Positions 1-64,000 of a stretch of 64,000 bases of DNA are shown piece by piece. The position numbers and the translations under genes are program-made. Positions within the stretch are counted from its first letter, which is position 1. The number at the start of each line of letters is the position of its first letter. Source of the stretch: Sphingorhabdus sp. YGSMI21. GTDB lineage: Bacteria; Pseudomonadota; Alphaproteobacteria; Sphingomonadales; Sphingomonadaceae. The stretch covers positions 449,001 to 513,000 of the forward strand of contig NZ_CP022548.1 of the NCBI RefSeq assembly GCF_002776575.1, given 5' to 3'. Under the pieces are notes generated by a model, which saw only the letters and a list, made by a program, of their open reading frames with translations, searched no databases and had not been told where the DNA came from.

Positions 1-919
1 CGGGCAGCGAGAATAAAAGCAGTCCGCCGAAAATGGCGACACTGCCATCGTGCAGGGCACCATCGGGGAAGAGCGTTTTGAGCTGCGGCAGAAACAGCCA
101 GCCGAGCACGACGATCGCGACGACCGGGACCACGCGCTTCTCCGGCACGCTCCACGGACCCGGCGAGCCGATCGCCAATTTTGCTTTCACGCCGTCGAAA
201 CTGTGCCGGCCAACCTTTTGCACTGCAATGAGAATGGCGGCGAGAACGGGGATACCAATGAGCACGATCGGGATGCCGAATTTCAGCCAGCTGAGGAAAT
301 TGAGATTCATGCCCAATGTCTTGTTGATCAGACCGGCGGCAATCGCGTTGGTCGGACTGCCCACGAGAGTGCCGAGCCCGCCGATCGACGCGGCGAAGGC
401 GACACCCATGACCAGGGCGCCAGCAAAGCCTTCAGTCTCGCCGTCCTTGACGCCCCCCGCGACCAGCACCGCCAGCGCGATCGGGATCATGATCAGAGTG
501 GAAGATGTGTTGGAGATCAGCATGCTGAGCAAGGCGGTGGCGATCATGAAGGCGAATAATATGCCCCAGGCGGTCTTGCCGGACAGGCCGATAATCGCCA
601 GCGCCAGCCGCTTGTGCAGGCCGACACGCTCTATCGCCAGAGCGAGAAAAGCGCCGCCGAGAATGAGGAAGAGGATCGGCGAATAATATTGACTGGCGGT
701 TTCGCCCGCGCTCATCACGTCCATCGTCGGCAGCGCGAGAAACGGCAGCAACGCGGTCGCTGTCAGCGGCACCGCCTGGGTCATCCACCATGTCGCCATC
801 AGCAGGGTCAGCGCGGCCACGTGCCAGGCGGGCGTCGACATCGCTTCCGGAGCCGGCACGAGCAGCATGGCGCCAAATCCGGCGAGCCCCGCCCATAGAC
901 CGATGCGTTGTGCGTTCAT
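1..919 (-). CDS. SLC13/DASS family anion permease (3' end cut by window)
   Basis: The first 306 codons read without a stop from an ATG at 919 down to base 1; the C-terminal part lies outside the window. The product is a polytopic inner-membrane protein. It carries the signature Ser-Asn-Thr at residues 136-138 (ISNTSSTLIM), where the DASS family binds Na+ and substrate, and a GSPTN motif at 187-191. The family couples Na+ to uptake of dicarboxylates, citrate or sulfate; the substrate cannot be told here. The start is supported by a GGGGAG ribosome site about 6 bases upstream. It is the last gene of this strand block; pgeF ends 111 bases upstream of it. Confidence 0.85.
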   Translation of the reverse strand, partial: MNAQRIGLWAGLAGFGAMLLVPAPEAMSTPAWHVAALTLLMATWWMTQAVPLTATALLPFLALPTMDVMSAGETASQYYSPILFLILGGAFLALAIERVGLHKRLALAIIGLSGKTAWGILFAFMIATALLSMLISNTSSTLIMIPIALAVLVAGGVKDGETEGFAGALVMGVAFAASIGGLGTLVGSPTNAIAAGLINKTLGMNLNFLSWLKFGIPIVLIGIPVLAAILIAVQKVGRHSFDGVKAKLAIGSPGPWSVPEKRVVPVVAIVVLGWLFLPQLKTLFPDGALHDGSVAIFGGLLLFSLP

Positions 920-993
920 GCCCTCTCCCCGTTTGCCAGCATGGGCTGGCGTAAAAATCGATAGGCCCTTCTTAGAGACCAGATCGGTTTAGG

Positions 994-1011
994 CCCCAGC
1001 CTTCGCTGGGG
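994..1011. repeat. Short perfect hairpin between pgeF and the permease
   Basis: A 7-bp perfect stem (CCCCAGC / GCTGGGG) with a CTTC loop sits in the gap after pgeF. No T-run follows on either strand, so it is not a classical intrinsic terminator. It may be a dispersed palindromic repeat or an mRNA 3' stabiliser. Confidence 0.45.
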
Positions 1012-1029
1012 TGACGGCGGAAATCAATA

Positions 1030-1818
1030 TTAAACCGCAAGGCCGATCAGCGAAATCTGCCTGCCATAGCCCGCTTCGTCACGGTGGCAGGAGCGGCGAT
1101 AGCTGAAATAGCGGTCCTCGTTGGCATAAGTGTCGAGGCCGAGTTTATCGAATGTGGTGATGCCCGCCGCTTGCAGGCGGGCGGCGACATAATCCTCGAT
1201 ATCAAACTGGAAATGGTCCGTTTTGCCCGCCGCGAAGAAGCGATCATTATCCGCATCGGCTTCGAGAAACCGCGCGCGGAAGGCCGCGTCGACTTCATAG
1301 CTGGTCTGCGCAATGCAAGGGCCGATGGCGCAGGCGATATTGCTGCGATTCGCACCAAGCGCTTCCATGGCGGTTATCACATTGTCGGTAACCCCGGCCA
1401 AAGCGCCCTTCCACCCGGCATGGGCGGCGCCGATTATTTTGACTTCGGGATCGTGAAACAGCACCGGCACGCAATCGGCGGTCAATATCCCGAGCAGCAG
1501 GTTCGGCCTGTCCGTCACCATCGCATCGGCCTGCGGACGCTGGTCCAGCGGCAGGGGTCCGGTCACAGTCATGACTTCCGCGCTGTGGATCTGGTGCACC
1601 GTCACCAGTTCGCTACCCGGCAGCACGCCTTCCGTGGCGCGGCGGCGGTTTTCCATGATCGTCTCGCGATCGTCATCGCTGCCCAGACCGATATTCAGTC
1701 CCGCATAAATCCCTTCCGAAACATCCCCTGCCCGGCCAAGAAAACCGTGTTTCGCGCCTTCAAGCAAGGGAGACGTAGTGATATCAAGCAAGGCTCTTGT
1801 GCACCTGTTCGGCAACAT
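1030..1818 (-). CDS. pgeF: Peptidoglycan editing factor PgeF (multicopper-oxidase-like laccase domain)
   Basis: A 262-residue protein of the YfiH/DUF152 family, a cytoplasmic zinc or copper enzyme reported both to remove wrongly incorporated amino acids from peptidoglycan precursors and to act as a purine nucleoside phosphorylase. The metal triad is visible: His78 in HQIHSAEV, Cys116 in LTADCVPVLF and His133 in AHAGWKG. An IGPCI motif and the C-terminal SYRRSCHRDEAGYGRQ stretch are also typical. The ATG start overlaps the end of pepN by 35 bases; a TTG at the pepN stop codon is an alternative start. Translational coupling with pepN is likely. Confidence 0.9.
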   Translation of the reverse strand: MLPNRCTRALLDITTSPLLEGAKHGFLGRAGDVSEGIYAGLNIGLGSDDDRETIMENRRRATEGVLPGSELVTVHQIHSAEVMTVTGPLPLDQRPQADAMVTDRPNLLLGILTADCVPVLFHDPEVKIIGAAHAGWKGALAGVTDNVITAMEALGANRSNIACAIGPCIAQTSYEVDAAFRARFLEADADNDRFFAAGKTDHFQFDIEDYVAARLQAAGITTFDKLGLDTYANEDRYFSYRRSCHRDEAGYGRQISLIGLAV

Positions 1819-4414
1819 CTTTCGAGAGATCCGGTTGCCCAGCGATCTTCTCCAGCGCCAGCCGCATCAGTTCCGACCGTCCCCGTTCGTAGCGGCGCCA
1901 GCGCCCGAGGGGCGGGATAAAGCGCGCTGCGGTCTGCGGATTTTGCTTGTCCAGCGCGATCACCATATCGGCGATCAACTGATAGCCTTTGCCCGACGGA
2001 TCGTGGAAACGCACCGCATTACCGGTGAACGCACCATAAAGCGCGCGCACCCGGTTGGGATTGGACAGGGTGAAGTCGGGATGCCGCGACAGACTGTCGA
2101 TCCGCTTCAGCGCATCCGGACGCTGCGACATCGCCTGCAGGCTGAACCATTTGTCCAGAACCAGCGCGTTGTCCTTGAATCTCTTGTAGAAATTATCAAA
2201 AGCTGCCGACCGTTCCTCCGATTCCAGATTGGACAAGACCGCCAGCGCGCCCTGCATGGCGGTCATATTATCCGCTTCGCGATACTGGTCAAAGGCGATT
2301 TCTGCGGCATCTTCGGAAAAGGAGGCCGCAAGATAGCCCAGAGTAACATTGCGCAATTTGCGCTTGCCGCGGGCCTCTGCGTCGAGCGAAAATTCACCCG
2401 GCCAGCAGCTTTTGTACAATTTTCGGAACTGCTTTTCGAACTGCACCGCGATCTTGCCGCGCAATTTTTCGCGTTCCTCGTGAATCGCCTGCGGGTCGAC
2501 CTCGACCATCTGGTCGCCAAGAAAGGCTTCGCTGGGCAGCTGGATCAGCTCGGCGAGAAAGGCAGGGTCGATTGACGTGTCCGCGAGTATTTTCGCGACC
2601 GCCAGCAGGATAATATCCCGATCAACCGGCGTGCCCGAAACCCTGGCCGTCAGATAATTGGTCATCAGTTGCTGCATCGCCTCGAACCGGGCGAAGGGAT
2701 CGTCGTCATGGGCCGACAGAAAGGCCAGTTCCTCGGCGGTCTGGTCGCTGTCCAATATGATCGGCGCGGAGAAACCGCGATTGATCGACAGGATCGGCCG
2801 TTCCTTATAGCCTTCAAGCGCGAAGCTTTTCTCGGCCTGATCGAGCAACAGCAGCTGTTCGCCCTGGTGCGCGCCGGTTTCCGGATCGAGCAGCGCCGTC
2901 CGCAGCGGAATGAGCAGTTCGGACGGCTTCGGCTTTTCGCCATTCTGCGCGATTCTCTGCGTCAGCCGGATTGTGGCCGTACCGGTTTGCGGGTCGTGGG
3001 ACAGCGTCGCGCTTACCCGCGGCGTGCCCGGCGTCTCATACCATTTGCGAAACTGTTTGAGATCAATATCGCCGCCGTCTTCCATTGCGGTGACAAAATC
3101 CTCGCAGGTCGCGGCTTCGCCGTCATGCCGGTCGAAATAGAGATCGGTGCCCTTGCGGAAATTCTCCGGTCCCATCAGTGTGTTCATCATCCGGATGATT
3201 TCCGCGCCCTTGTTATAGATGGTCGCGGTGTAGAAATTGGAGATTTCCTGATAGCTTTCCGGACGGATCGGATGGGCCAATGGCCCCGCATCCTCGGGGA
3301 ATTGCGCTGCCCGCAATATCCGCACATCCTCGATCCGCTTCAGCGCAGCCGAACCCATGTCGGCAGAGAAGCTCTGGTCGCGGTAGACAGTGAAACCTTC
3401 CTTCAGACTAAGCTGGAACCAGTCGCGACAAGTCACTCTGTTTCCCGACCAATTGTGGAAATATTCATGCGCGACGACGCCCTCGATTCCGTCAAAATCA
3501 GCGTCCGTCGCGACTTCGGGATCGGCGAGAATATAGCGGGAGTTGAAGATATTCAGCCCCTTATTCTCCATCGCGCCCATGTTGAAATCGCTGACCGCCA
3601 CAATGTTGAACAGGCCAAGATCATATTCGCGGCCATAGGTTTCCTCATCCCAGCGCATCGAATCCTTGACCGCCTGCATGGCATGACCGGTGCGATCGAG
3701 ATCGCCGTCGCGGACCCAGATATTGAGCTCTACCGGCTTGCCCGAGCGGGTGGTGAAACTGTCATTATTGGCGACCAGATCACCGGCGACCAGCGCGAAG
3801 AGATAGCTCGGCTTCGGCCATGGATCATTCCACTGCACCCAGTGGCGCCCATTTTCGCCATCGCCGTCGGCAACCTTGTCGCCGTTGCACAGCAATACGG
3901 GGAATTTCGCCTTGTCCGCTTCCATCCGCACCTGATAGCGGCTCAGCACATCGGGCCGGTCGGGAGCAAAAGTGATCCGGCGGAATCCTTCCGCCTCGCA
4001 CTGCGTGCACAACATCCCGTTCGATGCATAGAGACCCATCAGCTGGGTGTTTGTCGACGGATCGAGTTCGACCTCAATTTCGACGATATGCGATGCGCCG
4101 CTCAGCGGCAGGACCAGATCGCCCTCGACCAGTTTCCAGTCGGTAAATGCGGCACCGTCCACCTTGACCGCGTTCGGGGTGATATCATCTCCCTGCAGCA
4201 CCAGCGGTTCATCTGCCCGGGCGCTTTTCGACCGGCGGACATCCAGTTTCGAACGGACCAGCGTATGATCCAGACCGAGCTGGAAATCCAGTTCGACTTC
4301 CGGAATGAACCAGGCAGGCGGACGATAGTCCTCGCGCCGGATCGTCGCGGGATCCTTGGGGGCTGGCGCGGCATCGGCCATTTCGTCATTGGGTGTTTTC
4401 TGAACATCAAGCAT
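1784..4414 (-). CDS. pepN: Aminopeptidase N (M1 family, PepN type)
   Basis: A large zinc aminopeptidase that removes N-terminal residues from peptides in the cytoplasm. Counting from the chosen ATG (residue 1 in MLDVQKTP), the exopeptidase motif GAMEN lies at about 280-284 and the zinc motif HEYFH at about 316-320, with the third ligand Glu 19 residues after the second His (KEG), exactly the M1 spacing. About 876 residues matches alphaproteobacterial PepN. In-frame upstream starts exist at 4435 (ATG) and 4450 (TTG); the ATG at 4414 has an AAGG just upstream. It is divergent from the M48 protease gene and overlaps pgeF downstream. Confidence 0.93.
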   Translation of the reverse strand: MLDVQKTPNDEMADAAPAPKDPATIRREDYRPPAWFIPEVELDFQLGLDHTLVRSKLDVRRSKSARADEPLVLQGDDITPNAVKVDGAAFTDWKLVEGDLVLPLSGASHIVEIEVELDPSTNTQLMGLYASNGMLCTQCEAEGFRRITFAPDRPDVLSRYQVRMEADKAKFPVLLCNGDKVADGDGENGRHWVQWNDPWPKPSYLFALVAGDLVANNDSFTTRSGKPVELNIWVRDGDLDRTGHAMQAVKDSMRWDEETYGREYDLGLFNIVAVSDFNMGAMENKGLNIFNSRYILADPEVATDADFDGIEGVVAHEYFHNWSGNRVTCRDWFQLSLKEGFTVYRDQSFSADMGSAALKRIEDVRILRAAQFPEDAGPLAHPIRPESYQEISNFYTATIYNKGAEIIRMMNTLMGPENFRKGTDLYFDRHDGEAATCEDFVTAMEDGGDIDLKQFRKWYETPGTPRVSATLSHDPQTGTATIRLTQRIAQNGEKPKPSELLIPLRTALLDPETGAHQGEQLLLLDQAEKSFALEGYKERPILSINRGFSAPIILDSDQTAEELAFLSAHDDDPFARFEAMQQLMTNYLTARVSGTPVDRDIILLAVAKILADTSIDPAFLAELIQLPSEAFLGDQMVEVDPQAIHEEREKLRGKIAVQFEKQFRKLYKSCWPGEFSLDAEARGKRKLRNVTLGYLAASFSEDAAEIAFDQYREADNMTAMQGALAVLSNLESEERSAAFDNFYKRFKDNALVLDKWFSLQAMSQRPDALKRIDSLSRHPDFTLSNPNRVRALYGAFTGNAVRFHDPSGKGYQLIADMVIALDKQNPQTAARFIPPLGRWRRYERGRSELMRLALEKIAGQPDLSKDVAEQVHKSLA

Positions 4415-4484
4415 GGGCCTTGCCATAAGAGCCATTTGCACCCCGCGCAATTGCGTTTATGGCTTGGGTCAAAGGGAGTGGGTC

Positions 4485-5780
4485 ATGTCGAGAATATTGA
4501 TGCTATTTGTCGCCGCCATGCTGGTCGCCGGCCTGCCGGTGGAAAGCGGTTTCGCGCAATCCGGCGCACCAGCCTTTGATGTCGAACAGGCCAGCCGCGC
4601 CTATATCGACACATTGCAGGGCGCAGAGCTCGAGAAGTCGAACAATTATTTTGAAGGTGGCTATTGGCTGATCCTTTGGGGCGCCATCGTCGGCATATTG
4701 GTCGACTTCCTGATCCTGCAGTCTCGCCTGTCGGCTCGCTTCCGCGACTGGGCCGAACGGGTGACCAGCAGAAAATGGCTGCAACCTGCCCTCTATGCCC
4801 TGCCCTATGTGATTGCCGGCTTTCTGATCACCCTGCCATGGACGATCTACACCGACTTCTTCCGGGAACAGCAATATGACCTGATGAGCCAGGCTTTCGG
4901 GGGCTGGTTCGGCGAGCAGATGATCGGCCTCGTGATCTCGCTGATCATGTTCTCGCTGCTGATCATGGCGATCTTCGCGGTGATCCGGCGCGCGCCCAAG
5001 ACCTGGTGGCTCTGGGGAACCGGCGTGATTTCGATCTTTCTGTTTATCGGCATGATGCTTGGGCCGGTGTTCATTTCGCCCCTGTTCAATGACTATCAGG
5101 AGATGGCGGAAGGACCGATGCGCGACCGGATTGTCGCGATGGCGGCGGAATATGATATTCCGGCTGACAATATCTATGTGTTCGACCAGTCCAAACAGCA
5201 TAAGAGAATATCGGCCAATGTTTCCGGTATCGGACCAACGATCCGGATTTCACTCAACGACAATTTGCTCGAGCGCACCGATCCGGAAGAGGTCGCGGCG
5301 GTCATGGGCCATGAACTGGGCCATTATGTACTCGGCCATACCTGGCGCACAATATTCATTCTGGCGCTCATCATTGGTTTCGGACTGTTCGTTATCGCGC
5401 GGCTCGCGCCCCGGCTGATCGAACGCCATGGCGCGAGATGGGGCATCCGGAACATGTCGGATCCTGCGGCGATTCCGTTGCTCAGCCTCATACTGACCGC
5501 CTATTTCTTCGCCGCGACGCCGGCACTCAATAGCCTCGTCAGGATTACCGAAAGCGACGCCGACCAATTCGGGCTGGATTCGGCGAGAGAACCGGACGGA
5601 TTTGCCGAGGTTTCGATGCGCTTGTCGGAATATCGCAAGATCGAACCGGGACCGATCGAAGAAATGCTGTTCTTCGATCATCCCTCGGGTGCCACGCGTG
5701 TGCGGATGGCAATGCAGTGGAAGGCCGACAATGTCGAAAATCCGGTGATTCAGAACCCCGGCAAGCTGGAACAGGAATAG
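4485..5780 (+). CDS. M48 family metallopeptidase (Ste24/CAAX-protease type)
   Basis: A 431-residue integral membrane zinc protease. The N-terminus looks like a signal sequence ending near SGFAQ, followed by several membrane segments (about 60-80, 105-122, 145-168, 178-200 and others). The zinc motif HELGH is at 276-280, with the family's second motif ESDADQFGLD about 85 residues later. Bacterial members act in membrane protein quality control; the eukaryotic CAAX substrate is not expected here. The start ATG has AAAGGGAG nearby. It is divergent from pepN with a 70-base gap and followed 6 bases later by the epimerase gene, so the two are probably co-transcribed. Confidence 0.9.
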   Translation: MSRILMLFVAAMLVAGLPVESGFAQSGAPAFDVEQASRAYIDTLQGAELEKSNNYFEGGYWLILWGAIVGILVDFLILQSRLSARFRDWAERVTSRKWLQPALYALPYVIAGFLITLPWTIYTDFFREQQYDLMSQAFGGWFGEQMIGLVISLIMFSLLIMAIFAVIRRAPKTWWLWGTGVISIFLFIGMMLGPVFISPLFNDYQEMAEGPMRDRIVAMAAEYDIPADNIYVFDQSKQHKRISANVSGIGPTIRISLNDNLLERTDPEEVAAVMGHELGHYVLGHTWRTIFILALIIGFGLFVIARLAPRLIERHGARWGIRNMSDPAAIPLLSLILTAYFFAATPALNSLVRITESDADQFGLDSAREPDGFAEVSMRLSEYRKIEPGPIEEMLFFDHPSGATRVRMAMQWKADNVENPVIQNPGKLEQE

Positions 5781-5786
5781 CCGGCG

Positions 5787-6587
5787 ATGCAGCGCGTATT
5801 GATCTTCGGCATGGGATATACGGCTTCGCGGCTGGCGCACCGGTTGCGGGCGCTGGGCTATGAGGTGATCGGCACCCGCCGGGAAGCGCAGGATGGCGCG
5901 CTGGCTTTTGACGATGCGCCCTCCGTGCTGGCGGCGCTGGAATCGGCGAGCCATGTCCTCTCCTCGGTTCCGCCAGCGAGCGATGACAGCGAACCGGTGC
6001 TCGAACGATATGGCGAAGAGATCAGGGCCGCGTCGCTGCAATGGTGCGGCTATCTCTCCGCGACCGGCGTCTATGGCGATGTCGACGGTGCCTGGGTGGA
6101 CGAAAGCGCGCCGACCGGTTCGGGCCGCCGCAAGGCGCGCAGCAAGGCCGACAAGCGCTGGCAGGGATTGCGCGATGATGTGCATGTTCTGCGCCTGCCG
6201 GGCATATATGGTCCGGGCCGTAGCCCGCTCATCCGGGTCCGCAGCGGCAAGGCCCGACGGGTCAATATGCCCGGACAGGTGTTCAGCCGTATCCATGTCG
6301 ATGATATTGTCAGCGCTGTGATCGCTTCGTTCGACGGGCCGGCGGGCGTCTATAATATTTCCGATGACATGCCAGCGCCGCAACATGAGGTGATCGCTCA
6401 TGCCGCGCGCCTGCTGGGCATGGATGTTCCGCCGCTGCTCTCGCTGGAGGAGGCCAATCTGTCGCAGGCCGCGCTAGGCTTCTACGAGGAAAACCGGCGC
6501 ATCGCCAATGGCAAGGCGAAACGGCTGCTGAACTGGCAGCCGCAATATCCGGACTATAAGGCGGGGTTGCAGGCGCTGCTCGACTGA
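5787..6587 (+). CDS. NAD(P)-dependent SDR epimerase/dehydratase (YeeZ-like)
   Basis: A 266-residue extended SDR-like protein with a Rossmann start (VLIFGMGYTASRLA, residues 4-17) and the GIYGPGRSP motif typical of sugar-nucleotide epimerase relatives. The usual active-site Tyr-X3-Lys is not obvious, as in the YeeZ group, whose substrate is unknown. It starts 6 bases after the M48 protease gene and ends 3 bases from the convergent EamA transporter gene. Confidence 0.78.
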   Translation: MQRVLIFGMGYTASRLAHRLRALGYEVIGTRREAQDGALAFDDAPSVLAALESASHVLSSVPPASDDSEPVLERYGEEIRAASLQWCGYLSATGVYGDVDGAWVDESAPTGSGRRKARSKADKRWQGLRDDVHVLRLPGIYGPGRSPLIRVRSGKARRVNMPGQVFSRIHVDDIVSAVIASFDGPAGVYNISDDMPAPQHEVIAHAARLLGMDVPPLLSLEEANLSQAALGFYEENRRIANGKAKRLLNWQPQYPDYKAGLQALLD

Positions 6588-6590
6588 CCG

Positions 6591-7529
6591 TCAGGCCGCG
6601 ATACGCGGCGTCTTCGGCTTGCGCGCGCGCAAAGCCACCAGCAGGCCGAGCATCGCCAGCACCGCGCCCGCAGCGGGCAGCCAGGTCCAGACATAAGCCT
6701 CGAAAATCGTCGACAATATCATCGCCACCACCGGCACCAGCACGCTGGAATAGGCAGCCTTGCCCGGCCCTATTTCGCGGATCATCGAGAAATATAGCGG
6801 GAAGGTCACGACCGATCCGATGACACCGAGATAGACAATCCCGCCCCAATAGGCGGCGCGCGTCTCGTAGACCGGCGGGCCGACGGTGATCCAGGATAGC
6901 AGGATATTGATCAGCGCGCCGAACAGCATCGCCCAGGCCAGCACCGTGATCATCGGATAGGATTTCAGCCGTTCGCCGGCCTGCATCACGTTCGCGATAG
7001 ATGCCGACATGATCCCGCCAAAGGCCAGCGCCGCGCCGATCAGCACCTGCTCAAGGCTGGCCGGAGAGGCGCGATACTCGTGCCAGAACAACAAAGCGAT
7101 GCCCAGTGCGGCAATCGCCGAGCCGCCGAGAAAAGCGCCCGATATCCTGTGGCCGAGGAAGATGCGCCCCATGATCGCGTTGGGGACCATCAGCAGCGCG
7201 AACAGCACCGCGACCAGGCCCGAGGTGATGAACAGCTCGGCATTATAGACAAAGTTGAAATTGAACGAGAACTGGAAAAGCCCGAGGATGAGCGCGAACA
7301 GATAGCCGGTGCGGTCGAGCCGGAACGGCAGGCGCTTGTAGGCCACCAGCACGAACATCGCGGCGGCGGCGATGATGAACCGGTAGCTGACCGACCAGCT
7401 GGGCGGCACCTCGGCGATCTGGTCCTTGATCACCAGCCAGGTCGATCCCCAGATCAGCGAGACCAGCAGGAATGGGATCAGGATGCGGGGTGTGAGCAGG
7501 CTGGGTTCAGCGCTCTCGTCCCCGCTCAT
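6591..7529 (-). CDS. DMT/EamA family exporter
   Basis: A 312-residue hydrophobic protein with about ten membrane segments in two repeats, the EamA arrangement. It starts with a cytoplasmic Ser/Pro-rich tail and then SLIWGSTWLVIKDQ, a typical first-helix sequence. The start ATG overlaps the stop of the threonine aldolase gene (ATGA), so the two are translationally coupled. That suggests, by inference only, export of an amino acid or aldolase product. Confidence 0.85.
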   Translation of the reverse strand: MSGDESAEPSLLTPRILIPFLLVSLIWGSTWLVIKDQIAEVPPSWSVSYRFIIAAAAMFVLVAYKRLPFRLDRTGYLFALILGLFQFSFNFNFVYNAELFITSGLVAVLFALLMVPNAIMGRIFLGHRISGAFLGGSAIAALGIALLFWHEYRASPASLEQVLIGAALAFGGIMSASIANVMQAGERLKSYPMITVLAWAMLFGALINILLSWITVGPPVYETRAAYWGGIVYLGVIGSVVTFPLYFSMIREIGPGKAAYSSVLVPVVAMILSTIFEAYVWTWLPAAGAVLAMLGLLVALRARKPKTPRIAA

Positions 7530-8527
7530 AGAGACGCGATCGCTTCAGCCAACGGGCGAATATCCTCCGCGCTCTGGTTCCAGCTGGTCACCAGCCGCGC
7601 CTGTCCTTCACCCCAGTCGTAGAAATCAAATCCGGTCGCACGCAGTTTCGCCGCTTCGTCGGCCGACAATCTGATGAAAATCTCGTTCGCCTGGACGGGA
7701 TAGATCAACCTGTCGCCAGCGACCTCGGCGATAATCTGCGCACCGGCATTGGCGGCGCGCGCATTGGCAAGCCACAGGTCGTCCTCCAGCATCGCGAGCA
7801 GCTGCGCCGCCAGAAACCGGCCCTTGGACTGCAGATGGCCGGCGCGCTTGCGGCGATAATGCGTGTCAGCGGCCATTTCGCGATCGAAGAATATCAGCGC
7901 TTCGGCGCTCATTCCGCCATTTTTGACGAAGCCAAAACTCAGCGCATCGACGCCTGCCTTCCAGGTCAGCTCGGCGGGCGAGCAGCCGAGCGTCGCCACC
8001 GCATTGGCAAAGCGCGCGCCATCCATATGCAGGCCGAGCCCGCGCGATTCGCAGACCTCAGCCAGTCCGGCGACTTCATCGGGGCGATAGACCATGCCAT
8101 ATTCGCTGGCGTTGGTGATGGAGACAGCGGCGGGCTGCACCTGATGCACATCGTCACGGATCGCCGCACAATGGGCCTCGACGCTTTCCGGTGACAGTTT
8201 TGCGCCCGCGCCGTCGAGCAGCATCAGCTTTGCCCCACCGGTAAAGAAACCGGGGGCGCCGGCCTCGTCCTGCTCGATATGGGCTTCCTTGTGACAGATC
8301 ACGCCCTGATGCGGCTGACACATTGCGGCCAGCGCCAATGAATTGGCCGCCGTTCCGGTCGCCACCCAGAGCGCCTCGACCTGCGTTTCGAACAGATCGG
8401 AAAAAGCGCCATTGAGCTGCGCGCTCAGGGCATCGCCGTCATAGGCGGTGTCCTGCGCATTGGCGGCGGCAAGCGCTTCCAGCAGTCTGGGATGGACCGA
8501 CGCGGCATTGTCAGAGAAAAATCGCAT
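7526..8527 (-). CDS. Low-specificity threonine aldolase family protein (PLP)
   Basis: A 333-residue fold-type I PLP enzyme of the beta-eliminating-lyase/threonine aldolase family, which splits threonine or allo-threonine into glycine and acetaldehyde. SDNAASVHP opens the protein, LHMDGARFANA lies at about 166-176, and the PLP Lys is Lys202 in SFGFVKNGGMSAE. It is upstream of and coupled to the EamA exporter. A 43-base gap separates it from the large ABC/M1 gene upstream. Confidence 0.88.
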   Translation of the reverse strand: MRFFSDNAASVHPRLLEALAAANAQDTAYDGDALSAQLNGAFSDLFETQVEALWVATGTAANSLALAAMCQPHQGVICHKEAHIEQDEAGAPGFFTGGAKLMLLDGAGAKLSPESVEAHCAAIRDDVHQVQPAAVSITNASEYGMVYRPDEVAGLAEVCESRGLGLHMDGARFANAVATLGCSPAELTWKAGVDALSFGFVKNGGMSAEALIFFDREMAADTHYRRKRAGHLQSKGRFLAAQLLAMLEDDLWLANARAANAGAQIIAEVAGDRLIYPVQANEIFIRLSADEAAKLRATGFDFYDWGEGQARLVTSWNQSAEDIRPLAEAIASL

Positions 8528-8570
8528 TGCCAGCGCATGGCTCAGCGCTTCTGGCGCGTCAAGATACCTG

Positions 8571-11500
8571 CTAGTCCGAGACCTCGACTATATTGTCGTC
8601 GCTGTCCCGATCGATATATTTATTATAGGGATCGACACCGGCAAAAACGGGTCTTTTTCCTGTCACGATCCGGATTTTCTGCGGTCCGGATGTGATCTGG
8701 TGGCGCTTCCGGTACAGAACATCCTTGCTGTTGAATGCTCCCTGGCCCGGTCTTGCAACGAACAGGCCGATCTCGATGTCGTCGGCCAGGTCGGCCTTGC
8801 TTTCCTTGCCCAGACCATCGGCATAATATTTGGCAGCGTCGATTGAAACCTCGGTTTGATAGCGCCCGTCCGCCAGTTTTGTAACGCTGGCAGAACCGGC
8901 CTTCAGATCATAGATGGTGATCCTCTCGAGCAGATCCGTAACCAGCTGCCGCTCCGCATCGTTACGCGCCAGCGACTTGAAGCCCTCGACCAGATCGGTG
9001 GACGTCGCATAGGGAGGCCCCTTGAACCTGTAGCGGTCGAGCAGCGCGGCAAGCATCTTGTTGACCCGGTCTTCGCCAAGCCGGTCCTGCAGCAGATACA
9101 TTACCACCGCGCCCTTGCGATAATGGATATAGCCCTGGTCCTCGACCTTGTTGAGCGGCAGCTCTTCGAGCGTCTCACTGCCCCGGGCGTTGAGATAATT
9201 GTCGAGCTCATATTTGAGGAAGCGGCGGATTTTATCCTCGCCGTAGGTCTGCTTCATCACCATCAGTGCCGAATATTGCGCCATGGTTTCCACCATTAGT
9301 GTCCCGCCCTGCATATTGGCGCTGATTAGCTGATGCGCCCAATATTGATGGCCGAATTCATGTGCTGTCACATAGGTCACATAGTCAATATTGTCCGGAT
9401 CGGTTATATTGGCCAGAAACCCTATCCGCTCGGAATAGGGGACGGTTCCGGCAAAGGCCTGCGCGAAGCTGGCATAGCCGGGAAACTCGATTATCCGCGC
9501 ATAGTCGAACTGATAGGGTCCGAAATTCTTCTGGAAATAAGCCAGCGATATTTCGGTCGCATCCAGCATGGTCTCGACATTATAGCCATGCTCCGGCTGA
9601 TAATAGACCGCCATGTCGACGCCGTTGGCGCTGCGTTCGGCGACCGCATATTCTGCCGACTGGATCGAGAAAAAGGCAAGGATCGGATTGGTCGAGACAA
9701 ATCTCGCGATGCGCCGGTCGCCCTTCACCTCGTCCGATATTTTGCTACCGGGCGCGATCGGGGTCTGCTCCTTGCTGGTACTCAGAGTGATATCGGACAT
9801 TACCCAGTCGGCATTGCCAACATAATTTTGCTCCCGCGCGCTTTCGTCGCCAAGCTTCGGTGGCCGAAGTTCCGAGGGTAGCCCATATTTGCGGCGCGTT
9901 GTCCGGTCGGTCAGCAATCCGGCGCGATTCATCCCCAGTTGAGGCGAAAATTCGCTGTTGTTCAGGAAAGTACCGTTGCGGACGAGGCGCACATCATTGT
10001 CACGGGCCCGAAAGCCCCTGGCCTGGCGACGGGCCTTGAAGGCGATGCTTCTATGTTCGCCGACCGCCATAGGAGTGTCGAGCCGGTAGATGCGATATTT
10101 ATATTTTTCGTCGTTCATTTCGAGGTTGGAATCGGGAATATCGACGGACAGGACCTCGACGACAGGATCCTGGAAACGCACGTGCAGAACCTCTACCGGA
10201 GCGCCTGTGTCGTTCACAATGTCCGCAGAACCGGAAACGTCCAGCTTTTTCTCTTCGGGGAAAATATCGATATCCAGCTTGATGCTGGTGAAGGCCGGCT
10301 GCTTCAGCCCTTCATATTTCAGATATTTCTTCTCATATTCGGCCTGCATTTTCTCAAGGCCGTCACGCGCGACATATTCGTTCACGACATTGGTGTTCTG
10401 GTAGATGTAAAAGCCGGTCGCGGCAGTGAACGCTACCAATATCGCCAGCAATCCGCCTGCCGGACTGACCAGCCGGCGCGGCAGCTGACGGATGCGCGGC
10501 AGCAGGCTCGTTTCAGTCCCGCGCCGCCAGATGAAATGCGCCAGCAGTGCCAATATCGCAGCAAAGGTACCCCAATAGAGACGGACCCACCAGGCGCCGA
10601 CACCGCTGACCATATCGCCGTTGATATCCGAAAGCGGCACCGGAATGCCCTGGCCGAACAGATAGAGCGGATGATTCCATCCAATGATGTTGAAGACAAT
10701 CGTCGCCACCATGTAGAGGACCATGATACCCCAGCCGATATATTTGTTCGGGCTGAGCGCCTGGACAAATACTGACAAGATGCCGAGCGTGACCATTTCC
10801 ACCGTGCCGGGTAACAGATACCATTGCAGATATTTGCCGAATTCCAGATCGGTATAGCCCTTGCCCAGCTGAATGAGCATCGCCGACAACATGGAAATGA
10901 CCAGTGCAGCCAGCAGCACACCGATAACCGCCAGGGCCTTGGGCACCATATAGGCCCAGTTCGGCAGGGAGGTGGAATCAATGATCTCGTGCATTTTCCG
11001 GTCGCGATCACGCCAGACCAGCTCGCCGCCGTAAAAAATGGCGAGGATCATCGGAAATAGCGTGAAACCGCCTTCGAGGATGCCAATCACATAGAATGTC
11101 CTGGGATAGGCAGGCGTACCATAGGGCACGGTATTCAGCAGAAGGGCGGCCCCGGAAGAGAACAGGCCAATGAAGACGATGATGAAAAAGGCAGGGCTTT
11201 TGAAGATCTGCGCCATTTCGAAGCGCGTTCGGGCGGCCAGTCTTGCCCAGGTGGCTGCGCCCGGCCTGGCGGCGGGCAAGGTTGCGAGCAGTACCGGCTT
11301 CTCCTTAGCGAGCGCTGCGGCCTTCTTCTGCTGCTTCTTCAGCTTGCGTTTCGACACCCCGCGCTCGGCAAAGCTGAAGCGCGAATAGGCGAAGGCCAGG
11401 AACGCCAGAGAAATGCTGATCCAAATCAGCCGGTTGGCCAGCAGCACCCCGTCAAAGGGCGCCATCATGCTGTTGCTTTCCGCTGCGGTCCAATAGCGGG

Positions 11501-12158
11501 TTATATATTCATAGGCGGCTCCGCCAAACGGCTCGGCATAGGCGCTGAACAAGAGCAACGCGGGATCGAATTCGGTGACCGCGCTGAACACCAGATAAAG
11601 CACCAGAAAGATGATGACGGCGACATAGCTGTACATCATCGACCGGGTGACGGTGGCAACGGCGAAGAAAAGACAGGATGTCAGGAATATCGAAGGCAAG
11701 GCCAGCAGGAAATAGGCGTAGAGATAATCACCGAGCCGGTTGGGACCAAGCGTTTCCGGGTCGACCCAGGGCATGTGACTGCCGAGAAAAACCGCCAGGG
11801 GCACCGTCAGAAAAGCGATCGCGGATATGCCGAAAGCGCCGGTGAACCGGCCGATCAGATAGTCGAACTTGCTAACCTGGGTCGATCGCACCATCGGCCC
11901 GAACCCGCTGTCATCATCCCGGACAATGACATTCGCGACGAAGGCCGTGGTCACGAACATGAAGAAAATCGACAATATGATCGTTGTTTCGGCCAGCGCC
12001 GCCGGGCTGTTGGCGTGGACATTGCCGCCATCGCCGATGCGCACATTTTCCGATGTTGCCGCCCCGAAGGTGAGCAGGAAGAAGATAGTGGTCACCACCC
12101 AGAAAACCGGGTTGCGAAGCTGGTAACGCAGTTCAAACGCAGCGATTTTGCCGAACAT
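8571..12158 (-). CDS. ABC-2 permease fused to M1-family peptidase domain
   Basis: A 1195-residue fusion. The first ~560 residues are a membrane region with two sets of ABC-2-type helices (starting MFGKIAAFELRYQLRNP); the rest is an extracytoplasmic gluzincin domain. The zinc motif HEFGH is at 933-937 with a Glu 20 residues further on, one residue longer than the classical M1 spacing. A Lys/Ala-rich cytoplasmic linker (SKRKLKKQQKKAAALAKEK) separates the two permease halves. The partner ATPase gene lies 14 bases upstream. Fusions of this kind are known in several phyla but their substrate is not established; a role in membrane-coupled peptide handling is inference. Confidence 0.88.
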   Translation of the reverse strand: MFGKIAAFELRYQLRNPVFWVVTTIFFLLTFGAATSENVRIGDGGNVHANSPAALAETTIILSIFFMFVTTAFVANVIVRDDDSGFGPMVRSTQVSKFDYLIGRFTGAFGISAIAFLTVPLAVFLGSHMPWVDPETLGPNRLGDYLYAYFLLALPSIFLTSCLFFAVATVTRSMMYSYVAVIIFLVLYLVFSAVTEFDPALLLFSAYAEPFGGAAYEYITRYWTAAESNSMMAPFDGVLLANRLIWISISLAFLAFAYSRFSFAERGVSKRKLKKQQKKAAALAKEKPVLLATLPAARPGAATWARLAARTRFEMAQIFKSPAFFIIVFIGLFSSGAALLLNTVPYGTPAYPRTFYVIGILEGGFTLFPMILAIFYGGELVWRDRDRKMHEIIDSTSLPNWAYMVPKALAVIGVLLAALVISMLSAMLIQLGKGYTDLEFGKYLQWYLLPGTVEMVTLGILSVFVQALSPNKYIGWGIMVLYMVATIVFNIIGWNHPLYLFGQGIPVPLSDINGDMVSGVGAWWVRLYWGTFAAILALLAHFIWRRGTETSLLPRIRQLPRRLVSPAGGLLAILVAFTAATGFYIYQNTNVVNEYVARDGLEKMQAEYEKKYLKYEGLKQPAFTSIKLDIDIFPEEKKLDVSGSADIVNDTGAPVEVLHVRFQDPVVEVLSVDIPDSNLEMNDEKYKYRIYRLDTPMAVGEHRSIAFKARRQARGFRARDNDVRLVRNGTFLNNSEFSPQLGMNRAGLLTDRTTRRKYGLPSELRPPKLGDESAREQNYVGNADWVMSDITLSTSKEQTPIAPGSKISDEVKGDRRIARFVSTNPILAFFSIQSAEYAVAERSANGVDMAVYYQPEHGYNVETMLDATEISLAYFQKNFGPYQFDYARIIEFPGYASFAQAFAGTVPYSERIGFLANITDPDNIDYVTYVTAHEFGHQYWAHQLISANMQGGTLMVETMAQYSALMVMKQTYGEDKIRRFLKYELDNYLNARGSETLEELPLNKVEDQGYIHYRKGAVVMYLLQDRLGEDRVNKMLAALLDRYRFKGPPYATSTDLVEGFKSLARNDAERQLVTDLLERITIYDLKAGSASVTKLADGRYQTEVSIDAAKYYADGLGKESKADLADDIEIGLFVARPGQGAFNSKDVLYRKRHQITSGPQKIRIVTGKRPVFAGVDPYNKYIDRDSDDNIVEVSD

Positions 12159-12172
12159 CCTGTCTCTCCCGC

Positions 12173-13072
12173 TCAGGCCGCCGTGGCTTCGGTTATGATA
12201 TCCTTGCGCGCGCCGGCCAAAGTCGAGAAATAGACATCCTCCAGCCCGCCATTCACCGCTGCGAAGCCGTCCTTCGGATCGCTGGAGCTGAGGATGTGGA
12301 TGACCGTCGAGCCCGCGAAAAGGCGGGTGGAGATGACTTCATATTTGGCTCGATAGTCGTCGAGCTGCTCGCGCCGGATCGTTTTGGACCAGATCGTCCC
12401 GCCGGTTTTCTCGATCAGGTCGAGCGGTGCACCCTCGAGCTCGATCCGGCCGTTGGCGATGACCGCCATTTGCGGGCAGAGGTCGGCGACATCCTCGACG
12501 ATATGGGTCGACAATATGATCACGACATTCTCGCCGATTTCGGCCAGCAGGTTGAGGAAGCGGTTGCGTTCCTCGGGATCAAGGCCCGCTGTCGGCTCGT
12601 CGACGATGATCAGCTCGGGATTGCCGATCAGCGCCTGGGCGATGCCGAAACGTTGTCGCATCCCGCCGGAAAAACCGGCGATCGCCTTTTTGCGGACATC
12701 CCAGAGATTGGTCTGGCTGAGCAGGGTCTCGACCGTGGCCTTGCGATCCGCTGCCGACGCGATTCCTTTCAATACCGCCATATGGTCGAGCATGTCATAA
12801 GCCGAAACACGCGGATAGACGCCGAAATCCTGCGGCAGATAACCGAGCGATTCGCGCAGTTTTTCCGGCTCCTGCAAAATATCCAGATCGCCGAAATAAA
12901 TCTCGCCCTGCGTGGGAGTCTGCAGCGTCGCCACCGTCCGCATCAAGGTCGATTTTCCCGCGCCATTGGGACCGAGCAAACCGAACATGCCCTTGGGGAT
13001 CGACAGGCTGACATCGTCCAGCGCTTTCGTGCCGTTCGGGTAAATATGGGTCACATTCTTGAGTTCCAGCAT
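12173..13072 (-). CDS. ABC transporter ATP-binding protein
   Basis: A 299-residue ABC ATPase with Walker A LLGPNGAGKST at 32-42, the signature FSGGMRQRF, and Walker B LIIVDEPTAGLDP. It has a C-terminal extension of about 80 residues after the core domain. It is the first gene of a two-gene operon with the ABC-2/M1 fusion and powers that permease by context. The island's left attachment site lies about 190 bases upstream, so only a short native promoter region remains. Confidence 0.92.
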   Translation of the reverse strand: MLELKNVTHIYPNGTKALDDVSLSIPKGMFGLLGPNGAGKSTLMRTVATLQTPTQGEIYFGDLDILQEPEKLRESLGYLPQDFGVYPRVSAYDMLDHMAVLKGIASAADRKATVETLLSQTNLWDVRKKAIAGFSGGMRQRFGIAQALIGNPELIIVDEPTAGLDPEERNRFLNLLAEIGENVVIILSTHIVEDVADLCPQMAVIANGRIELEGAPLDLIEKTGGTIWSKTIRREQLDDYRAKYEVISTRLFAGSTVIHILSSSDPKDGFAAVNGGLEDVYFSTLAGARKDIITEATAA

Positions 13073-13468
13073 ACACGGATTCCTGTTTCAATCGCGGTCA
13101 ACAAGACGGTGTATTACCCAGATAGCGCACCTGATGCAATGTGCAATTTCGAAAATCCGGCAGAGCGCGACAAACAGGATGGTGCAACAGCCCGGCGCGT
13201 CACAGCGCCGCAATCATCAGCGGGCCGCCGCTAGGGCGCTCAAGCGCGATATTTTTGATATAGGGTAATGGTGGACAGGATAGGACTGTCCCGCAGGTCG
13301 AATAAACCCTTGATTTCCATGTATTAAAAACGTCTCCAATATTGTATGTGTACGCCATCTGTGTACCCTTTTCAATGGTCCAAACTGCGATATCACGGGT
13401 GGATGAATGCGCATAGAGTCCAGCAAGGCCAATCAATGAAATACCTCTGAGAGATTAGTGCCTGAAGC
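13073..13468. other. Gene-free stretch holding the left island junction
   Basis: No credible gene. Bases 13073-13261 are native upstream sequence of the ABC operon. 13262-13285 is the left copy of the tRNA-derived repeat. 13286-13468 is island DNA with two TGTGTAC heptamers (13347-13353 and 13360-13366) that also occur near the integrase start; these could be integrase arm-type sites. Short frames on the minus strand here show no family features. Confidence 0.6.
13262..13285. repeat. attL-like direct repeat (tRNA-Tyr 3' end)
   Basis: Twenty-four bases starting AGGGTAATGG and ending GGATAGGA, identical to 21876-21899. Identity stops at 13286 (C against T). It is the orphan copy of the tRNA-Tyr 3' end at the distal end of the element. 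Confidence 0.88.
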
Positions 13469-14839
13469 TCATCCTCCGCCGAATTTCACGTTGTCGATGG
13501 CGTCTATGAAATCGGCGTGTTTTTCGTATCCAGACATCAATTGCATCGCTCTGTGGAGAGTAAGCCAAGCGTTTTTGAAAAACTCGGCAAGTACGTTTTC
13601 GTCATCTACAGCCGATAGATGGTGCACCTGTTTGGAACGGAGAGCGTATGCCTTGCTAAAGTTAGCGATTATTGCGCGGCGTGTTGCAACATCCTCTGCG
13701 ATTAGAAATGCAATTCGCTCCCCTACATTACTCTGGATCGGTTCCGAGCCATTTTTCAACAAAAGATGTTCTAGTGCGGACATAGCGTAAACTAGACGAT
13801 TGTTGACGTTGTGTGTTGCAACCCCTTCTGAGAATGCGCTGATGGCTTTTCCAACTCGGGTTTGGAACTGTGTCAAAGGACTACTTTCAAAGAACACACT
13901 GAAATTAGAGAACCCACTCTTCATATAGCGGTCCAATTCAACGAACTTTAATCGCCAAGAGTATAGCCCGTGATCCAGCGCCCCCTGAGAATGGCGATTT
14001 ATCTTGTCATCGACAATGATTAATGTGGTTAGCGCTCTGCGCTGGTAGCAACCATGTGGGAAGCAAGGAAACGCGACGTTCCAGCTTAGAGCAGCTGGAG
14101 ACATGAAACGAAACATCTCGGCAATTTGAAAAGCCGTCTGTTCGGCATGGCCTTCCGCAAATTCGGGTTCTCCCACGACTTTGACGTGAACAACTGTGAG
14201 ATGTCCCAGCTCGGAAGTTAACTTGTCGAAATGTTGGTCGATTATTTCGGCGTGATCTGGATTTTTCTCTTTTGCTTTATCACTCGTACGCTTCAGCATT
14301 GCTAAGTCCATTGGAGCGACCAAAACATCACCGATCTCAAAAGACCGCTCAATTTCGATTGCGGAAAGGGGCACCAACAGATGGTGCTCGCTAACGGCCT
14401 CATCTGCCTTTTCGAAGAGGTGCGCTGTAAGACTAGCAGGTGTGTCTAGGCCGTAAGCATCCTTCCACCAGTTGAAGATTTGCTCTTCGACGAATTTTGT
14501 AGACAGGCCTTTATTGAATGGCTTGGCCTTGAGTGTTAGCTCGACCAATCTCCTAAGCGCGGCGTAGCCTTCGTCAAATAATCCAATCTCATGCCTATCT
14601 CGCACAAAATACTGCGCAACAGTGCGACCAGTGCGATCTGTATAGGAGAGCTTCGGTTCACCCTCTATATCTTTGTCGGTTATTGTCTTCAATTTCTGGC
14701 GAGTAGGAAACGGATCGGGCAAGCGATTTTTGAAAGGCTCTTTCGTTCCGAGGCCAAGAAGCGCCAGTCCTTCCCTATCGATGGATTTTGCAGCATTCTC
14801 ATGGAGTGCTGCTCGGTCGAAATGCCTTACACTTTTCAT
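13469..14839 (-). CDS. Predicted HEPN-domain protein with R-X4-H motif (ApeA-like), candidate defence RNase
   Basis: A 456-residue protein. The last ~150 residues read like a HEPN domain: NRLVYAMSALEHLLL (helix with conserved Glu), then a long helix, then FSKAYALRSKQVHH with Arg401 and His406 in R-X4-H spacing, the catalytic motif of HEPN ribonucleases. The order matches the ApeA-like HEPN group found in anti-phage and toxin systems. The N-terminal ~280 residues are not recognised. The gene is AT-rich compared with the host genes and sits at the distal end of the island, with its own orientation. RNase and defence roles are inference from motif and location. Confidence 0.62.
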   Translation of the reverse strand: MKSVRHFDRAALHENAAKSIDREGLALLGLGTKEPFKNRLPDPFPTRQKLKTITDKDIEGEPKLSYTDRTGRTVAQYFVRDRHEIGLFDEGYAALRRLVELTLKAKPFNKGLSTKFVEEQIFNWWKDAYGLDTPASLTAHLFEKADEAVSEHHLLVPLSAIEIERSFEIGDVLVAPMDLAMLKRTSDKAKEKNPDHAEIIDQHFDKLTSELGHLTVVHVKVVGEPEFAEGHAEQTAFQIAEMFRFMSPAALSWNVAFPCFPHGCYQRRALTTLIIVDDKINRHSQGALDHGLYSWRLKFVELDRYMKSGFSNFSVFFESSPLTQFQTRVGKAISAFSEGVATHNVNNRLVYAMSALEHLLLKNGSEPIQSNVGERIAFLIAEDVATRRAIIANFSKAYALRSKQVHHLSAVDDENVLAEFFKNAWLTLHRAMQLMSGYEKHADFIDAIDNVKFGGG

Positions 14840-14993
14840 TGGCCGATTAAGTACCTAACGCTACCGCTAATGCAAGTGGACTTAGCGAGGCCGGACGAAT
14901 AGCGGCAACGCTCCAGAGTATCCCTTGCCCGTTGAATAATCACAAAATAATGCGCACCGAATGCGTACCTGTTCAACGAAAGAGTTTTACCAT

Positions 14994-15025
14994 TAGGTTG
15001 GCGAGCTTGTAGGTTGGCGAGCTTG
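14994..15025. repeat. Two tandem copies of a 16-bp unit
   Basis: TAGGTTGGCGAGCTTG occurs twice head to tail (14994-15009, 15010-15025), directly after the stop codon of the XRE gene. It may be a slippage product or a protein-binding array; nothing else in the window matches it. Confidence 0.8.
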
Positions 15026-15029
15026 AAGT

Positions 15030-15281
15030 TTACAGAATTGTTCTGATCAGCCCGATTGTATCCAATTTTAGCGCCTCCGCTATTTCAACAAACTCGACTA
15101 TATCTAGTCTTCTCTCCCCTATTTCATAGCGGGATACGAACTGCTGATGCCGACCCAACGCATTTGCGAATTGCTGCTGGCTCCATCCCAGAGACTTTCT
15201 TTGGTCGATCAGCGCCTGAATGAGGGCACGATACTGGTCATTGTGAAACCCTTTCCGCGAAGCTGAAATCTTGCCGGTCAT
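15030..15281 (-). CDS. XRE-family helix-turn-helix regulator
   Basis: An 83-residue protein that is almost entirely a Cro/CI-type HTH: LGWSQQQFANALGRHQQFVS at about residues 33-52 carries the two DNA-reading helices, followed by RYEIGERRLDIVEFVEIAEAL. Probable transcription regulator of the island. An inverted repeat in the divergent promoter (15308-15328) is a plausible autoregulatory operator. It lies upstream of the HEPN gene on the same strand with a 190-base gap, so it could control it. Confidence 0.87.
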   Translation of the reverse strand: MTGKISASRKGFHNDQYRALIQALIDQRKSLGWSQQQFANALGRHQQFVSRYEIGERRLDIVEFVEIAEALKLDTIGLIRTIL

Positions 15282-15307
15282 GCAAAGGCTATTCGGCGTT
15301 CGTAGAC

Positions 15308-15328
15308 TTTACACCAAAACCGTGTAAA
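15308..15328. promoter_or_regulatory. Inverted repeat upstream of XRE gene, candidate operator
   Basis: TTTACAC and GTGTAAA face each other across a 7-base spacer, perfect arms, in the 101-base gap between the divergent XRE gene and the small membrane protein gene. Position and symmetry fit a dimeric HTH regulator binding site. Confidence 0.5.
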
Positions 15329-15382
15329 CGGTAAGGCCTGACCCATAGACCGGGAAGCAGCTATGAGCAGCGGAACTGAAAC

Positions 15383-15655
15383 ATGACCTACCTAATTATC
15401 GGCATAGCTCTCCTTGTGGTGGTCGGATTAATCCATGACGCTTTAACGCCCGGAGGCCATGACGGCCCCCGAAGGACGTGGCCTAAGACCCCTACTCCCA
15501 ATTTAGACAGGTGGATCAAAGAACAGGACGCTAAAGAATCGCAAGGCGACTTCCGATGTAGACCCGAAAACGGTTCTGATCCACGGAAGTCCAATGGACG
15601 TACAGCTACCGTGGTTAATAGTGAACTGGATGAACGCAAAGAGCACAAGAAATAG
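15383..15655 (+). CDS. Small single-pass membrane protein, unknown
   Basis: Ninety residues. Residues 2-18 (TYLIIGIALLVVVGLI) form one membrane segment; the remainder is polar and charged, rich in Pro, Lys and Asp, and probably cytoplasmic. No family recognised. It is divergent from the XRE gene and shares the promoter region with the inverted repeat. The ribosome site (GGAACTGAAAC before ATG) is weak. Gene reality is moderately supported by its length and the membrane-plus-charged-tail design. Confidence 0.5.
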   Translation: MTYLIIGIALLVVVGLIHDALTPGGHDGPRRTWPKTPTPNLDRWIKEQDAKESQGDFRCRPENGSDPRKSNGRTATVVNSELDERKEHKK

Positions 15656-16061
15656 GACCAGCAAAAAGCTTAGCTATCCCACAACTCAATAGATGAACTT
15701 TAATTCCCGATAATGACGAGGATGATCTTGACGGACCTTGCGGGACCACAAATGAACCCAAAAATAAGCGGGTAACGGAAAACACAGGAAAACTGACTGT
15801 TTCTTAGCTAGGTTCGGATTATACGCAGAGAAGGTAAGCGAAATGCCGGATTTTGAATTGACATTCGTCATGCTCTGACAGGTACCATTCGGGGTTCAAT
15901 AGGGGACCCAACAAGGACCCAAACACTGCTAAGTTCTTTTGAACAAAGGCTTGTCAATCAACCTCAAGAGACACCAACGCATTTCGGCAAAGGCAGTTAA
16001 GAGACCCTATGCAACATTGGGCCACGATATATGCCGGTACCGCGAGACATTAGCCATTCTA

Positions 16062-16087
16062 TTAGTAGATTACTAACATTCATGTTA
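16062..16087. repeat. Two overlapping AT-rich palindromes
   Basis: TTAGTA-GAT-TACTAA (16062-16076) and TAACAT-TC-ATGTTA (16074-16087) are both perfect inverted repeats and share three bases. They lie in gene-free island DNA. Possible operator, recombinase site or origin-like element; function unknown. Confidence 0.6.
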
Positions 16088-16162
16088 ATAGTGTTTGAAT
16101 TACCACATCAGCACTCCCGGGAGAGAGGGACCGAGGGACCCCTGTGCTCAAACTAAACGGGT

Positions 16163-16190
16163 GTGGGGGGACGGACTTGCACCGCCCCAC
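16163..16190 (-). terminator. GC-rich stem-loop downstream of the mini-gene
   Basis: Read on the minus strand, GTGGGGCGG pairs with CCG...CCCCAC around a TGCAAGT loop, with a 3-base bulge. It lies 28-65 bases after the end of the extended mini-ORF. There is no U-run, so a terminator role is uncertain; it could equally be part of a structured RNA. The loop resembles a tRNA T-loop, but no full cloverleaf can be built. Confidence 0.35.
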
Positions 16191-16254
16191 GCGTTCTCCC
16201 GGCTAAACCAAGAGCGTGTCAGATCTTCTTGTTGATGGCGTGGCTGCTCGCCCA

Positions 16255-16308
16255 CTAGGCCCACAGAATCGCGAGAACATCCATACCAGTCTTGAACATG
16301 AAATCCAT
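16255..16308 (-). CDS. Predicted 17-residue hydrophobic peptide (frame continues past a TAG)
   Basis: The ATG at 16308 has a near-ideal ribosome site (AAGGAG, 6-base spacing). The frame reads MDFMFKTGMDVLAILWA and then meets TAG; after the amber codon it continues WASSHAINKKI to a TGA at 16219-16221. Either a 17-residue amphipathic or hydrophobic peptide, or a 29-codon gene broken by (or reading through) one amber codon. A promoter-like pair lies upstream. Candidates: small toxin, leader peptide or decayed small gene. Evidence is the strong translation signal only. Confidence 0.42.
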   Translation of the reverse strand: MDFMFKTGMDVLAILWA

Positions 16309-16331
16309 AATTGTCTCCTTCGCTGCATCTA

Positions 16332-16360
16332 GATATAAAACCCATTCAATGCAGGCCCAA
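16332..16360 (-). promoter_or_regulatory. Candidate sigma-70 promoter for the mini-gene
   Basis: On the minus strand TTGGGC and TATATC are separated by exactly 17 bases and lie 24-52 bases upstream of the mini-gene ATG. The match to TTGACA/TATAAT is partial. Confidence 0.4.
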
Positions 16361-16633
16361 AGAACGAACAGCCACGCCCCAACATCTCCAACCGTAACGC
16401 CCAAGGTCACTAACGCCGAACCTTGAATACAATTCGGATACTATCGAGGACGGAAACTCTTTTTGCAATAGGCAACGTCGGCCGTCCAAGCATCACCGCC
16501 ACCGAAATTTCAAAAGGTCTGGTCATTTGGCCCGTGCTGCGGAGACAGAATAAATGTCTCGTTAGGGTATTCAAGGAAATTATAGTACAAGATCGCCAGT
16601 CGGCCTTAGAGCCTAGCGACAAGGATAAGCTAT
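16361..16633. other. Gap before the unknown island gene
   Basis: No gene I can support. A plus-strand frame starting with TTG at 16423 has no ribosome site and overlaps the next gene; a minus-strand frame covers the same bases. The likely promoter of the gene at 16634 must lie here. Confidence 0.4.
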
Positions 16634-17317
16634 ATGCCGCGCGTGTTCCGAGAAGAAATAGAGCCGTCTGATTTCAGTAATAATATAAGCGCAAATATGC
16701 AGACGCTAAATGTCCACCACAATGGCGAGCATATCAAAGTTACATATCATCAATCCACATGGCTTCCGGTCGATATTGAAGGTGATGGAGGTATTGAACG
16801 TCGAACAACTCAAGGGCACATTTCTTTCTCGCAAAAGAATATTGGGGCATTCACTTTCAACGAGTTTCAAGGACCGCCGTGGATATGTTCGGAAGCTTTA
16901 TTCGAAGAAATGGACAGCTATTCCGCAGCGACTTCCGAACTAGCGGAGGCAATTTGCGATAATTGGAAAGAGCCATCTAAGATTTTTGAGTATGGCAACC
17001 TTGTGGAGTTGGAGCGTTCATGGATGCTGCCATCTATGTCGAAGGGCGGTCGTTTCTCTGCGGTATTAAAAGCTCTGATTCGTGAAGTTTTCGACGACCG
17101 CAGCTTGTTAATGCTGAAAGCTTTCCCATTAGAATATGAAGGCCGGGTCGATGAAGAGACAGAGGATAACTTCCGTCGAAGACAAAGAGCGTTGATGCGG
17201 CATTATCATAATATAGTAGAGGCCAACGTGTTGCCCGGGTCGTTCGGAAAGAGTGGCTGGATGTATGTAATTCCAGATAATCTGAGGAAATGCGTTCCAC
17301 CTCCGGAAAATGGCTAA
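16634..17317 (+). CDS. Unknown island protein, possible GNAT-like fold
   Basis: A 227-residue protein. AAGGA 8 bases before the ATG supports this start. I do not recognise a family with confidence. The last third (LKAFPLEYEG, then RRQRALMRHYHNIVEANVLPG, then GWMYVIPD) resembles the end of GNAT acetyltransferases, where a helix and 'LYRRLGF'-like strand precede a Trp-Met-hydrophobic strand; the acetyl-CoA pyrophosphate loop is not seen clearly. Base composition is AT-rich like the HEPN gene. It is 149 bases upstream of the serine recombinase gene on the same strand. Confidence 0.55.
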   Translation: MPRVFREEIEPSDFSNNISANMQTLNVHHNGEHIKVTYHQSTWLPVDIEGDGGIERRTTQGHISFSQKNIGAFTFNEFQGPPWICSEALFEEMDSYSAATSELAEAICDNWKEPSKIFEYGNLVELERSWMLPSMSKGGRFSAVLKALIREVFDDRSLLMLKAFPLEYEGRVDEETEDNFRRRQRALMRHYHNIVEANVLPGSFGKSGWMYVIPDNLRKCVPPPENG

Positions 17318-17466
17318 CCGAAAAAGGTACTCTGCCAGCAATCTCTTTACCTTCGTTTTCACACTAGAAATCAAGACAGCCGAATACTCGTAGCTCGATG
17401 AGTTTGACGCAGTGTATGATATAGCCTAACGGTCATTAGTCAGTTTGATACAAAGGCTAGAGCCAC

Positions 17467-18159
17467 ATGAATGTTGTTACCTACTACCGCGTTTCCACCG
17501 CAGGGCAGAGCCGGTCTGGGCTGGGCCTAGATGCTCAACGGGAAGCCGTTCGAGTTTTCTGTAGTCAACGAGGCTGTGAGGTTCTGGCAGAATACGTTGA
17601 GATCGAGAGCGGCGGGAAGAACGACCGCGTTGAGTTGGAAAAAGCACTACACAGGGCAGAGGTAACAGGTGCTACCCTTGTAGTTTCCAGAATGGACAGA
17701 TTGTCTCGTAACGTGGCCTTCCTTGCGACCCTACAGGACAGCGGAGCGCGGTTTGTTGCTGCCGACATGCCAGAGGCTAATGAACTCACCATCCACATCC
17801 TCGCTGCGGTTGCTCAAGCTGAGCGCAAGGCTATCTCTACACGGACCAAGGAGGCGCTTGCAGCAGCTAAGGCCCGTGGAGTGGCCTTGGGTAACCCTCG
17901 AGGTGCCGCAGCGCTCAGGGAGGCGGGAAAAGGGAACAAGGCAGCACTTGAAGCCATCAAGGCCCGTGCGGACCGTTACGCTACCAAGCTGGCCAGAGAA
18001 GTGTCTGAATTGCGGGAAGGCGAAGGCTGTAAGTCTCTCAGGGAACTTGCGGCAGGATTGAACAGCAAAAGCATTAAGACACCTAGAGGCGGCAAATGGT
18101 ACGCGGCGTCGGTCAGGGCCTTGCTGTCCCGGCTGGACCGGCTGGAGGCCAGCAAGTGA
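17467..18159 (+). CDS. Serine recombinase (resolvase/invertase family)
   Basis: A 230-residue site-specific recombinase. The N-terminal catalytic domain (1-~140) has the nucleophile Ser10 in YYRVSTAGQS, QREAVRVFC, and VVSRMDRLSRN carrying the active-site Arg residues. The C-terminal part ends in a helix-turn-helix region (SLRELAAGLNSKSIKTPRGG...WYAASVRALLSRL), as in resolvases and invertases. It overlaps the ParB-like gene by four bases (GTGA), so the two are made together. A second recombinase besides the tyrosine integrase could resolve dimers or invert or excise part of the element. Confidence 0.92.
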   Translation: MNVVTYYRVSTAGQSRSGLGLDAQREAVRVFCSQRGCEVLAEYVEIESGGKNDRVELEKALHRAEVTGATLVVSRMDRLSRNVAFLATLQDSGARFVAADMPEANELTIHILAAVAQAERKAISTRTKEALAAAKARGVALGNPRGAAALREAGKGNKAALEAIKARADRYATKLAREVSELREGEGCKSLRELAAGLNSKSIKTPRGGKWYAASVRALLSRLDRLEASK

Positions 18160-18917
18160 CGAAAGAACCTAGGTGGAAATCACAAGAACTTGAGACGGCG
18201 GATGTTCGACAGAAGCCAGAGTTTCAAAACCGTGTAAAAGGAATTGATGGGAAGCACGTCCAAACCCTCACACGGCAACTCGAAAAGGATGGCCGACTAG
18301 CACCCATAGAGGTCGCTAAGATCGGCAAGGCCCTTTACGTCGTTGAGGGCTTCCACCGGCTGGAGGTTTACAAGGCGACCGGCAGGAAAACCATAGACGC
18401 TAAGGTTGCTCAAATGACCCTCTCAGAGGCTAAAGATTGGGCCTTGCTGGCTAACACTACTCACGGGAAAAACCTCTCACAAGCCGACAAGGCGAGCATC
18501 TTTCAAAGATACATCGTAGCGGGAAGACATGTCTGGAGCGAAGGTGAAACCATGCCCGTAACGGCCTTAGCGGGAACACTTAAATCCAGTCGTGCCATCT
18601 CAGCGGACATAAACGGCATCTACAGTCACGAAACTGTCCGCACGAAACTGAAGGCACGCGGGCTGGACCTTGATGTTACCGTTGAGTTTCCCGGCGGGTA
18701 CAAGCCCCGGCAACCGGAAGAGGATATGCTGGTCAGCGAGATACGGCATGAGGCTATCGACAGTCTTTGGGATTTTGAAAGGCACTATCAATCGCTGGAG
18801 ATGGAAGACCAACAGGAACTGCTGGGGATCGCTCGGGGGATCATTCAGAACCTTGAGGACGGCAAGAAACCTAATCGGGTCACTGAATGTACCGGTAGGA
18901 TCGGGCTTGACATTTAG
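18156..18917 (+). CDS. ParB/sulfiredoxin-fold nuclease-domain protein
   Basis: A 253-residue protein starting at GTG 18156, fixed by GGAGG seven bases upstream and the GTGA overlap with the recombinase stop. The ParB N-terminal-like domain is seen from about residue 25: HVQTLTRQLEKDGRLAPIEV, then ALYVVEGFHRLEVYKATGR (the Gly-X-His-Arg box) and a Leu-Ala-Asn stretch ending HGKNLSQADK. The C-terminal half is not recognised. ParB-like proteins bind or cut DNA and use CTP; here it may serve element maintenance or recombination control with the neighbouring recombinase. Confidence 0.8.
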   Translation: MTKEPRWKSQELETADVRQKPEFQNRVKGIDGKHVQTLTRQLEKDGRLAPIEVAKIGKALYVVEGFHRLEVYKATGRKTIDAKVAQMTLSEAKDWALLANTTHGKNLSQADKASIFQRYIVAGRHVWSEGETMPVTALAGTLKSSRAISADINGIYSHETVRTKLKARGLDLDVTVEFPGGYKPRQPEEDMLVSEIRHEAIDSLWDFERHYQSLEMEDQQELLGIARGIIQNLEDGKKPNRVTECTGRIGLDI

Positions 18918-18993
18918 AGGCCCTTTGGCACCTAAATTGAGCTGTGGGCTATCTCCTTGCGTCATGTGCTTCTATATGTAGTATTTCCGTCCA

Positions 18994-19764
18994 ATGAACG
19001 GGAGGGATTCAATCAGTTTGGTCAAGTTCTATATTTCGCATTTGCTACAGCGATCAGTTCGCAATGCGTGGCACACGCTGATTGCACGTGACTGGCTTGA
19101 TCTGTTGGGAAAGGCACTAGTGGGTGGCCTGTTGTTGCTATTGCTCTACTTGGCTTCAGATAGCCCAGGCGGTTACCGGGCATTTAGTGACGAATGGGCC
19201 ATCACAATCACAGGATTTAAAGCGCTGAGTATCGGTTTTTTGATTTTATTTCTTGGCAACCTGCTTTTCATCGCGCCCTATCAACTTTGGCGGGAAGCAA
19301 CCACCGAACTAGAAGTTGTCAACGCTTCCGTGGGCAGCAAGTCGGAAGTTCCACCAACCGAGATAAATGAAGGATCGCTTGGAGCCTATATAAGAGGCTT
19401 TCCTACCGTTCGTTTACTTAATGAGAAGATTGCCGAGAGGATGGATTTGCCCCTCCTGAAAGAAAGAGAAATCGGGGCCTTTTCTTATGCAGAGAGTGCG
19501 GTGGCGCTGGGTGTGACCACTCTCGCCCAACTGGACAAACTGCTCAAAGATGATGAAACATTGATATTACGCGCCGCACCATATTTGATTCCAGAAAAGG
19601 GCATCAGACCGACATTCTGCCTGTCTGTTCTGTTCACGGTGATTGGGGGTAGAATGGGTGCGGATGAATACTGGGAGCGGATAAAATCCTTGAAGCACAC
19701 TTCATCGCCAAGAGGTTGGGCAGACAATGCTGAACATACCTATAAAGAAATTACCGCATACTAG
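18994..19764 (+). CDS. Unknown two-helix membrane protein
   Basis: A 256-residue protein with two membrane segments near the N-terminus (about 36-53, GKALVGGLLLLLLYLA, and 76-95, GFLILFLGNLLFIAPY) and a ~150-residue soluble C-terminal region. No family recognised. The layout, a double helix anchor followed by a cytoplasmic domain, is common among island-encoded effectors but also in many unrelated proteins. The ATG lacks a good ribosome site; GGGAGG lies inside the first codons and could serve a TTG at 19018. It is 76 bases after the ParB-like gene. Confidence 0.6.
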   Translation: MNGRDSISLVKFYISHLLQRSVRNAWHTLIARDWLDLLGKALVGGLLLLLLYLASDSPGGYRAFSDEWAITITGFKALSIGFLILFLGNLLFIAPYQLWREATTELEVVNASVGSKSEVPPTEINEGSLGAYIRGFPTVRLLNEKIAERMDLPLLKEREIGAFSYAESAVALGVTTLAQLDKLLKDDETLILRAAPYLIPEKGIRPTFCLSVLFTVIGGRMGADEYWERIKSLKHTSSPRGWADNAEHTYKEITAY

Positions 19765-20070
19765 GGAAATGTTAATGACCGACCAAAGTTCCCCGCACTG
19801 CTTCGGCAAGTGCCTCCCCACCATGCTTAATGGCGAGCCGCCGATCTAGGTTTCGTCAACTTCAACGGTCTCACCAAAGCCGTTGTCCTCTGTCGGAAAT
19901 TGGTTGAGGACTCTGCCGAGTGCCGTTGCTTTGTCATACATATTGCATAGTAGGATTGGCGACATCACGCAAACGGATAGACACCAATTGTGTTCAGGTT
20001 TAGAGCGGCTATAATACCTACAGAACTAACCTTTAGTATCTCATGGGTGTCAAGTTTGACATGCAGGGGT
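19765..20070. other. Gene-free gap between convergent island genes
   Basis: I see no gene, clear hairpin or repeat in these 306 bases between the membrane protein gene and the end of the convergent integrase gene. Confidence 0.5.
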
Positions 20071-21792
20071 TTAAGCTTTCCAGCTTATCACCTTGGACCA
20101 ATCGGGCCCTTGCGGGTCCACTAAGTGAATATGTTCACCTAACGCCTCAAAATGCCCGTATTCCGACTGTGAGTTGCCTGTGTTGATCCGGTGTCCCTGA
20201 ATATAAGACCGCGCTTCTGATGAAACCTTAGCTCCCCGCGCCGCAGTCGTCCAAACGTGCCGAAACTCCCTAGAGGCCTTCCTTCCTTTGGGCAGGACCT
20301 TCTTGCTCCTCAAGTACAGCGACCACCACTCTCCGTATGCCGAGAAGAGCAGATTGCGAGAGCCTTTAGTGCGCAATAGAGGGAACAGTGCTACCTCCCC
20401 TTGAGCCTTCAGGTATTTAAGATACTCGGGTAACTTTAGGTCAATGAGACGCTGAGGGACCGGCAACGTTCTGCGGCCCGACAACTGTCCATCTGTTTTC
20501 AACGACTGCTGACCTTTAACAGGATGCTCCCCCTCATCTGTATACTTCATCAGCCAATGGCCATTAACTTCCCAAAAATCCGAAACTAGAAGCTGCGCAA
20601 CTTCCTCAGGCCGTGCGCCCGTCGTAAATAGGATCAGCGGTATCCAATAACTGGCCTCTCCCTTCCCACCGTTGGGACGTTCTCCAGCTGTGAATATCGG
20701 CAAGCTGAATATGCTGCTTAGCTCTTCCGGGCTGAACCCTTTGGATGCCTTTGATGGCCTTTTCTTGGCTTGGGGGTGACCGCGAAAGGGGTTGGCGAGA
20801 TGACCGAGGTCTTGATCGATTAGACCTGTCCGAGCCAATTCATCCCATCGTTTAGCCAAACAGGACACACGTCCTTGATAGGTCTGCGGAGCGAGCCGCT
20901 CTACATCGACCCTCCCCTCGTACATCTCTGCCAGTTTTTTCAGGGGAATGTTGCGGTGTTCTTTGGGTAACTGTCGGGGCCGCTTGGCCAGAAGCTGTAT
21001 CCACACGGTTACCATCGGTCGGGTTATTTCGGCTGGAGTGGGAGAACCAAACGCTTCCTGAAGGAACCTCAAAGCCGTGCTGGTCTCTTGCCGGACCGAA
21101 GGGGATATATCGACATTGGGCAAGTCCATTACTTTGACCACGAGGGCCTCAAAGGCTTCGCAATGATTATCAGAGGTACCCTTTGGTCGAACGGAAACTA
21201 GAGGTTCACTTTGTGGTTTCAGCGTTCCCTGAGTGCCGTTTTGAATTGCCACACAAACCTCAACAGCGGCATCGTTCAATGCCCAACAAAGGCCATCCAG
21301 CCGGTCAGGGTCTGTTGGGTCCAATACCAAGCCTTGCCGTTCTGCAAGGCTCTGAGCGGTGGACGTCCAGTAGCCTACAATCTCGGTCAGGTCTTGTTCA
21401 GCCTTCCAAGCCCCGAAATCGACCAGCATCATGTCGGTGACAGTCAATGATCCCGTTTCGTCAGGGGGTGTCCATGTCCAATTCTCGTCCGCCTCTTTCC
21501 TCCAACCATTTTCAAATTCGACCGCAAGCAAAGCAATCATTGGAGGTTTCAATATATCGAATGCTCGATCCTTGGTTTTTCGCGCTACTGCTAAATTACG
21601 GGCATATTCAGCTTGAGCAGCGTGGTATCGCTCCAATGCGGAAGGGGATTGAATATCTTTGGATTTTAGCGAGCGCTTTAGCTCCACAGGTTTGCCGGGA
21701 AGAAAAGCCCGCACATCGTCAGGATACTTTCTGCGGTAATCGATACGACCTGTCGCCGGGTTTTGCTTAGTATATTTCAATATAATGCCCAC
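20071..21792 (-). CDS. Tyrosine-family integrase of the island
   Basis: A 573-residue phage-type integrase. The N-terminus (RIDYRRKYPDDVRAFLPG) resembles the DUF6538-type arm domain; a core-binding domain follows (about 225-340). In the catalytic domain Arg394 (TTGARPEEVAQ), Arg511 (REFRHVW), His534 (IQGHR) and the Tyr545 nucleophile (SEYGHF) are visible. The first His of the usual HxxR box is Arg508. The start is GTG at 21792. The gene lies 83 bases from the attR repeat and tRNA-Tyr, its expected target; TGTGTAC repeats at both element ends may be its arm sites. Confidence 0.9.
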   Translation of the reverse strand: MGIILKYTKQNPATGRIDYRRKYPDDVRAFLPGKPVELKRSLKSKDIQSPSALERYHAAQAEYARNLAVARKTKDRAFDILKPPMIALLAVEFENGWRKEADENWTWTPPDETGSLTVTDMMLVDFGAWKAEQDLTEIVGYWTSTAQSLAERQGLVLDPTDPDRLDGLCWALNDAAVEVCVAIQNGTQGTLKPQSEPLVSVRPKGTSDNHCEAFEALVVKVMDLPNVDISPSVRQETSTALRFLQEAFGSPTPAEITRPMVTVWIQLLAKRPRQLPKEHRNIPLKKLAEMYEGRVDVERLAPQTYQGRVSCLAKRWDELARTGLIDQDLGHLANPFRGHPQAKKRPSKASKGFSPEELSSIFSLPIFTAGERPNGGKGEASYWIPLILFTTGARPEEVAQLLVSDFWEVNGHWLMKYTDEGEHPVKGQQSLKTDGQLSGRRTLPVPQRLIDLKLPEYLKYLKAQGEVALFPLLRTKGSRNLLFSAYGEWWSLYLRSKKVLPKGRKASREFRHVWTTAARGAKVSSEARSYIQGHRINTGNSQSEYGHFEALGEHIHLVDPQGPDWSKVISWKA

Positions 21793-21875
21793 TGATTGTG
21801 TACCTTTTAATGTACCCTCTGCGAAAGGATAAGTTAAGGAAAATCAGTGGTTTGTTGGTTTTCTGCGGCCCCTAG

Positions 21876-21899
21876 AGGGTAATGGTGGACAGGATAGGA
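21876..21899. repeat. attR-like direct repeat overlapping tRNA-Tyr
   Basis: Perfect 24-bp copy of 13262-13285. It covers 7 bases downstream of the tRNA and its last 17 bases (CCA, discriminator, acceptor strand and part of the T arm). Confidence 0.88.
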
Positions 21900-21968
21900 T
21901 TCGAACCTATGTACGCTTACGCGGGCAGATTTACAGTCTGCTGCCTTTAACCACTCGGCCACCTGTCC
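21883..21968 (-). tRNA. tRNA-Tyr (anticodon GTA)
   Basis: An 86-base class II tRNA on the minus strand. The acceptor arms are GGACAGG and CCTGTCC, discriminator A, CCA encoded. The anticodon stem GCAGA/TCTGC encloses CTGTAAA, giving GTA. A long variable arm (CCCGCGTAAGCG region) and a T arm with GGTTCGAATCC are present. It is the target of the island; its 3' end is kept intact by the integrated copy. Confidence 0.97.
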
Positions 21969-22103
21969 ATCCGGGTATCCAAGGCCGCCATCGGCGACAA
22001 GAGCGGCTCAATGACGAAGGGATGACAAACTGTCAATGCCTGCCCATTGAAATTTGCAGAAAAAAAGGCTGTCGGCAGCAGCCATAGCGTCTAGAGAGCC
22101 AAT

Positions 22104-22850
22104 ATGGCACGCAAGAACAAATCGATAAAGAAAACCGGTGGTGGTCTCAAATTCTGGGGACGTCATGCTGTAGAAGCCGCGCTCGACAATCCGAGACGGG
22201 TGATCAAGAAAATCTCGATCACCCGCGAGGCCCTGGCAACGCTTGAGATTCCCGACGATATTCCGGTGGTGATCAGTGACGTTGCCGATCTCGGACGCGT
22301 GATTCCGCGTGATGCTCCGCATCAGGGCATGGTCGCCGATGTCGACCCCCTGCCCGATATCTGGCTCGGCGATATACTCGACCAGCAGAGCGAGCGACCG
22401 TTGCTTCTGCTGGACCAGGTCACCGACCCGCATAATGTCGGCGCGATATTGCGCTCCGCCGCTGCCTTTGACGCGGCGGCGATCATCACCCAGGACCGGC
22501 ATGCCCCGCCCGAATCGGGGGTTGTGGCAAAATCGGCATCCGGGGCGCTGGAAATCGTCCCCTGGGTCCGCGTGGTCAATCTGGCCCGCGCCCTCGACGA
22601 TATTGCCGATGCCGGATACTGGCGAATCGGACTCGATGGTGATGCTGCCGACGAGCTCGAGCCGGCGATGGGCACGGGCAAGATCGCGCTGGTCATGGGG
22701 GCTGAAGGCGAAGGCCTGCGGCAGAATGTTGCCGGCCATTGCGACACGTTGGCCCGCTTGCCGATGAGCAGCAAAATGGAAAGCCTGAACGTGTCGAACG
22801 CCGCCGCCATCGCCTTATATGCGGAGTTTACCAGAAAAAGGGGAGAATAG
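22104..22850 (+). CDS. rlmB: 23S rRNA (guanosine-2'-O)-methyltransferase RlmB
   Basis: A 248-residue SpoU-class knotted methyltransferase, which methylates the ribose of G2251 in 23S rRNA using S-adenosylmethionine. The three SpoU motifs are clear: LDQVTDPHNVGAILRSA (about 100-116), LVMGAEGEGLR, and SLNVSNAAAIALY near the end. The N-terminal substrate-binding domain begins at FWGRHAVEAAL. GAGAG precedes the ATG. It is followed 2 bases later by the lipoprotein gene. Confidence 0.93.
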   Translation: MARKNKSIKKTGGGLKFWGRHAVEAALDNPRRVIKKISITREALATLEIPDDIPVVISDVADLGRVIPRDAPHQGMVADVDPLPDIWLGDILDQQSERPLLLLDQVTDPHNVGAILRSAAAFDAAAIITQDRHAPPESGVVAKSASGALEIVPWVRVVNLARALDDIADAGYWRIGLDGDAADELEPAMGTGKIALVMGAEGEGLRQNVAGHCDTLARLPMSSKMESLNVSNAAAIALYAEFTRKRGE

Positions 22851-22852
22851 CC

Positions 22853-23596
22853 GTGGAGAGATTTTGCAAATGGCTGCTGGCTCTGGTCGCGCCGCTGCTG
22901 CTGGCCGGCTGCCTGCTCATTCCGGGCAAATTCGAATCGGAACTGCGCCTGATGAACGACGGCAGCTATAGTTTTGTCTATAATGGGCAGATGCAGCTCG
23001 CTGAGGGCGGTGATGATGCCATGTCTTCGCCGTCCGGCATGGCAGATGGCGAGCAGGCTGAAAGCGGTTCAAGCGAGGAAGACCAGAAAAACGCCGCGAT
23101 GCGCTCTATTTTCGGAGGAGCGGTACCCGGCGATGATGAAGGCCTGAAGCTTTTTGCCGCGAAACTCGCCAAATATGATGGCTGGAACAAGGTCGAATAT
23201 ATCGGTGACAATATGTTCGAGGTCGAATATGCCATCAGCGGCCAATTCGACCGGATGCTGGCTTTTCCCACGATACCGGGGGCAACGATGCAATTCCCCT
23301 TCGTCCAGGTCATCAGACGCAGCAAGGGCGAACTCGAGATACTGACGCCGGCCATGGCAAGCGCTGGCGGACTGGTGGGCAATTTGCGCCCACCTTCGCT
23401 GGGCGGTCCATCGGACGAATCAAAAGCGCAACTGATCGACGGGACCTTCACCATCGTCACCGATGGCACCGTGCTGTCCAACAATACCGAAGATGGCCTC
23501 ACCGTCGATGGTTCGCTGAAGAACATGCACTGGAAGGTAGACGCGACAAGCGGTCCGGAAGGAAGCCCGCGCGCGATTGTCAAACTGGCCAACTAG
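22853..23596 (+). CDS. Predicted outer-membrane or periplasmic lipoprotein, unknown
   Basis: A 247-residue protein starting at GTG 22853, two bases after the rlmB stop, with GGGGAG upstream. The lipobox LLLAGC places the lipidated Cys at residue 20. The rest is soluble with no recognised domain; an acidic Ser/Glu-rich stretch lies at about 55-75. Probably co-transcribed with rlmB. The transcript ends at the strong hairpin at 23611-23644. Confidence 0.78.
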   Translation: MERFCKWLLALVAPLLLAGCLLIPGKFESELRLMNDGSYSFVYNGQMQLAEGGDDAMSSPSGMADGEQAESGSSEEDQKNAAMRSIFGGAVPGDDEGLKLFAAKLAKYDGWNKVEYIGDNMFEVEYAISGQFDRMLAFPTIPGATMQFPFVQVIRRSKGELEILTPAMASAGGLVGNLRPPSLGGPSDESKAQLIDGTFTIVTDGTVLSNNTEDGLTVDGSLKNMHWKVDATSGPEGSPRAIVKLAN

Positions 23597-23610
23597 ATTT
23601 TGAACCGGAC

Positions 23611-23644
23611 AAAAAAAGGGGCTGCTGAAAAGCGGCCCCTTTTT
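23611..23644. terminator. Bidirectional intrinsic terminator
   Basis: A stem of nine pairs (one U-G) with a GAAA loop, flanked by an A-run on the left and a T-run on the right, lies between the convergent lipoprotein and ferredoxin genes. The symmetry serves both strands. Confidence 0.9.
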
Positions 23645-23662
23645 GCATTCGGTCTGAAGCAA

Positions 23663-23980
23663 TCAGTCTTCTTCGGCGATCCGGACCTTCAGGCCGTCGA
23701 GTTCGTCGGACAATTCGATCTGGCAGCTGAGCCGCGAATATTCGTCGCGATGATCGCTGCTTTCCAGCAGATCATCTTCGTCTTCGCTCATTTCCGGCAA
23801 TTTGGCTTTCCAGTCCGCGTCGATGTGGACATGGCAGGTTGCGCAGGAGCAGCAGCCGCCGCACAGAGCGAGCAATTCGTCAAATCCGTTGTCGCGGATC
23901 GCTTCCATGACGCTGACTCCGGCATCGACGGAAACCGCTTTTTCTTCGCCATCGCGGCCGGTTACGTGAATCGTTGGCAT
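23663..23980 (-). CDS. 2Fe-2S ferredoxin (adrenodoxin type)
   Basis: A 105-residue electron carrier. The cluster cysteines follow C-X5-C-X2-C-Xn-C: Cys40, Cys46, Cys49 and Cys86 (CGGCCSCATC, then LSCQ). Acidic residues at 64-81 form the usual partner-binding patch. Such ferredoxins feed cytochrome P450s or Fe-S assembly; there is no isc/hsc gene nearby to point to assembly, so the partner is open. It stands alone with its own terminator. Confidence 0.92.
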   Translation of the reverse strand: MPTIHVTGRDGEEKAVSVDAGVSVMEAIRDNGFDELLALCGGCCSCATCHVHIDADWKAKLPEMSEDEDDLLESSDHRDEYSRLSCQIELSDELDGLKVRIAEED

Positions 23981-24072
23981 AGCTACCCCTTAGTGACTGT
24001 TCATTGAAAATCCCGCACGCTATGTCTGGACCTTCAAAAAGAATCAAGGGCCGAAACAAGAGCGGGAAATCG

Positions 24073-24690
24073 ATGGGCCTATCAAAAGAAATGATCAAAG
24101 CCGGACTGGACCATGCCGCTGCGGTTGAACCGCGACTGGCGGCTGCCATTGAATCCTCCGGCTATCCCGAGCCGCGCATCCGGCCGGAAGGCTATGAAAC
24201 TTTGCTCCGCACCATCGTCGGACAGCAGGTCAGCGTGGCGTCGGCAGCAGCGGTCTGGAACAAGCTGGAAGCGCGGCTGGGCGATGGCTGTCCCCCCGAA
24301 GCGCTCCTTGCCACCGAATTTGACGAGCTGCGCGCCTGCGGCCTGTCGCGCCAGAAACAGGGCTATGCCAGAAGCCTGGCGGAGCTGATCTTGTCAGGTG
24401 GCCTCGACCTCGACAATCTGCCGCAGGATGATGAGGAAGCGATTGCGCTACTGACCAAGGTCAAGGGCATTGGCCGCTGGTCGGCGGAAATCTATCTTCT
24501 GTTCGCGCAGGGCCGTCCCGATATCTGGCCGGCCGGTGATCTTGCGATACAGGTCGGTGTTGGCGATTTTCTCGGCCTGCCGGCGCGCCCATCGGAAAAG
24601 GATGTCCGCGATATCGCGCAAAGCTGGTCCCCGCATCGCGGCGCCGTGGCGATATTTACCTGGCACCATTATCATGTGATGGTGATGTAG
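24073..24690 (+). CDS. DNA-3-methyladenine glycosylase II (AlkA type, HhH-GPD)
   Basis: A 205-residue helix-hairpin-helix glycosylase removing alkylated bases. VGQQVS near residue 50, the hairpin LLTKVKGIGRWSAEIYLLF at about 127-145 and the catalytic Asp156 in WPAGDLA are all present. I place the start at ATG 24073 (MGLSKEM); in-frame starts at 24022 (ATG) and 24004 (TTG) would add a basic tail unlike the family. It faces the ferredoxin gene across a short divergent gap and is convergent with an SDR gene. Confidence 0.87.
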   Translation: MGLSKEMIKAGLDHAAAVEPRLAAAIESSGYPEPRIRPEGYETLLRTIVGQQVSVASAAAVWNKLEARLGDGCPPEALLATEFDELRACGLSRQKQGYARSLAELILSGGLDLDNLPQDDEEAIALLTKVKGIGRWSAEIYLLFAQGRPDIWPAGDLAIQVGVGDFLGLPARPSEKDVRDIAQSWSPHRGAVAIFTWHHYHVMVM

Positions 24691-24693
24691 CGG

Positions 24694-25470
24694 CTAGAGA
24701 TCGACCGGGTGATTCCACCAGGCGCTGTCGGTGAAAGCGCGCATGTCGAGCTCAAAGGTCCAGGCCGAGCGATGCTGGTGCGCGATATGGAAATAGGTGT
24801 CGGCGATTGCCGCCGGTTCCATGATCTCGTCCTTGCCATTGGCCTTGGCTTCCCGCAATTTGGCGAAGCGCTCCGGCCCGAGCAGTTTGCCCAGAGTGTC
24901 CGGCGCGTTGACCGCGCTATCGATCAATATATGCGCGACATGGATATTCTGCGGCGCGAACTCAGCGTTGAGCGACTGGCAGAGCATCCGCCGGCCACCC
25001 ATCGCGGCCGCGTGACTATGCTGTCCGGCATTGCCGCGCATCGCCGAGGTCGCGGAGGTCACCAGTAGCGCCCCTCCCCCGCGTTCAACCATCTTTGGGA
25101 ACAGCTTTTGTGCCACCCGGAACACGCCGAGCGTGCCCATCCGCCAGCCCAGTTCAAAGGTCTTCAGCGGCGTATCCGCCAGCGCCCGGTTGCCGATCTG
25201 CGCGCCGAGATTATAGACTACGACATTGATCGGTCCGATATCGGCCTCGACATCGTCGATCAGCTTCTCGATCGCGCCCTCGTCCACCGCGTTGAGCAAA
25301 TGGCCCGAGGCCTTGCCGCCGGCAGCCTCAATTTCGGCGACCATCTTGTCGAGTCCGGCCTGATCGCTGCGGCGACACAAGGCGACATGATAGCCGTCCT
25401 GCGCAAAACGCTTGCCGACATGGCCGCCAATGCCGGCGCCTGCCCCGATGATCATGCAAACGTCCGTCAT
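24694..25470 (-). CDS. SDR-fold protein lacking the canonical YxxxK
   Basis: A 258-residue Rossmann protein: MIIGAGAGIGGHVGKRFA binds NAD(P), and VVYNLGAQ stands in the NNAG position. The Ser of the catalytic triad is in TSATSAMRG, but the place of Tyr-X3-Lys reads HSHAAAMGGRR, so classical SDR oxidoreduction chemistry is doubtful. It may be a divergent oxidoreductase or a binding protein. It lies 14 bases after the osmoprotectant-operon end on the same strand and may be part of that transcript. Confidence 0.8.
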   Translation of the reverse strand: MTDVCMIIGAGAGIGGHVGKRFAQDGYHVALCRRSDQAGLDKMVAEIEAAGGKASGHLLNAVDEGAIEKLIDDVEADIGPINVVVYNLGAQIGNRALADTPLKTFELGWRMGTLGVFRVAQKLFPKMVERGGGALLVTSATSAMRGNAGQHSHAAAMGGRRMLCQSLNAEFAPQNIHVAHILIDSAVNAPDTLGKLLGPERFAKLREAKANGKDEIMEPAAIADTYFHIAHQHRSAWTFELDMRAFTDSAWWNHPVDL

Positions 25471-25484
25471 ATCGCGCGCCTCTT

Positions 25485-26018
25485 TTAGTATTTCAGAAAG
25501 GGATTGAGTTTCATGACCTCTTCCATGAAGGACCGGGGCTTTTTCCAGTTGGCCGTTTTCAAATTGGTCTTGAGGTCCAGCGTCTTGATCACGTCATTGA
25601 TGAAATGCACGCAATTGCGTTTGTTGAGACTATAGCTTTTTTGCGGGATAGCCTGCCATTTTTTGACCACGCCGAGCAGTTCGCGATATTTCTTGTCGCT
25701 CACTTTCACGGTGAAATGCGGGTTGCTGCTGGCGATATAGTCGGCGGATGGAGCTTTGACGTGGCCCTTGACCGATCCGAACAAGATGCCCGGCGACACG
25801 TTGATTGCGGTAAAGCCGAATCCGGTGTCGACTTTCTGGCCATCGGCCAGTTCGCCCTTCGCGACAAAGAAAGCGTGCGGGAAATTCTTGCCGAAATCAT
25901 GCGAATAGAACGTGACCGTCACTTCCGCCCGCGCCGCGACCGAGAAGCTTACCATGAACAGCAACGCAGCCAGACCGGAGATTCTCAACAGACAGGCAAA
26001 AGCAGATTTCACATTCAT
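25485..26018 (-). CDS. Secreted protein with His...Asn-Cys motif (papain-like fold candidate)
   Basis: A 177-residue protein with a signal peptide (cleavage near AARAEV, about residue 31). PHAFFVAKG early on and LNKRNCVHFINDV late place a His before an Asn-Cys, the order found in permuted NlpC/P60-like and DUF4105-like proteins. An enzymatic role is inference. Its start overlaps the permease gene stop (ATGA), so it is the third gene of the ABC operon. Confidence 0.65.
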   Translation of the reverse strand: MNVKSAFACLLRISGLAALLFMVSFSVAARAEVTVTFYSHDFGKNFPHAFFVAKGELADGQKVDTGFGFTAINVSPGILFGSVKGHVKAPSADYIASSNPHFTVKVSDKKYRELLGVVKKWQAIPQKSYSLNKRNCVHFINDVIKTLDLKTNLKTANWKKPRSFMEEVMKLNPFLKY

Positions 26019-27550
26019 TCCCTCAATTTATCGTTCAGCCAGCGTGCGGCTTGCCGGGGCGTTTTCTTGTCCCCGTCCCGGTCGACCGTATAATTGGCCT
26101 CGCGCATATTTTCTACCGTGATTGCGCCGATCAGGGGTTTTAGTGCGGCAATAAATTTATCGTCGCCACCGCGCTCTGGCGCCAGCAGCAGGATCGCCTC
26201 ATAGGATGGCACCGCCCCCCTGATATCGTCCAGTACGATAAATCCGTTGGCCGCAATCCGGCCGTCGGACGAAAAGGCCGAGATAACGTCGACCTCGCCA
26301 CTGGCGAGCGCCGGATACATGAAGGTCGGGCTGAACGAGCGGGCATGTTTGAAGCGGATCGGATAGGCATCGCGCACCATTTGCCATTCGGGCCGCTCCA
26401 GAAATTCGACATCGGTGCCGAAATTGAAATCGCTCGACACCCGCGCCAGATCATCCAGCGTCCGCAGCGACTTTGTCCGGGCGTCTTCCGGTCGCACGGC
26501 AAAGGCATAAGTATTTTCAAATCTCAGCGCGCCGAGCATTTTCACCCCGTGATTGGCGCTGGTCCATTGACCGATCGTGTCGAGCATCGCGGATTTCGGC
26601 TGGCTGTCGCTGCGCTGCATCTGGTTGGTCCAGATCGTGCCGGAATAGTCGACATAGACATCGACATCACCCTCGGACAAAGCCTGATAGACCACAGCGG
26701 AGCCCAGCCCGTCGCGGTAGCGAACGGCATAGCCCGCCTCTTCCAGCCGCTCTCCGATCAGCCGGGCGAGTATATATTGTTCGGAAAAGCCCTTGGCCCC
26801 GATCACCACGATATTGTCGCGGGCGATCATCAGCGGCAGCGTCGCGACCAGCAGGCCTGCGGCAATAATCGCCATCCCGGCCCAAGCCAATATCCGGCGC
26901 CGTTCGCGGATGCCCCGCTCGATCAGCCCGAGCAGAAGATCGACCGAAATCGCAAGCACCGCGGAGAACAGGCAACCGGCCAGCACCAATGTCCAGTTCT
27001 GCGTCTGCAATCCGGCGAAAATCAGATCGCCAAGGCTGGGCTGACCAACCGTGGTGGACAGCGTCGCTGCGCCGATGGTCCAGACCGCAGCGGTGCGGAT
27101 ACCGGCCATGATCGTAGGCGCCGCCAGAGGCGCTTCGACATAATATAATTTCTGGCTGCTGGTCATGCCGAGACCGTCCGCCGCTTCCTTCGCTGCCGGA
27201 TCGACCCCGGACAATCCGGTTACCGCGTTGCGCAGGATCGGCAGCAAGGCATAGAGAGTCAGCGCGAGTAGCGCCGGCAGAAAACCGAAGGCGGATAGGC
27301 CGCCACCGATCAGCGCCGATATGCCGAGCAGCAGCGGATAGAAGAGCGCCAGCAGCGCCAACCCGGGGATCGTCTGGATCAGGCTGGCAAGCGTCAGCGC
27401 GACCGCCGCCACTCTGGGTGACCGCGCCGCCCAGATGGCGAGCGGCAGGCAGATGAGCATCGCCAAGGCCAGCGCCGAGACGCTGATCTGGACATGGGCG
27501 GCGAGCAATTCCGGCACCCGCGACAAAGCCTGTTGCCACGCCTCGGTCAT
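26015..27550 (-). CDS. Osmoprotectant-type ABC permease fused to substrate-binding protein
   Basis: A 511-residue fusion. Residues 1-~215 are an OpuB/ProW-like permease with the EAA-like loop (GLGMTSSQKLYYVEAPLAAPTIMAGIRTA). After one further membrane segment (about 222-240) an OpuAC-like ligand-binding domain follows (VIGAKGFSEQYILARLIGERL...). Such fusions import glycine betaine, choline or related compounds; the ligand is not proven. Overlaps of four bases with the ATPase gene upstream and the secreted-protein gene downstream show one operon. Confidence 0.9.
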   Translation of the reverse strand: MTEAWQQALSRVPELLAAHVQISVSALALAMLICLPLAIWAARSPRVAAVALTLASLIQTIPGLALLALFYPLLLGISALIGGGLSAFGFLPALLALTLYALLPILRNAVTGLSGVDPAAKEAADGLGMTSSQKLYYVEAPLAAPTIMAGIRTAAVWTIGAATLSTTVGQPSLGDLIFAGLQTQNWTLVLAGCLFSAVLAISVDLLLGLIERGIRERRRILAWAGMAIIAAGLLVATLPLMIARDNIVVIGAKGFSEQYILARLIGERLEEAGYAVRYRDGLGSAVVYQALSEGDVDVYVDYSGTIWTNQMQRSDSQPKSAMLDTIGQWTSANHGVKMLGALRFENTYAFAVRPEDARTKSLRTLDDLARVSSDFNFGTDVEFLERPEWQMVRDAYPIRFKHARSFSPTFMYPALASGEVDVISAFSSDGRIAANGFIVLDDIRGAVPSYEAILLLAPERGGDDKFIAALKPLIGAITVENMREANYTVDRDGDKKTPRQAARWLNDKLRE

Positions 27551-28320
27551 GACTTTTTACCCAAGACGATGAGATGCGCGGCCTGCGCCCGGGGGATGGC
27601 GACCAGCGCCTCGGCTTCCTCGCCGACATCGCCGGACAGCAGTTCGGCGGGCGTGGCATCCGCTTTGATCTGCCCGCCCTCCATCACCAGGATGCGGTCT
27701 GCCAGATAGAGCGCTTCGGCCATATCATGGGTGACGATGATCGTGGTCAGGCCTAGCCGCTGGTGCAGCGCCTTATACTGGTCGGTCAGGCTATCGCGGG
27801 TCACCGGGTCGAGCGCGCCAAAGGGCTCGTCCATCAGCATCAGGCCGGGCCGCGTCGCCAGCGCCCGGGCGACGCCGACGCGCTGTTGCTGGCCGCCGCT
27901 CAACTGATCCGGCAGGCGCGAGGCCATCTCCTGCGGCAGTTCGACCAGATCGAGCAATTCGGTGACCCTCTCGTCCCTGCCCTCTGTCTCGCCTGCCAGT
28001 TCCAGCCCGATGGCGATATTGCGCGCGATGGTCATATGCGGGAACAGGCCGATATTCTGGAACACATAGCCGATCCGCCGCCGCAGGATATGGGGATCGA
28101 CCGAGTCGATGGCTTCGTCAGCGATGAAAATTGTACCGCTATCCGGTTCGACCAGCCGGTTTATCATCTTCAGCAGGGTCGATTTTCCCGAGCCCGACAG
28201 GCCGACCAGAGCGACCAGACTGCCCGCCGCTATTTCCAGCGAAACCCCGTCAACAGCGCGAACCGTACCGTAATGGCGGCTCAGCTTGTGCAGGCTGATG
28301 GAAGGACCGGAAACAGGCAT
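27547..28320 (-). CDS. ABC transporter ATPase (osmoprotectant type)
   Basis: A 257-residue ATPase with Walker A GLSGSGKST at 40-48, Q-loop, signature LSGGQQQRVGVARAL and Walker B LMLMDEPFGALDP. Sequence around Walker A (LKMINRLVEPDSGTI) is characteristic of the OpuCA/ProV class. First gene of the operon with the permease-SBP fusion. No CBS domains follow, unlike many OpuCA proteins, so regulation by ionic strength through CBS is not expected. Confidence 0.92.
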   Translation of the reverse strand: MPVSGPSISLHKLSRHYGTVRAVDGVSLEIAAGSLVALVGLSGSGKSTLLKMINRLVEPDSGTIFIADEAIDSVDPHILRRRIGYVFQNIGLFPHMTIARNIAIGLELAGETEGRDERVTELLDLVELPQEMASRLPDQLSGGQQQRVGVARALATRPGLMLMDEPFGALDPVTRDSLTDQYKALHQRLGLTTIIVTHDMAEALYLADRILVMEGGQIKADATPAELLSGDVGEEAEALVAIPRAQAAHLIVLGKKS

Positions 28321-28364
28321 CGGAATATATAGTGACGCGCTTTATCGCGCATGTCCAACTTCAC

Positions 28365-28380
28365 TTGACGTTCGCGTCAA
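28365..28380. promoter_or_regulatory. Palindrome upstream of SDR gene, candidate operator
   Basis: TTGACG-TTCG-CGTCAA is a perfect inverted repeat 49 bases before the SDR start, in the divergent gap to the ABC operon. It may bind a dimeric regulator; TTGACG could also double as a -35 element. Confidence 0.45.
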
Positions 28381-28429
28381 AAACCGCTCGAATGAACATC
28401 AATGTTAATAACGAGGCGGGAGCGGATTC

Positions 28430-29263
28430 ATGGGCTATCAAAGTGGGCAGAAATCTATTTTCATCACGGGAGGGGCCTCCGGTCTCGGTCGCGAAGTCGG
28501 TCGCTATTTCGCAGCGCAAGGCTGGTTCGTCGGGATTGCCGATGTCAATGACAAGGGCATGGCCGAAACGGCAGCGCTGTTGCCCGAAGGCCAAAGCTCT
28601 GTCCACAAGCTCGACGTGACCGACCGGGCGCAATGGAAACAGGCGGTTTCCGAATTTGGCGCGATCACCGGCGGCACGATGAATGTCCTGTTCAACAATG
28701 CCGGTATCGGCGAAGGCGGGGCGATCCAGGATATGGAAGACGCGGCCATCGACCGGATGATCGCAATCAACCTGACCGGCGTAATTAGCGGCACCCGCGC
28801 CTGTTTCGAGATGCTCAAGAGCACGCCCGACAGCTGCATTCTCTATACGGCTTCGGCAGCGGGCATTTACGGGGTCGCCGACCTGAGCGTCTACAGCGCG
28901 ACCAAATTTGCCGTGCGCGGCCTGGCCGAATCGCATGATATCGAATTGCGCAAATATGGCATCAAGTCGCGCTCGCTGATGCCGGGCTTCATCGACACCA
29001 ATATCATTTCCGAGGTCGTCGAGGGCACCAACCAGAGCGGCAAGGAACGGCTTGAGGAAGCGGGCGTCATGGTCAGTCCGGTCTCTATCATCGGTCCGGC
29101 GGCCTGGGGCGCCGTTCATGGCGACAAGCTGCACACACCGGTCAACAAAATGGCAAAACAGCTGGCCTTTGCCGCCCGCTGGATGCCCGGCCGCGTGCGC
29201 AAGCAGTCGGTCAGTCTGGCGAGCAACCTCGGCGACGTTCTTGCCGGATCGGAAGAAAATTAG
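28430..29263 (+). CDS. Short-chain dehydrogenase/reductase
   Basis: A 277-residue classical SDR with TGGASGLG (13-20), NNAG, catalytic Ser in TASAAG and YSATK. The C-terminal ~70 residues extend beyond the core with a basic, amphipathic end. Substrate unknown. Monocistronic, with a palindrome upstream; it ends next to the convergent pterin dehydratase gene. Confidence 0.9.
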   Translation: MGYQSGQKSIFITGGASGLGREVGRYFAAQGWFVGIADVNDKGMAETAALLPEGQSSVHKLDVTDRAQWKQAVSEFGAITGGTMNVLFNNAGIGEGGAIQDMEDAAIDRMIAINLTGVISGTRACFEMLKSTPDSCILYTASAAGIYGVADLSVYSATKFAVRGLAESHDIELRKYGIKSRSLMPGFIDTNIISEVVEGTNQSGKERLEEAGVMVSPVSIIGPAAWGAVHGDKLHTPVNKMAKQLAFAARWMPGRVRKQSVSLASNLGDVLAGSEEN

Positions 29264-29266
29264 CGC

Positions 29267-29563
29267 CTAGGCGCAGGCCTCGATCACAGCAGCCAGATCA
29301 AGGTCGCGCTGCGACAATCCGCCATTTTCACCCGCGTCATGCGTGGTCAGCAATATGTCGACGCGATTGTAGACGTTGAACCATTCGGGATGGTGATCGG
29401 TCTTCTCTGCGTGCAACGCGACGCGGGTCATGAAGGCAAAAGCTTCGGTGAAATCGGAGAATTTGAACGAGCGGCTGATGGCGTCACGCTCCCCGTCATA
29501 TTCCCAGTCCGGCAGCTTGGCGAGAGCCGCCTTGCGTTCGACGTCATTCAGTTGCGCCACCAT
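29267..29563 (-). CDS. 4a-hydroxytetrahydrobiopterin dehydratase (PCD)
   Basis: A 98-residue protein. It dehydrates 4a-hydroxytetrahydrobiopterin in the recycling of the phenylalanine hydroxylase cofactor. [11 protein letters not shown] with the catalytic His cluster and a third His in LLTTHDAGG-type context are clear. The start at 29563 has AAGGAG nearby; longer frames lack this. No phhA is seen in the window. Divergent from ccmA. Confidence 0.93.
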
Positions 29564-29616
29564 ATTTATCGCTCCTTGCTTGGCTTTCGTGCCAATCCAT
29601 GTCTTAAGTCTGTGCG

Positions 29617-30243
29617 ATGAGCAAGACCCAGTCAACCGGAAGCCATGATCGGCTAGTCGCCGAGGCGTTGAGCTGTGTGCGCGGCGAGCGACTATTGTTC
29701 CGCAACCTCACTTTTTCGCTGCAACCGGGACAGGCCGGATTGCTCACCGGCCCCAATGGTGTCGGCAAATCCAGCCTGTTGCGGCTGCTGGCCGGCCTGC
29801 TCCAGCCGGTGGCGGGAACCTTCATGGCTCCGGACAGAAAATCCCTCTGCGATGACCGGCTGGCGCTGGACGAGCATCTGCCGCTCGAACAGGCATTGGC
29901 CTTCTGGGCGAAACTGGACGGCAAGACACCGGACGATGCCGCTGCTGCGATGACACGGGCGGGTCTGGACCATCTGGCAGAAGTGCCGGTGCGCTATTTT
30001 TCAACCGGGCAGAGACAGCGGGCGCGGCTGGCACGCACCTATCTGGCAGATGCCAGGCTGTGGCTGCTCGACGAGCCAGCCAATGGCCTGGATAGCGATT
30101 CGGTGGATCAAATGGGACGCATGTTACAGGAGCATCTCGATAGCGGCGGGATCATTCTTGCGGCCAGCCATATCCCGCTTCCGATTGCTTTTGATTACGC
30201 CCTGCAGCTCGAACCGCTGGAAGAGTTGGAGGCATGTTTGTGA
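29617..30243 (+). CDS. ccmA: Cytochrome c biogenesis ATPase CcmA
   Basis: A 208-residue ABC ATPase with Walker [10 protein letters not shown] at 45-53, signature [13 protein letters not shown] and Walker [13 protein letters not shown]. Length and the [11 protein letters not shown] start are typical of CcmA, which works with CcmB in system I haem c assembly (release of haem-bound CcmE). It overlaps ccmB. The other ccm genes are not in the window. Confidence 0.92.
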
Positions 30244-30890
30244 TGCACAGCTTTGCCACCATCATCTGGCGCGATGTGCGGCAGAGCTATGCGAGCGGCG
30301 GAACCTGGCTGCCGGTGATATTCTATCTTTCGGCAGCAACATTATTTCCCTTTGCTGTGGGTCCGGACCGCGCTTTGCTGCTGCAGACCGGCGGCGGCAT
30401 CCTGTGGATCGCGGCCTTGCTGGCGACTCTGCTGCCGCTCGACCGGCTGATCCAGCCCGATCTCGACAATGGCGTTTACGACCAGATGATCGTCCGCGGC
30501 CTGTCTGATGAGACAATCGCCGCCGCGCGGCTGGTGTCCCACTGGCTGGCTTTTGGTCCGCCGCTGTTGCTGGCTGCATTTCTGGCGAGCGGACTGATGG
30601 GTCTGGAAGGCGAAGCCTTTGGCAGGCTGCTCGCGAGTCTGGCGATCGCGACACCGGCGCTAGCCGGCCTTGCGGTGATGATCGCGGCACTCACCGCCGG
30701 GATGAAGGGAGCGGGCGCGCTGGGCGGACTGCTGCTGGTTCCGCTTGCCATTCCCCTGCTGATTTTCGGCGCGGGAAGCCTTTCGGCGCAGGGCAGCAGC
30801 GCCCTGCTGTTTCTCTCGGCCATTTCGCTGCTGCTGGTCGCCATCACCCCTTTTGTCGCGGGTGCTGCGCTGGGCGCGGTTCGGGAATAA
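30234..30890 (+). CDS. ccmB: Haem exporter/cytochrome c biogenesis membrane protein CcmB
   Basis: A 218-residue hydrophobic protein with six membrane segments. IIWRDVRQSYASGG, then a run ending PLDRLIQPDLDNGVYDQM, match CcmB. The ATG at 30234 overlaps ccmA by ten bases; the ATG at 30243 (sharing the A of the ccmA stop, TGATG) is an equally good start. Membrane partner of CcmA. Confidence 0.92.
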   Translation: MFVMHSFATIIWRDVRQSYASGGTWLPVIFYLSAATLFPFAVGPDRALLLQTGGGILWIAALLATLLPLDRLIQPDLDNGVYDQMIVRGLSDETIAAARLVSHWLAFGPPLLLAAFLASGLMGLEGEAFGRLLASLAIATPALAGLAVMIAALTAGMKGAGALGGLLLVPLAIPLLIFGAGSLSAQGSSALLFLSAISLLLVAITPFVAGAALGAVRE

Positions 30891-30906
30891 ACCGCTTTCC
30901 GCCAGA

Positions 30907-31548
30907 TTATTTCTGGTGGATGAGCATCCAGGCATCGACGGCCCGCTTGGCGCGCTCGCGTTTCTGTGGCGTGGTCAGCTTGATTGTCTCGCCATAGCGA
31001 AGAAACACATCGATTCTCCCGATTACGAGACTCACGAACATTTCTGCCGAAAAGACCAGATTGTCACTCTGGATTTCGCCCTTGTCCCGCGAGATTTTGA
31101 GCAGATCGATGAGATTCTGCAACAGCGCGCGGGGGCCATTGTCGAGAAAATAGGCGCCGACTTTGGGGTCCCGATTGACTTCTGCGGCCATTATCCGGTC
31201 AAAACGGATTCTTTCCTCTACCATTATCGCGCTCAGCATATTTTCGGCCGCCGAGATCAGGGTCTCGCGCAGACTTCTGGTCTTTGAATTTTCGCCGACC
31301 AGGCTTTCGCTCATTTCACGGCATTGCGCCTTGACCACCTCGGCAAAAAGATTTTCCTTGTTTTTGAACCAGCTATAGATGGTGACCTTCGAGACTTCGG
31401 CGCGCGCGGCGATCGCCTCGATGCTGGAGGCGGAAAAGCCGGAAGTGAAGAATTCGATACGGGCAGCGGCCAGAATCTTGGCGATCTTGCGCTGGCTGGA
31501 AGGGCGGTCGGCCCGTTCTTTCAGCATATCAACCTCCGTATTTTCCAC
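30907..31548 (-). CDS. TetR/AcrR-family repressor
   Basis: A 213-residue regulator. The N-terminal HTH is at about 27-68 (AARIEFFTSGFSASSIEAIA, then VSKVTIYSWFKNKENLF). The ligand domain follows. It is divergent from the RND efflux operon with a 136-base gap to the lipoprotein start, containing two overlapping palindromes; the natural reading is a local repressor of the efflux pump and itself. Confidence 0.92.
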   Translation of the reverse strand: MENTEVDMLKERADRPSSQRKIAKILAAARIEFFTSGFSASSIEAIAARAEVSKVTIYSWFKNKENLFAEVVKAQCREMSESLVGENSKTRSLRETLISAAENMLSAIMVEERIRFDRIMAAEVNRDPKVGAYFLDNGPRALLQNLIDLLKISRDKGEIQSDNLVFSAEMFVSLVIGRIDVFLRYGETIKLTTPQKRERAKRAVDAWMLIHQK

Positions 31549-31580
31549 GATTATATTCCTTTCCGGACGAAAATATTCAC

Positions 31581-31623
31581 AAATTGAACGTTTGCGTTCA
31601 ATTTAAACGTTGACGTTCAATTT
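31581..31623. promoter_or_regulatory. Twin overlapping TetR-type operators
   Basis: Site 1 (31581-31604) is AAATTGAACG-TTTG-CGTTCAATTT, a perfect 10-4-10 palindrome. Site 2 (31600-31623) has the same right arm and an 8/10 left arm, shifted 19 bases. They lie between the TetR gene and the efflux operon; side-by-side dimers, as with QacR-like proteins, are plausible. Confidence 0.75.
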
Positions 31624-31684
31624 CTTTGATGACATATTATTGATGCTTGGTAAAGGCCAAGCCGATTCAACCGCGGATAAATTT

Positions 31685-33166
31685 GTGACAAAACAGTTCA
31701 GGAGCCCCCGTTTTACGCTGCTTGCGATGGCGTTCGCCGTCAGTGGCTGCGCGAGTCTCGCACCCGATTCGCCTGCCCCCGGGATCGCCGCCGACATGCC
31801 GCCATCCTTTGAACAGGGCGAAGCCGATGGTCGCTATCAACCCGCGCGCTGGTGGACATCGTTCGAGGATCCGGTGCTCGACAATCTGCTCGACGAAGCG
31901 CTGAGCAAGAATCTGGATCTGGCAGAGGCGTCAGCCAGATTGCGCGCCGCCGAGGCACGGGCGCGTATCTCCAAAAGCGGTCTGTTCCCGCAGATCAATG
32001 CCGGACTGGACAGCAGCTATTCGGATTCGCCGACCGCCGGAACCAGCTTTGGTGCGGTGGCCGGAGGAGGACGGCTCCAGAACGAAACCTATTCCTCCAG
32101 CCTCGCCTTTTCCTATGAGCTGGATATCTGGGGCAAGCTGCGCAATGATGCGCGGGCCGGCCGCGCCGACGCCATTGCCTCCGCCGCCGATCTGCAAGCC
32201 GTTCGCCTGGCGGTGCTGGCGGAAGCGATCACCAGCTATTTCGACATCGTCGATGCGCGCCACCAGATCGCGCTCACCACCCGCATCATCGATGTCCTCG
32301 GTGATCGGGTCGAGCAAAGCGAGAACCGCTATAGCCGCGGCCTGATCACCTCTTTCGAACTCTATCAGATCCGTCAGGATTTCCGCAACGTACAGGCCAG
32401 TCTGCCGCAGCGGGAAAGCCAGCTGGCGGCGACGGAAGGTCAACTGGCCGTTCTGGTCGGCCGATATGCCAATAATATGGACGAGCTGATCGGCGGGAGC
32501 CTGACCCCCAAGCTGGACTTCGCACCGGTCCCCTCCGGCCTGCCGATCGACCTGCTGGCCCAGCGTCCGGATGTCTTTGCCGAAGGCCAGCGGCTCGAAT
32601 CGGCACGCTATAATCTCGGCGCGCGGCGAGCGGAACGCTTCCCATCGCTCAGCCTTTCTGCGAGCACCGGCAGCCAGGCGGGAGAAGCATCGGATGTGTT
32701 CGACATATTTGACAATTGGGTGCTGAACCTGGGCGCGGGCCTGACCGCCCCGCTGTTCCAGGGTGGCCGGATCCAGGCCAATATCGAGGTCGCGGATGCC
32801 GAATATGCACAGCAGACAGCCGTCTATGCGCGCACCGTGCTGACCGCCTATCAGGAAGTCACCACGGCTATCGAACGTTATGAGGAAGAGCGGCAGCGCT
32901 ACCGGTTCCTGTTCTCCCAACTGGACGAGGCGGAAGCGGCAGCAGGCCTGCAGTCCCGCCGCTTTGCCAATGGCGTCGGCAGCTATGTCGATTATCTCGA
33001 CGCGTTGCGGGCGCAATATCAGGTAGAATCATCGCTTTCATCGGCCGCGCGCGACGTGGCATTGGCACGGCTCGGCGTACACCGGGCCCTGGGTGGCAGC
33101 TGGGACGATGTTCCCCAGGCGCCGTATATCATGGCCGCCCCTTCGGCCATTCAAGGAGAAAATTAA
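31685..33166 (+). CDS. Outer-membrane efflux lipoprotein (TolC/OprM family)
   Basis: A 493-residue outer-membrane channel of the NodT/OprM type. Starting at GTG 31685 gives a short basic n-region, a hydrophobic stretch and the lipobox AVSGC. The two OEP repeats are seen: DNLLDEALSKNLDLAEASARL and, in the second half, AQRPDVFAEGQRLESARYNLGARRAERFPSL. FSYELDIWGKLRN is a family hallmark. An ATG at 31643 is in frame but gives a poor signal. First gene of the tripartite pump operon; the adaptor gene follows directly. Confidence 0.9.
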   Translation: MTKQFRSPRFTLLAMAFAVSGCASLAPDSPAPGIAADMPPSFEQGEADGRYQPARWWTSFEDPVLDNLLDEALSKNLDLAEASARLRAAEARARISKSGLFPQINAGLDSSYSDSPTAGTSFGAVAGGGRLQNETYSSSLAFSYELDIWGKLRNDARAGRADAIASAADLQAVRLAVLAEAITSYFDIVDARHQIALTTRIIDVLGDRVEQSENRYSRGLITSFELYQIRQDFRNVQASLPQRESQLAATEGQLAVLVGRYANNMDELIGGSLTPKLDFAPVPSGLPIDLLAQRPDVFAEGQRLESARYNLGARRAERFPSLSLSASTGSQAGEASDVFDIFDNWVLNLGAGLTAPLFQGGRIQANIEVADAEYAQQTAVYARTVLTAYQEVTTAIERYEEERQRYRFLFSQLDEAEAAAGLQSRRFANGVGSYVDYLDALRAQYQVESSLSSAARDVALARLGVHRALGGSWDDVPQAPYIMAAPSAIQGEN

Positions 33167-34537
33167 GTGCAAAGGCAACGCGTAATCGGCGGCCTGATCC
33201 TGCTCGCGGCAATATTGATCGCTGCGGTCCTGATCCTGCTCCGTTCCGATCCGGAAGAAAAGGCGCCGGATGAACTCGTCCCGCTGGTCCAGGCGGAAAA
33301 GCTGGAAATCCGTTCCGGCAATCTCATGGTCAGGGGCGCGGGAACCGTGCGGGCCCGCGAGGAACTGACCCTCGCCGCAGAAGTTTCCGGCAAGCTTGTC
33401 TATGTCAATCCGGACCTGCGCGAAGGCCAGCGCATCGCGCGGGGGGCGGTGCTGTTCCGCATCGACACATCCGATTATCGCAACGCCGTGCAAACCGCGC
33501 AGGCCGATGTCGCATCGCAGGGCATTTCGGTCCTGCAGGCACAAGAGGAAGTGACTCTGGCGAAAGCCGAACTCGACCGCTTCCAGCAGCGCGCCGTCAG
33601 CGGCGGCAATGCCTATGCCAGCGTTGACGGCAATGACTATGCGGCAAAAATCCTGCCGCCGGATGCCTTGGCCAGGAAAAACGGCGCGGACACGCCACAG
33701 GCCCGTCAGAATATCGCGACCAATGGTCTGGCAACAAGAGAGCCGCAGCTGCAATCCGCCCGCGCCGGGCTGCGACGGGCGCAGGCCAATCTGGCCAATG
33801 CCCAGACGGCGCTGCAACGCACCGTGGTCCGCGCGCCTTTTTCCGGCATTGTGCGTACCGAGGACATAGCCGTCGGCAGCTATGTTCAGCCCGGTCAGGC
33901 GCTGGGTTCGATGGTGGCGACCGCAGATTATGAAGCGGTTATTCCGCTCTCCGAACAGGATGCGGCGCTTATCCCGCAGCTGTTCCGCGCCGGTTCGGGC
34001 AACCGGATCGAAGCCGCGATATATTCCGACTATGGCGGCATCCGCTATCGCTGGCCTGCCTATGTTGACCGCGTCAACGGCGTGCTCAACCCGCAGACCC
34101 GCACAATTGACGTATATCTGCGCATCCCGAATCCGCTGCGGGGTGGCGCGCCGGCGGCTGTTGCCGAAAATGACGGAAAGTCAGCCACGGCATCCTCCGC
34201 CCCTCCCCTGTTCGTCGGCAGTTTTGTCAACACCGAGATCAGCGGCCGGGCGCTGGATGAATATGCCGTGCTGCCGCTGGCAGCCCTGCAGGCGGGGAAC
34301 GAGGTCTGGCTGGTGCGGGACGGCAAATTGCATATCGTCACCGTGGAAATATATCAGCGAACCGACAAGAGCGCGCTGATTAGCACCAAGGGACTGGGAC
34401 CCGATCCGGTCGCCGTTACCGGCAATCTGAAGGTTGCGACCGAAGGCCTGCGCGTTCGGGTTGCCCAGCCGCGGACATCGGCTGCAGCTGCGAAGCCCGC
34501 CGCCAAGGCGGAACCAAAGGCCAAAGCGGTTAAATGA
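33167..34537 (+). CDS. RND efflux periplasmic adaptor (HlyD/MFP family)
   Basis: A 456-residue adaptor with an N-terminal membrane anchor (about 7-25). AGTVRAREELTLAAEVSGKL begins the lipoyl half-motif, a coiled-coil hairpin region (about 110-205) follows, then VVRAPFSGIVRTEDIAVGSYV completes the lipoyl domain. GTG start with AAGGAG eight bases upstream, directly after the channel gene stop. It links the inner-membrane pump to the channel. Lys/Ala-rich C-terminal tail. Confidence 0.92.
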   Translation: MQRQRVIGGLILLAAILIAAVLILLRSDPEEKAPDELVPLVQAEKLEIRSGNLMVRGAGTVRAREELTLAAEVSGKLVYVNPDLREGQRIARGAVLFRIDTSDYRNAVQTAQADVASQGISVLQAQEEVTLAKAELDRFQQRAVSGGNAYASVDGNDYAAKILPPDALARKNGADTPQARQNIATNGLATREPQLQSARAGLRRAQANLANAQTALQRTVVRAPFSGIVRTEDIAVGSYVQPGQALGSMVATADYEAVIPLSEQDAALIPQLFRAGSGNRIEAAIYSDYGGIRYRWPAYVDRVNGVLNPQTRTIDVYLRIPNPLRGGAPAAVAENDGKSATASSAPPLFVGSFVNTEISGRALDEYAVLPLAALQAGNEVWLVRDGKLHIVTVEIYQRTDKSALISTKGLGPDPVAVTGNLKVATEGLRVRVAQPRTSAAAAKPAAKAEPKAKAVK

Positions 34538-37500
34538 CAGATTCAGCCAATCGAGATCCGTCCCTGCCGGAACAGCCGAGCACGGAGATATTGCAGCAGA
34601 GCGGCGTTGTCGCCTTCATGGCGCGCAACGGTGTCGCCGCCAATCTGCTGATGATATTCCTGATCGTCGCCGGTATCATGTCCTACCGGACGATTGTCCA
34701 GGAGGTGTTCGCGGAGAACAGTCTCGACACGATCCAGGTCAGCGTCGCCTATCCCGGCGCCACGCCGGACGAGGTAGAGGAGTCGATCGTCCAGAAGATC
34801 GAGGAAGCCGTCGAGGCGGTGGAGAATGTCAAACAGATCAAGTCGACTGCTGCCGAGAATACCGGATCGGTGTCGATCGAACTGGAACTGGGTACCGATA
34901 TCGACCGGGCACTGGATGATGTCAAAGCCGAGATAGACCAGATCCAGTCCTTCCCCGCCGAAGCGGAAGAACCCAGCGTACGTGAACTGACCACGCGGCA
35001 AAGCGTCGTGCGCATCGCCATTTTCGGCGATGTTTCGGAAAGCGCGCTGAAGGAGACCGCCTATCGGCTGGAGGACTCGCTCGCTGCGCTGCCGGAAATC
35101 TCCTTCGTCGACACCAGCTCGATCCGCGATTACGAAGTGTCGATCGAGGTGCCGCAGGATACGCTGCAGGCTTTCGGGCTTTCGCTGAACGACATATCGC
35201 GCACCGTCGCCGCCAGCAGTCTCGACAGTCCCGCCGGCTCGATCGATACCGACAGCGAAGAAGTGCGCGTCCGGACCATCGGCCAGAATTACAACCAGCA
35301 GAATTTCGAAGACATCGTGCTGGTGAGCAACGAAAATGGCGCGCTGATCCGGCTTGGACAGATCGCGAATATCCGCGACGAGTTCGAGGATGCCGATCTC
35401 GTATCCCTGTACAACGGCAAGCCGGTGGCCTTTGTCGAGGTTTTCCGCAGCAGCGACGAGCGTGTGCTTGATGTGTCCCGCGCCACCAGGGAATATCTCG
35501 AAGGGCCGTTCGCCCACTCGCTGCCGGAGGGCATTTCCTATGCGATCTGGAGCGATGACAGCGAATTGCTGAACGACCGGCTGACGCTATTGCTGAAAAA
35601 CGCGGCGATCGGTCTGTTTCTGGTGCTGATCGCACTTACCCTGTTTCTCGACATACGGCTCGCGGCCTGGACCGCGCTGGGCATCGGGGTTACATTTGTC
35701 GGCGCGATTTTCCTGCTCGATCTGGCGGGATCGAGCATCAACATGTTCTCCCTGTTCGGCTTCATACTGGCCCTCGGGCTGGTGGTCGATGACGCGATTG
35801 TCGTCGGCGAGAGCGTCTATGCCCGGCGCGAGGCCGGCCGCACCGGAATGGGCGCAGCGGTCAGCGGCGCCCGGCGGGTCACCATGCCGGTCATCTTTGC
35901 CGTTCTGACAACCGTTGCCGCCTTTTCCCCCCTGTTTGCGATCGGCGGCGTCATGGGCAAGATTCTGGCCGACATCCCGCTCGTCGTCGTGGCGGTCCTC
36001 TTCCTGTCGCTGGTTGAAAGCCTGTTGATTCTTCCCAATCATCTCAGCCACTTGCCGGCCCCCGGCACGCCGACACGCAATCCCGTCACCCGCTTTTTCG
36101 AACGGGTGCAGACCAAGGTCGATGTCGAATATCAGAAGTTCGTCAACGGACCGCTCGATCGGGCGGTCCGCTATGCCGTGCGCATGCCGTTCGTGATCCT
36201 CGCCGGCAGTCTGGCCCTGCTCATCCTGATCGGCTCGCTGATCCCGGCGGGCATTATCAAGAATTCCTTCTTTCCCGCTATCGAAGCCGATGTCGTCACC
36301 GCCAGTCTGGAAATGCCGACCGGAACAACAATTGCGGAGACCGAAAAAATGGCCCGCTTCATCGAGCAGAAGGGCCGCGAGACATTTGCGGAATTTGAAA
36401 AGCGGGAAGACGAGGACGCTGAGTCGCCCCTGCGCGGCATATTCACCCTGATCGGGCAGGAGCCCCGGAGCAGCGGCCCGGACTTCACAAATGGCGGCTT
36501 CTCCTCGAATATTGCCAGCGTCCAGTTCAGCTTCACCCCGGGGGACGAGCGCGCGCTGGCTTCCCGGGACTTTGAAAATGCATGGCGCGAAAAGGTCGGA
36601 CCGGTCGTCGAAGCGCGCTCGCTGGTCTTCGCATCGGACCTGATATCGATCGGCGCGCCGGTCGATGTACAGCTTTCCGATCCCGATCCGGCGGTGGTGG
36701 AATCCGCCTCGCTGAAACTGATGGAGAGGCTGAACCGCTTTTCCGGCGTGTTCGATATCGAGAGCGATCAGGATCAGGGCCTCAAGGAAATCCAGTTGCG
36801 GCTGAAGCCCGAGGCGCGGTCGCTGGGCGTGACCCTTCAGGATGTCGCGCTGCAGGTGCGTGCCGCCTTCTTCGGTAGCGAGGCGCTGCGCGTACAGCGC
36901 GGGTCGGAAGACATGCGCGTCTATATCCGCTTGCCGGAAGAGGAACGCAATTCGATCATCGACGTCGAGCGCTTCCGCGTCCGCGTTCCGGGCGGTGAAG
37001 TCCCGCTCGCCACCTTGGCCGAGGTCTCCTTCGGCCAGGCCCCTGCGGTCATCCGCCGGACCGACGGCAGACGGATCACGACGGTAACCGCCGATATCGA
37101 CACCAATATCGTCACCAGCCAGGAAATCGCCAAGCAACTGACCGACGAGATCATGCCCGAACTGCAGGCGGACTATCCGCAATTGCTGTACAGTTTCGGC
37201 GGCGAACAGCAGGAGCAGGAAGATTCCTTCGGTGATCTGGGTATCGCCTTTGGCGCGGCCTTGCTGATGATCTACGCGCTGCTGGCGATACCATTTCGCT
37301 CCTATATGCAGCCGCTGATCATCATGGCCGTGATCCCCTTTGGCATCATCGGCGCGCTGATCGGCCACCTGATTCTGGGACTGCCGCTCGGCGTACTCAG
37401 CATGTTCGGCATGATCGCCCTGTCCGGCGTGATCGTGAACGGGTCGCTGATCCTGATCGACTTTACCAACGAAAATCTCCGCGAGGGCATGGCAATCGAG

Positions 37501-37770
37501 GATGCAATCATCAGCGCAACCAAATCGCGGTTCCGGCCGATCATGCTGACCTCGCTGACGACCTTCCTGGGCGTCGCCCCGATCACCTTCGAGACCAGCC
37601 TACAGGCGCAGTTCCTGATCCCGATGTCGGCAAGCCTGGGTTTCGGCGTGTTGTTCGGAGCGATCATATTGCAACTGCTGATTCCCGCCATGACCATGAT
37701 GGAATATAGCGCCAAGCAGCGGATCAAACGATATTGGAGCGACCTGTTTTCCCCCTCTGTCCCGGCCTGA
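34534..37770 (+). CDS. RND-family efflux permease
   Basis: A 1078-residue proton-driven pump with twelve membrane helices and two large periplasmic loops. The N-terminus (GVVAFMARNGVAANLLMIFLI) and LGLVVDDAIVVGESVYARREAG in TM4, with the two proton-relay Asp residues, are diagnostic. It groups with the AcrB/CzcA-like class acting on organic compounds; the range is unknown. ATGA overlap with the adaptor gene. Control probably by the divergent TetR. Confidence 0.93.
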   Translation: MTDSANRDPSLPEQPSTEILQQSGVVAFMARNGVAANLLMIFLIVAGIMSYRTIVQEVFAENSLDTIQVSVAYPGATPDEVEESIVQKIEEAVEAVENVKQIKSTAAENTGSVSIELELGTDIDRALDDVKAEIDQIQSFPAEAEEPSVRELTTRQSVVRIAIFGDVSESALKETAYRLEDSLAALPEISFVDTSSIRDYEVSIEVPQDTLQAFGLSLNDISRTVAASSLDSPAGSIDTDSEEVRVRTIGQNYNQQNFEDIVLVSNENGALIRLGQIANIRDEFEDADLVSLYNGKPVAFVEVFRSSDERVLDVSRATREYLEGPFAHSLPEGISYAIWSDDSELLNDRLTLLLKNAAIGLFLVLIALTLFLDIRLAAWTALGIGVTFVGAIFLLDLAGSSINMFSLFGFILALGLVVDDAIVVGESVYARREAGRTGMGAAVSGARRVTMPVIFAVLTTVAAFSPLFAIGGVMGKILADIPLVVVAVLFLSLVESLLILPNHLSHLPAPGTPTRNPVTRFFERVQTKVDVEYQKFVNGPLDRAVRYAVRMPFVILAGSLALLILIGSLIPAGIIKNSFFPAIEADVVTASLEMPTGTTIAETEKMARFIEQKGRETFAEFEKREDEDAESPLRGIFTLIGQEPRSSGPDFTNGGFSSNIASVQFSFTPGDERALASRDFENAWREKVGPVVEARSLVFASDLISIGAPVDVQLSDPDPAVVESASLKLMERLNRFSGVFDIESDQDQGLKEIQLRLKPEARSLGVTLQDVALQVRAAFFGSEALRVQRGSEDMRVYIRLPEEERNSIIDVERFRVRVPGGEVPLATLAEVSFGQAPAVIRRTDGRRITTVTADIDTNIVTSQEIAKQLTDEIMPELQADYPQLLYSFGGEQQEQEDSFGDLGIAFGAALLMIYALLAIPFRSYMQPLIIMAVIPFGIIGALIGHLILGLPLGVLSMFGMIALSGVIVNGSLILIDFTNENLREGMAIEDAIISATKSRFRPIMLTSLTTFLGVAPITFETSLQAQFLIPMSASLGFGVLFGAIILQLLIPAMTMMEYSAKQRIKRYWSDLFSPSVPA

Positions 37771-37883
37771 TGGCAGGGGACAGATACAATGGCCGGCCCG
37801 CGTGCCGCTACACTTGCGAGCCCGTGGCACATGGCGCTTCGGGCAGGAATGGATAACCACAAGACCAAATGAATGGAAAAAAT

Positions 37884-38636
37884 ATGGCACGACCAGAACC
37901 GAGAAATTTGAAAGTGACGGACAGCGTTCGCGTCACCCCCAATATGCACCGCGTGACACTGGGCGGTGACGGCTTGGCCGGTTTCCCCGCCGGCCAGAGC
38001 GGCGGCTATGTCAAGCTGATGCTGCCCGGGCCCGAAGGCGGGCGGCCTCTGGTGCGGACCTATACGATCCGCCACCAGTCAGAAAACGGCATAGCCGTCG
38101 ATTTTGCCCTGCACGGGTCGGACGAGGATTCCGGGCCCGCGACAGGCTGGGCGCTCAAGGCGCAGCCGGGCGACATGATCCGGCTTGGCGGTCCCGGCGA
38201 TGCCAAGCCGTTGCCCGAGGGGTGCGGACCATTCCTGCTGGTCGGTGACATGACCGCCCTGCCCGCCATTTCGGTCAATCTGGAAGCCCTGCCCGCGGAC
38301 GCGACCGGGGATGCGATCCTGCTTGTCCGGGACGAGGCCGACAGGCAGGCGCTCACCAAGCCGGACGGCGTAACGGTCCACTGGCTGGTCGACGCCGATC
38401 TGGGCGCCAATCCCGCGCTTCTCGCCGATGCCGCGCGCGCGCTGCCTGCGGTGGGCGATCTGGCTTATGCCTGGGTTGCCTGCGAGTTCGAGGCGATGAA
38501 GCTGCTGCGTGAATATCTGCGCGTCGAGCAGGGTTTCGGGCCCGATCGCCTCTATATCTCAAGCTACTGGAAGCGCGGCCTGATCGAAGACGACCACAAG
38601 CAGATCAAGCGCGCCGATGCGCAGGCCGGCGGCTGA
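37884..38636 (+). CDS. Siderophore-interacting protein (FAD-dependent ferric-siderophore reductase)
   Basis: A 250-residue SIP/ViuB-like flavoprotein that reduces ferric siderophores in the cytoplasm. VRTYTIRHQ is the FAD-binding RxYTxR box, GPGDAKPLP and the C-terminal AWVACEFEAMKLLREYLR and SSYWKRGLIEDDHK are family hallmarks. The start at ATG 37884 has GGAAAA upstream; 37869 is an alternative. It may serve the TonB siderophore receptor encoded at 44.7-47.1 kb. Monocistronic and convergent with the DUF1971 gene. Confidence 0.9.
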   Translation: MARPEPRNLKVTDSVRVTPNMHRVTLGGDGLAGFPAGQSGGYVKLMLPGPEGGRPLVRTYTIRHQSENGIAVDFALHGSDEDSGPATGWALKAQPGDMIRLGGPGDAKPLPEGCGPFLLVGDMTALPAISVNLEALPADATGDAILLVRDEADRQALTKPDGVTVHWLVDADLGANPALLADAARALPAVGDLAYAWVACEFEAMKLLREYLRVEQGFGPDRLYISSYWKRGLIEDDHKQIKRADAQAGG

Positions 38637-38639
38637 TCG

Positions 38640-38945
38640 TCAGGCGGCCCCGCCCTGCTGCGGCAGGGGATGTTCGCGGTAAAATTCGACCTGCATCTTC
38701 ATCGGACCGGTCAGCCTGACAAAATGCAGATCCTGCGGCGGGATCGGCGCGGGATTGTCGACGGTGACCAGACGCCGTGATGGCGGGTCGATGAAGACCA
38801 GCTCGACCTCGCCCTCCAGCACCCGCAGCAGCCCCCAGGTGCCGTCTTTGGTGCTATGCTCGTTGCGCAGCTTGTCGGGCAGGCTCTGTTCGTCGTATAT
38901 CGGCGATGCGGCATAGGGGACCGCCGGCTCGGCGGGGCCGGCCAT
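38640..38945 (-). CDS. DUF1971 (TehB-like small cupin) protein
   Basis: A 101-residue protein of the DUF1971 group (LRNEHSTKDGTWGLLRVLEG, then PPQDLHFVRLTGPMKMQVEFYRE), small beta-barrel proteins related to the N-terminal domain of tellurite-resistance TehB. Its function is not established; the family often accompanies nitric-oxide and nitrite genes, in line with its place here as third gene of the globin operon (TGATG overlap with the gene upstream). Confidence 0.85.
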   Translation of the reverse strand: MAGPAEPAVPYAASPIYDEQSLPDKLRNEHSTKDGTWGLLRVLEGEVELVFIDPPSRRLVTVDNPAPIPPQDLHFVRLTGPMKMQVEFYREHPLPQQGGAA

Positions 38946-39388
38946 CAGACCAGCGCCCGGATAAAGGCAAAGGCGCAGGCGAAGACCGCCAGCAAGATCG
39001 GAACGGTCAAAATCTGGGCATGAACCGCCGCATCATCCATCCAGCCGGTCTGCGTATCAATGCCGCCGGTGGCATGAACCTGCGGCAATATTTCCCGTTC
39101 GCGTGCGCTGACTCTGTTCAACACCGCCGCCGTACCAAAATACATGACCGTATAGGCAATACTGATCAGCAGCGCGAATATCGCCGCCACGCCCCGGCCG
39201 GTGGCGACGAACAGGGCTCCGAAAAAGACGGCATAGGAACCGAACATCGTGGTCCATATCGACGCGGGCAGTTCAAAGGTCCGGCTTTCGTGCGCGGCCG
39301 CCCGATACCGGTCTGACAAACCCTGCATTTCCGCGTTGATCTCTGCCGCAACCGCCTGGCCGCCTTCGATCTGGAAATCCATCAGCAT
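38945..39388 (-). CDS. Small membrane protein of the globin operon
   Basis: A 147-residue protein with three membrane segments (about 43-62, 66-88, 125-145) and a cytosolic N-terminus. No named family recognised. Start overlaps the globin gene end (ATGCTGATG) and the end overlaps the DUF1971 start, so it belongs firmly to the NsrR-controlled operon. A role in NO or redox metabolism is by association only. Confidence 0.75.
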   Translation of the reverse strand: MLMDFQIEGGQAVAAEINAEMQGLSDRYRAAAHESRTFELPASIWTTMFGSYAVFFGALFVATGRGVAAIFALLISIAYTVMYFGTAAVLNRVSAREREILPQVHATGGIDTQTGWMDDAAVHAQILTVPILLAVFACAFAFIRALV

Positions 39389-39846
39389 GACAATGTCTCC
39401 CTTGCAGAAGAGCCCGACCCGAGGCCGTCTCTTTGAACCTTGATGCCGGTGAGCAGGCTGGATGCGATCCGCCCGGCCGCCTCGCGAAAGACCTGGCCCG
39501 CCGCATCATTGGGGGCAACGTCGTCCAGCGTCCGGTTCCACAGCACCAGCCAGCGATCAAAATGCACATGGTCGAGACCGCCGACTGCAATATGCTTGAG
39601 CATCGGATTGCCGCGAAACCGCCCCGGCTCCAGCGCTACAGATGCCCAGAAATCCTTCATTCTCGCGAGATGGGGTGTCCATTCCGCGACATGGGCCTCG
39701 AATATCGGCCCGAGCAGCGCGTCGCTGCGGACCGCGCGATAGAAAGTTTCGACCAGATCGGAGATAAGCGCATCGTCGATGCCCATCGCATGGGCTTGCG
39801 CCATTTTCTTCGCTCGGGCGCGTTCGGCATATCCTGGTTCGGTCAT
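39382..39846 (-). CDS. Group III truncated haemoglobin
   Basis: A 154-residue globin. VETFYRAVRSDALLGPIF, then HLARMKDFWASVALEPGRFRGNPMLKH and HFDRWLVLW are typical of group III truncated globins; the proximal His lies in the DHVHFDRW region. These bind O2/NO and are often under NO control. I start it at ATG 39846 because the other in-frame ATG (39870) lies inside the NsrR-like operator half-site. First gene of an operon with the membrane protein and DUF1971 genes. Confidence 0.9.
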   Translation of the reverse strand: MTEPGYAERARAKKMAQAHAMGIDDALISDLVETFYRAVRSDALLGPIFEAHVAEWTPHLARMKDFWASVALEPGRFRGNPMLKHIAVGGLDHVHFDRWLVLWNRTLDDVAPNDAAGQVFREAAGRIASSLLTGIKVQRDGLGSGSSARETLSC

Positions 39847-39861
39847 TGTCTCGACTCGCTT

Positions 39862-39884
39862 AAGATGCATTTTATATATACCTT
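39862..39884. promoter_or_regulatory. NsrR-like operator at the globin promoter
   Basis: AAGATGCATTT, one central base, then ATATATACCTT. The left half is a perfect match to the NsrR half-site known from enterobacteria; the right half matches 7 of 11. It lies just before the chosen globin start. Confidence 0.7.
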
Positions 39885-39904
39885 TTATCGCCCTTTGCCT
39901 TTAA

Positions 39905-39927
39905 AAGCAATATATGATATGCATCTT
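39905..39927. promoter_or_regulatory. NsrR-like operator at the nsrR promoter
   Basis: AAGCAATATAT, one base, then ATATGCATCTT; the right half matches 10 of 11 positions of the NsrR half-site, ending two bases before the regulator's ATG. Suggests autoregulation. Confidence 0.68.
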
Positions 39928-39929
39928 TT

Positions 39930-40406
39930 ATGAGATTGTCCGTTCAAACCGACTATGCGTTGCGTACATTGATGTATCTGGCCGCGCATGAAGGTCACCA
40001 TTCGATTGCCCAGATCGCCCGGCAATACAGGATTTCAAAAAACCATTTGATGAAAGTCGCCCAGCGGCTGGCGGCCGAGGGTTTTGTCGACAGCGTGAAG
40101 GGGCGCAGCGGCGGCCTGTTGCTCGCCCAGCCTGCCGAATCCATCAATGTCGGCCACGTCGTCCGCACGTTCGAGGATTATGGTGCCTTCGTGCAATGTT
40201 TCCCCGAAGCCGATGACAGCTGTGTCGTGACGCCCGTTTGCGGCCTGCGCCATGTACTCGCCGACGGAATCGACGCATTCCTCCGGCATCTCGACGGATA
40301 CACCCTGGCCGACATTGTCGGTGACAAGGCGCGGTTCATATCCGTCTGGCAAGGATCCGGTCCGACCCCGACCAGCCGAAACATCAGCAATATTGTGGGC
40401 GATTGA
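39930..40406 (+). CDS. nsrR: Rrf2-family NO sensor, NsrR type
   Basis: A 158-residue Fe-S regulator. N-terminal winged helix (YALRTLMYLAAHEG, then IAQIARQYRISKNHLMKVAQRL). The three cluster cysteines Cys90, Cys98 and Cys104 follow C-X7-C-X5-C (QCFPEADDSC...PVCGL), as in NsrR. NO attack on the cluster releases the protein from DNA and turns on NO-detoxifying genes. Two NsrR-like operators in the divergent promoter support the name. The MarR gene follows 25 bases downstream. Confidence 0.88.
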   Translation: MRLSVQTDYALRTLMYLAAHEGHHSIAQIARQYRISKNHLMKVAQRLAAEGFVDSVKGRSGGLLLAQPAESINVGHVVRTFEDYGAFVQCFPEADDSCVVTPVCGLRHVLADGIDAFLRHLDGYTLADIVGDKARFISVWQGSGPTPTSRNISNIVGD

Positions 40407-40431
40407 CGGAAAAATCTGTATCAGACCTGCC

Positions 40432-40896
40432 ATGTCAAATTCAAACGCACTTCTGGTCGCCTTGCGGCAGATTAACCGGGCGATCGATCTCCAGTCCAAA
40501 AAACTGGAACGGGAGACCGGCCAGACAACCCCGCAACTCCTGCTCCTGAAAGCCCTGGAAAAAGACGGGCGGGCCAAACCGTCGGTAATCGCCAAATCGG
40601 TGCATCTGTCGCATGCCACGGTCACATCGATTGTCGACCGGCTGGAAAAATCCGGGATGGTCACCCGCGAAAAAAGCGAAGATGACCGGCGCTCGGTGGA
40701 AATTGTCCTGACCGACAAAGGCCGCACATGCGTCGAAAATGCGCCGGAGCTACTGCAGGAAGATTTTCTGGTCGCCCTGTCAAAGCTCGAACCGTGGGAG
40801 CAAAATCTGCTGATCTCCTCGGTCCAGCGCATCGCGGTAATGATGGACGCGAACCAGATAGAATCCGCACCAATACTGGAGATTGGCGAAATCTAG
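40432..40896 (+). CDS. MarR-family regulator
   Basis: A 154-residue winged-helix regulator. KPSVIAKSVHLSHATVTSIVDRLEKSGMVTREKSEDDRRSVEIVLT shows, in separate stretches, the recognition helix and the DxRxxx wing of MarR proteins (KPSVIAKSVHLSHATV; EDDRRSVEI). The start at ATG 40432 fits MarR length. Probably co-transcribed with nsrR. It ends with a 4-base overlap with convergent proB. Ligand and targets unknown. Confidence 0.9.
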   Translation: MSNSNALLVALRQINRAIDLQSKKLERETGQTTPQLLLLKALEKDGRAKPSVIAKSVHLSHATVTSIVDRLEKSGMVTREKSEDDRRSVEIVLTDKGRTCVENAPELLQEDFLVALSKLEPWEQNLLISSVQRIAVMMDANQIESAPILEIGEI

Positions 40897-42059
40897 TTCT
40901 GCGGTATGACTTCGGTCATGACCTCGCCAGCCGGCAAGTCCCACGTCAGGTGCCGGTCATCCAGCACGACCATATTCTTGTCGGTGATCAGCGTGCCGAG
41001 GGTTTTGTAACCCAGCAACTGCATGGCCGACAGGGTCGGGTTGCGGGCCAGCGCCATCGTCTCGTCGGACGAGAAATTGGTCAGACCCCTGGCCAGCTCG
41101 TCGCCGGATTCGCCATAAATATGGATCACATCGCCTTTAACATACGGACCCTGGATGGAAAGCACATCTTCCCGGCCGATATTCCGCCGTCCGTGTTTGA
41201 AAGCTTCGGCGGTCGCCGCGTTGACGACAATACTGCCCGCCATTTGCAGACGATCCGACAGCCAGTTGGCCCATGCGGATTCGGGCCGTTCATTCGCCAT
41301 TATTCTCGTGTGCCGCCGTTCTTCGTTCAGGACCGACGTCACCGGATGCTCATATTCGCCATGCGCGATCCGCGTGTCACAGCCGGCATTTTGCGCCATA
41401 TGGGCAGCCTGGATTTTCGTCAGCATCCCGCCGCTGCCGAGGCTGCTGACACCTTCGGTCACCGCAAGATAGGGCGAAACATCGGTCACTTTCTCAACCA
41501 GTTGCGCACCGGCTTCGGACGGATCCTTGTCGTAAAGGCCGTCCACCTGTGTCAGGATGATCAGTTCGTCGGCCTGCAGCATCTGCGCGATTTTTGCTGA
41601 CAGCCGGTCATTATCACCAACCCGGATTTCTTCCGTGGTGATCGTGTCATTCTCGTTGATGATCGGCATGATATTGGCATCGAGCAGACGGTCGACCGTA
41701 TTCTTGGTGTTCAGGAACCGCTTGCGGTCTTCCAGATCGCGCAAGGTCACCAGTACCTGCGCTATTTCGAAGCTATATTCATGGGCCACCTGCTTATAGG
41801 CGTTTAGCAACAGCGGCATACCGCAGGCCGCCGCTGCCTGCTTGTCGCGCAGACCGGCCGTCTCCGGCCGTTCGCCGATCATGTTCATGCCCAGCGCAAC
41901 CGAACCGGAAGAACAGAGGATGACTTTCGCGCCGCCTTCCCGCAGCCGGGCGATATCCTCGAGCAGATTATGCATGAAAGCCCAGCGCGGCGTGAGCCGC
42001 TGTTCGTTGGCGAGCAGGCTGGAGCCGACTTTAACAACGATTGTTTTGCCTTGTACCAT
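40893..42059 (-). CDS. proB: Glutamate 5-kinase
   Basis: A 388-residue enzyme that phosphorylates glutamate in the first step of proline synthesis. The amino-acid kinase domain opens with VVKVGSSLLAN and has SSGSVALG, INENDTI and SLGSGGMLTKI; the C-terminal ~110 residues are the PUA domain (VVNAATAEAFKHGRRNI...). Feedback inhibition by proline is the family norm. Divergent from proC with a 183-base shared promoter region; proA is not in the window. Confidence 0.95.
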   Translation of the reverse strand: MVQGKTIVVKVGSSLLANEQRLTPRWAFMHNLLEDIARLREGGAKVILCSSGSVALGMNMIGERPETAGLRDKQAAAACGMPLLLNAYKQVAHEYSFEIAQVLVTLRDLEDRKRFLNTKNTVDRLLDANIMPIINENDTITTEEIRVGDNDRLSAKIAQMLQADELIILTQVDGLYDKDPSEAGAQLVEKVTDVSPYLAVTEGVSSLGSGGMLTKIQAAHMAQNAGCDTRIAHGEYEHPVTSVLNEERRHTRIMANERPESAWANWLSDRLQMAGSIVVNAATAEAFKHGRRNIGREDVLSIQGPYVKGDVIHIYGESGDELARGLTNFSSDETMALARNPTLSAMQLLGYKTLGTLITDKNMVVLDDRHLTWDLPAGEVMTEVIPQN

Positions 42060-42242
42060 TTGACGTGATGCCCTTATTACTCTGTGACGGAGGTAGGGAT
42101 TGAACCTGACCAGTGCAATAATTTAGTGATCAAAACATTTAATTTTGCGTGAAAGCTATATAAAATAAGCATTTGTTGACATATCTGTTTTGAATACTAA
42201 GCACATCGCAAGATCCATATTCACCAACGGCAAGAGATTGAA

Positions 42243-43025
42243 TTGACAAAAATATTACTCCTCGGATGCGGCAATATGGGCGGAGCGCTGCTCAAGGCCT
42301 GGGCCGCTCACACCGAACATGAATTTACCGTGGCAGACCCGGCCAGCCCCGACCTGCCGGAAGGCGTGTCCCTGGTCGGTTCGGTCGAGGAACTGGGCGA
42401 ACAGCTTTTCGACTATCTGATCGTGGCGCTGAAACCGCAACTGATCGATGATGTGCTTCCCGGCTATCTGCCAAGACTGAAGCCGTCGGGCGTCATAAGC
42501 TCGATCGCCGCCGGCTATTCCGCCGCAAAGCTGGCCGCCCATGCACCCGGCCGGTCGGTCATCCGGATCATGCCGAACCTGCCCGCTGTCATCGGCAAGG
42601 GCGTCAGCGGTCTCTACGCCCATGGGACCGTGCCTGAAATGGCATCCGGCACCATCGAGCAACTCGCCTCTTGTTCCGGCGACGTCGTCTGGGTCGACAG
42701 CGAGGATATGCTGGATCGTCTGACCGCAGTCGCCGGAAGCGGCCCGGGCTATGTTTTCGAGATGCTGCGCGCCTATGTCGATGCTGCCGAGAATCTGGGT
42801 TTCAGCGGGGAAGACGCGAAAAATCTGGTTCTGGGAACCGTCCGCGGGACGCTCGATCTGGCGCTGGATTCCGACCTGTCGCTCGAGGACCTGCGCAAGA
42901 ATGTCACCAGCAAGGGCGGCACCACTGCAGCCGGCCTCGCCGCGCTGAACGGTAGCGAGGAATTTTCGACGCTGATCCGCGACACGCTGCAAGCGGCCTA
43001 TGAGCGCGCCGTCGCGCTACGGTAG
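42243..43025 (+). CDS. proC: Pyrroline-5-carboxylate reductase
   Basis: A 260-residue NAD(P)H enzyme making proline. The Rossmann GCGNMGGA at 8-15, ALKPQ, IRIMPNLPAVIGKG and the C-terminal VTSKGGTTAAGLAAL are all diagnostic. The start is TTG at 42243 with AAGAG upstream; no ATG precedes the Rossmann strand. Paired with proB across a divergent promoter. Confidence 0.95.
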   Translation: MTKILLLGCGNMGGALLKAWAAHTEHEFTVADPASPDLPEGVSLVGSVEELGEQLFDYLIVALKPQLIDDVLPGYLPRLKPSGVISSIAAGYSAAKLAAHAPGRSVIRIMPNLPAVIGKGVSGLYAHGTVPEMASGTIEQLASCSGDVVWVDSEDMLDRLTAVAGSGPGYVFEMLRAYVDAAENLGFSGEDAKNLVLGTVRGTLDLALDSDLSLEDLRKNVTSKGGTTAAGLAALNGSEEFSTLIRDTLQAAYERAVALR

Positions 43026-43069
43026 GATTCAGGTTGGCAAAATGCGCGATTGCTCCGCGCCTGAAATGT

Positions 43070-43396
43070 CTAGCCAGTAAAACCGGGCGCCCGGTAGATT
43101 TCGGTTCCGCGCCGGAAGACGACCAGCTTCTTGAGCGTCACCGGGTGGAAGAAGGCTTCGATTGCCTGACCGCTTTCGGTTCTGGCATAGACTTCATAAC
43201 AGTCGCCCTCGACCTGGGTCTTGAGCAGTTCCCAGCCTTCCATCCAAGCCTTTTTCTTCAGTTTCGCAATCGGCTTCCATTTCTCGGTCGGGCCGGCGTT
43301 GCATTTGATATCGCCGTCCGCATAGGCCGGCTGCGCCAGCATCAATGTGGCCAGAACGGCGGCGGCGGCCGTATATTGGCGGGAAATTTTTCTCAT
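43070..43396 (-). CDS. PepSY-like periplasmic protein
   Basis: A 108-residue exported protein (signal peptide to AQPAYA, about residue 26). The core KPIAKLKKKAWMEGWELLKTQ, CYEVYARTESGQAIEAFFHPV has the alpha-beta PepSY pattern. Its ATG overlaps the stop of the MsrQ-like gene (ATGA). PepSY proteins commonly sit beside flavin or haem reductase membrane proteins; a helper role in iron or haem reduction is inference. Confidence 0.75.
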   Translation of the reverse strand: MRKISRQYTAAAAVLATLMLAQPAYADGDIKCNAGPTEKWKPIAKLKKKAWMEGWELLKTQVEGDCYEVYARTESGQAIEAFFHPVTLKKLVVFRRGTEIYRAPGFTG

Positions 43397-43983
43397 GTCA
43401 TACTCCGTTGCGTGCGTTGTCGCCGGCTGCGACCGATGTAGCGTAAAATCCAGGCCACTATGAGCGGGGCGAGATGAACCATTGCTGGCTGCCAGACCCA
43501 ATCCAGTAAAATCCAGTGAACCAGCGCGATAATCAGCGCGGGATAGACGAGGCGCTGGATATTTTTCCACTGTCGTCCTAGTCGGCGCATCGCATAGTTG
43601 AAGCTGATCATTGCGGGGAGCAACATCAGCACAAGCGACAACCAGCCCGTCCAGATACCGGGGATGCCGAACTCTTCGAGCATCGCCGCGAGGCTGTTCA
43701 TGTCGAATATGTAGAATATCAGATGCAGCATGGCATAGCCGAAAGCCGCGACGCCGAGATTGCGACGGATCTTGATCCATCCCCTGAAAAAGCGGTTGAG
43801 ACCGAAAAATTCGGACAAGGGTCCGGGCAACATCGCGAGGATCATCAGCCGCACCGACATTTCCCCACTGGGATGCAGCATGTCCATCGCCAGGACATCG
43901 TCTTGCGAGAAGGACCAGAGCATGAGCAGGCCTGGAAGCGCGAGCAGCAGCCAAAACAGCCCTTTTGTCACATATCTTTTCAT
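43393..43983 (-). CDS. MsrQ/ferric-reductase-like haem membrane protein
   Basis: A 196-residue protein with about six membrane helices. RRNLGVAAFGYAMLHLIFY carries the first haem-binding His context, and LVYPALIIALVHWILLDW the second; both are typical of the ferric-reductase-like (YedZ/MsrQ) superfamily. No MsrP neighbour is present; instead it sits between piuC and the PepSY gene, so electron delivery in iron uptake is more likely than methionine repair. Starts at ATG 43983, overlapping the piuC stop. Confidence 0.82.
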   Translation of the reverse strand: MKRYVTKGLFWLLLALPGLLMLWSFSQDDVLAMDMLHPSGEMSVRLMILAMLPGPLSEFFGLNRFFRGWIKIRRNLGVAAFGYAMLHLIFYIFDMNSLAAMLEEFGIPGIWTGWLSLVLMLLPAMISFNYAMRRLGRQWKNIQRLVYPALIIALVHWILLDWVWQPAMVHLAPLIVAWILRYIGRSRRQRTQRSMT

Positions 43984-44663
43984 AGCGTTGCCCACCGCCG
44001 CAGCAAATTGTGATAGACGTGGATCAGACGATCGATTTCGGGATCATCATGGGTCCGGTCGGGCGTCAGCGACTGGATCGACTGGTCGAGGTCGAACAGC
44101 AGTTCCCGCGCCGAGGCATCGGCAACCGCGCTCTGCATCCAGGTGATCGCGCAAATCCGCTGGCCGCGCGTAACCGGCATCACCTGGTGCAGGCTGGAAG
44201 ACGGATACAGCACCATGTCGCCTGCCGCGAGCTTGACCGGCTGCGCGCCATATTGTTGTTCGATCACCAGTTCGCCGCCGTCATATTCGTCCGGATCGGA
44301 CAGAAATATCGTGGCCGACAGGTCGCTGCGGATGGTCAGATTGGCTTCGGGGAGGCGCATCAGCGCGGCATCGCTGTGCGTGCCGTAATGGCCGCCGTCC
44401 TGATAGAGATTGAAAATGGGAGGCCAGATTTTTTCGGCCAGCGAGGCGGAGATGAACAGCGGATCATTGCCCAGTTTGCGCAATATGACGTTGCCCAGTT
44501 CGACCGAAAGCGCATTCTGCCGATCGATCTGCAAATTCTGCTTCACCTTGACCGAACGGGTACCCGCCGAGGCCGCGCCATCGGACCATTCGGCGGCTTC
44601 GAGCTTCCGCCTGAAATCCCGGACCTGCTCCTCGTCCAGAATATTTTCGATGATTGTAAGCAT
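43980..44663 (-). CDS. piuC: PKHD-type Fe(II)/2-oxoglutarate hydroxylase (PiuC/YbiX)
   Basis: A 227-residue dioxygenase commonly paired with catecholate siderophore receptors. Iron ligands: His96 and Asp98 (HYGTHSDAAL), His159 (SSLHQV); Arg167/169 bind 2-oxoglutarate. YDGGELVIEQQYG is the PKHD hallmark. Substrate is unproven in the family. Follows the TonB receptor gene after a strong terminator hairpin, and overlaps the MsrQ-like gene. Confidence 0.9.
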   Translation of the reverse strand: MLTIIENILDEEQVRDFRRKLEAAEWSDGAASAGTRSVKVKQNLQIDRQNALSVELGNVILRKLGNDPLFISASLAEKIWPPIFNLYQDGGHYGTHSDAALMRLPEANLTIRSDLSATIFLSDPDEYDGGELVIEQQYGAQPVKLAAGDMVLYPSSSLHQVMPVTRGQRICAITWMQSAVADASARELLFDLDQSIQSLTPDRTHDDPEIDRLIHVYHNLLRRWATL

Positions 44664-44689
44664 GGGACCAGCCGTTTGTTGAATTGAAA

Positions 44690-44714
44690 GAGGGGCGACG
44701 AATCGCCGCCCCTC
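44690..44714 (-). terminator. Strong hairpin between receptor and piuC genes
   Basis: An 11-pair stem (one G-U) closed by an ATT loop, followed on the minus strand by TTTCAATTC. It may partially stop the exbB-to-receptor transcript and set a lower piuC level. Confidence 0.75.
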
Positions 44715-44723
44715 CTTCTCGTA

Positions 44724-47090
44724 TCAGAAACGTCCGGTGAGCGTTAGCGTCGCGCGGCGTTCGTCACCCTTGTAGAGGAAGTGACCGCTGCGATAACCGG
44801 CAAGATAATAGTCCTCGTTGGTCACGTTGGTCATATTCACCCGGGCCGAGAGATTCTCGTTTACCTTGTAGCTCGCGAAAGCGTCAAAGGTCCAGTAATC
44901 CGGAACGCGGTAGGTGTAGACTTCCCGCGTCGTATTATAGCTGGCCGCATCGTCCGGCTGGCCGGTGAACATCTCTCCCTTGTAGGTAGCGGTGCCGCCA
45001 AAGGCGAAGGCCTCTGTCGCCTGATAACGCAGCTGCGCCGATGCCTGGGTGTTGGAGAAGTTGCTCAGACGGCGACCGATCTTGGAGGCGTCATTCGAAT
45101 CCGTGACTTCCGAATCCATGAAGGTAACCGATGCCTGGCCGGAGAGTTTCGGCGTGATATTGCCGACGAGGCCCAGTTCGATACCGCGAACACGGTTTTC
45201 ACCGGTGTTCAGGCTTCCGCCCGCGGCATAGTCATCGCCAGCCGATTCAAACACGTCGCTCTTGGTGATCTGGAAAGCCGCCGCGGTAAGCATGAGATGA
45301 TCATCGAACAGATCCGCCTTCACGCCCAGCTCGTAGCTGGTCGAACTTTCCGGACGTCCGTCACCGATGCCGGTTCCGTCATCGACGCAAATGCCGCCAT
45401 AGCCGCAGTTGCCGCCCAGATCGGACTCGCCACCATTGATATTCTTGGCGGTGCCCCAGTTGAAATAGACATAGACCTCATCCATCGGCTTCACGCCAAT
45501 GCCGGCATGACCGTTCCACAATGTATCCTTGTAACGATAGCCGGTTTCGTCTCCGCGGCTGACAACATCATTGCTGTAATCAAACGCATCAACCCGGACA
45601 CCACCATGGATGGAAAGCCAGGGATTGATATCGACCGTATCCATCAGATAGACAGACATGGTCTCTACCTGCCAAGCGCTGTCAACATCGCCATCGAGTA
45701 TCTCGCGCTGCAAGATGTTGTGGATGTCATCAACGTTCACATTGCGATTTTCATCGGTAATACAATATGAAGGATTCAGGCTGCCACCTCTGCCCGCCGT
45801 AATACAATTTGTCGCTCCGGTGCTGGTCGTATCATAGGTCCCGTTCGCGACTTTCAGGTTCGAATATTCGAGGCCTGCAACCACGTTGTGCGCGATTGAA
45901 CCCGTATTGAAATCGGCCAGAACATTGAGCTGGTTGACGAAATATTCGACTTCCTGATTGCCCTGATGGTCGCTCAGAGTCAGGGGGCCGAATGTATCCG
46001 TGTCGGTATCATAGGCACCGCCGCGAAGGCCGGTCAGCACATAGCCGTTGGACGTCTCGCCATAGCGCGTGGAGTTCACGATCGTGAACCCGTCAAACGG
46101 TGTGATGAAGATACGGCCAGTGAACGTATCGACGGTCGTGTTGAGAAAGTCCTCGGTCTGGGTGTAATTGGGAACATCGTCCCATGGACCATGGATCGTG
46201 ACATCGTCGGGTCCGGTGCCTGTAGGCGCCGGAACATAGCCGCCCAGGTCCGGCGTATCGTCGGCTTCGAGATGATAATAGTCGAGCAACACGCGCACTG
46301 TATCGTTCAGCCGGAAGCTGCCGGAGATCGCCGCGCCGATACGCTCGCGATCCGAGAAATTGCGGTTTGGTGCTTCGTCATAGCCGTAAAGCAGGTTGGC
46401 ACGCAGCGCGATATCGTCGCTCAGCGCCCAGTTGCTGTCTAGGGTGACGCGGTAGAAATCGTCGGTGCCGATACCCAGGTCGATGCGGTTGAAATTATAG
46501 TCGGTGCTGGCCTGTTTGGTGATTGAGTTCACCGCGCCACCGGTCGAACCGCGACCGGCGAAGGAAGAGCTTGGGCCCTTGGTGATTTCAATCTGTTCAA
46601 CCGCAAAGGTTTCGCGGGTGGTCATGCCCGGATCGCGCAGACCGTCGACAAACACGTCGCTGCGCGCTTCATGGCCGCGGATGATGTAACGATCGCCAAA
46701 GGCGTTGCCGTTTTCACCGGTACCGACGGTGACGCCGGGCTGGTTGTCGAGAATATCGCGCAGGTTGGTGGCGCCCTGCTCGTCGAGCTGGCTTTCCGTC
46801 AGCACGGTAATCGTTGCCGGCGTTTCCGACAGGGGCTTCACGCGGCGCAAATCGCCCGAAACGCGGGCCTTATAGGGCGCGCCCTTCTGGGTGTAGGGAT
46901 TTACGTCTGCCGCATTGTCTTCGATCTGGAGCGTTTCCAGCTCGACTTCTTCCGGCTCGGCATCCTGGGCAAAGGCGGGAGCGGTCGACAGCGCGGTGGT
47001 CAGGCCCAACGCTACAACAGCGCTGCGCTTGCCGAAACTGCCAAAGCGCAGACTGGCCGGCCTTTGCATCTGGGACATGTCTTTCTTCAT
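44724..47090 (-). CDS. TonB-dependent siderophore receptor (catecholate type, Fiu-like)
   Basis: A 788-residue outer-membrane receptor. Signal peptide ends at TAPAFA; the plug domain has LSETPATITVLTESQLDEQG, then RDILDNQPGVTVGTGE and IRGHEARSDVFVDGLRDPG, the last typical of Fiu/PiuA-like catecholate receptors. The barrel ends with ATLTLTGRF, a proper C-terminal Phe. Start at ATG 47090 has GGAAG seven bases upstream; a TTG at 47111 is upstream in frame. Located downstream of tonB and upstream of piuC. Confidence 0.92.
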   Translation of the reverse strand: MKKDMSQMQRPASLRFGSFGKRSAVVALGLTTALSTAPAFAQDAEPEEVELETLQIEDNAADVNPYTQKGAPYKARVSGDLRRVKPLSETPATITVLTESQLDEQGATNLRDILDNQPGVTVGTGENGNAFGDRYIIRGHEARSDVFVDGLRDPGMTTRETFAVEQIEITKGPSSSFAGRGSTGGAVNSITKQASTDYNFNRIDLGIGTDDFYRVTLDSNWALSDDIALRANLLYGYDEAPNRNFSDRERIGAAISGSFRLNDTVRVLLDYYHLEADDTPDLGGYVPAPTGTGPDDVTIHGPWDDVPNYTQTEDFLNTTVDTFTGRIFITPFDGFTIVNSTRYGETSNGYVLTGLRGGAYDTDTDTFGPLTLSDHQGNQEVEYFVNQLNVLADFNTGSIAHNVVAGLEYSNLKVANGTYDTTSTGATNCITAGRGGSLNPSYCITDENRNVNVDDIHNILQREILDGDVDSAWQVETMSVYLMDTVDINPWLSIHGGVRVDAFDYSNDVVSRGDETGYRYKDTLWNGHAGIGVKPMDEVYVYFNWGTAKNINGGESDLGGNCGYGGICVDDGTGIGDGRPESSTSYELGVKADLFDDHLMLTAAAFQITKSDVFESAGDDYAAGGSLNTGENRVRGIELGLVGNITPKLSGQASVTFMDSEVTDSNDASKIGRRLSNFSNTQASAQLRYQATEAFAFGGTATYKGEMFTGQPDDAASYNTTREVYTYRVPDYWTFDAFASYKVNENLSARVNMTNVTNEDYYLAGYRSGHFLYKGDERRATLTLTGRF

Positions 47091-47107
47091 CGTGAAACTT
47101 CCTTTTT

Positions 47108-47854
47108 TCAACGGGTTCTGAGGGAATAATCAATGGGCAGCGAGATCGTGACTTGGTCTCGCTCCATGGATGCGGGCATGGCCGGCAAGGGTGCTACGCG
47201 TTGCATCAGCGCCAGAGTGGCCTGGTCGAGAATGGTATGCCCGCTGGAGCCGGTGATCGACACATTGGAGATATTGCCGGTACGATCGACCGTGAACCGG
47301 ACCTTGACCACACCCTGTTCGCGGGCCTTGCGGGCTTCGGTTGGATATTTCTTGCGCTGGTTCAGATGCGCGCTGACCATCGCATAATAGTTGGCGCGCT
47401 CTTTCTTGGCTTTGGGGCTGTTTCCGGAAGTGCTGCTTGGCGCAGACTTAGTAGCAGCGACCGGCGGTGCTTCGCTTCGGGCGGGAGTCGCCACCGCGAC
47501 CGGCGTAACCTCGGCCTGCTGAACCGGCCTGACAGGGGCCGCAGGCTGCTTGGCCTCTGGTGGCAATATGACCGCATCATCCGGCAACGGAGCGCGTACG
47601 GTCGGGACCTCGAACGGCAGCGCCTGTTGCGGCGGGATATAGTCCGGCTGCGAAGCGGGCGTCGGCTCAGACATGGCCTCGCTCGCACTCGCAGGGGGAA
47701 GTTCCACGAGAACCACCGGTTCAGGGATGGGGCGGTCGTGCGGAGCCTTCCATGCCATGGCAGCCACACCCAGAAAGGCATGGGCTGCTACAGCAATGGC
47801 TGCGGCGGTAACCCAGCGACGTTTTTCGTCAGAACTGAGCATCGCCTTGTTCAT
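47108..47854 (-). CDS. tonB: TonB energy transducer
   Basis: A 248-residue protein: one N-terminal membrane helix (VTAAAIAVAAHAFLGVAAMAW), a Pro-rich periplasmic stretch (about 40-150) and the C-terminal TonB fold (YPTEARKAREQGVVKVRFTV, then SSGHTILDQATL). It transmits the proton-motive force from ExbB/ExbD to receptors. Start overlaps exbD stop (ATGA). Part of the exbB-exbD-tonB-receptor operon. Confidence 0.93.
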   Translation of the reverse strand: MNKAMLSSDEKRRWVTAAAIAVAAHAFLGVAAMAWKAPHDRPIPEPVVLVELPPASASEAMSEPTPASQPDYIPPQQALPFEVPTVRAPLPDDAVILPPEAKQPAAPVRPVQQAEVTPVAVATPARSEAPPVAATKSAPSSTSGNSPKAKKERANYYAMVSAHLNQRKKYPTEARKAREQGVVKVRFTVDRTGNISNVSITGSSGHTILDQATLALMQRVAPLPAMPASMERDQVTISLPIDYSLRTR

Positions 47855-48276
47855 TTTGCCGAACCCGATTCCGCGCCCACGAGGGCAACGTGCAGATAGC
47901 CGGCAGAGCGCAAGGAGTTCATCGCGCCCATGATCGTGTCATAGGTAATGGTCTTGTCGGCGCGCAGAAAGATGCGTTGCTCCCTGTCGGAACGGGTCGC
48001 CGTTTCGATCGCGGCCCCGAGGCCGGCTTCGGAGACGGGTGTTTCGTTGACGAGAATATTGCCGTCGGCCTGGATCGACAGGAAGACAGGCTTGTCGGGT
48101 TTCGGCGCGGCATTGGCGGTAGAGACCGGCAGGTCGACCTTCACATCGACCGTCGCCAGGGGCGCGGCGACCATGAAGATGATCAGCAACACCAGCATCA
48201 CGTCGATGAAGGGCGTGACGTTGATGTCGTGATTTACCGGAAGGTCATCGCTATTGTCGTTGAGCCGGATCGACAT
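47851..48276 (-). CDS. exbD: Biopolymer transport protein ExbD
   Basis: A 141-residue protein with a short cytosolic start, one membrane segment carrying the conserved Asp (FIDVMLVLLIIFMVAAPL) and a periplasmic domain. Stator partner of ExbB driving TonB. Start and stop overlap or adjoin tonB and exbB (4-base gap), so expression is coupled. Confidence 0.94.
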   Translation of the reverse strand: MSIRLNDNSDDLPVNHDINVTPFIDVMLVLLIIFMVAAPLATVDVKVDLPVSTANAAPKPDKPVFLSIQADGNILVNETPVSEAGLGAAIETATRSDREQRIFLRADKTITYDTIMGAMNSLRSAGYLHVALVGAESGSAK

Positions 48277-48280
48277 TGTT

Positions 48281-49054
48281 TCAATCCTTTTCGATCTTCA
48301 CGGTGCCGCGGCTGAGATCGCGCGAGACCAGCCGCAAAATGGCGGCGGCGGTGTCCGAAACAAGCGCGCGATAGGCAGATATCTGGCGGGAGAAATGGTT
48401 GTACATGACGACCGCAGGAATAGCCGCAACGAGACCGAGCGCCGTCGCCAGCAAGGCTTCTGCAATACCCGGAGCCACAACGGCGAGATTGGTGGTCTGC
48501 TTTTCGGCGATACCGATGAAGCTGTTCATAATGCCCCAGACCGTGCCGAACAGTCCTACGAAGGGAGCCGTCGCGCCGATGGTCGCGAGAATATTGACGC
48601 CGCGCGTCATCTTGCGGGAAAGCGCCGCTTCATAACGTTCGAAGCGGGAAACAATGCGCTCCTTGACACCATCGCCGTCCTGCAGGGCATCGGCGGACAG
48701 CGCGAGCTCGGTCGACGCTTCCTGTACCAGAGCCGTTTTGGACAAAACCGCATCGCCGTTGGCATCATCAAGAGACCGCAGCTTGGCGACTTCATCATGG
48801 ATGAGACGCTCTGCTGCCATGGCCTTGCGCAGCTCGGAGAGCTTGGCGATGAAAATTGTCCAACTGACCAATGAAGCGATGATCAGGCCGATAATGACGA
48901 TCTTCACGATCCAGTCCGCCTGCGCGAACATGCCGCCCACGCTCAGCTCGACGGGGATGGTCGACAGGGAAGACGCCGCGGCTGCGCCGGCGGATGTCAG
49001 CAACGCTGCAATTGCCACGGATTTTATAACATGTCCCATAAGTCTCTTGGCCAC
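48281..49054 (-). CDS. exbB: Biopolymer transport protein ExbB
   Basis: A 257-residue MotA/TolQ/ExbB proton-channel protein with an extra N-terminal signal-like stretch (SVAIAALLTSAGAAAAS) before the first channel helix, as in long-form ExbB. GATAPFVGLFGTVWGIMNSF and the A-rich AEALLATALGLVAAIPAV are the hallmarks. GTG start at 49054 with GGGGG upstream. First gene of the TonB operon; a Fur-like palindrome lies 22 bases upstream. Confidence 0.93.
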   Translation of the reverse strand: MAKRLMGHVIKSVAIAALLTSAGAAAASSLSTIPVELSVGGMFAQADWIVKIVIIGLIIASLVSWTIFIAKLSELRKAMAAERLIHDEVAKLRSLDDANGDAVLSKTALVQEASTELALSADALQDGDGVKERIVSRFERYEAALSRKMTRGVNILATIGATAPFVGLFGTVWGIMNSFIGIAEKQTTNLAVVAPGIAEALLATALGLVAAIPAVVMYNHFSRQISAYRALVSDTAAAILRLVSRDLSRGTVKIEKD

Positions 49055-49076
49055 TGTTGCCCCCTGATATGACTCA

Positions 49077-49091
49077 TGCGAATCATTCGCA
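49077..49091. promoter_or_regulatory. Fur-box-like palindrome (7-1-7)
   Basis: TGCGAAT-C-ATTCGCA is a perfect 7-1-7 palindrome, extended one base each side, that mirrors the Fur core TGATAAT-N-ATTATCA. It starts 23 bases upstream of the exbB start codon, as expected for iron repression. Confidence 0.72.
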
Positions 49092-49127
49092 TCGACGAGA
49101 GGCCAATTACAGCTTCTTATTGCTATT

Positions 49128-49146
49128 GCAAGTGATTCTCATTAAT
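49128..49146. promoter_or_regulatory. Second Fur-box-like site
   Basis: GCAAGTGATTCTCATTAAT matches 12 of 19 positions of the classical Fur box (GATAATGATAATCATTATC). It lies 37 bases further from exbB than the first site. Confidence 0.55.
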
Positions 49147-49424
49147 TTACTGATCATGAACCGGGCGGCCAAATATCCTGTTGTTCGTTTACCTATGGGA
49201 CGAACGTGGTTCTCGGCTGGCGTCGGCTGGACATGTGCAGATTATCCGAAACGGTCCTCGCCCGGTTTGGCCACTTTCTTCGCCAGAACGCGATGGTCCT
49301 CCGACGATTTCACCGAACTCGCCCTGACAAAGATGTACAGGCTTGATTGATCGGGGTAAATCTTTAGGAAATTCATCATTACCATGTCGAATTTTACCTT
49401 CAGAACTTAAAGTTACAGGCGTCC

Positions 49425-50327
49425 ATGAACTATTTTTACAATTGCTATGATCTGGCCATCGAAAGCGAATTGGCCCTATCCGAAATGGTCGCCTTGTCCG
49501 ACACGCCGGAAACCATAGATGTGCGCATCACGCAGGGCGCGATCAATCCGGATGGCCTGGAAGGGGCCGAGCAAATCGGTCCCTTCCTGTGGGCCACGCC
49601 GAATGCCCTGCAATTGCACGTTCCGGATGTCGCCCGTTTTCTGGTTCGCGACGGCAACAGCATCGTATTTGATCCGGCACCGGGCATAGACGAGGACAGC
49701 GTGAGGGTTTTCATGCTCGGTTCGGCGCTCGGTGCATTATTATTCCAGCGCGGCTATCTTGTGCTGCACGGCAACGCTGTTCAGATCGGCGACGGTTGCA
49801 TCATCTGCGTCGGTCACTCGGGCGCAGGAAAATCAACGCTCGCCGCCGCTTTCATGCAGCGGGGCTATAAATTGCTGGCCGATGATGTCGTGCCAATCGA
49901 CAATGATTGCCTTGCCATCCCGGGCTTCCCACGGATCAAGCTATGGCAGGATGCGGCGGACAAGCTGGAAATCGACACCACGCCCCTCACCCGGATCCGA
50001 CCGGACATGGAAAAATTCAACCTGCCGATCACCGACAATTTTGTACCCGAGCCGCTGCCGGTGAAACATATCTACATCTTGCGCAGCGACGATGAGGATG
50101 GCTTTTCCTCTACCGCTATCAAGGGCTTGCAAAAATTCCCGGCCCTCCATGCCAATACCTATCGCCAGAAATTTCTCGACAGCATGGATTTGCGTCCGGA
50201 CCATCTCAATCTTTGCGGGAAGCTTTCGGGGCAAACAGCGATTACCCGTGTTGTCCGGCCGCGAATGGGGTTTGAAGTCGATCAGCTGGTCGACCATATT
50301 CTGGCTGACCTGTCCGAAAGCGTTTAG
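49425..50327 (+). CDS. HPr-kinase-like serine kinase (lasso-tailoring type)
   Basis: A 300-residue HprK-related protein. LHGNAVQIGDG and the P-loop GHSGAGKST (130-138) are followed by LLADDVVPI, the metal-binding DD of HprK. The N-terminal ~95 residues are not the usual HprK sensor. HprK-like kinases in lasso-peptide clusters (paeninodin type) phosphorylate a Ser of the precursor; here the asparagine synthetase-, PqqD- and B2-like genes next door support that. Sulfotransferase gene follows after 2 bases. Confidence 0.78.
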   Translation: MNYFYNCYDLAIESELALSEMVALSDTPETIDVRITQGAINPDGLEGAEQIGPFLWATPNALQLHVPDVARFLVRDGNSIVFDPAPGIDEDSVRVFMLGSALGALLFQRGYLVLHGNAVQIGDGCIICVGHSGAGKSTLAAAFMQRGYKLLADDVVPIDNDCLAIPGFPRIKLWQDAADKLEIDTTPLTRIRPDMEKFNLPITDNFVPEPLPVKHIYILRSDDEDGFSSTAIKGLQKFPALHANTYRQKFLDSMDLRPDHLNLCGKLSGQTAITRVVRPRMGFEVDQLVDHILADLSESV

Positions 50328-50329
50328 AC

Positions 50330-51184
50330 ATGGGCGCTATTTACTGGCTTTCCTCCTATCCCAAATCCGGCAACACGTGGTTCCGCACGTTCCTGCAGAA
50401 TCTTCAACAGGATGGCGATGCCCCGGTTGACATCAACGAATTGCATACCGGCTCCATTGCCAGTGGCCGTGGCTGGCTGGACGAAGTTCTGGGATTTGAC
50501 ACCGCCGACATGCGGCATGACGATATTGATGCCCTGCGGCCCGCGGTATACGACTGGAGCCTGCAATCGCCGGATCTGGAATATCACAAGATTCATGATG
50601 CCTATACATTTCTGCCGTCCGGAGAGCCATTGGTCAGCAGCAGGGCAACACGGGGCGCAGTCTATTTCGTTCGCAATCCGCTCGACGTGGCATCTTCCTT
50701 TGCCAATCACCTGCAGTGCAGCGTCGATGATGCGATCGTGCGGATGGCATCTCCGAAGATGAGCTTTGTGAAGTCGGAAAAGAGGCTGAACGGCCAGGTA
50801 CGGCAAAAATTGTTCAGCTGGTCCGACCACGTGCTGAGCTGGATCGATGCGCCCGATCTCAATCTGGAAATCCTGCGCTACGAGGATATGCTCGAAGACA
50901 GCCTGGCCACATTCACCCGGGCAGCGCGCTTTCTCGAACTGCCCCATGACCAGCCCCGGGTTGAGAAAGCGATCCATTTCAGTCGCTTTGATCGCTTGCA
51001 GGAACAGGAAAAATCTACCGGATTCAAGGAAAAACCGGCCAACACGCCTTCCTTTTTCCGTCAGGGCAAGAGCGGCGGCTGGCGGCAGGAACTGAACGAG
51101 GAACAGATTACCCGAATCATCGCCGATCACGGACCGGTGATGCGGCGGTTCAACTATCTCGACGAGCACGACAACCCGCTGTAG
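50330..51184 (+). CDS. Sulfotransferase-domain protein
   Basis: A 284-residue PAPS-dependent sulfotransferase. YPKSGNTWFRTFLQ (10-23) is the 5'-phosphosulfate loop; YFVRNPLDVASSF is the 3'-phosphate box. Cytosolic. Only 2 bases from the kinase gene, so the two are co-expressed and may modify the same peptide, or the same carrier. No PAPS-synthesis gene is near. Substrate unknown. Confidence 0.82.
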   Translation: MGAIYWLSSYPKSGNTWFRTFLQNLQQDGDAPVDINELHTGSIASGRGWLDEVLGFDTADMRHDDIDALRPAVYDWSLQSPDLEYHKIHDAYTFLPSGEPLVSSRATRGAVYFVRNPLDVASSFANHLQCSVDDAIVRMASPKMSFVKSEKRLNGQVRQKLFSWSDHVLSWIDAPDLNLEILRYEDMLEDSLATFTRAARFLELPHDQPRVEKAIHFSRFDRLQEQEKSTGFKEKPANTPSFFRQGKSGGWRQELNEEQITRIIADHGPVMRRFNYLDEHDNPL

Positions 51185-51248
51185 ATTTCCGCCTTAAGGA
51201 TATTTTGCCCGGCATCCCGAAAGGCAGGGCGGAACATCGCAAGCCTGT

Positions 51249-52529
51249 TTACCCTGGCAAGGAAGCCAGACGATTTCTCGTCTGAAGCTCCGACAGAAAT
51301 CCTCCCGTCAGGATTTGTGGCAGACTACCGCCGAAGCCGTTGTTGCCTTCCAGCAATATCGGCCCCTGAGGGGTCAAGACCCAGTCCCAGGCAATGGCCC
51401 AAAAATCGGCATAGTGATCATGCGCCGCCAGGCTGTGATCAATCAGCGATTGCCAATCGGGCAGCGGCAAGTGATCGTCGCGTTGCGCCAGCATATCGCG
51501 CTGGTTCTGCCGGGCTTCGGCAAGCAGCAGCATATCGTCTACTATCGGCTGTACCAGCCCGCTTTCTGCATCGACTGGCAGGATGACATAGACGTCGCGC
51601 TTGTCGGACGGCTTCCGCATGGTCGGAATTTCCAGTGTCGCAGACAAAATGCTGCTGCCTTGTTCGCTTCGCCGGGTAATACAGCGGACGGTGATCGCCC
51701 GCCCATCCGGTACCAGCGGTGCCAGTTGCGGATGATTTTGCAACGCCGGCTGCACCAGACCAATGTCCAGCTGCAGCAACGCTTCCCATGCCGCCATCAC
51801 GGATCGTCGATCGGGCAGCGGGTCGCCCTCGAACGTCCGCCCCTCTATGACCTGTCCCATTTTCCAACATTCAAAAGCACCGAGCCCGCGATTACCCGAT
51901 CTGCTTTTGCAAAACAGCCGACGATGTTTTTCAAGAGCGGCGGCAAAATCAAATCCGGTGTCTGCTGAGGCGATTGCCAGGATCGGCGCCATCGGTATGC
52001 CGCGCGCCTGCAGGAAATCCGTGGCGGCAGCCTTGTCAGCCAGCCGGGCCGTCGTCTCCGGCGATATGGCCCGGCGGCTATTCCGCCATCTATGGAACGC
52101 AGCGATATGGCGGTCGCTGACATAGTTCCACAGGCGCGCGGGATGTTCGACAAGTCCGAAGCGATAGGCCTCACCGGGCGGCATGCACGCCCCGATGCTG
52201 ATCCGGACGAGCGTGCAGAACTGGCGTGGTCGTGAAACACCCCGTTCGTCGCGAAGCCTGGTGCCATAACCGCGCAGCGCCCTGAACAGGGCCAGCCAGC
52301 CGAACAACCCTGCCCATTTCAGCCATAATATCGCTTCAACCAGCACGTAGAGCGGCTTCGGCATACCGGGCAAGGCAGTCCAGAATATCTGCCTGTGCGC
52401 CTCAATCTGCGGATTGCTGGTCGACAAATAGCGCCAGCTGACCATCCCGTGCGGGATGTTGCGCCACAAAAGCTCCCGACGAAGCGCCTTGAGCCATCTT
52501 GTGACCTTGCTAGGCAACCGATAGGCCAT
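51249..52529 (-). CDS. ATP-grasp protein (sugar-transfer-associated type)
   Basis: A 426-residue protein with the ATP-grasp fold: nucleotide-binding in the middle (HRRLFCKSRSGNRGLGAFEC) and the metal motif at the end (ILLEGNNGFGG). Resembles the sugar-transfer-associated ATP-grasp family. ATP-grasp enzymes make amide or thioester bonds, so it could modify the peptide; that is inference. It overlaps the end of the asparagine synthetase-like gene by 20 bases and so belongs to the same transcript. Confidence 0.75.
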   Translation of the reverse strand: MAYRLPSKVTRWLKALRRELLWRNIPHGMVSWRYLSTSNPQIEAHRQIFWTALPGMPKPLYVLVEAILWLKWAGLFGWLALFRALRGYGTRLRDERGVSRPRQFCTLVRISIGACMPPGEAYRFGLVEHPARLWNYVSDRHIAAFHRWRNSRRAISPETTARLADKAAATDFLQARGIPMAPILAIASADTGFDFAAALEKHRRLFCKSRSGNRGLGAFECWKMGQVIEGRTFEGDPLPDRRSVMAAWEALLQLDIGLVQPALQNHPQLAPLVPDGRAITVRCITRRSEQGSSILSATLEIPTMRKPSDKRDVYVILPVDAESGLVQPIVDDMLLLAEARQNQRDMLAQRDDHLPLPDWQSLIDHSLAAHDHYADFWAIAWDWVLTPQGPILLEGNNGFGGSLPQILTGGFLSELQTRNRLASLPG

Positions 52530-54396
52530 TGAGCCAGACGTTGAGCCACTTCACAGCCAACATGTGCCGCCTGATCTGGAAATTCGCCTCGGCATCAAAG
52601 CCATGTTTCTCGATCTGGTCGATCTTCGCCCGCCATTTGTCCCGATCTATCATGTCGGCCAGCAGCGGGTGCAGCTCGTCATCAATCTGCTTCATCGTCT
52701 TCACGATTTCGCTGCTGTTGTTCCGCGAGGGAGACTGTCGCTCCCCCATATATTTCGATCTTTTCCATGCCACCCGATCGGGTACTGTTCCGGTAATGGC
52801 CCGGCGGTGCAAATAGCGGCCAATACCGCCCGGACCTGCGCGCTCGATAATCGGCGTGGACAGATATTGCTGGACCAGCCGTTTGTCCCAAAGCGGCCAG
52901 CGATAGTCGATCCCGTAAGATGCAGCCATTAGCGTGCAATTCTCAAGCCGCGTCGGCACATAGGCCATCTGCAACAATCCGCTGATGATCCAGTCATTAT
53001 GCTTGCGATGCACGGCATCGTAGCGCGCCGTTTCCATATATTCCCGCTCCAGATCATAGCGGGCGACAATCTCGTCGCGGAGCGGCTGCTCCGGCCATCT
53101 TTTTTTCCAGACGGCTAGAAAATTCGCATTGTATCCGGCATTTTTGCGCTCCTTATATATACGTCTGAGCAACCGGTAGATGCGCAGCGGCAGCTTCCCC
53201 CGCATCAAGTCTATCGCGGCCTTGTAAGCGCCCTTGTCGATGAGTTCCCGCTGGATGTGGTTGGCGTAATTGGTGACCACCTCGTCGCCACCATAGCCGG
53301 AGAACAATGTCCTGATGCCGTATAGCTGGCACTGATCGTAGAACGGCCGGTGCGACGTGGCATTGCCATGTTCTTCCGGATAGCCGAGAATTTCCAGATC
53401 TTCCCGCATCTGCTCGTCCGAAAAGCCGGACCTCCCATATTGGGAAGTATTGATATGGTTATGGACGATTGACGCCGCCTGACTGGTTTCCAGAATATAG
53501 GCCGGCTCCTCTTCCGAGAGCGCGAAGCCGAAACTGTGCAACCGATCGCCCGGATCGCCCATGAACTTGCCAAGATAGGCCGTGATGGTCGCGGAATCGA
53601 TACCACCGCTATTTTCCGTGCCAAGCGTATAGTCGCTGACCATCTGGGAGCGCATTGTCTCCTCCAGAACCGCGCGATAGGCCTCGACACGTTGCGGGTC
53701 GCGGGTAAAGACATCCGGTGCATCATCGCGCCAATGATGATAGCGGCGCAATTCATGGCGCCCTTCGCCGATGCTCAGCGAATGACCGCCGGGCAATTTC
53801 ATGATTTCCTTGAAGGCCGTCCGGTCATGGCTCTTTGATTGGCCGATGACATAGCGCGCGATCCATTCCGGATCGGGGGTTGGCCGTGCATTTCCTAGTT
53901 TGAGCAGCGCTGCTGAAGTGGAAGCGAAAAGCAGACCCTGTTCATGCGGCCAGTAATAGAGCGGCTTTACTCCGACCGGATCGCGGGCGAGAAAGGCCGT
54001 CCGCCGTTCGCTGTCCATAATGGCCAGCGCAAAATCGCCGGTCAGCTTCTCCGGCAGGCTCTCCCCCCATTTCAACCATCCGGCAAGTATAAGTCTCGCA
54101 TCGGGGGTTTCATCCAGTGGCCGGTCGAGTAACAGTTGCGCGGCCAATTCATCGCGATTGTCCAGCCTGCCCCAGAACGCGACGCGGAGCCGGTCTGACA
54201 CCAGCGGGACCGATCCGATATGACGGGATGACGGCGTATTGAAAATATCCGCCTCGACCAGCAAGCCATGCTCATCGCGCTGGTAGCCACTCACGTCCGG
54301 CTTGTACCGAGGGTAAAGGGAAGAGACCCAGACGTCCGGTGTAATCCATGCTTCAACCGGGGGAGAATTATCGAAACACAGCAGTCCGGCAAACAT
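52510..54396 (-). CDS. Asparagine synthetase-like lasso cyclase candidate
   Basis: A 628-residue AsnB-like protein. The N-terminal Ntn-type region begins MFAGLL: position 2 is Phe, so the glutaminase nucleophile Cys2 of true AsnB is missing. The synthetase half has the ATP loop SGGIDS (263-268). Lasso cyclases use this domain to adenylate an Asp/Glu side chain for macrolactam closure. Start set at ATG 54396; an upstream in-frame GTG (54558) lacks a ribosome site. Divergent from the PqqD-like gene; ATP-grasp gene overlaps its end. Confidence 0.8.
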   Translation of the reverse strand: MFAGLLCFDNSPPVEAWITPDVWVSSLYPRYKPDVSGYQRDEHGLLVEADIFNTPSSRHIGSVPLVSDRLRVAFWGRLDNRDELAAQLLLDRPLDETPDARLILAGWLKWGESLPEKLTGDFALAIMDSERRTAFLARDPVGVKPLYYWPHEQGLLFASTSAALLKLGNARPTPDPEWIARYVIGQSKSHDRTAFKEIMKLPGGHSLSIGEGRHELRRYHHWRDDAPDVFTRDPQRVEAYRAVLEETMRSQMVSDYTLGTENSGGIDSATITAYLGKFMGDPGDRLHSFGFALSEEEPAYILETSQAASIVHNHINTSQYGRSGFSDEQMREDLEILGYPEEHGNATSHRPFYDQCQLYGIRTLFSGYGGDEVVTNYANHIQRELIDKGAYKAAIDLMRGKLPLRIYRLLRRIYKERKNAGYNANFLAVWKKRWPEQPLRDEIVARYDLEREYMETARYDAVHRKHNDWIISGLLQMAYVPTRLENCTLMAASYGIDYRWPLWDKRLVQQYLSTPIIERAGPGGIGRYLHRRAITGTVPDRVAWKRSKYMGERQSPSRNNSSEIVKTMKQIDDELHPLLADMIDRDKWRAKIDQIEKHGFDAEANFQIRRHMLAVKWLNVWLNGLSVA

Positions 54397-54570
54397 ATAT
54401 TTGATCACACGATTGTTGATAGGGTCTTCAAGACAACTAGGGCGATATCGCGCTTGAGGCCAGCGCTTTTCACAATGCGGCAAGCCTCTTCCCCTCACCC
54501 GCTCGTATGGATTGCAAGCCAGACTTGCCTTTGATAGTGCTGTGGCAAATCTAATCACGAGAGATTTTTT

Positions 54571-54855
54571 ATGAGCGAACTGAAACTCGACAGCATCGTC
54601 CGGAGAAACCCTGAAATGGTGTCCGCCGACATGGATGGCGAAATGGTGATGATGAGCATCGAAGACAGCGCCTATTACGGGTTGAACGCGGTCGGCTCCA
54701 ATCTGTGGGAGGCCATGGAAGAACCTGTAAGCGTTACCGCCCTATGTGATCATGTGACCCGAAATTTCGATATCGACCTGGCGACTTGCCAGAGCGATGT
54801 CATGGAATTGCTGACAGATTTGCGCGAGCGCAATCTGGTGCAGTTGGCAGGATAG
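54571..54855 (+). CDS. PqqD-like RiPP recognition element (lasso B1)
   Basis: A 94-residue PqqD-fold protein (SIVRRNPEMVSADMDGEMVM, then YYGLNAVGSNLWEAMEEP, VMELLTDLRERNLV). PqqD-like proteins bind RiPP leader peptides and bring them to the maturases. GAGAG at good spacing supports the start. Followed after 35 bases by the B2-like gene, the usual split B1/B2 arrangement of lasso clusters. Confidence 0.9.
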   Translation: MSELKLDSIVRRNPEMVSADMDGEMVMMSIEDSAYYGLNAVGSNLWEAMEEPVSVTALCDHVTRNFDIDLATCQSDVMELLTDLRERNLVQLAG

Positions 54856-54890
54856 CAAATGGAGGGTTTTCTCCTCCCGTTGCAACGGAC

Positions 54891-55364
54891 ATGATCAAGA
54901 CCCTGAAAAGAAAATTTGCGACGGCCAGGCAACTGCCGCCCCTATTCTATCTCTGGCTCGGCCCGGCGTGGGTACTGTTGGGACTGAGCCGCTTCGTCAT
55001 TCTGACCATGACGTTCAAACGTTTCGCCCATTGGCTCGGCATGCACGACGGTCTCGCCCCGCGCACACCGCTGATCACGGCTGCTCAGGAAAAGCGCGCC
55101 CGGGCGATCAGCAGCGCAATCATCTTCGCGGCGAAATTTGCACCCTGGAAAGCCAATTGTTTTCCCCAGGCGATCACCGCGCGGCTGATATTGGGACTAT
55201 ATGATATCCCCTATGCGCTCTTCTTCGGCTTGATGCGCAGCAAGCAGGAAGAGGATCGGGGCGAGATCAAGGCCCATGCATGGGTTGTGTCGGGCCGTGT
55301 CAATGTTACCGGCGGCCGCAGCTTTGGACAATTCACGTCGGTGGGCTGCTTCGTTTCGAAATAA
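54891..55364 (+). CDS. Lasso-peptide B2-like cysteine protease
   Basis: A 157-residue transglutaminase-like protein (lasso B2 family) that removes the leader peptide. N-terminal hydrophobic helix (LFYLWLGPAWVLLGLSRFVIL), then Cys90 (APWKANCFPQA) and His129 (KAHAWVVSG). The third catalytic residue, normally Asp about 10-12 residues after His, is not evident; the region reads SGRVNVTGG. Start ATG 54891; an 11-codon reading frame upstream ends across it (ATGA). Pairs with the PqqD-like gene. Confidence 0.85.
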   Translation: MIKTLKRKFATARQLPPLFYLWLGPAWVLLGLSRFVILTMTFKRFAHWLGMHDGLAPRTPLITAAQEKRARAISSAIIFAAKFAPWKANCFPQAITARLILGLYDIPYALFFGLMRSKQEEDRGEIKAHAWVVSGRVNVTGGRSFGQFTSVGCFVSK

Positions 55365-55448
55365 GCCTTCCGGCCCATTGCCACTGCTGTTTCCATTGCG
55401 CCAAACCGGAACAGCGTGCGATCGGGAACTATCGCTCCCGCCGGTGTG

Positions 55449-56168
55449 TCACCAGGGCAATTCATTCCCGTCGTAGGACAGAAAAGAGCCCGATTTTTCC
55501 AGCGTCATGGCATCGATCCGGGCGCGCACGCCGGCGATCGATTCTTCCACCTCGATATCCGCTCCTTCGCCGCTCATGTCGGTTTTGACATAGCCCGGAT
55601 GTATCGGATTCACGATGATCTTCTCGGGCTTCAATGCCACAGCGAGATTGCTGGCGGTCATGTTGGCCGCCGCTTTCGACGCCGCATAGCCGAACATGAA
55701 GCCATGTGCGGTTGTGATCGATCCGATGATGCTGGTCAGGATCACCACTTTCCTTTCCCCCGATGCAGCGACATTCCTGAACAGCGTTTCGACCATTTTC
55801 ATCGGTCCGATTGCATTGGTCCGGAAGGGTGCGATCCAGTCGGCTTCGAAGTCCGATTTTCCAAAAGTCTGATCGGTGAATCCCGTGGTAGCAGGCGGGT
55901 TCTTGCCGAAAATTCCGGCATTGTTGATCAATATGTCGATCGGGATCCCATCAAGCCGCTGACCAAGCCGCTCGATCGATTTCTCGTCGGCAACATCCAG
56001 CTTTTCAATTTGAATACGACCTGTTTCGGCCGCAAGCGCCTGCAATTCGTCAGCATCGGCTGGCGAACGGCAGCATGCGATGATCGATACGTCATCCTCT
56101 CCCGCATAGGATCTGGCCAGCCCCAGTCCCAGCCCCCTGTTCGCTCCTGTGATCAATATCGTTGTCAT
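55449..56168 (-). CDS. Short-chain dehydrogenase
   Basis: A 239-residue classical SDR: TGANRGLGLG, INNAGIFG, Ser in LTSIIGS and YAASK. Similar to C-factor/sniffer-type carbonyl reductases in size and layout. Substrate unknown. Convergent with the lasso B2-like gene, downstream of the CapA-like gene on the same strand; no evidence it belongs to the RiPP pathway. Confidence 0.88.
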   Translation of the reverse strand: MTTILITGANRGLGLGLARSYAGEDDVSIIACCRSPADADELQALAAETGRIQIEKLDVADEKSIERLGQRLDGIPIDILINNAGIFGKNPPATTGFTDQTFGKSDFEADWIAPFRTNAIGPMKMVETLFRNVAASGERKVVILTSIIGSITTAHGFMFGYAASKAAANMTASNLAVALKPEKIIVNPIHPGYVKTDMSGEGADIEVEESIAGVRARIDAMTLEKSGSFLSYDGNELPW

Positions 56169-56271
56169 GGGCCATCCATCCTTGCCGGCAATAACCGGTC
56201 ATATCACCAATTCAGTGTCCATGGACAGGCTCGAAAGCGCATCAGTCAAGGTTACGGAAAATCATGGTCGT

Positions 56272-58356
56272 TCAGCGAGCCGGGCCGTCAATCCAGAAAT
56301 TCTGGCGCAAGGGATCATCTGCACCGGCGCTGCTGTCCGGTTCCGATTGTTCAATAACCACGAAGTCATCAAGCAGGATCGCGCCTTCTCCGTCTCCTTT
56401 CATCTGCAGGATCGGGCGGGTCGGCAACGGCTTGCCTTTTGCTGTACGCGGTGGCGGAAAATCAAAGCGGAAATGCTGCCAGCTTCCCGCCGCTATCGCT
56501 TTTGATCCTGCCGCTTTCCACTCGGCTTCCTTCAGGGACAGAAACCGTCCAACGCCCGGCGATCGTGATTGCAGGGACAGCGAAAGCTGTAGTGGCGCGT
56601 CTGCCCTGATCCATCCGGCAACGGAATAAGCCGAGCCTTCCAGTACCCGCAGGAATGTCCGTGGCATTATCGCGACCTCGTCCCCGCCCGGCCTTTTCTG
56701 AAGCGCCAGTGCGTATCGGCCGGACCGGCTGTCTTGGGATAGCGCGGCCTCGGCATTTCGAACCTCCCAGCTCTGGTCAACCGCGTCTTCATAGCGGGCT
56801 GCCTCAAAATCCCCACGATGCCAGATATCCTTAGCTGCAGCCAGATTGCCGATATCTTGACCGGCGCAGGACACGGGACCTTGTTCAAGGTCGAAAGGCA
56901 AGCGCCACATTCCGTTTTCGGCGGTTTCTGCAACAGGGCAGGCCGGAGCCGGACTGCCGGAGATATGGGCTTTATTGCTGATAACTCCATGACCACCTGA
57001 CATCGACATTTCAGTGCCCAGGGCCCGTGACTGGCTGAACAGCCGGCGCAACACACCTTCCCGCATGCCGGCAACGGCCGGCACCGGTCGATAGTCCAGC
57101 AATTGCACCGGAATGGCTTCCGCTCGGTAGAATTGATCACCGTCCATCCAGACCTTGAGCACATAGGCGAGCTGCGCTTCGAAAAAATACTGGTCGAAGA
57201 CGAAATTCCCCAGCGAATAGGCGATCAGTTTGCCCTGATATATCTCCAGCCCGTGGGTGACGTGCGGATGATGGGCGACCACCAGGTCGGCCCCCGCGTC
57301 GACGGCCGTCCGCAGGCGGGATTGCGTGATTTCCGTCGGTGAATCGCTATATTCGCGACTGCCGTGATATTGCACGACCGCGATCCTGCCGGCAGCGGAT
57401 TCGCGTTTCACCGCCCGGCCTATATTGCCGGCGCTCCCGTGGGCCGCCCCGCCCTTGTCTTTGCCGGCAACCTGATTGGGAGAGACTCTGCCCGCCCATC
57501 CGACAAAGCCGAGCATCGAATAATCATGCCCGCCAATATCAATTTGTGCGGCCTTGAGCGCTTGCTCTGCCCTGCGGCCCGCGCCGGAATACAGCAGACC
57601 TGCCGCATCCAGCGCCGCCGTCGTCGATTCCAGGCCAACATCGAGATAGTCGTAGATATGGTTGTTGCCCAAGGTCACATAGTCGATGCCGGCGTTTTTC
57701 AGGGCCGCAGCGCTATCGGGGTGGCTGTAGAAGGTAATCGATTTCGGCGCCCGCTGCGCCGGCTTGCTGGCCGAAACTATTGTTTCCAGGTTCACCGCGG
57801 CGAAATCCGATGCCTGCAAATAGGGCGCCATTGGCGCCAGCAGCGCTTGCATATCGCTGGCCCTGCTAGCCGGGCGGATCAGCGGCGACGCGCGGAAGCT
57901 GGGCTTTTCATAACGGCGCCCCATCATGACATCACCGCCGAAGATCATTTCGACCCGGCCCGGCTTGCGTGCAACAAGTTCGATCTTCGGAACGATATAA
58001 TGACCATTGTCCGAACGCTGCAATTCTGTCTGGGCGAACGTATAGATGCCTGTGAAGAGCGACCGGCTGTCAAAACGAAGCTGATAGATATCCGCCTGCA
58101 CCACGCGTCCGGCATAGCGACCGTCATCCTGCGCCCCGAGTTTTTGACCGTTGACCGAAATCGACACATCATCGGCGGAAAGCGGTCCTTCATCGGCGAC
58201 CACCCTTCCCTCGATCATAACCATTTCAGGCTGGCTGGCGAGAAGCGGCATGTAAGCGGCGAGGCAGGCCATAAACGCGAACGCAAGGATATGGCAGCCA
58301 GCTCTGACAAGGCTGAACTGATGCCGGCTTGCAGCCTGCGGCTTCCCAAAACTCAT
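56272..58356 (-). CDS. CapA-family protein with extra domains
   Basis: A 694-residue exported protein. N-terminal membrane anchor (about 17-40), then a carboxypeptidase-regulatory-like beta domain (45-120), the CapA metallophosphatase-like domain (about 130-430; FGGDVMMGRRYE, YVTLGNNHIYDY, VAHHPHVTHG) and a C-terminal jelly-roll-like, possibly carbohydrate-binding domain (about 490-670). CapA-type proteins take part in poly-gamma-glutamate or capsule synthesis, but no capB/capC is here. Start from GAGGG before ATG 58356; a longer start at 58437 is possible. Confidence 0.82.
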   Translation of the reverse strand: MSFGKPQAASRHQFSLVRAGCHILAFAFMACLAAYMPLLASQPEMVMIEGRVVADEGPLSADDVSISVNGQKLGAQDDGRYAGRVVQADIYQLRFDSRSLFTGIYTFAQTELQRSDNGHYIVPKIELVARKPGRVEMIFGGDVMMGRRYEKPSFRASPLIRPASRASDMQALLAPMAPYLQASDFAAVNLETIVSASKPAQRAPKSITFYSHPDSAAALKNAGIDYVTLGNNHIYDYLDVGLESTTAALDAAGLLYSGAGRRAEQALKAAQIDIGGHDYSMLGFVGWAGRVSPNQVAGKDKGGAAHGSAGNIGRAVKRESAAGRIAVVQYHGSREYSDSPTEITQSRLRTAVDAGADLVVAHHPHVTHGLEIYQGKLIAYSLGNFVFDQYFFEAQLAYVLKVWMDGDQFYRAEAIPVQLLDYRPVPAVAGMREGVLRRLFSQSRALGTEMSMSGGHGVISNKAHISGSPAPACPVAETAENGMWRLPFDLEQGPVSCAGQDIGNLAAAKDIWHRGDFEAARYEDAVDQSWEVRNAEAALSQDSRSGRYALALQKRPGGDEVAIMPRTFLRVLEGSAYSVAGWIRADAPLQLSLSLQSRSPGVGRFLSLKEAEWKAAGSKAIAAGSWQHFRFDFPPPRTAKGKPLPTRPILQMKGDGEGAILLDDFVVIEQSEPDSSAGADDPLRQNFWIDGPAR

Positions 58357-58554
58357 GATGACCCTCGCTTTCCCGATATGCGTGCCTTTTCCAGTCAGGC
58401 GACGTCGACAATTTGATAACCGAAAGCCGGAAAACATCCAACATGCTCATCGTTCAAAGGCGCATAGCCAAAGGCTATGCCAGACATGTCGAACGATATT
58501 GGATGATCGCCGGCAATATGCACAGAGTAGCTGCTCTAGTCATTGGAAGAACGT

Positions 58555-59772
58555 TTGAGCAAAATTCGCACAGCCTTGATCATCGGCGCCGGCGTTGTCG
58601 GCATAGCAAGCGCTTATGCACTGGCGCGGCGCGGAATCGCCGTGACGGTTCTCGACGCCATGCCCGGCCCTGCCATGGGAGCATCCTTCGGCAACGGACG
58701 GCAATTGAGCTATGGCTATACCGATGCCCTTGCCAGCGCGGATCTGCTGCGCAAGATTCCGCGCCTGGCGCTCGGCAGGGATCCGGCTTTCCGGATATAT
58801 CCCGCATTCGATCTCGCGTCGATCCGCTGGAAATTGCAGTTTCTGGCCAATTGTACCGAACGGAAATTCCGCAAGAACAGCCTGGCCAGTCTGCAACTTG
58901 CCCGCAAATCGCGCAATGCCATGGCGGCGCTGCTGCAACGGCACGAGATTGAATTCGGTCACCGGACCGCAGGCAAGATGCTGCTCTTCGGCAACGCGCA
59001 GTCTTTCGCCCGGGGCTGCGAAATCATGAACATGAAGGTCAGCAACCAGGAACGGCAGATGGCTCTGAGCCCCGATGTCGCCAGGGAGATAGAACCCGCT
59101 CTCAATGCTGCGGGCAGCACCTTTGCCGGCGTGATCTACGCCCCGACAGAGGAAACCGGCAATGCAGCTGTTTTTTCCGAAAATCTGGCTGACATTCTCC
59201 ACCGGGAATATGGCACATCATTCCGATATGATGCGCGGGTCTGCAAGATTGCTACAGATAGCGAATCTGCCCGGGTCATTCTGGATAGCGGCGAAGAGCT
59301 GACAGCCGACCTGGCGATTGTCTGTTCGGGTGCCGCGGCGGGGAAATTATTGCGTAAAACGAAAGTCAACACGCCGATTTACCCGATGAAGGGATATTCC
59401 TTCATCGCTCCGGCAACCGCTGCCAGTCCCGAGGTCAGTATCACCGATGTGGCGCGGAAACTGGTCTTCACCCGGATCGGGGACGAGATGCTGATTGCCG
59501 GACTTGCCGACCTAGGTGATGACAGCAGCATTGTCAGACCAGACAGAATGGCCGATTTGATTGCATCCGCCCGCGCGTCCCTGCCCGAGGCGGCAGATTA
59601 TGATGCAACCCGGAACCACTGGTCCGGTCTTCGCCCCATGACGCCCAATTCGCTGCCAGTGATCGCGCGGCCAAGCGCCACACTGGCGATCAATGCCGGG
59701 CACGGGATGCTCGGCTGGACGCTCGCCATGGGATCGGGTGAACAGCTGGCTGAACTGATTTGTGAAAGCTAG
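58555..59772 (+). CDS. FAD-dependent D-amino-acid oxidoreductase (DadA-like)
   Basis: A 405-residue flavoprotein with the FAD motif GAGVVG (10-15), substrate and FAD domains of the DAO/DadA family, and GHGMLGWTLAMGSGEQLAEL near the end, a DadA hallmark. It oxidises D-amino acids to keto acids. TTG start 58555 with GGAAG upstream. Convergent with the symporter and deacylase operon, which would supply D-amino acids; this fits a common pathway. Confidence 0.88.
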   Translation: MSKIRTALIIGAGVVGIASAYALARRGIAVTVLDAMPGPAMGASFGNGRQLSYGYTDALASADLLRKIPRLALGRDPAFRIYPAFDLASIRWKLQFLANCTERKFRKNSLASLQLARKSRNAMAALLQRHEIEFGHRTAGKMLLFGNAQSFARGCEIMNMKVSNQERQMALSPDVAREIEPALNAAGSTFAGVIYAPTEETGNAAVFSENLADILHREYGTSFRYDARVCKIATDSESARVILDSGEELTADLAIVCSGAAAGKLLRKTKVNTPIYPMKGYSFIAPATAASPEVSITDVARKLVFTRIGDEMLIAGLADLGDDSSIVRPDRMADLIASARASLPEAADYDATRNHWSGLRPMTPNSLPVIARPSATLAINAGHGMLGWTLAMGSGEQLAELICES

Positions 59773-59780
59773 CCGCGAGG

Positions 59781-61019
59781 CTAGACATCGTCAGCGGAAA
59801 TATATTCCTCGACGTCGATCTCGCCCGCCATCCGGCCAACCGCAACGGCCACTGTCGCATCACCGGTAACATTGGTCATCGTGCGCATCATGTCCATGAT
59901 GTGATTGATACCGGCGACAAAGGCGATGGTTTCAAGCGGCACGCCGATCGAGCTGAGCACGAGGCTCATCATCACCAGCCCGGAACCCGGTATGCCGGCA
60001 GCGCCGACGGATCCCAATGTCGCGGTTAATCCGATCAGCAGATAGGAAGTCCAGGTCAGGTCGATCCCGTATATCTGCGCGCCGAACAATGCCACCAAGC
60101 CCAGATACATGGCGGTTCCGTTCATGTTGATCGTCGCGCCCAAAGCCACGGTGAAGCTGGCAACGCTTTTCGACACGCCAAGATTGCGCTGCACACAGCG
60201 CAAGGTGACCGGCAAAGCTGCGTTCGACGATGCGGTGGAAAAGGCAACCGCCTGTGCATCAACGATACCGCGAAAGAAATCGATGACGGGAAGCTTGGCG
60301 ATGGTCTTCAAGATCACCGGATAGACCACCAATATGATGATGAAACAGCCGGCATAGTTGAGCGCCACCATTTTCGCGAGCGGCAGCAGGGCCTCGAAAC
60401 CAAAGGTCCCGGCGACCCAGGCCATCAGCGCAAACACGCCAAAGGGTGTCAGTTCCATCACCAGCATGGTCATCTTCTGCATGACGACGGACCCGGCATC
60501 GACGCCGCGGATGATCGGGGCGGCATCCTTGCCGGCCATCAGCAAGGCGATGCCGAACAGCATGGCAAAGATGATGAGCGGCAATATCTGTCCCTCCGCC
60601 ATCGACATAACCGGGTTCTCCGGGATCAGTGCCAGGATCATGTCCGTTGGCGATGTCGCGGCCGGTTGCGGGATTTCAACGCCGGTCGGCAGGCTTATGT
60701 CCAGCCCTATACCGGGCTGGAAAATCGTCCCCATGGTGAGGCCGAGCGAAACCGAAATGATCGCCGTGGTAACGAAAAGCAGCAAGGCCTTGCCGCCGAC
60801 ATTGCCGAGTTTCTTCAAATCCCCCAATGCCGCGATACCGGACACCAGCGAGAAGAAAATAAGGGGCACGATCAGCATCTTGATTGCGCGGATGAACAGA
60901 TCGCCGATCCACTTGATGCTTTCAGCTCCCGGCCCCCAGAACAATCCCGCGGCTATGCCCAGCACAAGCGCCCCGACGACCCGTTGCCACAAGGGGATTT
61001 TGAACCAGAATTTCAACAT
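59781..61019 (-). CDS. Dicarboxylate/amino acid:cation symporter (DAACS, GltP type)
   Basis: A 412-residue Na+ or H+-coupled glutamate/aspartate-type carrier. AFSTASSNAALPVTL (serine-rich hairpin) and NMNGTAMYL (NMDGT motif variant) are present, with AGIPGSGLV. Start overlaps the deacylase stop (ATGTTGA). Last gene of the receptor-peptidase-deacylase-symporter operon; import of freed amino acids is the natural reading. Confidence 0.92.
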   Translation of the reverse strand: MLKFWFKIPLWQRVVGALVLGIAAGLFWGPGAESIKWIGDLFIRAIKMLIVPLIFFSLVSGIAALGDLKKLGNVGGKALLLFVTTAIISVSLGLTMGTIFQPGIGLDISLPTGVEIPQPAATSPTDMILALIPENPVMSMAEGQILPLIIFAMLFGIALLMAGKDAAPIIRGVDAGSVVMQKMTMLVMELTPFGVFALMAWVAGTFGFEALLPLAKMVALNYAGCFIIILVVYPVILKTIAKLPVIDFFRGIVDAQAVAFSTASSNAALPVTLRCVQRNLGVSKSVASFTVALGATINMNGTAMYLGLVALFGAQIYGIDLTWTSYLLIGLTATLGSVGAAGIPGSGLVMMSLVLSSIGVPLETIAFVAGINHIMDMMRTMTNVTGDATVAVAVGRMAGEIDVEEYISADDV

Positions 61020-62614
61020 TGGGTTTCCTTAAGCAGGGGACTTCCGGGCAATGCTCCGGTCGATTGTCCGCCGGATATCACGGGCTGGCCGTTGACAAAC
61101 AGATGCCGCACGCCAGTCGATAGCAAGCGCGGTTGTTCATATGTCGCCCTTGGTGCGAATGATTCCGAATCAAAGATTACAATATCTGCCGCCATCCCGA
61201 CCTTCAGATAGCCGCGATCCGTCAGACCCACAATGTCGGCCGTCTGCCCGCTGCTCCGACGAATGAACCGGGAGAGGGACATTGATTTCCCGTCGACCAC
61301 AAGGTCCCGATAGGCCTTGGGAAAACTCGCATATTTGCGCGGATGCCCCGTACTGCCGTCCGACCCTGTCACCACCCAGTCTTGCCGGGCAAAGGCTCTG
61401 ATATCATCCGCATGCATGTTGAAGGAGGCGACACGCGCATCACCGGTCTTCAGGATATCGATCGCGACATCCAGCGGATCGCTCCCGCTTCGGGCGGCAA
61501 GCTCGGCCAGCGTCTGGCCGATTTCGATTGCAGCGTCGCCCAGTCCACCGGTGATGAGCAGTTTTTCCGCTCCGCCGCGCCGCACCAGATTCCCCGCCAT
61601 TTCGCTCCTGATCCGGTCCAGCATCGCCGCATTTTCCAGCCGCTCGCGCAAACCGGCCAGACCTCCATCCAGCGCCCATCGCGGGACGAGCGCGTTGCTT
61701 ATCCGCGTACCCGAAGCGGCCCAGGGATATTGGTCGGCGGTTATGCTTTGCCCCTTTTCTCGTGCCGTATTGACCAGAGAGATTATCCGGCTGCTCTGTC
61801 CCCAGACAGCCGGTCCCAGCGCCTTGATATGGGAAATATGCACGGCCGCGCCGGATTGCCTACCGATGGCGATCGCTTCGCTCACCGCGCCGATCAGACC
61901 GATATTATAGCTGCTTTCATCGCGTAAATGGCTGTCATAATAGCCGCCCTTGCGACCGGCAATTTTGGCCAGTTCAACGACTTCCGCGGTTCTGGCGAAA
62001 TTTTGCGGGGTATAATATAGCCCGGCGGACAGGCCGAATGCGCCCTCGCACATCGCCCGGGTCATCATATCCTTCATCCGTGAGAGTTCGGCTTCCGACG
62101 GCGCACGATCATCATCGCCGATCACGCTTTTGCGGATATAGCCGAAGCCGGCGAGATAGGCGACATTCGTACCGATGCCCTGCTGTCGCGCACCGGTTGC
62201 CATCTTCGCTATTTCGCTGCTGCCATAGCCGTCATTACCGGTCAGGACGGTCGTAACCCCCTGAAAGGCGAAGGCCTTGTTCTGGCGTTGCTCGGGATCG
62301 GCCGAGGCCAGCTGGTTGTCGGCATGGGTGTGCGGGTCGATAAAACCGGGAGCCACGATCAAGCCCGAAGCGTCGATTCTATTGGCATCGGCGAACTGAT
62401 CGTCAGTCGCGTCGCCGATGAAGACGATCCGGTCCGATCTGACCGCGATATCGGCGATCCGGGGCGCGGTGCCGCTGCCATCATAGACCAGACCATCTTC
62501 GATCAGATAGTCGGCTGCAATCCGTTGCGGCGGCTTGAATGTTGTCTGACAGGCCGAGAGCAGCAAAAGCGCGAGACCAGCGACCAGAGGCGCAAAGCTT
62601 TCGCGCCCTTTCAT
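61013..62614 (-). CDS. Lipoprotein N-acyl-D-amino-acid deacylase
   Basis: A 533-residue amidohydrolase. The lipobox LLLLSAC lipidates Cys22, so it is membrane-anchored, unlike cytosolic D-aminoacylases. The metal motif DPHTHAD (His95, His97), an Asp in the last third (VVTGSDGSTGHP) and SAGLYYTP identify the D-aminoacylase family, which hydrolyses N-acyl-D-amino acids. Overlaps the M14 gene and the symporter gene. Confidence 0.9.
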   Translation of the reverse strand: MKGRESFAPLVAGLALLLLSACQTTFKPPQRIAADYLIEDGLVYDGSGTAPRIADIAVRSDRIVFIGDATDDQFADANRIDASGLIVAPGFIDPHTHADNQLASADPEQRQNKAFAFQGVTTVLTGNDGYGSSEIAKMATGARQQGIGTNVAYLAGFGYIRKSVIGDDDRAPSEAELSRMKDMMTRAMCEGAFGLSAGLYYTPQNFARTAEVVELAKIAGRKGGYYDSHLRDESSYNIGLIGAVSEAIAIGRQSGAAVHISHIKALGPAVWGQSSRIISLVNTAREKGQSITADQYPWAASGTRISNALVPRWALDGGLAGLRERLENAAMLDRIRSEMAGNLVRRGGAEKLLITGGLGDAAIEIGQTLAELAARSGSDPLDVAIDILKTGDARVASFNMHADDIRAFARQDWVVTGSDGSTGHPRKYASFPKAYRDLVVDGKSMSLSRFIRRSSGQTADIVGLTDRGYLKVGMAADIVIFDSESFAPRATYEQPRLLSTGVRHLFVNGQPVISGGQSTGALPGSPLLKETQC

Positions 62615-63861
62615 CGGGGCGTTTCGGTTTCCAGCAGCGTTTCCATCATCGAGGTCGCTGCCGCAACGGCAATTTTGCGGACAAGCCGACGATCCGTTTC
62701 GTCACCCATTTCATAGGTCATGGTGGGAACCCCATATCTCTTGTGGACATAATTTTTCGAATTGGACTGACCCAGATTATGGCCAGCGTCCCGGTTGATC
62801 TCATAGCCCGGCATCCGCTGTTGCAGCAAATCCAGCCAGTTTTTCAGGAACAGCGGCGGCGTCGTCTGATAATCGTCGGGGATGGTGTAGAAAATATCAT
62901 ATCTGGTGGAATGAAAATCGACAAACAGACGGAGGTTCTTGTTCGGCTCCTCTTCAATACCGTCCAGCAGGTCTTTCATCAGTCGCGTTTCCGGCTGCGT
63001 GAACGGCCCCCAGTCCCGGTTCAGATCGACATGACCGGTGCTGTGGCGCCAATAGCCGCGCACGACGCCATCGGGATTGAGCATCGGCACGACGATTGTC
63101 TCGAATCGTTCCCGGTAGCGTTTTGCCAGCGGCGTATCCGCCAGCAGCGTTTCGACGAAGGGCAAAATCGCCAGCGCGCCGGTCACCTCGGGAGGGTGCT
63201 GCCGACCGATCAGAACGACCTGCTCGAGCGGCTGCGTCTCCTTTTTGCGAATTGTAAGCGCGGGAATATCCCGCCCTTCCGCGGATTTGCCGAGCAGCCA
63301 GCTTTCGGCCGCCGGTGATTTCGCCGTCTGGCCAAGCCAGGCATTGTACACCGACGGTGGCAAAATTTCCTGGGCGGAAACAAATAGCGGAACATTGTTG
63401 AGCTTTACGGTAACCCGCGCCCGCTTCAGTCCGTCTACCTCTTCGGCCTTTACAAATTTCTTAGGCAGATAGTCCCAGTTAACCCCGTCCTTACTGATCT
63501 TGGGCCAGTAGCGATGTCCGCAGGCTTCATAATTCAGCATCAGGGTAATCTTGCCGGGCTTGCGGGGTGTCAGACGAAATGCGTACCAGGCACTACAGTT
63601 GATCGGCGGCTTGTCCTCGGGTGCCAGTGTGACCTCGATTCGTTTCGATCCCGAAGGCCTGCAAGACGCAACGTTGCCGGAAGGGAAAGCCGTGTCCAGC
63701 GCAACATTGTCCGTTTCACACCGGATTTTGTTGTCGGCCCCCGCGGCATGCGCGGGAGCCGGCAGAAAAGCGGCCAAAGCAAATGCCACCATCCCGATCG
63801 AAATCATTTTCAGATCGAAACGGAAAATGCGACCCGGCATCATTTCAGCTACTTTATACAT
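62611..63861 (-). CDS. M14-family zinc carboxypeptidase, exported
   Basis: A 416-residue metallocarboxypeptidase. Signal peptide (hydrophobic run ending PAPAHA, residue 39), an N-terminal beta domain of the M14_N type (about 45-185), then the catalytic domain with zinc ligands His222, Glu225 (QHPPE) and His317 (VDFHS); Glu384 (MTYE) is the likely catalytic base. Periplasmic trimming of peptides is expected. Starts 4 bases after the TonB receptor stop; an inner ATG (63807) gives a shorter signal peptide. Confidence 0.9.
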   Translation of the reverse strand: MYKVAEMMPGRIFRFDLKMISIGMVAFALAAFLPAPAHAAGADNKIRCETDNVALDTAFPSGNVASCRPSGSKRIEVTLAPEDKPPINCSAWYAFRLTPRKPGKITLMLNYEACGHRYWPKISKDGVNWDYLPKKFVKAEEVDGLKRARVTVKLNNVPLFVSAQEILPPSVYNAWLGQTAKSPAAESWLLGKSAEGRDIPALTIRKKETQPLEQVVLIGRQHPPEVTGALAILPFVETLLADTPLAKRYRERFETIVVPMLNPDGVVRGYWRHSTGHVDLNRDWGPFTQPETRLMKDLLDGIEEEPNKNLRLFVDFHSTRYDIFYTIPDDYQTTPPLFLKNWLDLLQQRMPGYEINRDAGHNLGQSNSKNYVHKRYGVPTMTYEMGDETDRRLVRKIAVAAATSMMETLLETETPR

Positions 63862-63864
63862 TGA

Positions 63865-64000
63865 TCAGAACTTCTTCTGGATCTCGAAGCGGAACTGACG
63901 GCCCCGGGCGCTGTGCAATGCACCGTCGAAACCGAACAATTCGTCAGACAGCGGCGGTTCCTCATCAAAGATGTTGTTGAACCCGAATTTTAGCCGCGTT
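63865..64000 (-). CDS. TonB-dependent receptor, C-terminal end (cut by window)
   Basis: The last 44 codons of a TonB receptor: GFNNIFDEEPPLSDELFGFD, then HSARGRQFRFEIQKKF, ending in the C-terminal aromatic residue needed for barrel assembly. It is upstream of, and 3 bases from, the M14 gene, so peptide import is the likely job. The N-terminal part is outside the window. Confidence 0.9.
   Translation of the reverse strand, partial: TRLKFGFNNIFDEEPPLSDELFGFDGALHSARGRQFRFEIQKKF

Follow-up and report, generated by a model that had tools for sequence, protein, structure and literature searches.

A putative lasso peptide maturation locus of Sphingorhabdus and candidate precursor genes scattered over the chromosome

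Six genes of Sphingorhabdus sp. YGSMI21 (the source genome, G000) very probably form the maturation set of a paeninodin-type lasso pathway, with precursor genes scattered over the chromosome and cores that change fast. Judging from sequence, the missing substrate of the cluster appears to be located among unlinked ORFs of the same contig. Lasso precursors are usually sought beside their enzymes, and clusters of this type therefore look empty. In the literature searched, which covered few subscription journals, we saw no account of lasso precursors being scattered in this way. If precursors can be scattered, 'orphan' lasso clusters have findable substrates.

All six reading frames are open in the window, i.e., the whole 64-kb stretch of DNA that was analyzed. 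The gene for an HprK-like kinase (49425..50327, plus strand; Pfam Hpr_kinase_C, with the P-loop GHSGAGKST, LHGN and LADD) is followed on the same strand by that of a sulfotransferase of the PAPS-dependent type (50330..51184; Sulfotransfer_1, 4.9e-23). The minus strand carries the genes for an ATP-grasp protein (51249..52529; ATPgrasp_ST) and an AsnB-like lasso cyclase, the C protein (52510..54396; Asn_synthase and GATase_7, ATP site NSGGIDS). The start of the latter was set at MFAGLL, common to homologues, and the ATP-grasp gene overlaps its end by 20 bases. A divergent promoter region (54397..54570), with conserved blocks across three species as judged by eye, separates asnB from the plus-strand genes for a discrete RRE (B1, PqqD family; 54571..54855; Pfam PqqD) and the B2 leader peptidase (54891..55364; Transglut_core3). 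The first-pass annotation had placed these six genes within 6 kb, which we confirmed, in two facing transcripts, which we correct to three transcription units: HprK-sulfotransferase to the right, AsnB-ATP-grasp to the left and PqqD-B2 to the right, AsnB and PqqD being divergent. Since the set recurs in identical order in G024, and with all six genes in G003 (Sphingorhabdus sp. 109; AsnB split over two places of the contig), it is more than a chance assembly.

PqqD and B2 scored above the curated cut-offs of the NCBIfam lasso models (RRE, NF033536, 84.2 versus 80 bits; B2, NF033537, 67.5 versus 33 bits). Among the NCBIfam models, AsnB scored best against that of the lasso cyclase, NF033535, without reaching the cut-off (230 versus 525 bits); alignment showed that the SGGIDS site is kept. 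The nearest solved chain to PqqD was 9x90_B, a lasso PqqD chaperone (2.2e-15), followed by TbiB1. In alignments of seven sequences, the Cys and His columns of B2 and the GKS of the kinase are invariant, and the His and second Asp of the kinase are kept in 6/7. The window kinase (LHGN...GHSGAGKST...LADD) fits the H-G-G-G-K-S/T-D-D motif of HprK-like kinases taken from BsfK, as given in the accessible part of PMC10368454, and falls short of the family cut-off of the HPr-rel-A system (TIGR04352, 39 versus 200 bits). The sulfotransferase is intact by motif (YPKSGNTW in 6/6 aligned sequences), and its gene adjoins the kinase gene in related clusters. At >60% identity, the ATP-grasp protein occurs in 3/98 relatives (G000, G003 and G024) and 2/397 family genomes (G000 and G024). 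Considered as a possible graspetide-type ligase, it gave ATPgrasp_ST alone in Pfam and had no PDB relative at E<=1, and its AlphaFold2 model from seven sequences was poor (mean pLDDT 53.5). G000 encodes one PqqD (E<=0.01), one B2 (E<=0.001), one AsnB-like protein (E<=1e-30) and one HprK-type kinase (E<=1e-10). Additional PqqD genes are present in G003 and G024, so that the precursor-like ORFs described below for those genomes are not assignable to the six-gene locus alone.

The earlier observation that no precursor is visible in the region holds. A precursor-family profile searched against 1,614 six-frame segments of the window gave nothing (best E 0.76), and when the gaps were translated, and aligned across three species, inspection by eye revealed no conserved small ORF. 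An ORF ending in DVQA or DVQT upstream of the kinase gene was rejected; it is closed in G024, and the block looks promoter-like. Nine window ORFs from a loose leader-motif scan, three of them ending in Ser, were by eye unlike the precursor family. In three clusters of other sphingomonads (G315, G165 and G033), a precursor ending in Ser is found in cis directly 3' of AsnB, a slot that the ATP-grasp gene fills in the source cluster. These kinase/sulfotransferase lasso clusters have homologues of HprK, the sulfotransferase, PqqD, B2 and AsnB in common with the source cluster; unlike it, they have the cis precursor, carry the listed genes on one strand and gave no ATP-grasp match. Among five outgroup kinase loci fetched, no precursor was seen in G185 (with PqqD, B2 and AsnB) or G225 (kinase only); the outgroup locus G334 yielded a loose candidate only.

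For the search outside the window, profile A2 was made of six cluster-linked precursors from related kinase clusters, none from G000, and was widened to A3 and then A4. A2 listed four places in G000 (E 0.0012 to 0.44), and A3 added a fifth ORF, not one of its rows, at 4.2e-9. The five small precursor-like ORFs occupy four loci elsewhere on the contig, all of them at least 0.86 Mb from the cluster. A3 and A4 include rows from genomes in which they are counted; with all G000 rows removed from the profile the five ORFs were found at E 7e-14 to 1e-4, and with shared-site rows removed as well at 8e-10 to 6e-5 (110,000 ORFs assumed in both cases). The two further cluster-bearing species have 4 and 9 unlinked precursor-like ORFs, i.e., 18 over three genomes. 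Of the 26 matches of A2, 6 were its own rows and 18 others have a Ser-ending ORF (17 from the set of 18 unlinked precursors, plus one from G054). The remaining two, L111 and L114, have no precursor-like ORF and were dropped. Weak A3 matches (E up to 1) also occurred in cluster-free genomes, with any match in 17/98 genomes. A4 matched 8/397 family genomes, all 8 among the 69 with a kinase at E<=1e-20, and the co-occurrence with the kinase was significant for the 4 matched genomes outside the profile (p = 7e-4). The 22 members of the precursor family had zero matches in NCBIfam and three single hits in Pfam (E 0.15 to 0.25), and one precursor had no match in 72,556 plasmid records. The first-pass annotation had suggested that the substrate may be encoded elsewhere and had proposed a search of the genome and its relatives; the suggestion is supported by these ORFs, and a conserved gene set with a precursor nowhere was not what we found. 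Its lasso-type assignment is likewise supported.

Four of the five G000 ORFs are lasso-like, with a Y-x-K-P-x-L leader, Gly, Ala or Ser at core position +1, Glu at +8 or +9 and a C-terminal Ser. Over the three genomes, 15/18 fit the lasso precursor pattern (small residue at +1, Asp or Glu at 7-9 and a leader of the form YxxPx[L/V]); the three site B ORFs fall outside it for lack of the ring acid. An acid is present at +8/+9 in 15/15 cores with a [TSAV][EDA][GSA]K junction, whereas shuffling gave a mean of 2.97 and none of 20,000 shuffles attained 15. This count leaves out the precursors that G003 and G024 carry at cluster-linked loci (L078, L083 and L084) and, because they have no such junction, the three site B ORFs; core Lys2 belongs to the pattern that placed the junction. 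Residue -2 of the leader is Thr in 8/15, Ser in 2, Ala in 3 and Val in 2, and Ile or Val at -2 occurs in phosphorylated lasso precursors, Sphingomonadales included, according to the portion of PMC10368454 available. Shine-Dalgarno-like tetramers were found upstream of 17/18 starts, versus 16% in the background. All 18 unlinked precursors end in Ser; the A2 rows were picked partly because of this ending, and for 16 of the 18 the detecting match ended short of the final profile position. The C-terminal Ser is the residue phosphorylated by paeninodin kinases. Its presence in 18/18 makes the phosphorylation envisaged in the earlier annotation likelier.

The fifth G000 ORF (site B, ...SEIHEKTDALLTSLFRAS) has a fitting leader; as it lacks both the junction and the acid at +8/+9, it has no standard lasso core. 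It may be that the RRE and kinase do use the scattered ORFs as substrates, giving linear phosphopeptides or other non-lasso products, and that B2 and AsnB act on few or none of them. The site B peptide without a ring acid is in line with this, as are the LPP phosphopeptide clusters of Bacillota, which combine an RRE and an HprK kinase with a leader of the same type, [Y/W]xxPx[V/L], and mostly lack lasso enzymes (sections of PMC13381572). We consider it improbable, given the acid in all 15 other cores and the open B2 and AsnB genes of the window, which have full-length matches in G024. In the same sections, the LPP core set is without B2 or cyclase, and leader removal is signal-peptidase-like.

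The scattered genes, read as lasso precursors, change in a way that sets site B apart. Outside site B, cores diverge more than leaders in 4/4 pairs compared (in one pair, 11/18 core codons changed versus 4/37 leader codons), and site A holds 2 precursors in G000, 3 in G024 and 1 in G003, with differing cores. At site B, the opposite is seen: the leader is variable and the core is identical over three species, each pair having 5 synonymous changes. The gene downstream of site A was present in 2/32 genomes and could not serve as a genus-wide anchor, and site B was used instead; its anchor was found in 30/32 genomes, and 1,500 upstream bases were read in 30/30. The intact ORF occurs in exactly those 3 of the 30 genomes that bear the cluster (p = 2.5e-4), with remains in 2; decay in G004, G008 and G029, which are incomplete genomes (67, 82 and 89%), was called by eye. 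A decaying or idle cluster whose own precursor has been lost, with the scattered ORFs as leftovers, is very unlikely. Such loss is seen in G002, which retains an intact B2 alongside a truncated PqqD, and AsnB is interrupted in G003; against it stand the six open window genes with near full-length matches in G024, the constant site B core with its synonymous changes, and the varying number and changing cores of site A. Least probable of all is that the six genes act on a non-ribosomal or protein substrate and that the small ORFs are unrelated regulators sharing their distribution by chance: the 'sugar-transfer associated' Pfam family of the ATP-grasp protein and the lack of an exporter among the six genes would fit, but not the combination of leader motif, Shine-Dalgarno signal, ring acid, C-terminal Ser and co-distribution.

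In the pathway that we propose, the RRE would bind the Y-x-K-P-x-L leader of every precursor, the kinase would phosphorylate the C-terminal Ser, B2 would cleave ahead of core residue 1, and the cyclase would link the amine of that residue (Gly, Ser or Ala) to Glu8 or Glu9. The sulfotransferase may put sulfate on some Ser, Thr or Tyr, and the ATP-grasp protein, which replaces the cis precursor, might form an extra amide, perhaps on core Lys2. A single enzyme set would thus mature several lasso peptides from precursors with a kept leader and a fast-changing core. A further reading, to which we give rather low credence, is that a promiscuous locus and birth-and-death precursors yield phosphorylated and sulfated lasso peptides, that the ATP-grasp bond on Lys2 defines a new bicyclic class, and that the same RRE and kinase also give rise to a separate, linear signal, namely the invariant site B peptide.

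The source cluster has B1, B2, C, the HprK-like kinase and the C-terminal Ser in common with paeninodin-type lasso peptides (PadeK, ThcoK and SyanK; part of PMC9266682), and differs from them in its unlinked precursors, several per genome, its added ATP-grasp gene, its three transcription units, and six genes without a nucleotidyltransferase or an exporter. A sulfotransferase gene was already noted in some Firmicutes lasso clusters (excerpts of PMC8498205). Scattered substrates of one enzyme set would represent a prochlorosin-like organization: in prochlorosins and synechococsins, one promiscuous enzyme (ProcM) serves many ProcA precursors encoded at sites that can be dispersed throughout the genome (PMC10783134, in part). 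The chemistry there is that of lanthipeptides, as opposed to lasso enzymes and Y-x-K-P-x-L leaders, and precursors number 29 and 79 in the systems covered by the text consulted, compared with 5 in G000. If our reading is true, one factory could yield a changing family of different lasso products, and lasso libraries could readily be made with such a naturally promiscuous lasso enzyme set, equipped with a kinase and a sulfotransferase. Co-loss of enzymes and precursors within one genus offers a natural test of peptide function.

A CapA-like gene (56272-58437) was set aside as a cluster member, having no match beside the G024 cluster; it matches the lasso epimerase MslH model weakly (51/700 bits).

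All six genes of the maturation locus (window 49425 to 55364) are present and open, in three transcription units: an HprK-like kinase and a sulfotransferase on the plus strand, an AsnB-like gene and an ATP-grasp gene on the minus strand, overlapping by 20 bases, and PqqD with the B2 leader peptidase on the plus strand. PqqD and B2 both passed the curated lasso cut-offs of NCBIfam, and the lasso cyclase was the best NCBIfam model for AsnB, with a score below its cut-off. The solved structure closest to PqqD was a lasso PqqD chaperone (9x90_B, E 2.2e-15), with TbiB1 second. The P-loop and DD of the kinase, YPKSGNTW of the sulfotransferase, SGGIDS of AsnB and the catalytic Cys and His of B2 are retained.

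The same six genes were found in identical order in the relative G024, next to the same ExbB/ExbD/TonB/receptor operon. Sphingorhabdus sp. 109 (G003) also has all six, the set being divided between two parts of its contig by a split AsnB. AsnB residues 2-547 are encoded some 104 kb before the contig ends and 514-629 where it begins, 514-547 occurring twice (L010:1-349, L011:10001-11638), which could reflect either a sizeable insertion or a join made in assembly. Among the 98 genomes searched, ATP-grasp homologs of >60% identity were restricted to G003, G024 and the window genome, G000, with distant matches in five more. G002 retains a cluster remnant between ExbB and the next gene (L080:6380-7380), in which PqqD is truncated and B2 (75% identity) intact; no ATP-grasp, AsnB or kinase match was found in this 80% complete genome, which has three other PqqD genes.

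B2 is followed by an SDR gene in the window and instead by a transporter-like gene (by eye) in G024 (L013:16403-17641); alignment placed a transporter-like gene after B2 in G003 (L011) too. The window also encodes a CapA/PGA_cap-family protein (56272-58437), weakly matched to MslH, a lasso epimerase (51 bits versus a cut-off of 700), and adjoined by a D-amino-acid dehydrogenase-like gene; the CapA/PGA_cap-family gene had no match beside the G024 cluster. G024 (L078, L084) and G003 (L083) carry additional kinase/PqqD clusters, whose other tailoring genes are glycosyltransferase-like and halogenase-like by eye; neither L078 nor L084 was matched by the B2 model.

Precursors are encoded in cis in related clusters, directly after AsnB in G033 (L072:2327-2479, minus strand), G165 (L239:4944-5111, minus strand) and G315 (L236:13485-13637, plus strand), and at other positions of kinase clusters in G003 (L083), G024 (L078, L084) and G054 (L076). 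The slot after AsnB is occupied by ATP-grasp in the window's genus. A [Y/W]xxPx[L/V]-type leader and a Ser at the end are common to these cluster-linked precursors; that of G315, chosen by eye, has Met at the final leader-motif position and scored weakly (E 0.039). Three of the five outgroup loci yielded less: G334 had a loose motif ORF only, and G225 a kinase alone. No precursor was found in the 14 kb of the third, L237 (G185), despite its kinase, PqqD, B2 and AsnB-like gene; this locus too may rely on unlinked precursors, or on one that escapes the profile. Both clusters of one genus have tail-collar-like proteins (by eye) encoded next to the cis precursor (L072:1044-2209 in G033, L239:4269-4847 in G165).

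Six whole genomes were searched with profile A2, built from six precursors linked to clusters outside G000. Four places in G000 were matched (E 0.0012 to 0.44), all of which proved on reading to be short ORFs whose leader reads Y-[EQ]-K-P-[EI]-L and whose last residue is Ser. The wider profile A3 yielded a fifth (E 4.2e-9), itself absent from A3. The window occupies 449001-513000 of contig C1 in G000, and the five ORFs are located on the same contig at 1719968-1720126, 1720420-1720590, 1996307-1996453 (L136) and 3498752-3498916 on the plus strand, and at about 2354538-2354687 on the minus strand. Measured along the contig, the shortest distance to the cluster is 1.2 Mb, from B2; on a circular contig it would be 0.86 Mb, from the kinase. 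Against a profile without any G000 row, they scored E 7e-14 to 1e-4 (110,000 ORFs assumed). At the limits used, G000 has a single PqqD, B2, AsnB-like and kinase gene. We studied 18 unlinked precursors (five in G000, four in G003, nine in G024), of which only those of G000 make a clean case, because further PqqD genes occur in both G003 and G024. The 22 members of the widest profile, A4, matched no NCBIfam family and nothing in Pfam below E 0.15.

These ORFs have lasso-type features. A [TSAV][EDA][GSA]K junction defines a core in 15/18, and position +8 or +9 is acidic in all 15 cores; shuffled cores averaged 2.97, and none of 20,000 shuffles reached 15. Thr is found at -2 in 8/15. Lys2, invariant over the 14 rows of A3, belongs to the junction pattern that sets the core. 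Every one of the 18 has Ser as its last residue. The A2 rows had been chosen partly for that end, but Ser is not what found the ORFs, because the matches for 16/18 ended before the last profile position. Shine-Dalgarno-like tetramers precede 17/18 of the chosen starts versus a 16% background, the starts being partly author-chosen. PMC9266682 describes phosphorylation of the C-terminal Ser by PadeK and extreme conservation of that Ser in kinase-cluster precursors, and the leader motif is the RRE motif described in PMC13381572.

Three sites are shared between genomes, judging by the flanks. At site A, G000 has two precursors, G024 three and G003 one; at site B each has one (L136, G003_2059, G024_3100); site C is common to G003 and G024. 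In the best-matched site A pair, amino-acid-changing codons number 11/18 in the core and 4/37 in the leader; site C gave 11/16 and 9/31. Two further site A pairs, of author-chosen pairing, gave 14/20 versus 14/32 and 8/19 versus 10/32. Site B is reversed: the last 18 residues, SEIHEKTDALLTSLFRAS, are identical over the three species, with five synonymous changes per pair, and 8 to 10 of the 24 front codons changed. The site B ORFs are the three without the junction; their peptide has an RRE-fitting leader and no lasso core, and may represent a regulator of the maturation machinery or one of its products, conserved and linear. Site A precursors are adjoined by a gene for a 1102-residue protein whose matches are to FG-GAP/ASPIC-UnbV and permeases (L135:7662-10970, L137:8505-11813); present in 2/32 genus genomes, this protein has a possible export or receptor role.

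Beyond the gene content, precursor features and distribution observed here, the named families suggest a paeninodin-type pathway in which PqqD, as the RRE, would bind the leader, the kinase would phosphorylate the precursor C-terminus, B2 would cleave the leader and the core would be closed into a ring. The sulfate position would be a guess, as would action of the ATP-grasp on Lys2; its structure model was of too low quality to inform function. The lasso enzymes and the kinase are already known, and a sulfotransferase gene in Firmicutes lasso clusters is noted in PMC8498205. We met no ATP-grasp within a lasso cluster in the literature consulted. Scattered precursors are also known for prochlorosins (PMC10783134). 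The combination of a lasso locus lacking a cis precursor with unlinked, fast-changing precursors had no counterpart in the literature searched.

Precursors and enzymes co-occur. Over 98 genomes, A3 at E<=1e-9 matched only G000, G003, G024 and G004, the last with a single copy without a proper core; at E<=1, 17/98 had any match, the remainder being G033's own precursor, G054 precursors, relics and chance-level matches. The site B ORF, sought in 1500 bases upstream of an NlpC/P60 gene in 30/32 genus genomes, is intact in precisely the three cluster-bearing genomes. Remains were seen in G029 (start codon absent) and G008 (motif Pro lost), and nothing in those 1500 bases of the other 25 genomes scored below E 5. 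Over 397 family genomes, A4 at E<=0.001 matched eight (G000, G024, G033, G054, G135, G226, G237, G280), all among the 69 with a kinase at E<=1e-20; for the four outside the profile p = 7e-4, taking the two identically requested draws as the same set.

Unlinked precursors may extend beyond the window's genus, because the G237 run and its matched kinase are on different contigs and the G280 ORF is 230 kb from its matched kinase; these distances refer to strong kinase matches only, and weaker ones may lie nearby. In G237 (L175) and G054 (L170, L178, L183), which belong to one genus, the precursor-like ORFs form tandem runs of three to five. Like that of G280 (L173), they have W-x-[KRT]-P-x-L-type leaders, varying cores and a Ser end.
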